DNA from: a virus | DNA length: 36,434 bases | Direction: 5' to 3' (one strand) | IMG/VR virus record: IMGVR_UViG_3300033571_008359 | Location: 1-36,434 of that record | Part shown: positions 1-36,434 of the stretch, in pieces | How the letters are laid out: each line of letters starts with the position of its first letter | How positions within the stretch are numbered: the stretch's first letter is position 1 | Translations under genes and position numbers: made by a program | Notes under the pieces: generated by a model | Told to the model about the DNA's origin: nothing | What the model saw: only the letters and a program-made list of their open reading frames with translations | Databases searched by the model: none

Positions 1-87
1 AGATCGGGATCCACTCGCACGGAACCTCGGTGCGTTCGAGGATCTCGACGGCGCTCGCCTTGAACCACTCGACGACCTGGCGGTACG
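1..87. repeat. Terminal direct repeat, left copy (circular assembly overlap)
   Basis: These 87 bases are identical to 36348-36434. The repeat lies inside the portal coding sequence and joining the ends restores one uninterrupted reading frame. This is best read as the k-mer overlap of a circular contig, meaning a circular or circularly permuted genome of 36,347 bp, not as a biological terminal repeat. Confidence 0.95.
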
Positions 88-898
88 TGTCGCGCTCGCG
101 CAAGGGCTTGACGCCCTTCACCCCCTCGGCCTTGTACTCAGACTTGTAGACCGTCCGCCCGTCCGGAAGCAGGCAGAGCTTGTCCGGCGTGCGCGAGATG
201 CGGTAGTACTCGACCACGCGCACCGACTCGTTCGTGACCCAGCCCGATTGCCGATCGCCCTGCGCGGTGACCGTGTCGAACGACGCCATGTCCGCGTCGG
301 GGTACTCCGCGCGAAAGTCGTCGCGCGTCATCTCGACGGCGATGAGCGCCCACGGCGTGTCGGAGGCGTCGGCCTCCTTGTGCGGGCCGAGGTAGACCGA
401 GAACCGGTTCCGGATGCGGTCGAACTTGATGACCTGGTCGAACGAGTCGGGCGACTCGTAGTCGGTGATGAGCCGCCAGTAGCCGACCCCGGACTCGGCG
501 GCGTGCGTGCCTGCCGTGTCGTAGCAGACGTCCGCGTTCGAGTCATACTCGATGTGCCGGACGATGCCCTGAATGACTTCTGCGGTCTCCTCGTCGGCCT
601 CGTCGTCGACCGGCGAGACCTTGATCGCGGGCTTGTTCATGCGCAGGTCGTTGGTGACCTGCTGCACGAACGTCGGCAGCTTGTTGATCGTCAGCGACGG
701 GCGGCGGTCGGCGTCACGCTGGGCCTTGACCTGCGCATCCCAGTGGTCCCCTTTGAGGAACGCGATGTCGCGCTTTGCCTGGTCGCGGTTGTCGTTCTCG
801 TTGGAGAGCGCCCACGACAGCCGACGCTTGATCTCGGCGATGATGGCTGCATCGTCCGCAGTGGCGGCCGGCTTCTCGGATTCGAGTTCGAGGCTCAT
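1..898 (-). CDS. P22 gp1-like portal protein, N-terminal part (continues at window end)
   Basis: This is the first 299 codons of the portal, the dodecameric ring at the packaging vertex through which terminase pumps DNA and to which the tail attaches. It starts at ATG 898, overlapping the terL stop as ATGA, and reads MSLELESEKPAATADDAA. It runs off base 1 and continues in frame at 36347 down to 35152, for 697 residues in all against 725 in P22 gp1. The segment with RDADRRPSLTINKLPTFVQQ followed by VTNDLRMNKPAIKVSP is typical of P22-type portals. Its position between terL and scaffold supports the call. It is split only by the arbitrary cut of the circle. Confidence 0.93.
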   Translation of the reverse strand, partial: MSLELESEKPAATADDAAIIAEIKRRLSWALSNENDNRDQAKRDIAFLKGDHWDAQVKAQRDADRRPSLTINKLPTFVQQVTNDLRMNKPAIKVSPVDDEADEETAEVIQGIVRHIEYDSNADVCYDTAGTHAAESGVGYWRLITDYESPDSFDQVIKFDRIRNRFSVYLGPHKEADASDTPWALIAVEMTRDDFRAEYPDADMASFDTVTAQGDRQSGWVTNESVRVVEYYRISRTPDKLCLLPDGRTVYKSEYKAEGVKGVKPLRERDTYRQVVEWFKASAVEILERTEVPCEWIPI

Positions 899-2184
899 CC
901 GACGAACACCCCCGCGAACTCGTCCTCGTCCTCTTCGACCTCGGACACCGGCTCGTCGTTCGTCAGCCGGTCGGCGACAAGCGCCAAGTAGCGCACCGCG
1001 TCGCCGCCGTGGCTGAACTCGTCATGCCGCGGCGCTCCGGGCTCGCCCGTGCTGCTCGGCACGTTGCGGCGGTAGCGCTTGAGGCACTCCAGCAGCCGTT
1101 CGACGCGCGGGTTCGCGGCGTTGAACCACAGCCGCGGGAACAGTTGCCGCACCGCCCGGATGCCGCGCTCGACGTCAGCGTTCGGCACGCGCTCGGCGTG
1201 GCGGCCCATGGCGGTCAGCACGGCGGAATCGGGCTTGCCCGTCTGGTGGCGCGTGGCCCACCCGTCGTGCGGGAGCCAGTCGCTCCCCCACAGCGCCTTC
1301 GGGTGCTCCTTGCCCAGCTCGCGCACGTAGCTGTCGAGCGTACGGCGCTGATCCTCGAGGTAGTCGAGCACGCGCACCTCGGAGGCCGCGCGCTGCACAA
1401 CCACGATCGCCATCGCGTCATTCCAGCCGAGGTCCCACACGCAGTGCATGCGCAGCAGCGGGTCGGCGGACATCGGGATGACGCGGCGGCGTGCGTCGGC
1501 CACCTCGTCGGCGTAGATCGCGCCCTCGACCGCGGGCAGGCACTCGCCCTCCCAGATGTGCGCGTACTCCCACGGCTTCATCGTGGCCTGGGCGTGCTGG
1601 CGCTCCTGCTCGAGCACCGGCGGGAAGTCCGGGTTGTCGCGCCACGACATCTCGAGGACGATGCTGTCCGGCGGCACTTGCTTCGTCGCCATGACGTGCA
1701 CCGGGTCGGTCTCCAGCTCCGGGTTGTACGTCGCCCAGATTTCCGAGCCGGCCTTGCGAATCGTCGGGATGAGGATCGACCACGAGCGCTTCGTGACGCT
1801 GCGGGCTTCCTCGAGCCAGACGATGTCGTAGCCCTCGAAGGACTTGATCGACTCGGCCGTCTTGTCGGACAGGCCCGAGAACGAGAACAGCGAGCCATTC
1901 GCCCCGCGGATCTCGGTCTCCAGCACCTGGTAGAACGCGCCGAGCTTGAGCGCCTCGATCTGGTCGCGCAGGAGCTGGTGCACCGACTCGCGGATGCTCT
2001 TCTGCACCTCTCGGCCGCAGAGGATGCGCAGACGTTGGCTCGCGGCCTTGATGAGCAGCGCGCGGGCCACCGACCACGACTTGCCGCCGCCCCGGCCGCC
2101 GTGGATGAACTTGTGGCGCGACGGCGTGAACAGCGCCCGCGCTTTGGGCGGGAACTTCGCGTCGACCTGGATCGCGGCGCCCAT
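895..2184 (-). CDS. terL: Terminase large subunit (packaging ATPase and nuclease)
   Basis: This is the DNA-packaging motor: an N-terminal ATPase drives DNA through the portal and a C-terminal RNase H-like nuclease cuts the concatemer. The 429-residue protein has a Walker A motif GGRGGGKS at about residues 29-36, a Walker B strand IVWLEEA at about 121-127, a coupling segment ATYNP, and a nuclease-domain start VWDLGWNDAMAIVVV carrying the first acidic residues. The start is set at ATG 2184, which overlaps the terS stop as ATGA; the frame is open upstream but that part is the shadow of terS. The stop overlaps the portal start. The motifs fit the Terminase_3/PBSX-like and P22-like large subunits. 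Confidence 0.94.
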   Translation of the reverse strand: MGAAIQVDAKFPPKARALFTPSRHKFIHGGRGGGKSWSVARALLIKAASQRLRILCGREVQKSIRESVHQLLRDQIEALKLGAFYQVLETEIRGANGSLFSFSGLSDKTAESIKSFEGYDIVWLEEARSVTKRSWSILIPTIRKAGSEIWATYNPELETDPVHVMATKQVPPDSIVLEMSWRDNPDFPPVLEQERQHAQATMKPWEYAHIWEGECLPAVEGAIYADEVADARRRVIPMSADPLLRMHCVWDLGWNDAMAIVVVQRAASEVRVLDYLEDQRRTLDSYVRELGKEHPKALWGSDWLPHDGWATRHQTGKPDSAVLTAMGRHAERVPNADVERGIRAVRQLFPRLWFNAANPRVERLLECLKRYRRNVPSSTGEPGAPRHDEFSHGGDAVRYLALVADRLTNDEPVSEVEEDEDEFAGVFVG

Positions 2185-2576
2185 CAGCCGAACCGCACCG
2201 TGATCTCGACCTGCGGGGCAGACTCGCCGTCCGCGCCGGTGAGCAGCGTCTTGTCGCCGTAGCGCTTCGGGGAGAGCTTGGAGGCGCGCCACTGCAGGCC
2301 GGCGAGCAGCACGCGGGCCTCGGCGGCCGGGACTTGGCCCGTCCGCACCTCGTCCATCAGGGTCACGATGTCGTCGTCGCAGCCGTCCGCCTGCCATTCC
2401 CGCGCGCGCGCGCACTTGGCCCGGAACGCTTCGTTGCCCTCCATCCAAGCGTCGACCGTGCTGCGTGCGGGCATGGCCTCGTCACGGCAGATTGCGCGCA
2501 TGGACTCGCCGTCGGCCAGGCGCTCGCAGATCAGGTCCGCGACTTCCTGCGAGAACGTGGACGGCCTGCCGCTCAC
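2184..2576 (-). CDS. terS: Terminase small subunit
   Basis: This is the DNA-recognition subunit of the packaging terminase. The 130-residue protein begins with an HTH-like segment (LADGESMRAICRDEAMPARS, about residues 20-39) followed by a helical region (EAFRAKCARAREWQADGCDD), the pattern of phage small terminases such as the Sf6 type. P22 gp3 has 162 residues. It starts at GTG 2576, overlapping the upstream stop as GTGA, and its own stop overlaps terL. The packaging site it recognises could not be located by eye. Confidence 0.85.
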   Translation of the reverse strand: MSGRPSTFSQEVADLICERLADGESMRAICRDEAMPARSTVDAWMEGNEAFRAKCARAREWQADGCDDDIVTLMDEVRTGQVPAAEARVLLAGLQWRASKLSPKRYGDKTLLTGADGESAPQVEITVRFG

Positions 2577-3037
2577 TTCGGCATCCGCTCAAACGGCGCG
2601 CGAACGAGCAGCAGCACCGGGTCGCGTTGGAGCGTCTGGAACCCGAGCCCGCGATACCAGCGTTCGAGCTGGCGCTGGTCGAGCGCGTTGCCGTGGTCGA
2701 GCGGGTCGTGCGCCTCGGGGTGCAGCACCAGTGCGATGCCGAGCGCGTCGGCCTGGGCTGCGATGGAGCGCATCAGCGCGGTCGCGTCGCCCTGGTTGCG
2801 CCGCTCGGGGGCGGTGAACACGTTCCGGATGAAGCGGGCGTTGTCCGGCAGCGGGGCGGTCCACTCGACGGAGCATGTCGCGCCCGCGTGGTAGAACTCG
2901 CCTTCGAGCCGCGTGACCTCGTGGGACGCGGCGCCGACGGGCAGGCCGAGCGAGGGTCGCTCGACGTGTTGCCGGGCGTTGTCCTGCGCCCGAGCGATGG
3001 CTTGTTCGGCGACGAACGCCGAGACGGCCGTCAGCAC
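2573..3037 (-). CDS. GNAT-like acetyltransferase, just upstream of terS
   Basis: The 154-residue protein resembles the GNAT N-acetyltransferase fold. It carries an acetyl-CoA-binding motif A (VFTAPERRNQGDATALMRSI, with R-R-x-x-G-D-A) near residues 95-114, and a motif-B-like WYRGLGFQTL near the C-terminus, as in many GNATs. The substrate is unknown. It starts at GTG 3037 inside the end of a small Gly/Lys-rich ORF and ends overlapping terS, so it is co-transcribed with packaging genes as the first sizeable late gene. It could modify a virion or host protein. Family assignment is fairly firm; the role is open. Confidence 0.72.
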   Translation of the reverse strand: MLTAVSAFVAEQAIARAQDNARQHVERPSLGLPVGAASHEVTRLEGEFYHAGATCSVEWTAPLPDNARFIRNVFTAPERRNQGDATALMRSIAAQADALGIALVLHPEAHDPLDHGNALDQRQLERWYRGLGFQTLQRDPVLLLVRAPFERMPK

Positions 3038-3096
3038 TTCCGGCCGCCGCCGCCCTTGCCGCCCTTGCCCTTCGCTTTCATCGCGCCGCGCCCCAT
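3031..3096 (-). CDS. Gly/Lys-rich micro-protein at the head of the late operon
   Basis: The 21-codon ORF starts with ATG 3096, directly after the T-tract of the intrinsic terminator. It encodes MGRGA followed by a Lys/Gly-rich tail ending GGGGRKC, and its end overlaps the GTG start of the acetyltransferase gene. It could be a translated leader that couples translation into the next gene. No homology claim is made, and it is too short to be sure it is expressed. Confidence 0.4.
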   Translation of the reverse strand: MGRGAMKAKGKGGKGGGGRKC

Positions 3097-3122
3097 GAAG
3101 AAAAGCCCGGGCGTGCCGGGCT
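3097..3122 (-). terminator. Intrinsic terminator between early and late minus-strand operons
   Basis: On the minus strand a perfect 7-bp stem (AGCCCGG / CCGGGCT, at 3116-3122 and 3104-3110, 5-nt loop) is followed by TTTCTTC. It lies after the last early gene and immediately before the first late ORF. A further 6-bp inverted repeat (GAGTGG/CCACTC, 3129-3145) lies just upstream in the direction of transcription. This placement resembles a lambda tR'-type terminator that late-gene antitermination must overcome. Confidence 0.75.
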
Positions 3123-3171
3123 CAAAGCGAGTGGTGAGGCCACTCACGGAGGAGACGGGGCAATACTCCCG

Positions 3172-3378
3172 CTAAGGCGGCGCCGGAATCCCGGCTTTCT
3201 GCGGGGCGTGTCGAGCGTGTAGCGCGAGGATGAGGACGCCGGTCGAGTAGCGCGGTTCGGCGCCGAGAGTCAGCCAGCCGTGGACGGCGCCGCGCGAGGA
3301 GTGCGTGGCGGCGGCGATCTCGTCGACCGTCAGCCCTGCGCGGCGCAGGTCGAGGAGGATGCGGGGCCAGTCGGTCAC
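3172..3378 (-). CDS. Small HTH protein at the end of the early operon (late-regulator candidate)
   Basis: The 68-residue protein has a helix-turn-helix-like segment, RAGLTVDEIAAATHSSRGAV and then HGWL, at about residues 13-36, so it probably binds DNA. The start is GTG 3378, overlapping the preceding stop as GTGA; the stop is TAG. It is the last gene before the terminator and late operon, the position held by the late antiterminator Q (gene 23 in P22) in lambdoid phages. That position suggests control of late expression, but there is no sequence match to Q that I can see. Confidence 0.6.
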   Translation of the reverse strand: MTDWPRILLDLRRAGLTVDEIAAATHSSRGAVHGWLTLGAEPRYSTGVLILALHARHAPQKAGIPAPP

Positions 3379-3563
3379 GTGCCGGTCCCCTGCCGCACCA
3401 GGCGCTCCAGCTCCTCCCGCTGCGCAGGCGACGCGGCCACCGCCTCACGGGCCAAGAGCGCGCGCAGCTCGTCGGCCGCGGCGTAGTCGGGCGTGTCGTG
3501 CGGGCGGAACGCGCAGCGCTCTCGGATGGCGCGGGCAAGGCGGGCGATGGACTCGGCGGTCAT
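3375..3563 (-). CDS. Small helical protein of unknown function
   Basis: The 62-residue product is MTAESIARLARAIRERCAFR and then an acidic/helical stretch rich in Ala, Arg and Glu. It was placed by ATG 3563, which overlaps the stop of the gene before it as ATGA, and by its GTGA overlap with the following HTH gene. It has no membrane segment, cysteines or recognisable motif. Confidence 0.6.
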   Translation of the reverse strand: MTAESIARLARAIRERCAFRPHDTPDYAAADELRALLAREAVAASPAQREELERLVRQGTGT

Positions 3564-3733
3564 CGCTGCGCCTCCCGCCACATGACAGCCTCCAGGCGGT
3601 CAGCAATGGCGTCCAGCATCTCGGCCGAGTGCGCGGCCTTGTTGTCGGGGTCCTGCCGCGCATCGTTCGCCAGAGCCCGCGCCCATCCTGCGGCCTTCCT
3701 CGCCCACGCGATCAGCTCGGTCATGTCCATCAC
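3560..3733 (-). CDS. Small helical protein of unknown function
   Basis: The 57-residue product from GTG 3733 reads VMDMTELIAWARKAAGWARA and then helical sequence with DARQDPDNKAAHSAEMLDA. It overlaps the rusA stop at one end and the next start (ATGA) at the other, which makes it a convincing member of the operon despite its size. ATG 3730 is an alternative start. It is predicted helical and soluble, with no recognised family. Confidence 0.62.
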   Translation of the reverse strand: MMDMTELIAWARKAAGWARALANDARQDPDNKAAHSAEMLDAIADRLEAVMWREAQR

Positions 3734-4164
3734 GGCTCCCGGAAAAGCGCGGCAAGGAGGCCGGCCTGTTGTGCCTTCAGCGGGCGGACGGCGACTTCAG
3801 TGCGCGGGTTGTGCCGGTCGATGCCGTGCAAGATAGTTTTTCGTCGCACTTGGCGGTCGTTGCGATAAACGCCGGCCTGCAGCAGCACACGATCCTCGCC
3901 GTTTCCGCTGTAGCGATCCTGCAGCACGTCGAGCACGACCGACTCGTCAAGGTCTGGACGCTCGCTCGCGTACCAGATACGCAAGGCGACCTCGACTGGA
4001 CCCTGCAATCGCACGCGCGCCGCCGGCGGGATCTGGCGCAGCGCGTCGCGCTCGTAGTTCCGCGCGGCCACGGACTTGATAACCGCCAAGCGCCCGCCAA
4101 TCGTAACGATTTTGCGGTTGTTGGCTTTGCTGGCCGGTTGGCCGAGGATCACGAACTCGATCAC
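3730..4164 (-). CDS. rusA: RusA-type Holliday junction resolvase
   Basis: This is an endodeoxyribonuclease that cuts four-way junctions and helps resolve replication or recombination intermediates before packaging. The 144-residue protein starts at GTG 4164 (GTGA overlap). It opens with the RusA-like strand IEFVILGQPASKANN (about residues 2-16) and carries the metal-binding acidic residues in RPDLDE (D71, D73) and NDRQV (D103), matching the D70/D72/D91 pattern of E. coli RusA. Length is close to the family's 120-140. The early-operon position near the replication genes agrees with lambda-like phages in which RusA replaces Rap. Confidence 0.85.
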   Translation of the reverse strand: MIEFVILGQPASKANNRKIVTIGGRLAVIKSVAARNYERDALRQIPPAARVRLQGPVEVALRIWYASERPDLDESVVLDVLQDRYSGNGEDRVLLQAGVYRNDRQVRRKTILHGIDRHNPRTEVAVRPLKAQQAGLLAALFREP

Positions 4165-4385
4165 GCCGCCGCCCCCTGCTTCTCGCGGTCCGTCAGCACG
4201 TCGAGCCGCGCCTTGACCTGGCGCCACTCCTCCGGCGTCAGCGAGCGCTTGAGCGCGACGGCCTGCTCGCGGCGGAAGCGCTTCGGCGAGGCCATCAAGG
4301 CGCGGGAGTAGCAGCAGAGCTGGCCGGTGTAGATCGCGTGCAGGCGGTCGTCCTCGGCGCGGCGGCACTCGGGGCAGAGGGTCAT
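4161..4385 (-). CDS. Small cysteine-containing protein (zinc-finger-like)
   Basis: The 74-residue protein opens MTLCPECRRAEDDRLHAIY and then TGQLCCYS. The CPEC and CC pairs, about 18 residues apart, could hold a zinc ion. The C-terminal half is charged and helical (RSLTPEEWRQVKARLDVLTD). It is linked by ATGA and GTGA overlaps to the genes on both sides. The function is unknown; nucleic-acid binding is possible. Confidence 0.6.
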   Translation of the reverse strand: MTLCPECRRAEDDRLHAIYTGQLCCYSRALMASPKRFRREQAVALKRSLTPEEWRQVKARLDVLTDREKQGAAA

Positions 4386-4525
4386 GCGTCGTCGCTCCCC
4401 GGCTCGCGGCTGTAGGCGTCGCACGGGATCACGGCCGGCTCGTCGCACAGCCGGCACCAGCGGACGACGACGTAGACGGGCGGATGAACGCGCGCCTCGC
4501 AGTGGGTGCAGGTGGCGCAGCTCAT
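4382..4525 (-). CDS. 47-residue zinc-ribbon-like protein
   Basis: It starts MSCATCTHCEARVHPPVYVV and continues RWCRLCDEPAVIPC. Two CxxC pairs, CTHC and CRLC, are spaced like a zinc ribbon. ATG 4525 overlaps the helicase stop and the TGA overlaps the next start. It could be an accessory to the helicase or resolvase, but there is no direct evidence. Confidence 0.6.
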   Translation of the reverse strand: MSCATCTHCEARVHPPVYVVVRWCRLCDEPAVIPCDAYSREPGSDDA

Positions 4526-5433
4526 CGCACGTACCCCTGCGGAGCCGCCCGGGCGGACCCGAGGAACTGCTGCGACTCGGGATCGAACCACAGCGCGATC
4601 CGCCCCTCCCATTCGCCGTTGCGCTGCTTGTCGCAGACCAGCATGGCGTCGGGCTTCTCGTCGTCCTCCATGCCGCCCGCCTGGATCTCGAACTGCTTGC
4701 GCTTGTTCCGCCAAACGATCATCACGTTGTCGGCCTGATCGCTGATCGAGCCGCTGCCCTTCATGTCGAACTTGCCCGGCAGGCTGTTTTCGTCGTCGGC
4801 CTTGCGGATGTGGTGCACCAGGTGCAGGTGCATGCCGGTGTCCCGCGCGATGCTCGTCAGGGTGTCGAGGAGGTTCTTCTGCCCGTTGTAGTCGTCCTCG
4901 CCGCGGACGCACTTCATCAACGAATCGACCACGATGTGCTGCATGTGCAGCCGCTCGTGGCAGTAGCGCAGCACTGCGAGCAGGCGCAGCGGATCGACCG
5001 TGCCCTGCTGGTCGTACAGCCACAGCCGGCCATCCGACCAGTCGTGGAACTCGTCGACGAATTGCTCCGTCGGCCGGCTCCCGCGCGACGCTTGGCGGCA
5101 CATGCGCTCGAGCGTCGCCTCGGGCTTCATCTCGAAACTGGCGACCATGCACCGCTGGCCCTGCGCCATCAGCCCGAGAATCACCTGCCCGGTCAGCAGC
5201 GACTTGCCGTGCCCGTTGATGCCCGCCCACACGGTCAGCTCGCCGGGGCGCAGCGCGATGATCTCGTGCGTCTTGGCCCACGGCAGCAGCGCGCCATCGG
5301 GCTGGCCCTTGCGGGCGAACCTCGCAGCGACTGCCTCGCGCCACGCCGACGCAGGCCGCACCTTCACCTGGGGCTCGGAGTCGCGCATGTAGCGCGCCCA
5401 GTCGATCTCGTCCCGCTCGATCACGCCTGCCAT
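4522..5433 (-). CDS. DnaB/T7 gp4-type replicative helicase (RecA-like ATPase)
   Basis: This ATP-driven helicase is expected to unwind DNA at the phage fork. The 303-residue protein from ATG 5433 has Walker A GINGHGKS at 71-78, the SFEMK glutamate at about 101, a Walker B strand HIVVD ending at D170, and a later HLVHHIRK motif, in the order seen in superfamily-4 helicases and in the helicase half of primase-helicases. It lacks a primase/toprim domain. ATG 5433 is favoured by a strong GGGGAGG ribosome site; GTG 5424 would give a GTGA overlap with the preceding gene. It is paired with the initiator gene upstream, like lambda O with P, although P is a loader. Confidence 0.85.
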   Translation of the reverse strand: MAGVIERDEIDWARYMRDSEPQVKVRPASAWREAVAARFARKGQPDGALLPWAKTHEIIALRPGELTVWAGINGHGKSLLTGQVILGLMAQGQRCMVASFEMKPEATLERMCRQASRGSRPTEQFVDEFHDWSDGRLWLYDQQGTVDPLRLLAVLRYCHERLHMQHIVVDSLMKCVRGEDDYNGQKNLLDTLTSIARDTGMHLHLVHHIRKADDENSLPGKFDMKGSGSISDQADNVMIVWRNKRKQFEIQAGGMEDDEKPDAMLVCDKQRNGEWEGRIALWFDPESQQFLGSARAAPQGYVR

Positions 5434-5753
5434 GACACCACCTCCCCGGTTGCGTCGATGCCGTACACGGCGCGCGGCTCGATGTCGTGAATCGCCTCCC
5501 ACCACCGCCAGAACAGCAGCGGATCGCCCTCGCGCAGCTCCAGGTGCACGCGCAGGCCACGCAGGAACCGCAGGTCCGCCAACTCCGGCTTCTCGCCCTG
5601 CGTCCACACCGTCGGCAGCTCGTCGCGCTCAATCTGCTGCTCGGGCGTCTGCCAGGGCCACGTGACGCTCGGCGCGGTCCCGATCTCAAGGAACACCGCA
5701 GCCGGCCTCCAGCCCGCCGCGCGAGCCGCTTCAATCTGCCGATGCCCGATCAC
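5421..5753 (-). CDS. Unknown 110-residue protein between initiator and helicase
   Basis: It starts at GTG 5753, overlapping the initiator stop as GTGA. The sequence begins VIGHRQIEAARAAGWRPAAV and includes FLRGLRVHLELREGDPLLFW followed by RWWEAIHDIEPRAVYG. It has aromatic and acidic residues and no obvious motif, signal peptide or membrane segment. Its place in the replication block suggests an accessory replication role, which is inference only. Confidence 0.6.
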   Translation of the reverse strand: MIGHRQIEAARAAGWRPAAVFLEIGTAPSVTWPWQTPEQQIERDELPTVWTQGEKPELADLRFLRGLRVHLELREGDPLLFWRWWEAIHDIEPRAVYGIDATGEVVSWQA

Positions 5754-6472
5754 ACCGCCCCCGCCATCAACGAGTCCACGGTCTTGGCGCGAGGCGCCCG
5801 GTTCTGCTCCTTCGACAGCCACTTCACGACAAACGCCTGCACGCCACGCGGCGTTTTGCGGTTCGTTGGATTCGCGATGCACCAGGCCCGCATCTCGCGC
5901 AGTTGCTGCACGACCTTGACCGCTGGGTAGGCCGTCGACCACTCGGCAACGTGCGCTTCGGTCACGTCGAAGTCGGTGCCGTCGACAAGCGGGATCTGCA
6001 CAACCGGAGTCGGAGGGGGGTCTGCCTCGGGCGGAGCATTGGGGGCCGGCGTCGGGTCGCAAAGCGGCTCGGCGCTATCTCCTTCCCTTCCCTTCCTTCC
6101 CTTCCCTTCCCCTTGATCGCGTGAAGCACGCGTGCCTGACGCGTGGGCCACGCGTGCCGGAAGTGACGATTGAGACTCCCGATTGTTGATGACCTGGTGT
6201 TTCTTGAACGTCACGATCTCTGCGTACTGCTTGCCGCCGACTTCGTAGAGCACCACCATGCCGAGGTCTGTCAGTTCCTTGCCCAGCGATACGACGTCAC
6301 AGTCGTCTCCTGGCAAGTACCGCATCTTCAGCGTGCGTGGCTTCCACTCAAGTCGGCCCTCGCGGTCCGCTTCACACCAAAGCGACACGTAGAAGAGCCG
6401 TGCAAGGGGCGTCAGGGACACAATGTCCTCGGACGTAAAGAACTCGGGCTTGATCGTGCGAATGCGCGACAT
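5750..6472 (-). CDS. Replication initiator / replisome organiser (lambda O-like arrangement)
   Basis: The 240-residue protein has an N-terminal winged-helix-type region starting MSRIRTIKPEFFTSEDIVSL (about 1-95), typical of phage replisome organisers. A low-complexity basic/Pro linker (about 110-165, GEGKGRKGREGDS then PPEADPPPTP) follows, then a C-terminal helical domain with VVQQLREMRAWCIANPTNRK, like DnaT/DnaD-type helicase-loading domains. The linker DNA contains phased iterons and a polypyrimidine tract, the same logic as oriLambda inside gene O. The stop overlaps the next gene. It should bind the origin and recruit the helicase encoded two genes on. Confidence 0.78.
   Translation of the reverse strand: MSRIRTIKPEFFTSEDIVSLTPLARLFYVSLWCEADREGRLEWKPRTLKMRYLPGDDCDVVSLGKELTDLGMVVLYEVGGKQYAEIVTFKKHQVINNRESQSSLPARVAHASGTRASRDQGEGKGRKGREGDSAEPLCDPTPAPNAPPEADPPPTPVVQIPLVDGTDFDVTEAHVAEWSTAYPAVKVVQQLREMRAWCIANPTNRKTPRGVQAFVVKWLSKEQNRAPRAKTVDSLMAGAV
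6078..6160. other. Candidate replication origin inside the initiator gene
   Basis: Four copies of (A/T)CGCGTG start at 6117, 6128, 6139 and 6150, exactly 11 bp apart, so on one face of the helix. They directly adjoin a 37-base pure pyrimidine tract (6078-6114, CCTTC-type repeats). The block encodes the flexible linker of the initiator protein, as the iterons of lambda do in gene O. The sequence beyond 6160 (to about 6215) is more AT rich than its surroundings. Binding by the initiator is inferred. Confidence 0.55.
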
Positions 6473-6685
6473 TCAGACCCCCGCCAGCCGCGCGATCCGC
6501 TGCATCGCCCACTCGTACTCGGCGGACAACGCCTCGGGGAAGCGGGCCACGAACATGCCCTTCAGGCGCTCGTAGAGGGAGTGCTTGCCGTGGTCGGCCG
6601 CGACGAACGCGATCGTGCTGGCCTGCCGAAAGAACGCGGCCATCGGGTGCTCGAGCACCGTGCGCGCGACCAGCTGCTCAGGCAC
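6473..6685 (-). CDS. Small protein of unknown function before the initiator
   Basis: The 70-residue protein from GTG 6685 reads VPEQLVARTVLEHPMAAFFR and contains a helical, aromatic C-terminal part ending AMQRIARLAGV. It overlaps the preceding HTH-like gene by 8 bases and its TGA is followed at once by the initiator ATG (TGAATG), so translation is likely coupled. No family was recognised. Confidence 0.6.
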   Translation of the reverse strand: MPEQLVARTVLEHPMAAFFRQASTIAFVAADHGKHSLYERLKGMFVARFPEALSAEYEWAMQRIARLAGV

Positions 6686-7028
6686 GCGGAATCCCCTTGT
6701 CGCTTCTCGGCTGGCGCCTGCGGAACGCTTCCGGCACCGTCCCGGCAGCGCGTGCGCGTCGGAACTGCTTCTGCGACATCCCGAGCGACTTCGCCATCTC
6801 GGCCATGCGGTAGTGCGACCGGATCGCGGACGCAGCGCCGGGGGTGGCCTGGTGCTCGTCGTCGTCGAGACGAGACGCGGGCAGCCTGACAACTCGCCCG
6901 GGCGGCAGGCTCGCGTGGACCTTGAGCGCGCCCGCGCAGAACCCGAGCGGGCCGAGCAGCGCGTCGCTCATCAGACCTGAGGACGGCCCCGTGTAGGCGC
7001 CTTCTGATAGCTCGGCTGTGCCCATCAT
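6678..7028 (-). CDS. Putative small DNA-binding protein
   Basis: The 116-residue protein from ATG 7028 (ATGA overlap) has a Gly/Pro-rich first half and an HTH-like C-terminal part, YRMAEMAKSLGMSQKQFRRA, at about residues 73-92. It lies in the position of lambda cII, between cro and the replication genes, so an early regulator is plausible. I see no clear similarity to CII. Confidence 0.55.
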   Translation of the reverse strand: MMGTAELSEGAYTGPSSGLMSDALLGPLGFCAGALKVHASLPPGRVVRLPASRLDDDEHQATPGAASAIRSHYRMAEMAKSLGMSQKQFRRARAAGTVPEAFRRRQPRSDKGIPRA

Positions 7029-7222
7029 TCCCCCGGGTTCCCCGCCGCGCGGGCGAGCTGCTGTGCGACTCTGATGAGGGCCCACTTCTGGGAGGCCCAG
7101 CCGTGCAGCACCTTGCGAATGATCTCGGCCTGTTCCTGCCCGGTAACGCGCGACTCGGCTTCGATGAGCGCCCACGTGTCGCCGTTGATCTTGGACTGGA
7201 TGTCCTTGAGGGGTTCGCTCAT
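7025..7222 (-). CDS. 65-residue protein, possible ribbon-helix-helix type
   Basis: It begins MSEPLKDIQSKINGDTWALI and continues with EAESRVTGQEQAEIIRKVLH. The short strand followed by two helices would suit a ribbon-helix-helix DNA-binding protein, but this is tentative. ATG 7222 overlaps the stop of the Cro-like gene and the stop overlaps the next gene, so it is the second gene of the early operon. Confidence 0.55.
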   Translation of the reverse strand: MSEPLKDIQSKINGDTWALIEAESRVTGQEQAEIIRKVLHGWASQKWALIRVAQQLARAAGNPGE

Positions 7223-7440
7223 GCCGCGACCTGCTCGCCCCACAGATCCGGGCGCAGGTCTGGCAACGTCAGCCGCGCGTCAGCCGCCACAAGCCGCCGG
7301 GCCAGCTTCGGCGACGGCTGACGAGCGCCGGCCGCCATCTGGAAGAGGTAGATGTACTGCGTGCCGGCCGAGGTCGCGAGCGACCGCTTTTCGGCTGCAG
7401 TCAAAAGCGGGAGTAAGTCACGGAGGGTCATGGCTCGCAT
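7219..7440 (-). CDS. Cro/YdaS-like HTH repressor
   Basis: The 73-residue protein (ATG 7440; ATG 7431 is also possible) carries an HTH segment LATSAGTQYIYLFQMAAGAR at residues 21-40, followed by QPSPKLARRLVAADARLTLP, the usual layout of Cro/YdaS-type regulators ending in a DLRPDLW motif. It is transcribed divergently from the CI-like gene across paired operators and is the first gene of the minus early operon, the place of cro. It should repress the lysogenic promoter and tune early transcription. There is no clear ribosome site upstream of either ATG; a short-leader or leaderless mRNA is possible. Confidence 0.75.
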   Translation of the reverse strand: MRAMTLRDLLPLLTAAEKRSLATSAGTQYIYLFQMAAGARQPSPKLARRLVAADARLTLPDLRPDLWGEQVAA

Positions 7441-7450
7441 GCTGCCACAG

Positions 7451-7467
7451 TTGCGCATATGGCGCAA
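7451..7467. promoter_or_regulatory. Right operator: perfect TTGCGC-N5-GCGCAA palindrome
   Basis: TTGCGCATATGGCGCAA is a perfect 6+6 inverted repeat with a 5-bp spacer. It lies between the diverging Cro-like and CI-like genes, 10 bp from the Cro-like ATG 7440. It is the clearest repressor-operator candidate. Confidence 0.75.
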
Positions 7468-7489
7468 GTGCTATTAGGCTGAACGCTTA

Positions 7490-7506
7490 TAGCGCAGTCC
7501 GCGCAA
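7490..7506. promoter_or_regulatory. Second right operator (TAGCGC-N5-GCGCAA)
   Basis: It has the same geometry as the 7451-7467 site with one mismatch in the left half. It ends 10 bp before the CI-like ATG. The centre-to-centre distance to the first operator is 39 bp. A TATAGC (7488-7493) on the plus strand could be the -10 of the repressor-maintenance promoter, with no good -35, as is usual for such promoters. Confidence 0.62.
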
Positions 7507-7516
7507 GGACCGGAAC

Positions 7517-7924
7517 ATGTTGGTCGTGGCTACCGTCTCCGATGTCCGGCGCGAGAACGCGCGGCAGCTCGCACGCGAGTGCGGGGGGCTGTCGGCGTTT
7601 GCCAAGCGCATCGGGCGGGCGGACCCGTACGTGTCCCAGTTGATCGGCGTGACCCCGCAGCGCGGAATCGGTCACGCGATGGCAAAGCACATCGAGGAGG
7701 CGTTCGGCAAGCCTTCCGGTTGGCTGGACGCAATCCACGACGACGCTGCAATAGCCCTGAGCGAAACGACAATCGCGTTCGCCCGCTGGTATCAGTCGCT
7801 GGCTCCTGACGAACGCTCCAAGCTCCTCCAGGTGGCGCCGCTCGTCACCGGCCACGCCGTGCCGGACGATGTCGTTGAAGCCCGCATGCCGATCACAAAG
7901 CGCGCCGAGTCGACGAACGATTGA
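7517..7924 (+). CDS. CI-like XRE-family repressor without a peptidase domain
   Basis: The 135-residue protein has an XRE-type HTH at about residues 24-52 (LSAFAKRIGRADPYVSQLIG) followed by HIEEAFGKPSGWLD, typical of prophage repressors. The C-terminal 60 residues are helical and short (FARWYQSLAPDERSKLLQVA). There is no S24/LexA-type self-cleaving domain, so induction would need a route other than RecA-stimulated autocleavage. ATG 7517 is preceded by AAGGA. It lies opposite the Cro-like gene and in the same direction as the recombination/integrase operon, as cI does in lambda. Confidence 0.78.
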   Translation: MLVVATVSDVRRENARQLARECGGLSAFAKRIGRADPYVSQLIGVTPQRGIGHAMAKHIEEAFGKPSGWLDAIHDDAAIALSETTIAFARWYQSLAPDERSKLLQVAPLVTGHAVPDDVVEARMPITKRAESTND

Positions 7925-8029
7925 GCGCAAGCCGCCTCGCTTCAACAGCTTCGCTTAGTCCTGCCGGATGTGCAGCGGGCATCTCTGTCCGCGCTGCCGC
8001 AACGCTGGCGAGACAGCCTGCGCCGAAAC

Positions 8030-8071
8030 TTGCGCATTTTGCTTGCGCCAAGTTGCGCGGATTGCTATAGT
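8030..8071 (+). promoter_or_regulatory. Left early promoter with repressor half-sites
   Basis: TTGCGC half-sites occur at 8030-8035, 8043-8048 and 8053-8058. The one at 8043 forms a -35 with a 17-bp spacer to TATAGT at 8066-8071 (one mismatch to the -10 consensus). The same half-site makes the operators at 7451 and 7490, so this is probably a repressed pL-like promoter for the plus operon. An inverted GCGCAA follows at 8093-8098. Confidence 0.65.
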
Positions 8072-8109
8072 CTCTCCATCGCGCCGCGTCTGGCGCAACG
8101 GAGGGCACG

Positions 8110-8466
8110 ATGGGATTCCGGGACCACGTAGTAGAGCAAGCAGCAGCGGCGGAAGACCGCGCCGCTGACATCACCGCGCGCCAGCAGGCGTGGCGCGCAC
8201 ACCGAGAGCTGGCGCTCGTCGCCGATCTTGAGACTCGCCCGCTGCTGGCCTGCATGCCGGGCCACTGGAGCCGGGGCGAGCAAAACCCGCCCGTGTCGGT
8301 CGAGATGGTCGAGTGGGTGATGAACACCAGCGGCGACGCGGCCCGCACGCTCGCCGAAGCGATCTACAGCACGACCGCGCGCCACCGCCTGCACCGGCTG
8401 TTCGCGGCCGACGCTGCCGAGATCGAGTGCGATGCGCTGCCCGAGTCCCGTTGGAGCGACGCGTGA
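8110..8466 (+). CDS. First gene of the plus early operon, unknown function
   Basis: The 118-residue protein starts at ATG 8110 with a clear GGAGG site and lies about 38 bp after the proposed pL-like -10. The sequence is MGFRDHVVEQAAAAEDRAAD then an Arg/Ala-rich helix ARQQAWRAHRELALVADLE. It occupies the place of lambda N, but I see neither a convincing N-like arginine motif nor nut boxes. It is soluble with no recognised domain. Confidence 0.65.
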   Translation: MGFRDHVVEQAAAAEDRAADITARQQAWRAHRELALVADLETRPLLACMPGHWSRGEQNPPVSVEMVEWVMNTSGDAARTLAEAIYSTTARHRLHRLFAADAAEIECDALPESRWSDA

Positions 8467-8543
8467 AAGCCGCCGCGTATGTCCTCGCGTCGGCGCTTGC
8501 GTCAGTGCTCATGTACCAACTCATCGCCGGGCGGGTGTTCTGA
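8463..8543 (+). CDS. 26-residue membrane micro-protein
   Basis: The GTG 8463 start overlaps the previous stop (GTGA) and the TGA overlaps the next ATG (TGATG). The product reads MKAAAYVLASALASVLMYQL and then IAGRVF, almost entirely one hydrophobic helix. Tight coupling on both sides supports translation. The role is unknown. Confidence 0.5.
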   Translation: MKAAAYVLASALASVLMYQLIAGRVF

Positions 8544-8764
8544 TGCGCAGCGCTGCTGATGCACAGATGCGCCACGAAGCGTTCATGGCCGATCTTGCGG
8601 CCGAGCGCGCAGACGCCCGCGAGCAGATGACCGAGATCGCCATCCTCCGCGGCCGCATGGCGATGCTGCGCAAGTACCTCGCGGCCGAGAAGGCGGCCGG
8701 GTGGGAGTCGGTGCCGATCTCATCCGTCGAGGTTTACCTCGGCTTGAATGGGAGTGCGGCATGA
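8543..8764 (+). CDS. 73-residue coiled-coil-like protein
   Basis: It starts at ATG 8543 directly overlapping the micro-protein stop and ends overlapping the next ATG (ATGA). Residues about 5-50 are a charged, Ala-rich helix (MRHEAFMADLAAERADAREQ, then LRGRMAMLRKYLAAEKAAG), likely a coiled coil. No family was recognised. Confidence 0.6.
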   Translation: MRSAADAQMRHEAFMADLAAERADAREQMTEIAILRGRMAMLRKYLAAEKAAGWESVPISSVEVYLGLNGSAA

Positions 8765-9003
8765 ACGGCCAAGCAATGCGTCACCGCCGCCTGCTCTCGG
8801 GCGTGCGCCGCACCGGCCTGCAGGTCGACCCGCAGGTGGCGCGCGGGATCAGCGCCAGGCATGCGCAAGGCTGGAAGGACCAGCAGTACGACGACATCGA
8901 GGGCGACGGGCTGCGGATGCTGCGCAACGCGATCTTCGTCGGCATCGCCGCGTGGATGGCGGTCGGGCTGGTGTTCTGGGTTGTCGTGGAGCTGGCGCGG
9001 TGA
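8761..9003 (+). CDS. Small C-terminally anchored membrane protein
   Basis: In this 80-residue protein the first 55 residues are basic and polar (MNGQAMRHRRLLSGVRRTGL) and the last 25 form one membrane helix (AIFVGIAAWMAVGLVFWVVV) ending ELAR. It is coupled by ATGA and GTGA overlaps to its neighbours. The topology would put the N-terminus in the cytoplasm. Exclusion or host-interaction functions are common for such left-operon genes, but none is shown here. Confidence 0.58.
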   Translation: MNGQAMRHRRLLSGVRRTGLQVDPQVARGISARHAQGWKDQQYDDIEGDGLRMLRNAIFVGIAAWMAVGLVFWVVVELAR

Positions 9004-9815
9004 GCGCCCCGCTTCCGGTCGCTGCGGCCGGCATCCGCTACAACATGCCCGAGGCCGAGTATCACGCGCTCGACGCGCTGGGCTCGACCGACATCAAGCG
9101 CTTGCTGCGCAGCCCGGCGCACTTCCGCGCCGGCCGCGACGCGGCGAGCGAGGCGACCGCGGCGCAGCAGCTCGGGACCGCGGTCCACTTGGCGGTGCTC
9201 GAGCCCGTGCGCTTCGCAGCCGAGACCGTCGCGGCGCCGAAGTTCGACCGGCGCACGAACGCAGGCAAGGCCGCGGCGGCAAAGTTTGAGGCGTTGCACG
9301 CCGGCAAGGCGCTGCTTGCCCCGGCCGACTTCGACCTGGTGCGCCGCGTGGCCGACAGCGTGCACGCGCACCCGGGCGCCCGCGAGCTGCTTAACGGCGG
9401 GCTCTCCGAGGTCTCGCTGCGTTGGACGGACCCGCAGACCGGCGCGCCGTGCAAGGCCCGCATCGACCGCTACCGGCCCGACGGCGGCATCGTCGACCTG
9501 AAGTCCGCCGAGGACGCGTCGCCGGCCGGGTTTGCTCGAGCAATCGCGCGCTACGCCTACGCCGCGCAGGCGGCCCACTACCGCTGCGGCGCCGAGCTGG
9601 TCGCCGGGCCCGTGCCCTTCTTCGCGTTCATCGCGGTCGAGAAAGATCCGCCCTACGCCGTCGGCGTCTACGTGCTCGACGAAGCCGCGATCGACGCCGC
9701 GTTCGCGCGCGTGGCCGCCGCTTACGAGCGGTACATGAGCTGCGTGCAGGCCGGCCAGTGGCCCGCTTACAGCCCGCTGATCGAACCCATTACCCCGCCC
9801 GCATGGGCGATCTGA
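9000..9815 (+). CDS. PD-(D/E)XK exonuclease (RecE/YqaJ-like) of the phage recombination system
   Basis: This is expected to be a 5'-3' double-strand exonuclease producing single strands for the Bet annealase two genes on. The 271-residue protein from GTG 9000 (GTGA overlap) carries the nuclease-core signature: an AVH histidine at about 63, E137 in GLSEVSLRW, D156 in RIDRY, and the D-x-K pair at 166-168 (GGIVDLKSAED). It then has the QAAHYR helix (AYAAQAAHYRCGAELVAG) typical of RecB/RecE-like nucleases. It resembles the DUF3799 / exonuclease VIII group. The HNH gene between it and bet is an interruption of the usual exo-bet pair. Confidence 0.83.
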   Translation: MSAPLPVAAAGIRYNMPEAEYHALDALGSTDIKRLLRSPAHFRAGRDAASEATAAQQLGTAVHLAVLEPVRFAAETVAAPKFDRRTNAGKAAAAKFEALHAGKALLAPADFDLVRRVADSVHAHPGARELLNGGLSEVSLRWTDPQTGAPCKARIDRYRPDGGIVDLKSAEDASPAGFARAIARYAYAAQAAHYRCGAELVAGPVPFFAFIAVEKDPPYAVGVYVLDEAAIDAAFARVAAAYERYMSCVQAGQWPAYSPLIEPITPPAWAI

Positions 9816-9825
9816 GGAGACCTCA

Positions 9826-10320
9826 ATGAGGATGCGTGCTCAGTGCTCAGTAGCCGGCTGCAAACGCGATCACCGCGCGGCCGGGTTCTGCGAGATGCAC
9901 TACCGCCGGCAACTCCGCCACGGCAGCATCGATGCGACGCGACGCGAGCGCGGGACGGGGGCGATCAATTCTCACGGTTACATCGTCGCCGGGGTGGACA
10001 AGCTAGGAGCCCATCGAGCAGTTGCCGAGCGCGCAATTGGCGGGCCGCTGCCGCCTAGCGCCGAGGTTCACCACATCAACGGCGACCGCACCGACAACTC
10101 GCCGAGCAACTTAGTCATCTGCCCAAGCCGGGCGTATCACAAGCTGCTGCACACCCGAGAGCGGGCGCTCGATGAATGCGGCCATGCAGGCTGGCGAAAG
10201 TGCCCGCTCTGCGGCGCGTACGACGACCCGGCGCGCATGAGCCACAACGCGTCGAGCCGCTACTTCTACCACCCCCTGTGCCGCACCAGCGACAACCGTT
10301 CACGCAAGGAGATCCGATGA
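9826..10320 (+). CDS. HNH endonuclease with terminal zinc motifs
   Basis: The 164-residue protein has an N-terminal Cys/His motif (CSVAGCKRDH then FCEMHYRR), a central HNH core around EVHHINGDRTDN followed by NLVICPSRAYHKLLH, and a C-terminal CPLCGAYDDP...C zinc motif. Freestanding HNH genes of this sort are often homing endonucleases. It lies between exo and bet, overlapping bet by ATGA. ATG 9826 is preceded by GAGGAG; ATG 9832 is an alternative. Its lower GC and more mixed codons fit recent insertion (inference). Confidence 0.82.
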   Translation: MRMRAQCSVAGCKRDHRAAGFCEMHYRRQLRHGSIDATRRERGTGAINSHGYIVAGVDKLGAHRAVAERAIGGPLPPSAEVHHINGDRTDNSPSNLVICPSRAYHKLLHTRERALDECGHAGWRKCPLCGAYDDPARMSHNASSRYFYHPLCRTSDNRSRKEIR

Positions 10321-11141
10321 GCGCCCTTCCGACAACCATCACTTCGGCCGCGCCGCCGTCGCTGCTGTCGAAGTTTGCCAGCCGTTACAACGTGGAGCCG
10401 ACCAAGATGCTCCAGACGCTGAAATCGACGGCGTTTCGGCAGCGCGACGGCTCCGCTGGAGTGACCAACGAACAGATGGTCGCGCTGATTGTGGTGGCGG
10501 ACCAATACGGACTGAATCCGTTCACGAAGGAGATCCACGCCTTCGCGGACAAGGGCGGCATCGTCCCGGTCGTTGGTGTCGACGGCTGGTCGCGCATCAT
10601 CAACACGCATCCGCAGTTCGACGGGCTCGAGTTCGTCGACGGCCCCACCGGCACGGGCAGCCTGCCCGAGTGGATCGAGTGCGTGATCTACCGCAAGGAC
10701 CGGAACCACCCGATCCGCACGCGTGAGTACATGGCCGAGTGCAAGCGCGGCACCGGCCCGTGGCAGTCGCACCCGCGGCGGATGCTGCGCCACAAGGCAA
10801 CGATCCAGTGCGCGCGGCTGGCGTTCGGCTTCGTCGGGATCTACGACCAGGACGAGGCCGAGCGGATGCGCGAGGCGCGCGACATCACGCCGCCGACCAC
10901 GGGCGCGATTGCTGACCTGAACCGGCGCATCGCGGCGACTGATGCCGTGGTCGATGCTACCGAGGTGCCGCCGTCGGCGCCGACGTTCGCCGACGTCGAG
11001 CAGCACATCCGCGACGCGACGGACGTCGACGGCCTCGCGATCGTCCGAGCGCTGATCCCGAAGGTGGAGAGCGCCGAGGACCGCGAGGAGCTGGCCGCGA
11101 TGGCGGCGGTGCGGCGCGACGAGCTGATGGAGGGGGCGTGA
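10317..11141 (+). CDS. bet: Bet-type single-strand annealing protein
   Basis: This protein anneals complementary single strands made by the exonuclease, in phage recombination and concatemer formation. The 274-residue protein has the lambda Bet core: QMVALIVVADQYGLNPFTKE, then IHAFADKGGIVPVVGVDGWS and RIINTHPQFDGLEF (about 54-105), then the conserved RMLRHKATIQCARLAFGFVG near 168-187. The C-terminal third is acidic and variable, as in Bet where it binds partners such as exo or host SSB. ATG 10317 has an ideal AAGGAG site. Confidence 0.9.
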   Translation: MSALPTTITSAAPPSLLSKFASRYNVEPTKMLQTLKSTAFRQRDGSAGVTNEQMVALIVVADQYGLNPFTKEIHAFADKGGIVPVVGVDGWSRIINTHPQFDGLEFVDGPTGTGSLPEWIECVIYRKDRNHPIRTREYMAECKRGTGPWQSHPRRMLRHKATIQCARLAFGFVGIYDQDEAERMREARDITPPTTGAIADLNRRIAATDAVVDATEVPPSAPTFADVEQHIRDATDVDGLAIVRALIPKVESAEDREELAAMAAVRRDELMEGA

Positions 11142-11791
11142 TGCCAAAGGGCCGCGGCATCAACCGCCCGAAGTGGCACCCGACCGACGCCGAGATCGAG
11201 GAGGTTCGCCGGGCGTTCCCAGCCACGAAGACTGCAGATCTCGCGGCGCGGCTGGGCGTGCAGCGCCACCAGGTCGACAAGCTCGCAACGCGGCTCGGGC
11301 TGCGCAAGGATCCCGCCTGGCTGAATGGCCCCGAGTGCGCGCGCACGGATGGCCGGAAGGGCATGGGCACACGATTTCAGCCCGGGCACGTGCCGTGGAC
11401 GAAGGGCCGAAAGCTCCCGGGCCACGGGGCTGCAACCGCGTTCAAGCCGGGTCATCGCCCGGCGAACTACAAGCCGGTCGGCTCGCTGCGCATCAACGCA
11501 GGCGGCTACCTGCAGCGCAAGGTCACGGAGACCGGATACCCCCCGCATGACTGGCAGTTCGTGCACCGCCTCGTGTGGATCGAGGCGCACGGCCCGATTC
11601 CGCCCGGGCACGTCGTGACGTTCCGGACGGGCCGGCGCACGACCGACCCCGAGCTGATCACTGTCGACGCGCTCGAGCTGATTTCGCAGCGCGAGCTGAT
11701 GGACCGCAACCGCCTGCCGCCCGAGCTGCAGGCCATCTCGCAACTGCGCGGCGTTCTGACCCGCGCGATGAATGACCGGAGCAAGGCATGA
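11141..11791 (+). CDS. HNH-family endonuclease with N-terminal HTH
   Basis: The 216-residue protein has an HTH-like start (TADLAARLGVQRHQVDKLAT, about 26-45), Gly/Pro/Lys repeats of the form FQPGHVPWTKG and FKPGHRPANYKPVG, and a C-terminal core FVHRLVWIEAHGPIPPGHVV followed by ELISQRELMDRNR, as in phage HNH proteins of this class. The usual HHINGD-type second histidine block is replaced by VVTFRTGRRTTDP, the form known from this subfamily, so activity is not certain. ATG 11141 follows GGAGGGGG. Confidence 0.78.
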   Translation: MPKGRGINRPKWHPTDAEIEEVRRAFPATKTADLAARLGVQRHQVDKLATRLGLRKDPAWLNGPECARTDGRKGMGTRFQPGHVPWTKGRKLPGHGAATAFKPGHRPANYKPVGSLRINAGGYLQRKVTETGYPPHDWQFVHRLVWIEAHGPIPPGHVVTFRTGRRTTDPELITVDALELISQRELMDRNRLPPELQAISQLRGVLTRAMNDRSKA

Positions 11792-12045
11792 GCCACAACG
11801 TGGACGACCTGCGGGCGCACCTGTTCGCCACCATCGAGGGCCTGCGGGCAGGCACCATGACGATCGAGACCGCGCGGGCGATCAGCGACGTCTCGCAGAC
11901 CATCATCAACAGCGCGAAGGTCGAGGTCGAGGCGTCGAAGCTGGTCGACGGTGGTGCGGCGCCGAAGTTTTTGGGTGGCGAGACCACGCAGCCCACCCTG
12001 CCGCCCGGTATCACTGGCATCCGGCAGCACCGGATCGCGGGGTGA
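11788..12045 (+). CDS. Small conserved-looking phage protein, unknown function
   Basis: The 85-residue protein reads MSHNVDDLRAHLFATIEGLR, continues with a helical region ending VEVEASKLVDGG, then has a Gly/Pro-rich tail. It overlaps the HNH gene (ATGA) and the next ORF (GTGA). No enzymatic motif was seen. Confidence 0.65.
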   Translation: MSHNVDDLRAHLFATIEGLRAGTMTIETARAISDVSQTIINSAKVEVEASKLVDGGAAPKFLGGETTQPTLPPGITGIRQHRIAG

Positions 12046-12047
12046 GC

Positions 12048-12212
12048 ATGACCACCACAGAAGCCCTGCGCGCCGTCGCAGACGCGTTGCGCCGCGCCGA
12101 CCCGGCCTACTGCGCCGCGCACCAGGTCGAGCAGATCACGGACGCCGAGTGGGACGCGGTGCTCGAGCTGGTCGAGGACGCGCTGGAGGGTGCGACGGAG
12201 GTGGCGCGATGA
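12048..12212 (+). CDS. 54-residue acidic helical protein
   Basis: The product is MTTTEALRAVADALRRADPA and then HQVEQITDAEWDAVLELVED. ATG 12048 was chosen; GTG 12042 would give a GTGA overlap with the previous stop and add two residues. Its stop overlaps the next ATG. The function is unknown. Confidence 0.55.
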   Translation: MTTTEALRAVADALRRADPAYCAAHQVEQITDAEWDAVLELVEDALEGATEVAR

Positions 12213-12427
12213 GCATCACTCTGCCTCCGCTGCCGGAGCCGCTGCCAGCACGCGAATGGCTCCACGACATGTACACCGCCGACCAGCTCCGCGCCCGCGA
12301 TCTCGCCGTCGCGCGGGCGGTGCGGGAGGCGTGTGCTGCGGAATGCGACGCACAGACGAACGTGTGGGCGCAGTACTGCGCGGCATCCATCCGCGCGCTC
12401 AAGATCGAAGGAAAGAACGATAAATGA
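12209..12427 (+). CDS. 72-residue protein of unknown function
   Basis: The sequence begins MSITLPPLPEPLPAREWLHD and has a middle helix DQLRARDLAVARAVREACAA, a layout common in small temperate-phage accessory proteins. ATG 12209 overlaps the previous stop. It has two or three cysteines and no recognised motif. Confidence 0.6.
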   Translation: MSITLPPLPEPLPAREWLHDMYTADQLRARDLAVARAVREACAAECDAQTNVWAQYCAASIRALKIEGKNDK

Positions 12428-12459
12428 CATCTACCACTAAGCCCCAGGAGGGCATTTCC

Positions 12460-12756
12460 ATGAGCAACAAAATCACGATCAACGGTATCGAATACGTCCC
12501 CGCACTGCCTGCGCCGACCGGCACTCGCGCTGTCGTGGTCGTGGATCGCGGCTGGATTTTTGCGGGCGATGTTACGCGCGAGAACGGGCGCATCCGCATC
12601 AGCCGCGCGCTTCATGTGTTCCGGTGGGAGTCCATCGGGTTCGCAAAAATGGTCGAGACGGCCGAGGCCGATTTGCGCCCCGTCGCCGATGTCGATATGC
12701 CCGAAGGCGCAGAGATTTTCTGCGTGCCGGTGGCTGACGATTGGGGCCTGAAATGA
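12460..12756 (+). CDS. Unknown 98-residue protein upstream of the repeat gene
   Basis: ATG 12460 is set by a perfect AGGAGG at 12446-12451; an in-frame ATG at 12424 also exists. The product starts MSNKITINGIEYVPALPAPT and is strand-rich (GTRAVVVVDRGWIFAGDVTR). It ends overlapping the repeat gene (ATGA). No family was recognised. Its base composition is less GC rich than that of its neighbours. Confidence 0.65.
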   Translation: MSNKITINGIEYVPALPAPTGTRAVVVVDRGWIFAGDVTRENGRIRISRALHVFRWESIGFAKMVETAEADLRPVADVDMPEGAEIFCVPVADDWGLK

Positions 12757-13070
12757 CTGAGACGATGCGTCCAGTCGGGTACGGGTACGGGAACGGGAAC
12801 GGGTACGGGTACGGGTACGGGTACGGGAACGGGTACGGGGACGGGTACGGGGACGGGTACGGGTACGGGGACGGGGACGGGTACGGGTACGGGTACGGGT
12901 ACGGGTACGGGGACGGGTACGGGTACGGGTACGGGAACGGGGACGGGTACGGGTACGGGGACGGGTACGGGTACGGGGACGGGTACGGGGACGGGTACGG
13001 GGACGGGTACGGGTACGGGGACGGGGACGGAACCGTGACCCTGGCCCGCGCCGGACGGAGGCGCGCGTGA
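12753..13070 (+). CDS. Gly-Tyr/Asp/Asn dipeptide-repeat protein
   Basis: The 105-residue protein has a short head (MTETMRPV), 42 uninterrupted G-X dipeptides with X = Tyr (26), Asp (12) or Asn (4), and a basic tail ([12 protein letters not shown]). The start ATG 12753 overlaps the previous stop and the stop is followed by the next ATG, so it sits in frame within a tightly coupled operon. Such a sequence would be disordered or adhesive, and Gly-Tyr repeats are known to favour phase separation or binding to nucleic acids in other proteins; no function is established here. It has no predicted membrane part. Confidence 0.65.
12777..13028 (+). repeat. 42-copy hexanucleotide tandem repeat GGG(T/A/G)AC
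   Basis: The tract is exactly 252 bases, that is 42 units. Every unit is GGGTAC, GGGGAC or GGGAAC: only the fourth base varies (T 26, G 12, A 4, C 0). All 84 codons are GGG or NAC, so there is no synonymous variation at all. All six frames are open through the tract. Confidence 0.97.
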
Positions 13071-13729
13071 TGCTGACCGATGACGAAATCCTCAACCTCG
13101 TGCGCGAGTGCGACCTAGACTGGCACGCAGGCTTTTCGATTGGCGACGAGGACAACAGGTACGCAAGGCTCGCCCGCGCCATCGAAGCCGCCCTCGCAGC
13201 GGCGCCGCTGCCGAGCGACGAGCAGATTGATGGCATGTGTCCGAACTGCGTCACCCCGTGGAAGTGCAACGGCCCGCACTACTACACCGCGCAGCCGAGC
13301 GCCGAGCCCGTGGCGTGGGCAACACTCGTAGATGACGCGGTGCATGACGTCAATCTGACCAAGATTGCGGCAGACCTGCGGGCACAAAACCTTCGTGAGC
13401 AGAAGCGCGGCAGAGATTTTGTGATGAGCGTCGCGCCGCTCTACGTCGCCCCGCGGCCGAGCGCCGAGCCGACGCTGGTGCAGGCGGCGAGGGATGCGCT
13501 GGCGTGCATGCGGGAGTACAGCAGCAAGGCCGACGAGGATTGCGGCGACCCGGGTTGCGGCGAGTGCCATGCGATGCGCCCGACGTGGGCTGCGCTCGAC
13601 ACTCTGCGCCGCGCACTGGACGCGAGCGACGGGGCCGGGGATGCGCGGGATGCGGCGCTGTGGGAGACGCGGACGGAGCTGGCGCAGGTGCGGGCTCGGG
13701 TTGCGGAGTTGGAGGCGCGCAAGCCGTGA
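13070..13729 (+). CDS. Ead/Ea22-like accessory protein, unknown function
   Basis: The 219-residue protein starts [20 protein letters not shown], has a CPNCVTPWKC cysteine cluster near residue 58 and a second one (CGDPGCGEC) near 158, a middle segment EPVAWATLVDD...VAPLYVAP, and a helical C-terminal end (TRTELAQVRARVAELEARKP). The EPVAW...PLY pattern is familiar from Ea22/Ead-type proteins of lambdoid left operons, whose function is unknown. ATG 13070 has GGAGG at good spacing; GTG 13067 is an alternative. Confidence 0.68.
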   Translation: MLTDDEILNLVRECDLDWHAGFSIGDEDNRYARLARAIEAALAAAPLPSDEQIDGMCPNCVTPWKCNGPHYYTAQPSAEPVAWATLVDDAVHDVNLTKIAADLRAQNLREQKRGRDFVMSVAPLYVAPRPSAEPTLVQAARDALACMREYSSKADEDCGDPGCGECHAMRPTWAALDTLRRALDASDGAGDARDAALWETRTELAQVRARVAELEARKP

Positions 13730-13971
13730 TCCTGTCGCCTGACGAGCTTGTGACGCTCACCGGCAAGCGCCGGCATGCGGCGCAGCGGCGCGAGCTTGAG
13801 GCGCTAGGCGTGCCGTATCGCACGCGGCGCGATGGGTCTATCGTAGTGTGGAGGAGGGACAGCGATGAACAGGCCACGCAAGCACGACCGGCATCTGCCG
13901 CCGTGCGTGTATCACCGGAACAGCGCGTACTACCTCGTCCAGCGCGGAAAGTGGACGCGGCTCGGCACTGA
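13726..13971 (+). CDS. DUF4224-like protein upstream of integrase (excisionase candidate)
   Basis: The 81-residue product from GTG 13726 (GTGA overlap) starts VILSPDELVTLTGKRRHAAQ then RRELEALGVPYRTRRDGSIV, which matches the DUF4224 pattern found just upstream of phage integrases. The first 45 residues look like a small winged/MerR-type fold, so it may act as directionality factor. The last 36 codons overlap the start of int in another frame. Confidence 0.68.
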   Translation: MILSPDELVTLTGKRRHAAQRRELEALGVPYRTRRDGSIVVWRRDSDEQATQARPASAAVRVSPEQRVLPRPARKVDAARH

Positions 13972-14854
13972 GCTGCCCGAGGCGCTGCGCGAGTACGCGC
14001 GGCTCGCGGGGCGCGCGACTGGCCGCATGCCTGCACTGATCGACACCATGCTGCCGCGCATCCTGCGGGACAAGCGCACCGGGAAGCCGAAGGCTGCCGA
14101 GACGCAGCGCCAGTACAAGCTGTGCGCCGACATGCTGCGCGAGATGCTCGCCCACCTGTCGCCCGACGAGATGACGCCGCGCGATGTCAAGGATCTGCGC
14201 CGCGAGCTGCAGGACACGCCCGCCGTCGCGAACCGTGCGCTCACCGTGCTGTCGCTCATCATGGCCGAGGCGGTCGACGACGAGCTCGTTACCGTCAACC
14301 CGGCCGCTGGCGTCGAGCGCATCAAGATGGCCGCGCGCACCAGGCGCATCACCGTGGCCGAGTACGACGCCATCTACGCCAACGCCGACCAGCTGCTGCG
14401 CGCCGTCATGGCGCTGTGCTACGCCACCGGCCAGCGCGTGGGCGACGTGCTGGCGATCCGCACGCAGGACATCGGGGACGACGGGGTGTACTTCGAGCAG
14501 CGGAAGACCGGGGCGCGCGTCACGGTCGCATGGACGCAGGAACTGCGCGAGGCGGTCGCGGCGGCCCGCGCGCTCAAGCCGCTGGCGCTGCGCCCGCCGT
14601 TCCTGTTTGGCTTCCGCGCGCCGTCTTACGCGATGGCGTACAAGCGCTGGAAGGCGGCCTGCAAGCGCGCCCGCGTGGCCGATGCAAACATCCACGATCT
14701 GCGTGCGATGAGCGGCACGGACGCCGACGCGCAGGGCATCGACCCGCAGGCGCTACTCGGTCACAGCGACCGCAGGACGACGCGCGGCTACCTGCGTGAC
14801 CGGGTGGTTCCGGTCGTGCCCGGCCCGGTCATGAAGCGGCCGAAATCGGCGTGA
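13865..14854 (+). CDS. int: Tyrosine-family integrase
   Basis: This is a site-specific recombinase for insertion and excision of the prophage. The 329-residue protein has an arm-binding/core-binding N-terminal part (about 1-155) and a catalytic domain with the full set of residues: R191 (ATGQRVGD), K214 (EQRKTG), H277 and R280 (HDLR), H300 (LLGHSD) and the nucleophile Y309 (TRGYLRDR). ATG 13865 follows GGAGGAGG. It closes the plus operon, as int does in lambda, and its stop abuts the first of four short boxes that look like its arm sites. Confidence 0.92.
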   Translation: MNRPRKHDRHLPPCVYHRNSAYYLVQRGKWTRLGTELPEALREYARLAGRATGRMPALIDTMLPRILRDKRTGKPKAAETQRQYKLCADMLREMLAHLSPDEMTPRDVKDLRRELQDTPAVANRALTVLSLIMAEAVDDELVTVNPAAGVERIKMAARTRRITVAEYDAIYANADQLLRAVMALCYATGQRVGDVLAIRTQDIGDDGVYFEQRKTGARVTVAWTQELREAVAAARALKPLALRPPFLFGFRAPSYAMAYKRWKAACKRARVADANIHDLRAMSGTDADAQGIDPQALLGHSDRRTTRGYLRDRVVPVVPGPVMKRPKSA

Positions 14855-15058
14855 GTATTGGACAATCGTCAAATATTGGACGCCGAGCCCGCATGGATAG
14901 GGCGTCTCCGGTCGATTCAGGTACTCGGTCAGTCTCGCGCCGAATGCCTGCCAATCCTCACCAGGACTCGATATACGCCGCGAGCCGTCCAATACAATCG
15001 CGCGCGGTACGATGCGAAAACACCGGGCGAATTGCGATGTCGCGCGGCGGTATTGGAC
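14855..15058. other. Probable attP with four TATTGGAC arm-type sites
   Basis: TATTGGAC occurs directly at 14856-14863, 14874-14881 and 15051-15058 and inverted at 14987-14994. The first two are 18 bp apart. The cluster begins one base after the int stop in a stretch with no convincing gene, which is the layout of a tyrosine-integrase attP with arm sites on both sides of a core. The core is presumably between 14882 and 14986; no host tRNA fragment could be recognised. Confidence 0.62.
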
Positions 15059-15064
15059 AGCGAG

Positions 15065-15091
15065 AAACCCGCCGAGGTCTCCCCCGGCGGG
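15065..15091 (-). terminator. Terminator closing the late/lysis operon
   Basis: On the minus strand a 7-bp perfect stem (CCCGCCG / CGGCGGG, 15085-15091 and 15068-15074, 10-nt loop) is followed by TTTCTC. It lies about 115 bp beyond the last lysis gene. It has no T-tract on the plus strand. I see no gene in 15092-15204. Confidence 0.62.
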
Positions 15092-15204
15092 GCCAGCTCA
15101 CAAGCGGTCGGGTTCCCCTCGGCCTGAGCCGGGGTCGCCTCGAAAGAGCGTGCACGCGCCGCCGGAATGGGCAGCGCGGTTCGGCAGCTGCTGCCGGAAC
15201 AGGG

Positions 15205-15354
15205 TCAGCGCGGGCGCGGCAGGTCCGACGGCACCGGTGGCAGCGGCGGCGGCACCGCGAGCAAGGCAGCCGGCGGTGCGGGGATACGGCAGTCGCAAGG
15301 CGTCGCGGTGGCGCAGCCGGCGAGCAGCGCGCAGAGCAGCAGGATGCGGGTCAT
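15205..15354 (-). CDS. Rz1: Rz1-like outer-membrane spanin lipoprotein
   Basis: The 49-residue protein has a signal peptide and lipobox MTRILLLCALLAGC (Cys14) followed by a very proline-rich tail (PPPLPPVPSDLPRP), the hallmarks of the o-spanin. It should be lipid-anchored in the outer membrane and join Rz across the periplasm to fuse membranes at lysis. The ATG overlaps the Rz stop (ATGA), so the gene follows Rz instead of being nested within it as in lambda. Confidence 0.82.
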   Translation of the reverse strand: MTRILLLCALLAGCATATPCDCRIPAPPAALLAVPPPLPPVPSDLPRPR

Positions 15355-15869
15355 GGCGTCCTCGAGGTCACGGATCGGATCCAGTCGACGAGCCGGGCGA
15401 CCTGGCTGCGGCACTCGGCGTGCGCGGCCTGGGCGCCGGCAATCCACTCGGCCGCGGCCAGCTCGGAGGTGCCGCCCGTGGCCGGCGGCGGGTCGACAGT
15501 GCGCGGCGGCTCGCCGGGGCGTTCGACGGTCTCGCGAATGGGCGTCCGGTTCAGCGCCGCGGTCACGTCCGGCGACAGGCACTCGCGCTCCGGGCTAGCG
15601 ACACGTACGAGATAGCGCACTTTTTCGACATATTCGACCCGTACGTTTACGCGAGCGACTTCCAGCTCGGCGGCCAGCCGCTTGCCCTCCCCGCGCAGTC
15701 GCTCAGCGGTCGCTGCGGCCTCGGCCATGATGCGCGAGCGCTCGGCCTGCCACGCGGCGCGCTCGGACGCAACGCCGCGGAACCAGCCGGCGGCGTAGGC
15801 CCCGGTGTGCGTGACGACGAGGACGGCCAGCGCGATGCCGGCCCATTGCAGACGTGCGAGGGCGAACAT
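15351..15869 (-). CDS. Rz: Rz-like inner-membrane spanin
   Basis: The 172-residue protein has one N-terminal membrane helix (about 8-28, WAGIALAVLVVTHTGAYAAG) and a long periplasmic helical/coiled-coil region (SRIMAEAAATAERLRGEGKR and onwards), the i-spanin design. It starts at ATG 15869, 2 bp after the transglycosylase stop; the frame is open further upstream only as a shadow of that gene. It acts with the Rz1-like protein encoded next. Confidence 0.83.
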   Translation of the reverse strand: MFALARLQWAGIALAVLVVTHTGAYAAGWFRGVASERAAWQAERSRIMAEAAATAERLRGEGKRLAAELEVARVNVRVEYVEKVRYLVRVASPERECLSPDVTAALNRTPIRETVERPGEPPRTVDPPPATGGTSELAAAEWIAGAQAAHAECRSQVARLVDWIRSVTSRTP

Positions 15870-15871
15870 GG

Positions 15872-16594
15872 TCAGCCTCCCAGGTAGCGGGCGTGCAGCG
15901 CCGGGCCGCCCCAGCCGGCCGCGTGGTATCGGGGCAGCAGCTCGAGGATGATCCGGCGCGGATAGGCGCGGTTCTCGCGCTGGTTGGCCGCAGTGATACC
16001 CGGATTGATGTCGCACGCGGCGTTGAAGCACCGCCCGGGCGTCGCAGAGGCGGCGCGGCGGCGCTGAACCCAGCGCATCCCACCGTTGTACCCGGCGAGC
16101 GCGAACGCAAACCGCTCGGACTCGTTGGCGGCCCCGGCGATCGAGCCGTGCAGCTCCCGCATGTAGCGTGCCTGCGCGGTCATGGCCCACCTCGGGTCGA
16201 AGGGATTGGCCGGGCCGCTGCCGTAGCGCCGGGCGACGTCGGCCGCGGTCGCGCGCATGAACTGCGTCAGCCCCTGCGCGCCGGCCGGCGACACCGCATC
16301 GGCCCGCCACGCGGACTCGGCGTGGATCTGCGCGGCGAGCAGCGACACAGGGGCGTCCATGCCCCAGACGTCCTGAGCCACCCGCACCAGGTCGCGCCGG
16401 TACGCCTCGGCCGCCGGAGGCACCTGAGCCGCCGCACTGGCCGCCCACAGCGTCGAGACGATGCCCAGGGTGAAGCCGATCAGCAGCCAACGCACCTTCG
16501 ACGCCAGCGTCGGGTGCCGGCGGCCCTCGATGAACCCGCCACGCTCGACCAGCGCGAGCAGATCGCGCACCGGATCTCGAGGGTCGGTCGTCAC
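15872..16594 (-). CDS. Endolysin: SLT-type lytic transglycosylase with N-terminal export helix
   Basis: This enzyme cleaves peptidoglycan at lysis. The 240-residue protein from GTG 16594 (GTGA overlap) has a cytoplasmic lead of about 34 residues, a hydrophobic segment at 35-57 (WLLIGFTLGIVSTLWAASAA) and the SLT domain with catalytic E93 in AAQIHAESAW and the GAQGLTQFM motif at 105-113, then AGYNGG. The weakly hydrophobic Gly/Ala/Ser-rich helix could be a SAR (signal-anchor-release) segment or a Sec signal cut after ASAAA. The neighbours are two small membrane proteins and the spanins. Confidence 0.82.
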   Translation of the reverse strand: MTTDPRDPVRDLLALVERGGFIEGRRHPTLASKVRWLLIGFTLGIVSTLWAASAAAQVPPAAEAYRRDLVRVAQDVWGMDAPVSLLAAQIHAESAWRADAVSPAGAQGLTQFMRATAADVARRYGSGPANPFDPRWAMTAQARYMRELHGSIAGAANESERFAFALAGYNGGMRWVQRRRAASATPGRCFNAACDINPGITAANQRENRAYPRRIILELLPRYHAAGWGGPALHARYLGG

Positions 16595-16866
16595 AGCGCG
16601 AGCGCCGCAGCCATCATGCCGCCGATCATCAGCGCCGCCCGCCGGTACATCCACGCGTCCTCGGTGTCGACCTCGTTCGGCCGGGCGTACGGGAAGACGG
16701 CCCGATCCAGGGCCACGCCCAGCGCCGCCCCGAGCGCGATCCTGTTCAGCTTGCTCAGCAGCACGCCAGCCTGCTCCGGGTACTGCCACACCAGCAGCGC
16801 CGTCGATGCCGCGAGCACGGCCCAGATCCAGCGCATGCGGGCGCCGGGCGGGGTGGGTTCGGTCAT
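16591..16866 (-). CDS. Putative holin
   Basis: The 91-residue protein has two or three hydrophobic segments (RWIWAVLAASTALLVWQY at about 12-29, then IALGAALGVALDRAVF at about 43-58 and a C-terminal AALMIGGMMAAALAL). It is directly upstream of the endolysin with a GTGA overlap and overlaps the preceding gene by ATGA. The size, topology and place fit a holin, though the gene before it is a second candidate. Confidence 0.65.
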   Translation of the reverse strand: MTEPTPPGARMRWIWAVLAASTALLVWQYPEQAGVLLSKLNRIALGAALGVALDRAVFPYARPNEVDTEDAWMYRRAALMIGGMMAAALAL

Positions 16867-17147
16867 GGCGTCCTCCGCACTTGAGGGGTGTTCTCGATCA
16901 GCCGGTCCAGTTTGGACTCGAGCCGCTGCAGATCGGCCCTCAGCTCGCGCTTGAACTCATTCGCCGACTCGCGGTCAGCCACCCTCGCCCGATCGACCGC
17001 CGCGATCTGCTGCTCGATCGGCTTGAGGCGCATCTCGATGTAGCCGGTCGCCATTGCGGAGATGGCCATCAGCGCACCGATCAACTCGCCGATCCGAACC
17101 TCGCGGCTGAACCGCATCCCGCGCCCCTCTTCCGAGCGGTCCATCAC
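16863..17147 (-). CDS. Small membrane/coiled-coil protein of the lysis cassette
   Basis: The 94-residue protein has one membrane helix at about 20-40 (IGELIGALMAISAMATGYIE) followed by a charged coiled coil (RVADRESANEFKRELRADLQ, then RLESKLDRLIEN). This is the pattern of small phage lysis accessory proteins, possibly an antiholin or a second holin. It overlaps both neighbours by ATGA. Confidence 0.6.
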   Translation of the reverse strand: MMDRSEEGRGMRFSREVRIGELIGALMAISAMATGYIEMRLKPIEQQIAAVDRARVADRESANEFKRELRADLQRLESKLDRLIENTPQVRRTP

Positions 17148-18412
17148 AGCTCCGCGCTCGCAGTCCAGTCGGCTGTTGCCGTCGCCATTCCCGCGGCGGT
17201 GGACGTGTACCGAATCAGATACCTCTGAGAATCAACCACGGGCGCTGAAATACCCGACGCGTTTGAGTAGATGGCATTAGAGAACGCAATAGTCGGCGTC
17301 GCGCGCTTTGGAACTCGGAAGTAGATCGTGTCATCAATAAGCGCCCCGGCCGTTCCATAGTTCGACCCGTAGAACGCAGCAGCCTCGTAGTACCGCTGGC
17401 ACAGCGCCAACTCAGTGCCATAGGGCCGACTCTGAAACGGAGTGGCGAGCGTACCGACCTCGAACTGCGGCAGGCTCACGGTGCCGCCCGAAAACCGGAT
17501 GGTGACGGTCGAGCCGCCCGCGATGCTGGTCACCGACTGGCCTTTGATGACCGAGGTGCCGTTGATGCTCGCAGTGGCCGTGCCGACCCACGAGATCGCG
17601 TAGGACTTGCCGGTCGCGCCGATGATGTCGTCGGCTGCGATGACCTGCTCCACCCCGCCGGCCGGCGCCGTCATGGTCCGCACGCCGTCAGCGTCAGACC
17701 ACGACAGCGACTGCCCGCTGACCACCACGCGCCACCGGTCGAGGGTGTACTGATTGGCGACAGTCGTCGCCGTGCCGCTGACGTAGCCGCGTTGATTGAT
17801 GACCGGGTTTGCGTTGATGAGCAGGTTTGTCGATGCGCTCGGATTCAAGGCCCGCTGATAGCCGACGACGTACCAGTTCCCCGAGCCGAGGCAGACGGCA
17901 AGGGCCGTATCGCCCGGCGCGGTCACGAGGTTTTCTGCGCCCGGCAGGATGAGCGACACCTCGTTGTGCACAAGCGTCGCCGAGCCGATGAAGCGCAGGA
18001 ACCGCCAGGCGCCGTCCTGCGCGGTCGTCCCGAGCGACTGGATAGTCGCGCTGCCGGTGATGTCGATCGTCCGCGCCACCTGGGCGCCGATGTCGACCGT
18101 CGTAGCACTAGGCAGGATTCCGCGCGAGTCGGTCGCGATCGCGTCCGTCGCCACGTAGTTGTCGATCGTCCAGAGCACCGCGCCGGCCGCGTCCTCCAAC
18201 TGCACCTTGTAGGCGCCGGACCAGTAGATGGTCGCCTCGCCTCGGGCGTCGAGCACCAGCGGATTCGTGTTCGCGACCGTGCCGGCCGCATCGGCGTACG
18301 TCGGCTTCGGCGTCGATGTGCCGGCGGCAAACGTGCGCAGGCGACCGCCGACCAGTGGCGTGCCATCCGATCGGGTGTAGGCTTGCTTTCCGGGCGGCAT
18401 TACGACTGCCAT
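17144..18412 (-). CDS. Tail fibre protein (receptor-binding candidate)
   Basis: The 422-residue protein has an N-terminal module SDGTPLVGGRLRTFAAGTST followed by TNPLVLDARGEATIYWSGAY (about 15-95), which recurs at the virion-proximal end of many podovirus tail fibres. A strand-rich middle follows, then a C-terminal beta-rich part (INQRGYVSGTATTVANQYTL, then DRWRVVVSGQSLS) of the carbohydrate-binding type. It is the last structural gene before lysis, the place of the P22 tailspike gene 9, but it shows no tailspike endorhamnosidase similarity. Confidence 0.75.
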   Translation of the reverse strand: MAVVMPPGKQAYTRSDGTPLVGGRLRTFAAGTSTPKPTYADAAGTVANTNPLVLDARGEATIYWSGAYKVQLEDAAGAVLWTIDNYVATDAIATDSRGILPSATTVDIGAQVARTIDITGSATIQSLGTTAQDGAWRFLRFIGSATLVHNEVSLILPGAENLVTAPGDTALAVCLGSGNWYVVGYQRALNPSASTNLLINANPVINQRGYVSGTATTVANQYTLDRWRVVVSGQSLSWSDADGVRTMTAPAGGVEQVIAADDIIGATGKSYAISWVGTATASINGTSVIKGQSVTSIAGGSTVTIRFSGGTVSLPQFEVGTLATPFQSRPYGTELALCQRYYEAAAFYGSNYGTAGALIDDTIYFRVPKRATPTIAFSNAIYSNASGISAPVVDSQRYLIRYTSTAAGMATATADWTASAEL

Positions 18413-18444
18413 ACTTTGCGACTCCGAATTAAAAGGGGGCTGAT

Positions 18445-18567
18445 GTGAAACGCATCGATTACACCGACCTTGACGCCGCCGAGGATTGGGGCTGGATCAT
18501 CAAGTGGGGCGGAGCGGTGGTCTTTGTCCTGTTACTGGTTGGGGCCACTCTGGCCTACTTCCTGTGA
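18445..18567 (+). CDS. 40-residue single-span membrane protein against the late operon
   Basis: GTG 18445 is preceded by AAGGGGG at good spacing. The product is MKRIDYTDLDAAEDWGWIIK then WGGAVVFVLLLVGATLAYFL: an acidic cytoplasmic head, a Trp-rich junction and one membrane helix reaching the C-terminus. It sits in the 119-bp gap between two minus-strand late genes and overlaps the 3' end of one by 36 bp. No promoter could be named. It could be a lysogenic-conversion or exclusion moron, or a chance ORF. Confidence 0.45.
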   Translation: MKRIDYTDLDAAEDWGWIIKWGGAVVFVLLLVGATLAYFL

Positions 18568-20562
18568 TCGGCCTGCCTGCTGCGCCAGCGCGGTGAGTTG
18601 CGACGCAACCGCCGACTCGTTCATCTGCGTTTGCTTGGCAATCCATTTGACGAACTGCGGGTCGTTTGCTTTGCGGGCAACAAAGTTTGCAAGCGCCATC
18701 GTCCCGCCAGCGATTGCCACCGGAGTGGGCGAGCCGCTCATCACGGAACCCACCACCGCGCCGCCGATACCTGCAGATGCAGTAGCCCGCGCCGTACCGG
18801 ACGGGTTGGCAAATACCTTGTTGGAGTCCTTGACCATCTCGGCCACGCGGGCGAGCGAATCAAGGTCGGCCCGCAGTTGGCCTTCTTGCCCGGCAAACAG
18901 CGTCCTTTTGGCTTCGGGGCTCACCTTGTTCCAATTGGTCAAGAACGTGTTGAACGAGAATTCCCCGCCTTCCGCGCCTTGATTGGCGGCGGTTGCCTGC
19001 CCCATGCGGCGGATGAATGCCGACTTGACGACATCACGCTCCGGCGGCGCTAGGCTTTTCATCACTGCGTTGACGGTGCTCGCGCCCTCGCGAAGTTCCG
19101 ACGGATTAACGACCGATTGGAAAATCTTCTCGGCGCTGTCTTTGCCTGCGACTCGATCAAGGAACGATTCAATTCGATCGTATCCCGCCCGCGAATACGT
19201 GTTAGCGCGGTTGAACGCCTGCTCGGCTTTTGGGCCGGCTTGCTTGGCTGCACCGCCCAGATCCTCGGACACCGCCTTGTAAAGCGCCTTCCACTTAGAG
19301 CGCGGAATGTCGGACACGAGCGAGGTGTTCTCTAGCTCCGACCCGATCAACGTCCGCAGCTTCTTGAGCGCCTCATACGGCAGCGTCGGCGGCGGCGGTG
19401 GTGCGCCACGGCCACCGCCCGAGCCAAGCATGATCGGATTGAAGTCCTCCGGCGTGCTGTCCGAGACAAGCGCCCGTTCTATGTCTTTGATCTTGGCGTT
19501 CTTGAACCACTGCGACAGCGCCGGGGCGTTGGGGATGTCTGAGTTCAGTGCGGAAAGCGCTTCACGGGTGCGAGCCACATCAACGGCCGACTGTGAAGGC
19601 ACGTACTTGTCGACCTTGTCATAGAGGAATTTTTGCTCCCCCTTGAAGCGCGAAACAAACCCATTGTCTCCGCTGATGCCGCGCTCAATCGTCAGCCCCG
19701 CCGTTGTCGCATTGCCTTTTGGCGACAGGTTGTCCGCAATCTGCTCAACGCGTTGTGCGGCCTGCTCTGTCGCCCGCTCGGCGTTGCGCTCCATCACGCC
19801 CGCGCCGCCCGGAACCTTTGCAGCAAACGACTCCATCCCCTGCGGCGTGCGCCGTTGCGTCGCTTGTCCAACGGTTGGCTGCACGCCCGACTCTTTGAAG
19901 TCGTCCATGTTGCGGATCAGCGTTTGCCGGCCATCTTCGCCGCCGCGCATCAGCGAGCGGATCGTTCCTGACCCTGCCGCCTGCGCTGCCGTGGGGGCCG
20001 CCGCGCCCATTACGGACGCCAGGATCTGGCCAGGGACGCCCGCGCCGCTTTGCCGTGCAATGTCGCCCGCTCCCGCGCCCGTTGCAGCGGAGACAACTTG
20101 CGAGCCGGGGCCTGTCGACAACATGCGCCCGATGTACGACACCGCTTCTTTAGGAGCCTTCGCCAGTAGCTCTCCGAGCTTGACGCTTGACCCCGCGCCG
20201 GCCATCGACCCGGCAACCGCGTTGGCGAACTCCTCGACGCCGCTTCCGGGCTTTGGAAGGTAGCGATCAAGGGCGCGATTTTGCGCGTCGATGAACAATG
20301 GCGCGCGCGGCAGGTTCGTCCCGGCCATTGCATCAACGCCGGTCGCACCGAGGTTGTACACCCGCGCCGGTATGTCCGCGATCATCGTTGGAAGCGCAGA
20401 CGCGTTTTGAATGCCCGCGCGGACGGTCAGTCCCACTTGCCGCCCGGCGCGATCAACCATCGATCGCTCTACAGGCTCCGGAACAAGGTCCGAAAACATC
20501 CCGCCGGCAGGCCCGGCGGGCGCACTATCTTTGGCGATGAGGTCATCGAACATGCCCATCAT
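18532..20562 (-). CDS. DNA-ejection protein, gp16-like position
   Basis: The 676-residue virion protein begins MMGMFDDLIAKDSAPAGPAG, has long Ala/Gly-rich and amphipathic stretches (AGAGDIARQSGAGVPGQILA), helical central parts with coiled-coil character and a small hydrophobic Gly/Ala stretch near 610-640 (IGGAVVGSVMSGSPTPVAIA). It is third in the ejection-protein series, as gp16 (609 residues) is after gp7 and gp20 in P22. Sequence similarity to gp16 itself is not obvious by eye, so the call rests on size, composition and place. Confidence 0.68.
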   Translation of the reverse strand: MMGMFDDLIAKDSAPAGPAGGMFSDLVPEPVERSMVDRAGRQVGLTVRAGIQNASALPTMIADIPARVYNLGATGVDAMAGTNLPRAPLFIDAQNRALDRYLPKPGSGVEEFANAVAGSMAGAGSSVKLGELLAKAPKEAVSYIGRMLSTGPGSQVVSAATGAGAGDIARQSGAGVPGQILASVMGAAAPTAAQAAGSGTIRSLMRGGEDGRQTLIRNMDDFKESGVQPTVGQATQRRTPQGMESFAAKVPGGAGVMERNAERATEQAAQRVEQIADNLSPKGNATTAGLTIERGISGDNGFVSRFKGEQKFLYDKVDKYVPSQSAVDVARTREALSALNSDIPNAPALSQWFKNAKIKDIERALVSDSTPEDFNPIMLGSGGGRGAPPPPPTLPYEALKKLRTLIGSELENTSLVSDIPRSKWKALYKAVSEDLGGAAKQAGPKAEQAFNRANTYSRAGYDRIESFLDRVAGKDSAEKIFQSVVNPSELREGASTVNAVMKSLAPPERDVVKSAFIRRMGQATAANQGAEGGEFSFNTFLTNWNKVSPEAKRTLFAGQEGQLRADLDSLARVAEMVKDSNKVFANPSGTARATASAGIGGAVVGSVMSGSPTPVAIAGGTMALANFVARKANDPQFVKWIAKQTQMNESAVASQLTALAQQAGRSQEVGQSGPNQ

Positions 20563-22103
20563 TTGATCCCGTGGTCGGTGATGCCTGCCGCCTCAAGCCG
20601 GCGAATAACCTCGGCTTTCGGCGCGCCTTGCGCGATAGCCGTGCGAGCGTCCCCGACCGCCGCCGCTTTGCTTCCGTAGGCGGAACGCCAATCGGTCGTG
20701 GCAGCAGGCGCGGGCGCTGCCGCCGGAGCCGCCGTCGCACCCTCCGAATACGGGCTTGCGGGGGGCTTGCCTTTCCCTTGGGTCGGCAGCACCGGGTCAA
20801 GGTTCATTGCGCCCGGGCGCGACAGGTATCGAGACCGCGCCTCGGGCGTGGCGCCCGCTGCAATGTTGCCGGCTACTTGGTTGTACCGGCCCGCGATTTT
20901 CGGCCACGCCCGATAGAAATCTTCGGCGGAGAACTTGCCGTTCTTCATGCTCTCCAAGTCGCGGCGCTCGGCCTCTGGAATCGTCACCGCCATGCCGCTG
21001 TACATGGACAGCAGGTCGTTGGCTACGGCCTGCGCGCTCGACTTGATGTCCTTGCCTGCGTCGCTGAGGAAGAAATCCGCCATTGGCAGATTCTTTGCGT
21101 AGCCGAGGCCCGGGGCGCTCTCCGGCGTGTACTGCGCTAGCGCCGCATTGAGGTTGCGGATCGAACTGCCAACTTGCGGGATTTTCGACTGGTTGAGGTC
21201 GTTGGAAAGCCTCCCCGCCCCGGTGTCGGCAGAAACGTCTCTCTTGTCTGCGTCGCGCCGGGCTCTTTCTTCTGCCGCCGTCTCGCGCGTCGCCATGGCC
21301 AGCTCGCGCGCACGGGCGTCGGTCATCTGCGCAACCGTCATCTGCACCCCACGATTCGCCGCACCCTCTGCTCGCGTCGTGCCGTCGCGCATCACCGCAT
21401 CCGGCGTGGCCTGCATCTGGATTGGCGCGGGGCCGCCCGGGTTCGACATCGGGTTCGTGTCGACGAACTGCGTGCGCTGGCCGTCGTTGACCTGCTGGAG
21501 CTTCGGCAGCATCAGCTCGATCATCTTGTCGGCCTCGACGTTCATCATCGCCCGCCTCTGCAGGAACTGCTGCAGCGCGGCCGGGTTGCCCGGCATCTGC
21601 CGGATCGCCTCTTGCCCCTGCTCGGGCGTGATGAGCCCCTGCGCCGCGAGTCCGCCGACCGTCTGGATCACGTCTTGATGCGACAAGTCGGGCTTGCGCA
21701 TCAGCGCGCCGAGACCGTTGTTCAGCGCCTTGAACTGGTCGCGCGCGCGGGTGAGCCCCTGGGCGTCGACCTTGCCCTGCAGCTCCTTGGTCTCGAGCCC
21801 GAGCTTGTCGGCCTTGGCGAACTGCTCGGTGACCGCGGGCAGCTTGCTGCCCAGCCCCCCGCCTGCCAGCGCCGAAGTCAGCTTGATGCGGTCGATCGTG
21901 CCGTCGGGGTTTAGCGCCCCCTTGTACGCCTCGTTGTACGCCCGCGTTTCCTCGGCGCTGCGCCGGGCCTCTTGCATCTGCAGCGCCTGCAGGTCGCCCT
22001 GGCCAATGAGCGAGCGCAACTGCACCGCGCGCCCGTACTGCTGCAGCGGGTCAGCCAGCTCCATCGGGCGCACTTGCAGCGCGATATTCGGGTCGATCGG
22101 CAT
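20559..22103 (-). CDS. DNA-ejection protein, gp20-like position
   Basis: The 514-residue helical protein starts MPIDPNIALQVRPMELADPL and is rich in Ala, Gln and charged residues (LQALQMQEARRSAEETRAYN), with a Pro/Ala-rich linker near 460 and a short C-terminal helical module (PKAEVIRRLEAAGITDHGIK). Long soluble helical proteins here are packaged with the DNA and ejected to form the conduit across the envelope. It has an ATGA overlap with the next gene. P22 gp20 has 471 residues. Confidence 0.68.
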   Translation of the reverse strand: MPIDPNIALQVRPMELADPLQQYGRAVQLRSLIGQGDLQALQMQEARRSAEETRAYNEAYKGALNPDGTIDRIKLTSALAGGGLGSKLPAVTEQFAKADKLGLETKELQGKVDAQGLTRARDQFKALNNGLGALMRKPDLSHQDVIQTVGGLAAQGLITPEQGQEAIRQMPGNPAALQQFLQRRAMMNVEADKMIELMLPKLQQVNDGQRTQFVDTNPMSNPGGPAPIQMQATPDAVMRDGTTRAEGAANRGVQMTVAQMTDARARELAMATRETAAEERARRDADKRDVSADTGAGRLSNDLNQSKIPQVGSSIRNLNAALAQYTPESAPGLGYAKNLPMADFFLSDAGKDIKSSAQAVANDLLSMYSGMAVTIPEAERRDLESMKNGKFSAEDFYRAWPKIAGRYNQVAGNIAAGATPEARSRYLSRPGAMNLDPVLPTQGKGKPPASPYSEGATAAPAAAPAPAATTDWRSAYGSKAAAVGDARTAIAQGAPKAEVIRRLEAAGITDHGIK

Positions 22104-22106
22104 CTC

Positions 22107-23534
22107 TCAGCCCCTCCGTGCCAGCATGTCCATCAGCCGCGAGTTCTGCATGTAGCCCAGCCCCTGCCCCACCGCGTTGGTGATCGCGTTCGTGCCACCG
22201 ACGTAGCCCGAGGCGCGCGCCGCCGCGCCGCTGGTCCGCATGTTCCCGGCGTTGTTGGCGCCCGCAATCGTGTTCTGCCCGACCTGCGACGCCGTGTTCA
22301 TGCCCGCCGAGTTGTTGTCGCGCACGGCGGTCTGACCCGTTCCGGCGAGCGACGACAGACGGTTGAAGCGGTTGGTCTGGTCGTTGTCGAACCGGCCGTA
22401 CGCCGCGCCGTATTCGCCCGACGCGTAGTCCTGGCCGTACCGGGTCAGCTCCCGCAGCGACCGCCCCGAGTCGAAGCGACCGGCCGACGCGGACGCGCGG
22501 TCGATCGCCTTGTTGCCCTCTGACAGCCGGAACGCATAGCCCGGGTCGTCGTACATGCGCGATGCGTCGAACCGCTGCGTGAACTCGCCGCCGGGGGCCG
22601 TGCCTGCGGTGAGCGACGACAACGCCGTCTTGCCCGCGTCCATCCACGGCTGATTGTCGGCGCGGCTGGTGTCGTACATGTCGCGCAGGAGCTGATTGCT
22701 CTCGCGCGTGGCCTGCAGCGTCGCCTCGGCCGCACGGTTCGCGGCATCGGCCTGCACCTGCCCCGCCTCGCGCGACGCGTTGGCGCCCGCGATGCCAGAG
22801 ACCGCCGCAGCGCCGTAGGGCAGGTACGAGGCAAGGCTGCCGAGGGTTGAGCCCGCGCCTATGCCAGCAAGCCCGCCCGCACCTGACGCCCATCCGCCCG
22901 CGCCGTTAAGAATCGCAGTAGCGTCAAGCCCTCCCACGCCCGCCATGCCCGCGCCACCCGGCCCAAGCAGCCCAGAGCCGGTGCCGAGGAACGTCGGCAT
23001 TTCAGCAAGGCCCGCGCCGAACGTAGCGCCACCGAGTCCGCCGCCCGCACCCGTCGCAGCGACACCGCCAGCGGCCCCCGCAGAGCCCGCAGCAGCGCCG
23101 CCGCCGCCCAGCAATGCCGGCAGATACGCCGCGCCAATCCCGAGGCCCGCCATGCCCGCGAGGTACGGGGCCGCGTTGCTCGCCGCGTTCCGTAGATGGT
23201 CGCCGAACGACCGCGGCGACTCGAATCCTGCGTCTCGCACGCCGTTTCGATCGACTTCCCAGCGCTGAATGCCGCCCGAGTCCATGTCACCCTGCGACAC
23301 GCGGAATTGGCCGGTGCTGGAGTCGTAGAACACATTCCGCGCGCCCGGGTCTTTAGTGTAGTTGCCCTGCGCGTCGAGGTTGAAGTAAGCGTCTCGTGAT
23401 GGCGCAGACTGATACCCCGAGATGTAATACCCGCCGCCCTCACCCGTAGCCGAATAGATCGGATCGCCCAGAGCATCAGGCCCCGTAAGCTGGCGCGGGT
23501 CCATGTACATCGCGTAGAGCTCGTCAAACGTCAT
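22107..23534 (-). CDS. DNA-transfer (ejection) protein, gp7-like position
   Basis: The 475-residue protein from ATG 23534 (ATGA overlap) has an N-terminal beta-rich part, a Gly/Ala-rich hydrophobic centre (LGIGAAYLPALLGGGGAAAG, then a long Gly/Ala run to about 270) and a C-terminal helical segment with QLLRDMYDTSRADNQPWMDA followed by GKTALSSLTAG, a familiar motif of podovirus DNA-transfer proteins. The frame is open upstream of 23534 only as shadow. It is the first of three ejection-protein genes. Confidence 0.75.
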   Translation of the reverse strand: MTFDELYAMYMDPRQLTGPDALGDPIYSATGEGGGYYISGYQSAPSRDAYFNLDAQGNYTKDPGARNVFYDSSTGQFRVSQGDMDSGGIQRWEVDRNGVRDAGFESPRSFGDHLRNAASNAAPYLAGMAGLGIGAAYLPALLGGGGAAAGSAGAAGGVAATGAGGGLGGATFGAGLAEMPTFLGTGSGLLGPGGAGMAGVGGLDATAILNGAGGWASGAGGLAGIGAGSTLGSLASYLPYGAAAVSGIAGANASREAGQVQADAANRAAEATLQATRESNQLLRDMYDTSRADNQPWMDAGKTALSSLTAGTAPGGEFTQRFDASRMYDDPGYAFRLSEGNKAIDRASASAGRFDSGRSLRELTRYGQDYASGEYGAAYGRFDNDQTNRFNRLSSLAGTGQTAVRDNNSAGMNTASQVGQNTIAGANNAGNMRTSGAAARASGYVGGTNAITNAVGQGLGYMQNSRLMDMLARRG

Positions 23535-23959
23535 TGCTGCACCTCGTTTCCAGATACAACCAGCGCCACGCCGAGCCCAATCGCCACGATCTGACCGCCC
23601 GGCTCGAGCGACTGGCCCACGAGCTCGGCGCAGACGCGCGTCGCGCCAGCGGCCACCGACTGCGCAGACAAAACCACGTTGCCCGCACCCGCTGCGCCTC
23701 CTGCCGGCACCAGCCACAGCGAGCACGACACCGCGCCCGCAGTCGAATTGCACAGCGTCGCCGCGCTGATCGTGCAGCGCGAGCCGGCGGTGTACACAAC
23801 CGCAGCCGAGCCAGTCAGCGCGGTGGTGACCAGCCGCCTCGGAATGCTTGCCATCGTGTCTGATGCCCGTAGGAGTGATTCGAGGAAGCGATACCACTCG
23901 CGCGTGATGAACCCCCCATCAGCGGCGAGCGGGACGCGTTGCGGAAGCATTGCGGTCAC
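23531..23959 (-). CDS. Small virion-associated protein, unknown
   Basis: The 142-residue product from GTG 23959 (GTGA overlap; ATG 23950 is an alternative) has a short helical head with FITREWYRFLESLLRASDTM and a strand-rich Ser/Ala/Gly C-terminal domain with several cysteines (AGSRCTISAATLCNSTAGAV), probably a beta-sandwich. It is located between the tail accessory and ejection genes, where P22 has genes 26 and 14. It is not recognisably gp26, the tail needle, having no long coiled coil. Confidence 0.6.
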   Translation of the reverse strand: MTAMLPQRVPLAADGGFITREWYRFLESLLRASDTMASIPRRLVTTALTGSAAVVYTAGSRCTISAATLCNSTAGAVSCSLWLVPAGGAAGAGNVVLSAQSVAAGATRVCAELVGQSLEPGGQIVAIGLGVALVVSGNEVQQ

Positions 23960-24333
23960 GACGTGCCCCCCGTGGCTTGGAGCGCGGCGCCGATCACGAC
24001 GACCTTTACCGGCTCGCTGATCGTCAACTCGTAGACGCGGTCGCGCGCCCGCCCGAGGCGCCGCCACCGCACGCGCGCCTTGTACTCACCGACGCGACCG
24101 ATACTTGCCCACGACTCCGACGACCAGGTGCGTCCGCCGTCGCTCGACCAGCGCAGCATGGCCTGCGGCCCGGGCTGAACGCTCGTCGGGATGAACTGCG
24201 GAGTGAGCGCGAGCGCTGACCCGAGCGACCACGCGGGCGACGCCTGCAGCAGCGCGAAGACGCCCGGGTCATCGACCAGCAGCGTCTGCGTGCCGAGCTG
24301 CAGCCCGAGTTGTCCCGGCTCGGGGAACGCCAT
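23956..24333 (-). CDS. C-terminal domain of a gp10-type DNA-stabilisation protein, as a separate gene
   Basis: This 125-residue protein from ATG 24333 (ATGA overlap) has an N-terminal part MAFPEPGQLGLQLGTQTLLV, and from about residue 53 reads QPGPQAMLRWSSDGGRTWSS, then SIGRVGEYKARVRWRRLGRA and RDRVYELTISEPVKVVVIGA. From memory this block is the usual C-terminus of gp10/PF11134-type proteins. The gp10-like gene at 27606-28823 stops exactly before the part that this gene supplies, and a 3.26-kb gene lies between them. It probably works together with the main gp10-like chain. Confidence 0.68.
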   Translation of the reverse strand: MAFPEPGQLGLQLGTQTLLVDDPGVFALLQASPAWSLGSALALTPQFIPTSVQPGPQAMLRWSSDGGRTWSSESWASIGRVGEYKARVRWRRLGRARDRVYELTISEPVKVVVIGAALQATGGTS

Positions 24334-27300
24334 CAGGACTCCTTGTTGAGCGCCGCAAACGCCGCGTTCATGGCGGTGCGGATGGCAGCGTTTTGTTCCG
24401 GGTTGCCGAGGAACGACAGACCAGAGCCGTCGGGCGTCGCGTCGACCGAGTAGGTCATCAGCGCGACGTAGCCCTGCTCCTTGTACGCGGCGCACCACTG
24501 TTGGAGGTGGTAGGCGCGGTCGGCCACCGACAGCCCGGTCCACCACGCGGCCTTACGCTCCTCCCACGGGTAGTAGAGGCCAACTTCCGTGCCCCAGAAC
24601 GGCCACGACGCGGTGCCGTACGCAGCAGCCAGCGCACGCATTTGAGCGGTGATCTCGGTCAGGCCCGGGGAGATGCCATTGCCGTCATAGAGCCCGTACG
24701 GGTGGAAACTCCACGCCGTCCCGAAGTTCGTGATTGGCTCGTTCTGCGACGTCCGCGCGCCCATCAGCCGGCGCGTGTCGTTCTCGTTCTGGTACGTGTG
24801 CGAGCCGATGGGAACCGGGATCGTTGCCGACACGTCGCGCACGCCAAGGAACGTGTGCTTAGTCATGTCGGCCGTGAGGCGCGCGATCTGGTCTGTTACG
24901 CCAGGCGCGTAGCCGGTTGCGTCCATGAACTGGCCGCGCGCCAGGTCGTCGCCGCCGACAGGCTCGTTACAGGGCTCGACGGCAATGATCGTGCCGGCGC
25001 CGTGCCGCGTTTCAATGCGCGCCACCGTGTCCGCAACCATGCTGCGCCACGCCGCCCAGTTTGCCGGCCCGGTGGTGGCGCCCGGCCCGTACACGGTGGC
25101 CTGATCCGGCAGCCGAGACGCCCACCTCGGGCACAGCGACACGCTGAATAGGATCTTGTGCCCGCGCCCGACGACCTTGTCCGTCCACCGATCGAGGAGC
25201 GACCAGTTGTAGACGTTCGGGCCTGCGCCGCCGATGCCGCCCGTGCGCCCCGTCCACCACGGCAGCAGCACCGCGGCCTCGCAGTCATGCGTGCGGACGG
25301 CGCCGAAGTTGAAGGCCTCCATCGTGTTGATGGACGCCGGGAACGCGCCGGCCGGATGCCGGTCAGAGTTGTCCTCGCGACCGTGCTGGTGCGAGCCGAG
25401 GTAAAAGATGTTCCCGCTGCCCGAGCCGCCGCCACCCGATGCCGCGTCGAGGATGATGTTCATCGCCAGCCAGTCGTCGGACGTGCTGAGCGTCCATGCA
25501 GACGTGCCCGTCGCCCCGGCCGCGACAGTGCGGAATCCTGCGGCGAGCGCGGGTCCGCTGCCTGCTGCCTGCTGCCCGAGAAGCGTGACGCCGCCGGGCT
25601 GCGTGAACGTGCGCGGGAATTGCGCACTGGCCGCGATCTGAAACTGCGTGCTGTTGGCCGTCGTCGCAGTCGCCGTCGGAACGGTTGCCGTGGTGGCAGA
25701 CCCGCCAGAGCCGGTCACCGCCACGCGGAACGCGCCGCGCCCCGTCCATGCGTACGTCGCGATGTCTGCCGAGCCCCCGGTGATCGTCAGAGTCTGGGTG
25801 CCCGCAGCTACGTCGGCGGTCAGCACCTGATACCAGACCGTCAACCGCCCGACGGAGGTAGTGACGGTGCCGGCCTGCGTCCAACCCGAGGGCGTTGCAA
25901 TGCTGCGCGTCGTCGCGTCTTTCCACACGGCGGCGAGGAACCGCGTGTCTCCACTGTTGGCGGCCGGCACGTTCGCGGCGAGCGACGTGACAAGCGCCCC
26001 CGTCGAGCCACTGCCGCCGGTGGCAGCAGCGCCGTCGAGCACGACCGAGATGGCCTGGTAGTCGTCGCCGTCGTTGAGCGAGGTCGCCGGGTCGACCGGC
26101 GTGTAGCTGTAGGCGCCGGTGGCGCCCGCGTTGACGGTAGCAGTTGCCGCAAGGATTGATGGCCCATTGGACGCCGAGAACGGCGAGCCGCCCTGCGCCG
26201 TGACGCCGCCCGGAAGGCCGAACGTGCGCGGCCACTGCGAGGTGGCCAGCACATGGGCGAGGGTCGAATTGGCGGCGGTTGCCGTGATGCTTGGCGCGAT
26301 GAAGGTGGACGCGAATCCGTTCTGAGTCCCGACAGGCGCGACCGTGCGAGCCTTGCTGGTTAGCAGCAGCACCCACGCTGCGTCGACCGAGGCGCCGAAC
26401 GCGAGCGTGATCGAGCCCGCCGTCTCGCCGGCCGAGACTTTCTCGTACAGGATCGTCTCGCCTGCCGACGCCGCGTTGGTCTGCGTCGACAGCGCCGAGA
26501 AGCTCGCGGGCGTCGTCGCAGCGGTCGCCTTGCTCTTGCGTGTCACCCACAGCAGATAGCGCTGCCCCGCAGTTGCGGCAGGCTTGGTGACACTCAGCGA
26601 TGAGCCGGTGCCCGAGCCGCCCGACCAAACGTCTGCGGCGGTCGTGCCGCCGGTAGCCGTGCCGGTCGTGGTGCCCGCTACGGTGACGCCTGCCGACAGC
26701 GTGGTGCCGGACCGTGAGCGCACGCGGAACGTGTAGCCCACGCCGGGCGACAAGCCCGTCACGGCCGACGTTGTCGCCGCCACCTCGATCGGCAAGCCGT
26801 AGCTGGTGCCGGTGACCTGCCAGTCAACGAGGTAGCTCGCGGCGCCCGAGCCCGCCGTCCAAGACAGCGAGGCGCCGTTGGACGACATCGTGACCGCCAG
26901 GCCGCTCGGGTCCGCGATGGCGCCCGCGGGCGTGGCGATCGTGATCTCGGTCGTCGGGCCGTCTGTCAAGCCGCTCGTGGCCGCCACGCGCACGGTGTAG
27001 GCGGTTGAGGCCACCAGCACCGGGAACGTGTACGTCAGCCCCGCGGGCGTGCCGTTGGGCTGCGCGCTGTAGGTGCCGCCGTTGGTGGCGCGGATCCAAA
27101 CCTTGTATCCGGTCGCGCCGGTCACCGCCTGCCATTCGACGGTGGCAGTGGTTGCAGCGATAGCCGACAGCCGCAGGTTACTCGGCGCCGCTAGCGTCAC
27201 GGTTGTATCCGGCGTCGACCTGATGACCGACACGCCCGGGCTCGAGCCCGAGGTGCCGTACACGGCAACGACCCGGAACTCGTAGGCCACGCCGGGCGAC

Positions 27301-27593
27301 AGGTCAGTCACGCGGTACGCGGAGCCGCTGACCGACGCTGGGGCAGAGTACGCGCCGCTGCCGATCGCGTTCGATACCCGGTAGTCGACCAGGTACGACG
27401 TTGCGCCAGTGGCGGTCGTCCAGGCCAGATCCATCGCGGTCGACCCGACCGGCGTTGCGGCCAGCCCCGCCACATCGGAGAGCGCGCCGGTAAAGGTCAG
27501 TTGCAGCACGCCCGCGACGGAGGCGACGCCCGAGAACGACGACGACGAGACTGTGCCCGTGCCGCTAACGTTGAGACTGATCGGGTCGGCCAT
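24333..27593 (-). CDS. Fibronectin-III / clan GH-A glycosidase tail protein
   Basis: This 1086-residue multidomain protein is probably a surface-polysaccharide-binding and degrading tail component. The order is: short beta start (1-40), three FN3 domains (about 44-128, 135-221, 227-311), and two related modules of about 200 residues (about 320-530 and 535-735). The modules share SQWPRTFGLPGGVTAQGG / AQFPRTFTQPGGVTLLGQ and an ending DDYQAISVVLDGA / DDWLAMNIILDAA. A C-terminal TIM-barrel-like domain (about 745-1086) follows, with acid/base E877 in VEPCNEP and nucleophile E1003 in WGTEVGLYY, the clan GH-A pair. It starts 12 bp after the TAG of the gp10-like gene. Confidence 0.8.
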   Translation of the reverse strand: MADPISLNVSGTGTVSSSSFSGVASVAGVLQLTFTGALSDVAGLAATPVGSTAMDLAWTTATGATSYLVDYRVSNAIGSGAYSAPASVSGSAYRVTDLSPGVAYEFRVVAVYGTSGSSPGVSVIRSTPDTTVTLAAPSNLRLSAIAATTATVEWQAVTGATGYKVWIRATNGGTYSAQPNGTPAGLTYTFPVLVASTAYTVRVAATSGLTDGPTTEITIATPAGAIADPSGLAVTMSSNGASLSWTAGSGAASYLVDWQVTGTSYGLPIEVAATTSAVTGLSPGVGYTFRVRSRSGTTLSAGVTVAGTTTGTATGGTTAADVWSGGSGTGSSLSVTKPAATAGQRYLLWVTRKSKATAATTPASFSALSTQTNAASAGETILYEKVSAGETAGSITLAFGASVDAAWVLLLTSKARTVAPVGTQNGFASTFIAPSITATAANSTLAHVLATSQWPRTFGLPGGVTAQGGSPFSASNGPSILAATATVNAGATGAYSYTPVDPATSLNDGDDYQAISVVLDGAAATGGSGSTGALVTSLAANVPAANSGDTRFLAAVWKDATTRSIATPSGWTQAGTVTTSVGRLTVWYQVLTADVAAGTQTLTITGGSADIATYAWTGRGAFRVAVTGSGGSATTATVPTATATTANSTQFQIAASAQFPRTFTQPGGVTLLGQQAAGSGPALAAGFRTVAAGATGTSAWTLSTSDDWLAMNIILDAASGGGGSGSGNIFYLGSHQHGREDNSDRHPAGAFPASINTMEAFNFGAVRTHDCEAAVLLPWWTGRTGGIGGAGPNVYNWSLLDRWTDKVVGRGHKILFSVSLCPRWASRLPDQATVYGPGATTGPANWAAWRSMVADTVARIETRHGAGTIIAVEPCNEPVGGDDLARGQFMDATGYAPGVTDQIARLTADMTKHTFLGVRDVSATIPVPIGSHTYQNENDTRRLMGARTSQNEPITNFGTAWSFHPYGLYDGNGISPGLTEITAQMRALAAAYGTASWPFWGTEVGLYYPWEERKAAWWTGLSVADRAYHLQQWCAAYKEQGYVALMTYSVDATPDGSGLSFLGNPEQNAAIRTAMNAAFAALNKES

Positions 27594-27605
27594 CGTATGT
27601 GTGTC

Positions 27606-28823
27606 CTAGAGGCTGGAGGCGGGGTCGCCCACGCCGGTTTCCATGTCGACCTGCAGCGCCCAATGCGTGGCCTGCTGATAGTCGGGGCCGGCGATCGGCT
27701 GTGCGGTGCGGATGCGGCGGATCGGCCGACCCGCATCGGTGTACGTGTCGAGGTCGAGGACGTAGATTGCGCTGGTCTGCCAGTCGCCAACCATGACGTT
27801 CCCAGCGAATGAGCCGATGCAGTTGGCGCGGTGCCGGCGCTGCTGGTTCAGGTCGTCGAACCACGCGCGCTCGTGCCACTCGCCGGTCGCCGCGTCGTAG
27901 CACCAGGTGCGGTCGGCGGCCGGGAACGTCAGCAGGTAGAACGTGTGCCCGTCCTGCTGATAGCTCATGCCGATCGCGTCGGCAAACGTGCGGTACGACT
28001 GGATCTCGCGCTCGATGGCGTGCGTCGAGATGCGCTGCGGCCGGTAGCCGTCGGCGCGCCACACGATGCCCTGGCCATCTCGGTCCGACCCGAGCCAGAA
28101 GACGGAGTTATCGACGCGCGCAGGCGACGCGGGCGCCGCGCACCCGGTCTGGATGAACGCGCCCGGCAGCCGCTCGAACGGGAAGTCCACGTTGCCGGTG
28201 TTCGTCCACACCTCGGTCGAGACGGCGCCGAACAGCCACAGCTCCCGATGATCGGCAATCAGCGACACCAGCCGGTCGGGCGACCCTTCGGCCGCGGCGA
28301 AGTCCAGCGCGTCGAACGTGGTCGTGAATAGCCCCGAGATGTCGAACTGCTGCGAGTTGGGCCGGTTGCACACAAAGTACCCGTCGATGAACGCGACCCG
28401 ATCGGCCGCGGGCGCCGAGATCGTCGCGAACGCCCAGCTCGTGAGGTTGACCGTGTACCGCGCGTTGCCGTCGACCATCACCGCCGCCGTCCCGTTCTCC
28501 TCGACCGAGACCGGCCCGACCGCGGTGCCCATCGGCCCGGCCGTGCCGGTGACCTGGCCCGAGGCATCCATGCGCAGGACGTAGGCGCCCACGACAGCCA
28601 GCAGAACGCCCGTAGACAGCGGCAGGAGGGCGCGCACGCCACCGGTGGCGCCCCCGGGGAGGGTCGGCGCCGCCCACGGCCTGAGACCCGGCGTGCCGAT
28701 CAGCGCGACGGGCGACTTGCCGCCCTTGCCTTCGTCGGTCTGCAGGTACAGGTTCACGCAGCGCTGCGCCGACAGCGGCAGCGATCGGCTCTTGTACGCG
28801 GATCCGACGAAGCTGATCTGCAC
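27606..28823 (-). CDS. gp10-like packaged-DNA stabilisation protein, C-terminally shortened
   Basis: This is a tail-hub protein that closes the portal channel after packaging. The 405-residue protein begins MQISFVGSAYKSRSLPLSAQ then RCVNLYLQTDEGKGGKSPVA, as in P22 gp10-type proteins (PF11134; 472 residues in P22), and keeps the beta-propeller-like repeats (WLFGAVSTEVWTNTG). It stops with TAG after WALQVDMETGVGDPASSL, where relatives go on into an LRWSDDGG block; that block is found in the gene at 23956-24333. It starts 2 bp after the gp4-like stop. Confidence 0.83.
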   Translation of the reverse strand: MQISFVGSAYKSRSLPLSAQRCVNLYLQTDEGKGGKSPVALIGTPGLRPWAAPTLPGGATGGVRALLPLSTGVLLAVVGAYVLRMDASGQVTGTAGPMGTAVGPVSVEENGTAAVMVDGNARYTVNLTSWAFATISAPAADRVAFIDGYFVCNRPNSQQFDISGLFTTTFDALDFAAAEGSPDRLVSLIADHRELWLFGAVSTEVWTNTGNVDFPFERLPGAFIQTGCAAPASPARVDNSVFWLGSDRDGQGIVWRADGYRPQRISTHAIEREIQSYRTFADAIGMSYQQDGHTFYLLTFPAADRTWCYDAATGEWHERAWFDDLNQQRRHRANCIGSFAGNVMVGDWQTSAIYVLDLDTYTDAGRPIRRIRTAQPIAGPDYQQATHWALQVDMETGVGDPASSL

Positions 28824-28825
28824 GC

Positions 28826-29545
28826 TCAGCGCCCGCCCAGGAACGCGCCGACCGAGGTCGCGCCGACGCCGCCCATGATGGCCGCGTCATACGCCGCGAG
28901 CGGGGTGACCATGTTGGAGCGCATCACGTCCGCTTTCGCCTCAGTCGCGGCCTTGGCGACGCGCTCCGAGACGGTCAGGCCGAACTCGGGCGCGAGCTCC
29001 ACGCCCAGGCAGTAGCGCAGCGCCTTGGAGTAGCCCGGCGGATAGGCCAGCGTCGTGGCCGACGAGCTGACCTGCGTAAGCGACGTCGGGACCGTCAGGT
29101 ACATCACCACGCCTGCGAACGTCGGCACCGGCCACACGGTCAACGTCGCGTCCGGGTACGACGACTCGAGCAACGCGAACTCGGGCGTCACGCCGCCCTG
29201 CGTCTTGAGCGAGATCTGATCGTAGCGCGACGTTTCGCCGGTCACGTCGATCGGATAGTCCACGCCCTGCCATCGCGCATACGCGTCCTCGACTCGAGTC
29301 GGCCGCGCCGTCACGACACCGCCCGTTGGCCCCATCGTGTAGGTCGCGACGCCGACGGTGAGCGGCACCACGATGTCGCGGCAGACGTAGACCATCAGGC
29401 CGTCGATCGACCACGACTCGAGCATGTCGTTTAGGACGAGCAGCGCGTCGGCGACCTCGTTGGCGGTCGGCACCTCGTTGGTCTCCAGTGCGCCGACCAG
29501 GCGCATGGACGAGGTGACTAGATCAGCGGCGATAATGCTGGGCAT
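28826..29545 (-). CDS. gp4-like tail accessory / head-completion protein
   Basis: The 239-residue protein has the N-terminal helical pattern VTSSMRLVGALETNEVPTAN then DALLVLNDMLESWSIDGLMV of P22 gp4-like adaptors, which bind under the portal ring and recruit gp10. It is followed by the YPPGYSKALRYCLGVELAPE segment. It is longer than P22 gp4 (166 residues), which also has muramidase activity; that activity is not evident here. It is next to the gp10-like gene as in P22. Confidence 0.82.
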   Translation of the reverse strand: MPSIIAADLVTSSMRLVGALETNEVPTANEVADALLVLNDMLESWSIDGLMVYVCRDIVVPLTVGVATYTMGPTGGVVTARPTRVEDAYARWQGVDYPIDVTGETSRYDQISLKTQGGVTPEFALLESSYPDATLTVWPVPTFAGVVMYLTVPTSLTQVSSSATTLAYPPGYSKALRYCLGVELAPEFGLTVSERVAKAATEAKADVMRSNMVTPLAAYDAAIMGGVGATSVGAFLGGR

Positions 29546-29554
29546 TGGCGCGTC

Positions 29555-31813
29555 CTATGCGATCCACGATGTCGAGCCGCCGGCAAGCACCCATGCGCCG
29601 CCGTGCCACACGAAGTCCACGATCAGCCGCTGATTCGCCGTGCCTGCTGCGGTCGTGCCAATCGCCGCCCCCGCCGCGGTCACGAACTGCGAGCCGAACG
29701 TCAGCGTCCGACCGCCGGTCGCGTCTTGGTTTGCAATCACGCGGACCTGCTTGCCGATAGCAGCGCTGCCCCACGGGGGATTCACGAGCGTCGTGTTTCC
29801 GGTGAGCGTCATCGTCAGCGTGTCGACGACGTTGAGCTCCTCGGTGACGTTGCCCGTCACGTTGCCCTTGGCTCGCAGGTATCCGCTGTTCGTCGGCCGC
29901 TGGATGCAGAAATAGCAGTTGTCCTGCGCACCGGGCGTCAGACCCTGCCAGAAGAACTGTGCAGTCAACGACTCCACGCCAACGGGCGACCAAACAACGT
30001 TCTCCCAACGCACGACCGGGCCGTTAAAGTTGCGCAGAGACACAAGCGGCACGCGGGCGCCCGACTGCGATTGGATGCCGTCCAGGTGCAAGATTGCGCC
30101 GTTGCCGTTGCCGATCTCGAACACCGGGCCGGTGAAGGACGCAACGCCCTCCAGCTTGCCACCGCGCCATGTGTGCTTCTGCGTGCCGTTCGCGCCCGAC
30201 TGGTTGCCCAGCAGCATCACCCGCTGGCACGACTCAGGGTAGAACCCGCTGACCTCAAGCGTGCCGTGCGCGGTGCCGTCAGTTGCGACGAGGTGCCGAA
30301 GGTGGCTGGCGAGAATGTTCCGGATGACAGTCGCGTCGGCGTTCAGCCTCGCGCCGTTGCCGCCCACGCCCGCAGGCTGCAGCGGGTAGTACGGCGAGAA
30401 CCCCTTGCCGATGGACAGGAACGCGCCCATCGACGGGACCGCGTTCCGCGTGCCGCCAGACGTGGCGTTGTGGCTCATCGTGACCTGCGTCGCGCTGTCC
30501 ACCGTGCGGATCACCGCATGGTCCGGCGTGCAGGCCGCCACGCTTGCCGTAGCGTCGTTCAGATGCATGCCGGGGCGCAGATTCTGCGTGCTCGACATCG
30601 TCACGACGGCCGACGCATTGGTGAACGTCATCGACCGCGCCGATAGCTGGCACATCTGGTACGGCGATTCGAACGTTGTCCCGTCGATGTTGTATCCGAA
30701 CTCGACCCCGAACATGCAGTAATTCCACCAGCAGCGGTCGAACGTCTGCGTCGTGCAGTCGTTCATGCTGACGGCGGAGAAGTAGTCGACCCACGAGCAG
30801 CGCTCGAACGCGGTGTTGAAGAACACGTGCTGCGTCGCCGCGTCGCCTCCGCCGACCTGCACTGCGCGCTGATTGACGTAGACGATGACGAGGTTCCCGC
30901 CAGCCGCAGCAAAGCCAGCCGGGGTGCCCTGGTCGGCAAACGTGACGGTGATCGGGTTCGTGCCGGCGGTCCCGGTCACCGTCGCCCAATGCGGCGCGGG
31001 GCTGACCATCGACGCAAAGGCGTCGCTGCTGATGCAGATCGCGTCGCCGACCGAGACAGCCGTGCCCGCTGGCAGCGTGCAGCTCGTCGCCGCCGCGCCG
31101 ATGCCCGCAGACAACCCGCGCACGTCGCGCACCGTCACGCCCGGACCGTCCCACTTGATGCCCTCGAACCGCAGGTGCGTGGTCTGCGGGGTGTTGTCGT
31201 TCGTGAACAGCCAGTCGGCGCCGCTGCGCGCGGTGTTCGAGACGAACGTCGTAGCCCCTTCGCTGCGGAACGCGGGCCAGCGCCCCTCTGGCGTCGACAG
31301 CATCGAGAACGTCTCGTTCGCCGGAGGGCCGCGCCAGTTGATCGGCGGCACGAAGTAGAACTCGCCGTCCGGAAACACCACGTCCCGCGTGCCGCCAGCC
31401 GATGCGATCGAATCCGCCAGGGCCTGCAGAACGACGGTGTTCGCAGCCGCGTTGCCTGCGCCCTCGCGCAGCGCCGTGACGCGGATCTCGCCACGCACGA
31501 TCGCATCCGAGCCAATCACGCCCGACTGGTTGCCGGATGCGTCAAAGACCGCCTGCATCGAGTCCGAGACCTGCGGCGCCGCCCCGACGACATACTCGAC
31601 CGTCCCGCTCGCCGCGAAGATCGTCACGGACGCCGAGACGTTGAGCGGCCCGATGGTCGTGTTCGCGTCTCGGACGACCTGCACCGGCCCGCCACGCCAT
31701 GCGTTGACGGGCACCAGCACGTTGGCCACAGCGTTGCGCCACGCGCCGACCGCGATGGATTGCGACGCCGGAACGGTGAGCGTGACTGACTGGCCAACGA
31801 GCAGGAACGGCAT
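29555..31813 (-). CDS. Tailspike with beta-helix (pectate-lyase-like) body
   Basis: The 752-residue protein has an N-terminal anchor domain of about 85 residues (MPFLLVGQSVTLTVPASQSI to VEYVVGAAPQVSD) shared with the next gene upstream, a long body with the parallel beta-helix feel of tailspikes (DVVFPDGEFYFVPPINWRG near 145, then many short strands with FERCSWVDYFSAVSMNDC), and a C-terminal beta module (LTLTGNTTLV-like, GGRTLTFGSQFVTAAG). It probably binds or cleaves host surface polysaccharide. Catalytic residues cannot be set by eye. It is placed before gp4, unlike P22 gene 9 at the end. Confidence 0.75.
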   Translation of the reverse strand: MPFLLVGQSVTLTVPASQSIAVGAWRNAVANVLVPVNAWRGGPVQVVRDANTTIGPLNVSASVTIFAASGTVEYVVGAAPQVSDSMQAVFDASGNQSGVIGSDAIVRGEIRVTALREGAGNAAANTVVLQALADSIASAGGTRDVVFPDGEFYFVPPINWRGPPANETFSMLSTPEGRWPAFRSEGATTFVSNTARSGADWLFTNDNTPQTTHLRFEGIKWDGPGVTVRDVRGLSAGIGAAATSCTLPAGTAVSVGDAICISSDAFASMVSPAPHWATVTGTAGTNPITVTFADQGTPAGFAAAGGNLVIVYVNQRAVQVGGGDAATQHVFFNTAFERCSWVDYFSAVSMNDCTTQTFDRCWWNYCMFGVEFGYNIDGTTFESPYQMCQLSARSMTFTNASAVVTMSSTQNLRPGMHLNDATASVAACTPDHAVIRTVDSATQVTMSHNATSGGTRNAVPSMGAFLSIGKGFSPYYPLQPAGVGGNGARLNADATVIRNILASHLRHLVATDGTAHGTLEVSGFYPESCQRVMLLGNQSGANGTQKHTWRGGKLEGVASFTGPVFEIGNGNGAILHLDGIQSQSGARVPLVSLRNFNGPVVRWENVVWSPVGVESLTAQFFWQGLTPGAQDNCYFCIQRPTNSGYLRAKGNVTGNVTEELNVVDTLTMTLTGNTTLVNPPWGSAAIGKQVRVIANQDATGGRTLTFGSQFVTAAGAAIGTTAAGTANQRLIVDFVWHGGAWVLAGGSTSWIA

Positions 31814-31823
31814 GGCGTCGGCC

Positions 31824-32561
31824 TCAGTTCACGACGAAGAAGTCGAAGATCGTGGTTGCGGTCGCGGCAGCGTTGCCGGTCACCGTGAACGAGCCGGCGG
31901 CAGGCGTCACACGCACGCTGACGAGCGTTGCGTCACCACCGCGCAGGCTCACAAACACCTTGCTGTTCGCGGTGACCGAGGAGCTCGTAACCACGACCGT
32001 TGTGCCCGCAGCAGCAAACGCCGCGCGCCCCGACAAAGTATTGATCGTCGCGTTGCCCGGAGTGCCGCTGGTGTCGGTCGACAGCACCGTCAGCGAGCCC
32101 ACTCGCGTTACCGTGGTTGAGCCCGTGCCCGATGCGCCGAACGTCGCGTTGCCGGTGCCAGACGGCGCAAGCGATACCGCGAGGTTGGCCGGGTTCGCGG
32201 TAACCGCGCCCGTGGCCGTCAGCGTCGTGAACGAACCGGTGGAGCCGCTGATTGTCGTGCCGGTGATCGTGCCGCCGGTGATCGCCACGGCTGCGTCGTT
32301 CATCGTATCGTCAGTCAGCACCGGCGTCGCGCCGATGACGTGCTCGACCACGCCCTGCGTGCTGTTGACCGTGACATTGACGGCCAGACCCGCCCACGGA
32401 CCAAACGTCCTGGTCGTGTCATCCATCACCGAGATCGGACCGCCCGCCAGGCCCTGCGGGATCAGTACGCTTGCCTGACTGCCACGGATTGCCCCGATCG
32501 CGATGCGCTGACCCGAGGGCACCGTCACCGTGGTTGATTCGCCATTGCGAAGGAAAGGCAT
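31824..32561 (-). CDS. Virion protein joining the tailspike anchor domain to a decoration-type domain
   Basis: The first 85 residues of this 245-residue protein (MPFLRNGESTTVTVPSGQRI to VVEHVIGATPVLTDD) are a close relative of the N-terminus of the 752-residue tailspike. The middle is a Thr/Gly-rich strand repeat (ITGGTITGTTISGSTGSFTT). The last 65 (GRAAFAAAGTTVVVTSSSVT, then AAGSFTVTGNAAATATTIFD) match the end of the 131-residue protein encoded just upstream. It is probably a virion surface fibre or decoration. Confidence 0.72.
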   Translation of the reverse strand: MPFLRNGESTTVTVPSGQRIAIGAIRGSQASVLIPQGLAGGPISVMDDTTRTFGPWAGLAVNVTVNSTQGVVEHVIGATPVLTDDTMNDAAVAITGGTITGTTISGSTGSFTTLTATGAVTANPANLAVSLAPSGTGNATFGASGTGSTTVTRVGSLTVLSTDTSGTPGNATINTLSGRAAFAAAGTTVVVTSSSVTANSKVFVSLRGGDATLVSVRVTPAAGSFTVTGNAAATATTIFDFFVVN

Positions 32562-32577
32562 GGTTGTTCCCTATGAG

Positions 32578-32606
32578 ACGCGCGGCGCCTCGTGAGCGCC
32601 GCGCGT
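32578..32606. repeat. 11-bp perfect hairpin after the decoration gene
   Basis: ACGCGCGGCGC / GCGCCGCGCGT with a 7-nt loop lies in the 52-bp gap between two late genes. There is no T-tract on the minus strand, so it is not a standard terminator. It could slow transcription or protect the 3' end of the highly expressed upstream mRNA. Confidence 0.75.
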
Positions 32607-32613
32607 TGTGCCG

Positions 32614-33009
32614 TCAGGCGTTGGTCGTCAGGCCGCCGAACGGGCCGAGAAGCGCCCAGTCGATCGCGACCGCCGCAGTCGCCGCAGCGTTGAGCGTGAA
32701 CGTCACCGAGCCCGCAGCTGGCGTGATCCGCGTGATGTACAGCGCGGTCGTGTCGGCCGCGGCGTTCGACAGCGTTGCCATGAACTTCGACTCGGCGGTG
32801 AACGACGGGTTCGACACGACGACCGAGGTGCCGGCCGCCGCGATGCCGACTCGACCCGATGGCAACGTGGTCGACACGGCGCCCGGGGTGACGGGGCCCG
32901 CGCTGTTGGACGCGAACCCCTGGGCAATGAGCGCAGCTTCGATATTCGTCGGGAGCTGCACGATGACACCCGAGGGGTAGCCACCGTAGGAGCGTTGGAG
33001 CAGAACCAT
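32614..33009 (-). CDS. Capsid decoration-type protein next to the coat gene
   Basis: The 131-residue protein starts MVLLQRSYGGYPSGVIVQLP after a strong AAAGGA site. Its C-terminal 65 residues (GRVGIAAAGTSVVVSNPSFT, then ITPAAGSVTFTLNAAATAAV) form a beta-rich domain shared with the end of the next gene product. It is located directly downstream of coat between two stable hairpins, which suggests a highly expressed head-associated protein. The decoration role is inferred from position and fold. Confidence 0.65.
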   Translation of the reverse strand: MVLLQRSYGGYPSGVIVQLPTNIEAALIAQGFASNSAGPVTPGAVSTTLPSGRVGIAAAGTSVVVSNPSFTAESKFMATLSNAAADTTALYITRITPAAGSVTFTLNAAATAAVAIDWALLGPFGGLTTNA

Positions 33010-33036
33010 GGTTTTTCCTTTGAGTGCGTGAACGGT

Positions 33037-33057
33037 GCGGGGGCGTCAGGCCCCCGC
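33037..33057. repeat. 8-bp GC hairpin after the coat gene
   Basis: GCGGGGGC / GCCCCCGC with a 5-nt loop occupies the gap between coat and the decoration-type gene. There is no T-tract in the direction of transcription. It is similar in place and kind to the hairpin at 32578-32606. Confidence 0.75.
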
Positions 33058-33065
33058 GTGTGTCA

Positions 33066-34274
33066 TCAGACCGCGTACTTGACCGCGAGTTCCGGGTATG
33101 GGGCAGCCCACCCGTACAGCACGTCCACACGCATCAGCAGGTTGTCGTTCACGCCGTCGTAGAACTTGGTCACCTTGAGCGTGAAGCCGTTGTAGGTCTC
33201 CATCGCCACGTCGACCACGCCGGTCTTCGGGGGCGACCACATCGGCACCATCGCGAGCGTGAACGCGTCTCGGTGGAAACCGACGTTGGTGTTGTACGAG
33301 CCCGATGCGGTGCCGAAGATGGTGATCACCGCGCCAGAAGCGGGCGAGACGGTCACGTTCTGGAACGCGCCCGAGGTCACGATGGCCGGCGAGATCGACA
33401 GCGAGGTCGCCGAGGCCGCGGCGTCCGCGGTCACCACGAACTGCGCCAGCGCGCCGGTGCTGGTGCGGCTTTGCGGGTTGACCGCGAACACGTTGGCGAA
33501 CGTGATGACGGTGCCGCGGGTGACCGTGCCGTTCAGCGCGGCGGTCGTGATGGTCGCGCCGGTCTGCCCCGCGCCGCTCACCGTGTTGGTGGCCACCGCG
33601 GCGGTGCCGTTGGTGTGCAGGTCGACGTTCTGGTCCATCGCGTAGGTGATGCCCAGCGACGGGACCATCATGCCGGAGCCGAACTGCTTGCTGAGCTTGT
33701 CCGTCGAGTTGAACAGGCCCGCGAAGCCCTGGATCATCGAGGCGTTCAACGCCGGGTTCGTGATGAGCGAACGCCGCATGTCGCGCGGGGCGCTCATCTC
33801 GTCCAGACGCTGGTTGATGCCGGTCACCGCGGCCAGCGCGAGCGCTTGCGAGGTCGGCAGCGTGCCGGGCGTGCCGAGCGTGTTGAACGCGGTCAGCCGC
33901 GCCATCGCGAGGCCCTGACGGTCGATCTCGTTGGCAACCGTCGCCATCGCGGCGGCGAGCTTGTCTTCGAGCTGGGTGAGCGACGTGGTCTGCTCGATCG
34001 ACAGGTAGTTCAGGTCGACGCCGCCCTGCTGCAGGGTAAGCGGCACGGTCGACTCGACGGTGGCCTGCGGCACCGCGGTGCGGCCCGAGCGCCAGGTGTA
34101 CCGCGGCGGGCGCTTGATGTTGATCGTGTTGCCCGGCGCGTAGCCGCGGGCCATGTTGGACTTGAACTCATCCTCCCATTCGCGGTTCACGTTGGCCGAG
34201 AACGAGCAGATGTTCTCCAGGACCGCAAGCGCGGTCTTGGCGACGATGGAGCAGGTAGCGAGAGTGTTGGACAC
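33066..34274 (-). CDS. P22 gp5-like major coat protein
   Basis: The HK97-fold capsid subunit has 402 residues against 430 in P22. It starts MSNTLATCSIVAKTALAVLE then NICSFSANVNREWEDEFKSN and GYAPGNTINIKRPPRYTW, the recognisable N-arm and E-loop region of P22-type coats, and has DKLAAAMATVANEIDRQGLA and MSAPRDMRRSLITNPALNAS as in that family. The insertion-domain region is around 220-330. It is preceded 32 bp upstream by scaffold and followed by a hairpin. It should form a T=7 procapsid with scaffold and portal. Confidence 0.92.
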   Translation of the reverse strand: MSNTLATCSIVAKTALAVLENICSFSANVNREWEDEFKSNMARGYAPGNTINIKRPPRYTWRSGRTAVPQATVESTVPLTLQQGGVDLNYLSIEQTTSLTQLEDKLAAAMATVANEIDRQGLAMARLTAFNTLGTPGTLPTSQALALAAVTGINQRLDEMSAPRDMRRSLITNPALNASMIQGFAGLFNSTDKLSKQFGSGMMVPSLGITYAMDQNVDLHTNGTAAVATNTVSGAGQTGATITTAALNGTVTRGTVITFANVFAVNPQSRTSTGALAQFVVTADAAASATSLSISPAIVTSGAFQNVTVSPASGAVITIFGTASGSYNTNVGFHRDAFTLAMVPMWSPPKTGVVDVAMETYNGFTLKVTKFYDGVNDNLLMRVDVLYGWAAPYPELAVKYAV

Positions 34275-34306
34275 GGCAGGGAATCCCTATGCGAGTGAAC
34301 GTCGGT

Positions 34307-35155
34307 TCACCGCATCCAGCGAGAGCCTCCCGCCTTGAGTTGGGCCTTGATCTCGTCGACGCTCATCCTGCGCGGATCAGTCGTCGGCGCGGTCCTGCCA
34401 CTCGCGGCGGGCCTCGTCGGAGGCGGTGCGTTGGTGACGGGACGTGCAGCAGCAGCGGGCTCCGCGGGCTCGGCCGGCGCGGGCGTGTCGAACGACGCTT
34501 CCAGCCGGCCAAGCTCGCGCGCGGCCTGCAGTGGATGCATCGAGGACAGCCGCTGGGCCTCCTGCGGGTGCTTGGCGAGGTGGTAGGCCAGTTCGGGGCC
34601 GCGGTCGCTGTCCAGGATGGATTCCCGGATGTGCGATGCGACCTCGACCGAGGACTTGCCGACGACCGTATCGAAGTCGCTCATGCGCGACCGGGCCTGC
34701 GATACGCGCTCCTCGAACGTCTCCGCTCGAGCAGTCGTCGCAGCCCCTTCGGCACGCTGTGCGAGGGCGGTCGCGACCTTCTGGCCGGCCTTCCAATCGC
34801 TGAGCGCTTCCACGTACTCGTCGTAGGTCGCGAACTCGGAGGATGCGGGTTTCGGCGTGACCTCGGTGTTGTCCGAGCCCTTGCCTTCCGCCACAGCCTT
34901 CCAATACGCGGCCTCGCGCTCGGCCTCACGACGCGCTCGGGTCAGCTCGTCCATGCGGCCCTGTATGCCGCTCTTGAACCGCCCCTTGTCGTCGCGCTGC
35001 TGCGCGTCCTCGCCTTGCTCTGTGCTGTCGTCCGTCGTGTCGGTGACCGCAACAGCCTCGACCGTCTCCTCGGGCGTTTGCGCGGCCGGCGGCGGGGTCT
35101 CAGCGGGCGTCGTGCCCTGCGGAACAGCGACTTCGGTTTCTGCTTGCATGCTCAC
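34307..35155 (-). CDS. Scaffolding protein
   Basis: The 282-residue acidic helical protein has a disordered Thr/Pro/Glu-rich N-terminus (about 1-50), then DKGRFKSGIQGRMDELTRAR with coiled-coil sequence, and a short basic C-terminal helix (MSVDEIKAQLKAGGSRWMR), the coat-binding feature of P22 gp8 (303 residues). It would direct coat assembly and leave the procapsid before packaging. GTG 35155 overlaps the portal stop; ATG 35149 is an alternative. It lies between portal and coat as in P22. Confidence 0.85.
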   Translation of the reverse strand: MSMQAETEVAVPQGTTPAETPPPAAQTPEETVEAVAVTDTTDDSTEQGEDAQQRDDKGRFKSGIQGRMDELTRARREAEREAAYWKAVAEGKGSDNTEVTPKPASSEFATYDEYVEALSDWKAGQKVATALAQRAEGAATTARAETFEERVSQARSRMSDFDTVVGKSSVEVASHIRESILDSDRGPELAYHLAKHPQEAQRLSSMHPLQAARELGRLEASFDTPAPAEPAEPAAAARPVTNAPPPTRPAASGRTAPTTDPRRMSVDEIKAQLKAGGSRWMR

Positions 35156-36434
35156 TGCATGGATTCCTGCCCGTCGAACCCGGACGGTGCGGGGACGCTC
35201 TGCGCCATGTCGCCGGCTGCATCAGGGCCGACGGGCGATAGATCGGTGGCCGCGGCGGTGAGCACCGGCGGCGGCTGAATGTTTTTCGCGAGCAGCTGCA
35301 CCCATCCGGCGATCTCGGCCACGTCGCGGCGCGAGTCGGCAGCGATGCGGGCGGTCTCGATCGACGCCTCGGCGCGAATGCGGTCCTTCTCGGCGCCGCT
35401 CTGCGCTTCAGCAAGCGCGGCTTCGAGCTGCTGGATGTGGGCCTGCATCTGCTGCACGGCCTGCTGCACTTCGGGCGGGATCTGCGGGCCTTGCTGCTCG
35501 CCCTCTTCGTCGCCGCGCAGCTCGGGCGGGATCGAGCGCTTGATGCGCTCGGCGATGTCGTCGGCACCGGGCCAGTCCATCGCCATCACGACCTTGTCGC
35601 CCGCGATGTCCATGAGCTTCGGCCAGCTCTGCCCGAACTGGATCATCGCGTCGGCGGCTTCCTGGCGCTTCGTGGAGAACGACGGCCCCATCGACACGAC
35701 CACGTCGTAGCGGCCCACGCGCAGGTCGCGCATCACGCGCTCGATGCCGTTCTCGTCGACCTCGGGCGTGTTGACCGTCGCGTGGCCGGGCGTCTCGTCC
35801 TCGCCGAGAATGCGCACCAGCCGCGGCGTGTCGTACACGCGCGGCAGCATGCTCACGATGCAGCGCCCGCAGTGGCGGATCGCCCGGCGCAGGTTGTCTG
35901 TGATGTGGTAATTGGCGGTGTCGCCCTCACGCTGGCGCGCCTGGATCGCCTTGCCGCTGGTCTCGTTGCCGCGCGCACCGAGCGACGCGTCGAAGATGCC
36001 CGTCGTCGCCTTGATGTTGTCGTTCGCGTGCATCGCGAGCTGCAGCGCGCCGGCCGGGATGTCGGCCATCGGCTGGCGCTGCGGCGCGGGGACGAGGATG
36101 CCGTCGACCGTCGTCGGCCGGTACGTCAGGTACGGGAAGTTGCGGACGTTCGCCTGCTTCCAGTCCTTCTCGTATCCCTTGGCTTGGCCCTCGGCGATGA
36201 TGAACGGGGTCTTCGTGCGCAGCGCGACTTCCTCGGTCGCCGACGACATGAACAGGTCGTACATGTACGCCGGGTCTCGCGCGTGGCGCACGACGCCGCT
36301 GTACGTCACCTCGCCGTCGTCGTCGATCTCGCCGCCCACGACCTTGAAGATCGGGATCCACTCGCACGGAACCTCGGTGCGTTCGAGGATCTCGACGGCG
36401 CTCGCCTTGAACCACTCGACGACCTGGCGGTACG
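35152..36434 (-). CDS. P22 gp1-like portal protein, C-terminal part
   Basis: This continues the portal from base 1 of the window after circularisation; the last 87 bases here duplicate codons at the window start. It includes YRPTTVDGILVPAPQRQPMA and AMHANDNIKATTGIFDASLG, both strongly P22-portal-like, then the helical C-terminal region (QAVQQMQAHIQQLEAALAEA, IRAEASIETARIAADSRRDV) equivalent to the portal crown/barrel. The TGA at 35152-35154 overlaps the scaffold start. Confidence 0.93.
   Translation of the reverse strand, partial: YRQVVEWFKASAVEILERTEVPCEWIPIFKVVGGEIDDDGEVTYSGVVRHARDPAYMYDLFMSSATEEVALRTKTPFIIAEGQAKGYEKDWKQANVRNFPYLTYRPTTVDGILVPAPQRQPMADIPAGALQLAMHANDNIKATTGIFDASLGARGNETSGKAIQARQREGDTANYHITDNLRRAIRHCGRCIVSMLPRVYDTPRLVRILGEDETPGHATVNTPEVDENGIERVMRDLRVGRYDVVVSMGPSFSTKRQEAADAMIQFGQSWPKLMDIAGDKVVMAMDWPGADDIAERIKRSIPPELRGDEEGEQQGPQIPPEVQQAVQQMQAHIQQLEAALAEAQSGAEKDRIRAEASIETARIAADSRRDVAEIAGWVQLLAKNIQPPPVLTAAATDLSPVGPDAAGDMAQSVPAPSGFDGQESMQ
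36348..36434. repeat. Terminal direct repeat, right copy
   Basis: Identical to bases 1-87 over the full 87 bases. It is evidence that the contig closes on itself. Confidence 0.95.

Follow-up and report, generated by a model that had tools for sequence, protein, structure and literature searches.

The window, by which we mean the whole stretch of 36,434 nucleotides of the IMG/VR virus record IMGVR_UViG_3300033571_008359, carries on its minus strand a replication initiator gene for a protein of 240 aa (5750..6472) and, downstream of it, the gene of a DnaB-type helicase with a RecA core (4522..5433, minus strand). The helicase was recognised with Pfam DnaB_C (E=1.5e-14) and with the DnaB-like helicase families PHROG 19/243. 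Its likely start codon is the ATG at 5433, and the open frame reaches 5607. DnaB-, DnaC- or P-like genes were found next to the initiator in the window and in its relatives. The window reads as a temperate phage genome and contains genes for portal, terminase, head, tail, integrase, RecT and exonuclease VIII. A direct repeat of 87 bp at positions 1-87 and 36348-36434 is common to both ends, which gives a circle of 36,347 bp; the DNA is therefore a complete circle or a circularly permuted genome.

The 240-aa protein was compared with the PHROG replication initiation families and matched over residues 1-148 with a best E=5.3e-39. According to this profile match of the N-terminal domain, it is a member of the replication initiation proteins PHROG 16167/12556/1408/2149, whose annotation is silent on a nested origin. 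AlphaFold2 modelled the N-terminal domain (aa 1-107) as a winged helix with a pLDDT of 93. In the full-length model, the protein is folded at about 1-107 and 155-228, while aa 110-151 fall below a pLDDT of 50. A disordered linker (about aa 110-151) and a small C-terminal domain (about aa 155-228) are thus predicted. No Pfam family, RepA_N included, matched the initiator at E 0.1, a sequence search of the PDB returned no relative and there was no profile similarity to lambda O. With Foldseek, the predicted N-terminal domain was most similar to the RepA_N initiators 4pt7 and 4pql (E=2.9e-3), but the scores are weak and the fold Z of 7.5 is tied with unrelated winged helices. Given the missing Pfam match and the weak fold scores, the assignment to the RepA_N replicons as a class was rejected. 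In an alignment of 80 IMG/VR relatives (L001-L080), the N-terminal domain was conserved with 70% mean identity and the C-terminal parts were often unrelated.

Four repeats and a long purine run lie in the middle of the initiator gene, as the first-pass annotation had described. A motif scan located, in gene order, iteron 1 (ACGCGTG, 6150..6156, with a palindromic core), iteron 2 (ACGCGTG, 6139..6145), iteron 3 (ACGCGTG, 6128..6134) and iteron 4 (TCGCGTG, 6117..6123), so that the (A/T)CGCGTG units start on the plus strand at 6150, 6139, 6128 and 6117 with an exact spacing of 11 bp. Iteron 4 adjoins a pyrimidine run of 37 nt at 6078-6114, which, read on the coding (minus) strand, is a polypurine tract with G2-4 and A2 runs. 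On this strand, the iterons are followed by the purine tract AAGGGGAAGGGAAGGGAAGGAAGGGAAGGGAAGGAGA. The core of iteron 4 has one mismatch to the palindrome ACGCGT; as the other three of the four cores are perfect, the repeats read alike on both strands. Residues 106-119 correspond to the iterons and residues 120-132 to the tract, which places the element in the linker-coding part, as had been proposed, in a region that is predicted to be mostly disordered and in which there is little protein structure that would have to be preserved.

The array and the tract stand out against the remaining window. The next longest purine or pyrimidine run in the window has 11 nt, and the longest in any of 200 shuffles had 20 nt. 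A 6-mer occurring four times at one fixed spacing was found in none of 200 dinucleotide shuffles of the window, and in the window itself it is the sole case besides a 6-bp tandem repeat at 12776-13030. By itself, the motif is less frequent than expected by chance (18 WCGCGTG against 40 expected); its count was therefore discarded as uninformative, and the signal is the phased array. In nearest-neighbour calculations, the tract is less stable (-1.43 kcal/mol per step) than the mean of the gene (-1.57) and the iteron side (-1.74). A GC-skew plot, which had been suggested as a check on an origin at this place, did not bear it out: the extremes of the 36,347-bp circle are found at 32.5 and 16.1 kb and none at 6.1 kb, where the array lies, a reading that is confounded by the two gene blocks on opposite strands. 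As a separate observation, the tandem repeat at 12776-13030 (6-bp unit CGGGTA, about 42 copies) underlies an open frame of 109 aa (12741-13070) that consists almost wholly of Gly-Tyr/Asn/Asp dipeptides, lies in a stretch with strong positive GC skew and gave no PHROG match.

The conservation of the element was studied in 61 dereplicated relatives by permuting synonymous codons within each gene. ACGCGT occurred 210 times compared to 37.8 (sd 4.9) under synonymous shuffling. The spacing of 11 bp was counted 73 times as opposed to 1.0 in the shuffled genes, and a spacing of 10 bp was found 26 times. The sites occupy all three reading frames, and the spacing is thus conserved in spite of the codon freedom, in line with what had been anticipated for an origin. 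The longest purine run had a mean of 36 nt versus 17 nt in the shuffles. Codon choice is extreme inside the tract, where 88 of 93 Arg codons are AGG (110 of 1118 outside) and 232 of 235 Gly codons are GGA or GGG (274 of 707 outside). The tracts follow the grammar (G2-3 A2-3)n with G runs and A runs of 2-3 each. Compared to random purine-only recoding, an isolated G is strongly avoided (10 vs 140, sd 10), and so is an isolated A (16 vs 172, sd 10). The starts of GG are mostly 4, 5 or 6 nt apart. When stretches of the gene are ranked by nearest-neighbour stability, the tract falls into the bottom 6% (median of the relatives). Four G2 runs were present in 57 out of 57 tracts and four G3 runs in 19 out of 57; hence G3 stacking is not the conserved feature, and a canonical G3 quadruplex was dismissed as a conserved property. 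The tract is weak in a few relatives, e.g. L285 and L300.

A peptide of the form RVxxASxTRxxRV..EGKEGKEGKE recurs in these relatives, and it could be argued that the repeats together with KEGKEGKE are kept as a charged linker with a function as peptide. Selection at the protein level, however, explains neither the codon choice in the tract nor the iterons in all three frames, and the tract grammar is not expected from random purine-only synonyms. In addition, the linker is predicted to be disordered, and distant relatives have other peptides with the same DNA layout. This explanation is considered highly improbable. Since 11 equals 3x3+2, successive iterons rotate through the frames and generate RVxxASxTRxxRV, so that the recurring peptide is a by-product of the 11-bp period of the DNA. 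Iterons and tract are accordingly an element of the DNA and not a protein motif.

Two variations of the arrangement were seen among relatives. In L032 and L062, an HNH endonuclease domain has been inserted after the DNA-binding domain and ahead of the iteron/tract element, which persists behind the insertion. L081, L083, L088, L098, L128 and L146 contain a second ACGCGT array at a distance of 157-216 bp from the linker array, in the part coding for the DNA-binding domain; it is possibly an operator or a second half of the origin.

More distant members of the family keep the phase and change the sequence. Twenty named phages with an initiator of the family of the window were compared for iterons and tract. 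The iterons are ACGCGT in Vibrio phage 1.131.O, TCGCGAGAC in Bernal13 and PFR2, and of the GTGCAAG type in Louie and Bordetella phage IFTN3. Phages of Mycobacterium and Gordonia have a (GGGGAACA)n tract, those of Marinomonas and Streptomyces have GGGAACA, and Tyrion has GGGATCA. The tract of the phages of Pseudomonas, E. coli, Acinetobacter and Vibrio is CTGATTCC, which reads GGAATCAG on the opposite strand. In general, GGAA is replaced by repeats of GGGGAACA or GGAATCAGG in the more distant relatives, sometimes on the opposite strand. In Mx8, neither iterons nor tract are plain. Local self-similarity was also calculated for 80 relatives from bacterial genomes (prophages) of Pseudomonadota, Bacillota, Acidobacteriota and MAGs of other phyla, a list that is approximate as the MAG assignments may be contaminated. 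At lag 11 it reached 20.4 of 33 compared to 16.1 (sd 0.18), i.e. z=24, followed by lag 22 with z=16 and lag 21 with z=13.5, while lags 12, 13 and 17 had z<=2.4. Relatives that retain the protein linker and have lost the repeats would have spoken against an origin. The relatives without ACGCG arrays still show the 11-bp phase with z=19.

These tract forms also bear on how the duplex might be opened. It is conceivable that an origin at this site opens at the tract via an R-loop, in which transcription of the gene leaves purine RNA paired with the pyrimidine strand, or via a triplex (H-DNA). The tract of the window is homopurine. In the window and in most close relatives, the purine strand is not the template for transcription of the gene, which favours R-loops. 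Yet the strand of the tract is flipped in 17 out of 80 bacterial-genome relatives and in 25 out of 47 relatives without ACGCG arrays, and C and T occur in the GGGGAACA and GGAATCAGG types, which are not homopurine. Because of the flips and these forms, both structures are poor as a general explanation; furthermore, neither of them needs selection against single G and single A. We regard this mode of opening as unlikely.

IMG/VR was finally scanned blindly for exact DNA patterns without protein information, whereby close isolates were counted separately. Among the matches listed, three ACGCGT at 11 bp led to the initiator family of the window in 104 out of 119 loci, (GGGGAACA)x3 in 116 out of 120 and GGAATCAGGTTAAGGGAATCAGG in 86 out of 89; the other three GGAATCAGGTTAAGGGAATCAGG loci have truncated genes, the visible part of which resembles the same family. 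For (GGRAA)x4, this was the case for 61 of 105 newly fetched loci among the matches listed. The 15 of the 119 listed ACGCGT loci outside the family are partly not in initiator genes; PHROG 9474 initiators are among them, as are DUF1376 primosomal proteins. Two of these PHROG 9474 initiators with ACGCGT arrays, in L105 (near 8000) and L179 (near 1418), have a one-strand repeat of the AACATAACAGAACAAGAC type in place of the G tract. Three homologous ORFs at L112:764, L122:916 and L156:2205 with three ACGCGT at 11 bp are not recognisably initiators and share the peptide MRADACxTRVRRV.

Many of the remaining GGRAA loci belong to another initiator family, Lin1244_N (PF14297), as found for four out of five tested. 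The phase was analysed for 23 dereplicated loci of this remainder in which a long ORF has the tract on its coding strand. Over the 100 bp that precede the tract, lag 11 gave z=10.6 and lag 22 z=7.3, compared to z=-0.3 in a control of 12 remainder loci with the tract outside such an ORF. Lin1244_N initiators in L308, L343, L354, L358, L392 and others have GGAAA tracts after 11-bp repeats such as AAATGCAATGC and CAACGGTTCAA, and they were not detected by the N-domain profile of the family of the window. Lin1244_N can be regarded as an unrelated initiator family with the same layout of tract and 11-bp repeats. A tract as short-period, GGGAA-like repeat could in principle result from simple-sequence slippage or from shared descent alone. 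The same grammar and place, however, recur across phyla with unit lengths that differ between 4 and 8 bp, the tract occurs in unrelated protein families, and its codons run against the usage of the gene. Moreover, the GGGGAACA and GGAATCAGG forms are almost absent outside initiators among the blind-scan matches listed. Such an origin of the tract is therefore hardly credible.

The layout resembles mapped origins in several respects. As in the lambda origin, the iterons are located in the initiator gene between the DNA-binding and the partner-binding part, the tract adjoins them on the 3' side, a helicase or loader gene is next door, and the iterons have dyad symmetry (for lambda: PMC6022878). 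Lambda O occupies each iteron as a dimer, puts the neighbouring AT-rich region under strain and is followed by P and DnaB (PMC6022878, PMC7466680), and O remains functional in trans with two in-frame deletions in this AT-rich region (PMC6022878). The iterons of lambda are 18 bp long and spaced by 20, 24 and 23 bp (about two turns), whereas a core of 6 bp is repeated here at 11 bp, i.e. one turn; the first-pass annotation was right that the unit is shorter. It had also contrasted the adjoining tract with the AT-rich one of lambda. This holds as far as the (G2-3A2-3)n composition is concerned, although the tract belongs to the less stable parts of its gene, but the strand asymmetry is shared, since, according to its sequence record, the coding strand of the lambda tract is also rich in A and consists mostly of purines. 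The difference is thus the G content, and the tract of the window looks like a G-containing counterpart of the lambda tract. A classification as lambdoid origin was rejected in view of the different iteron size, spacing and tract and the lack of similarity to the O profile.

In pSK41, four Rep boxes are central in rep and are bound by the N-terminal winged-helix domain, the linker encoded by the origin is not needed as protein, and the C-terminal domains differ by host (PMC5703833). The initiators described here share with RepA_N (pSK41, pTZ2162) the conserved N-terminal domain, the origin-coded linker and the exchanged C-terminal domain. Unlike them, the RepA_N plasmids have A+T-rich Rep boxes, and no G/A tract is described for them. 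Direct phased repeats in the linker codons of an initiator that are conserved at the DNA level are a trait of the lambda and pSK41 kind, and by analogy the element would work like the lambdoid and RepA_N origins. For the mycobacteriophages Miko, Rachaly and Jeeves, repA and its flank are sufficient for replication and an origin inside repA is suspected (PMC7157519). Their RepA proteins are said to be related to plasmid RepA, with no repeats reported (PMC7157519), while actinophages of the family of the window possess (GGGGAACA)n and phased repeats; that work was hence not used as direct evidence. An element of such a layout was not described in the mostly open-access literature searched, so that an earlier description elsewhere is possible, and no experimental origin, binding or unwinding was found for the initiator family of the window in this literature.

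Taken together, the element is very probably a phage replication origin nested in the linker codons of its own initiator, in which iterons spaced by one turn are combined with a G/A repeat as the unwinding element. The sequence tests nearly all fit the lambda-like origin inside an initiator that had been put forward, namely the linker, the conservation of the DNA, the phase, the neighbouring helicase or loader and the scans. The analysis establishes the anatomy, the selection on the DNA of both parts, the constant phase of one turn, the grammar of the tract, its reduced duplex stability and its nearly exclusive occurrence with initiator genes. The activity as origin, the binding partners, the opening of the duplex at the tract and the way in which the G-rich strand is used are inferred. 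The N-terminal winged-helix domains would occupy one face of the helix by binding to the four 11-bp iterons, and the phased complex would strain and open the adjoining G/A tract. The C-terminal domain would then recruit the DnaB-type helicase of the phage for loading at the open tract, and relatives may recruit a DnaC/P-like loader in its place. Recognition of the opened G-strand as well as a two-layer quadruplex would fit all tract forms.

Phage initiators can be autoregulated, and the iterons could alternatively be an operator at which the initiator binds its own gene to restrict expression of either itself or the helicase, with the tract as an accessory. Iterons in an early gene could serve as a roadblock, and the second array in the DNA-binding-domain part of some relatives would agree with such a role, which may also coexist with an origin. 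An operator, though, needs no adjoining G/A tract of 30-50 nt with a fixed grammar that is present in unrelated initiator families as well, and the layout agrees with the mapped origins of lambda and pSK41. As the explanation of the element, the operator is considered improbable, and the nested origin is preferred.

The two-part layout appears to be common to hundreds of phages, some of them with unrelated initiators. More tentatively, and with rather more doubt than confidence, it might represent a general two-part origin code in the linker codons of several unrelated initiator families across phyla, in which phased iterons of free sequence are combined with a one-strand G2-4/A-rich repeat and the G-rich strand is the signal. 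This strand could be held single-stranded or as a G-quadruplex, or be read by the initiator or loader, and the helicase would thereby enter on a defined strand without an AT-rich region. The question is raised how a G-rich repeat instead of AT-rich DNA would open an origin. In the linker, two codes would share one stretch, with the 11-bp period of the DNA dictating the peptide. Few temperate phages have mapped origins, and for hundreds of phages and prophages the rule would locate the origin to within some tens of bases on the basis of the sequence only. The predicted loci include many genes that are annotated as hypothetical, and initiator genes are flagged by the DNA signature.
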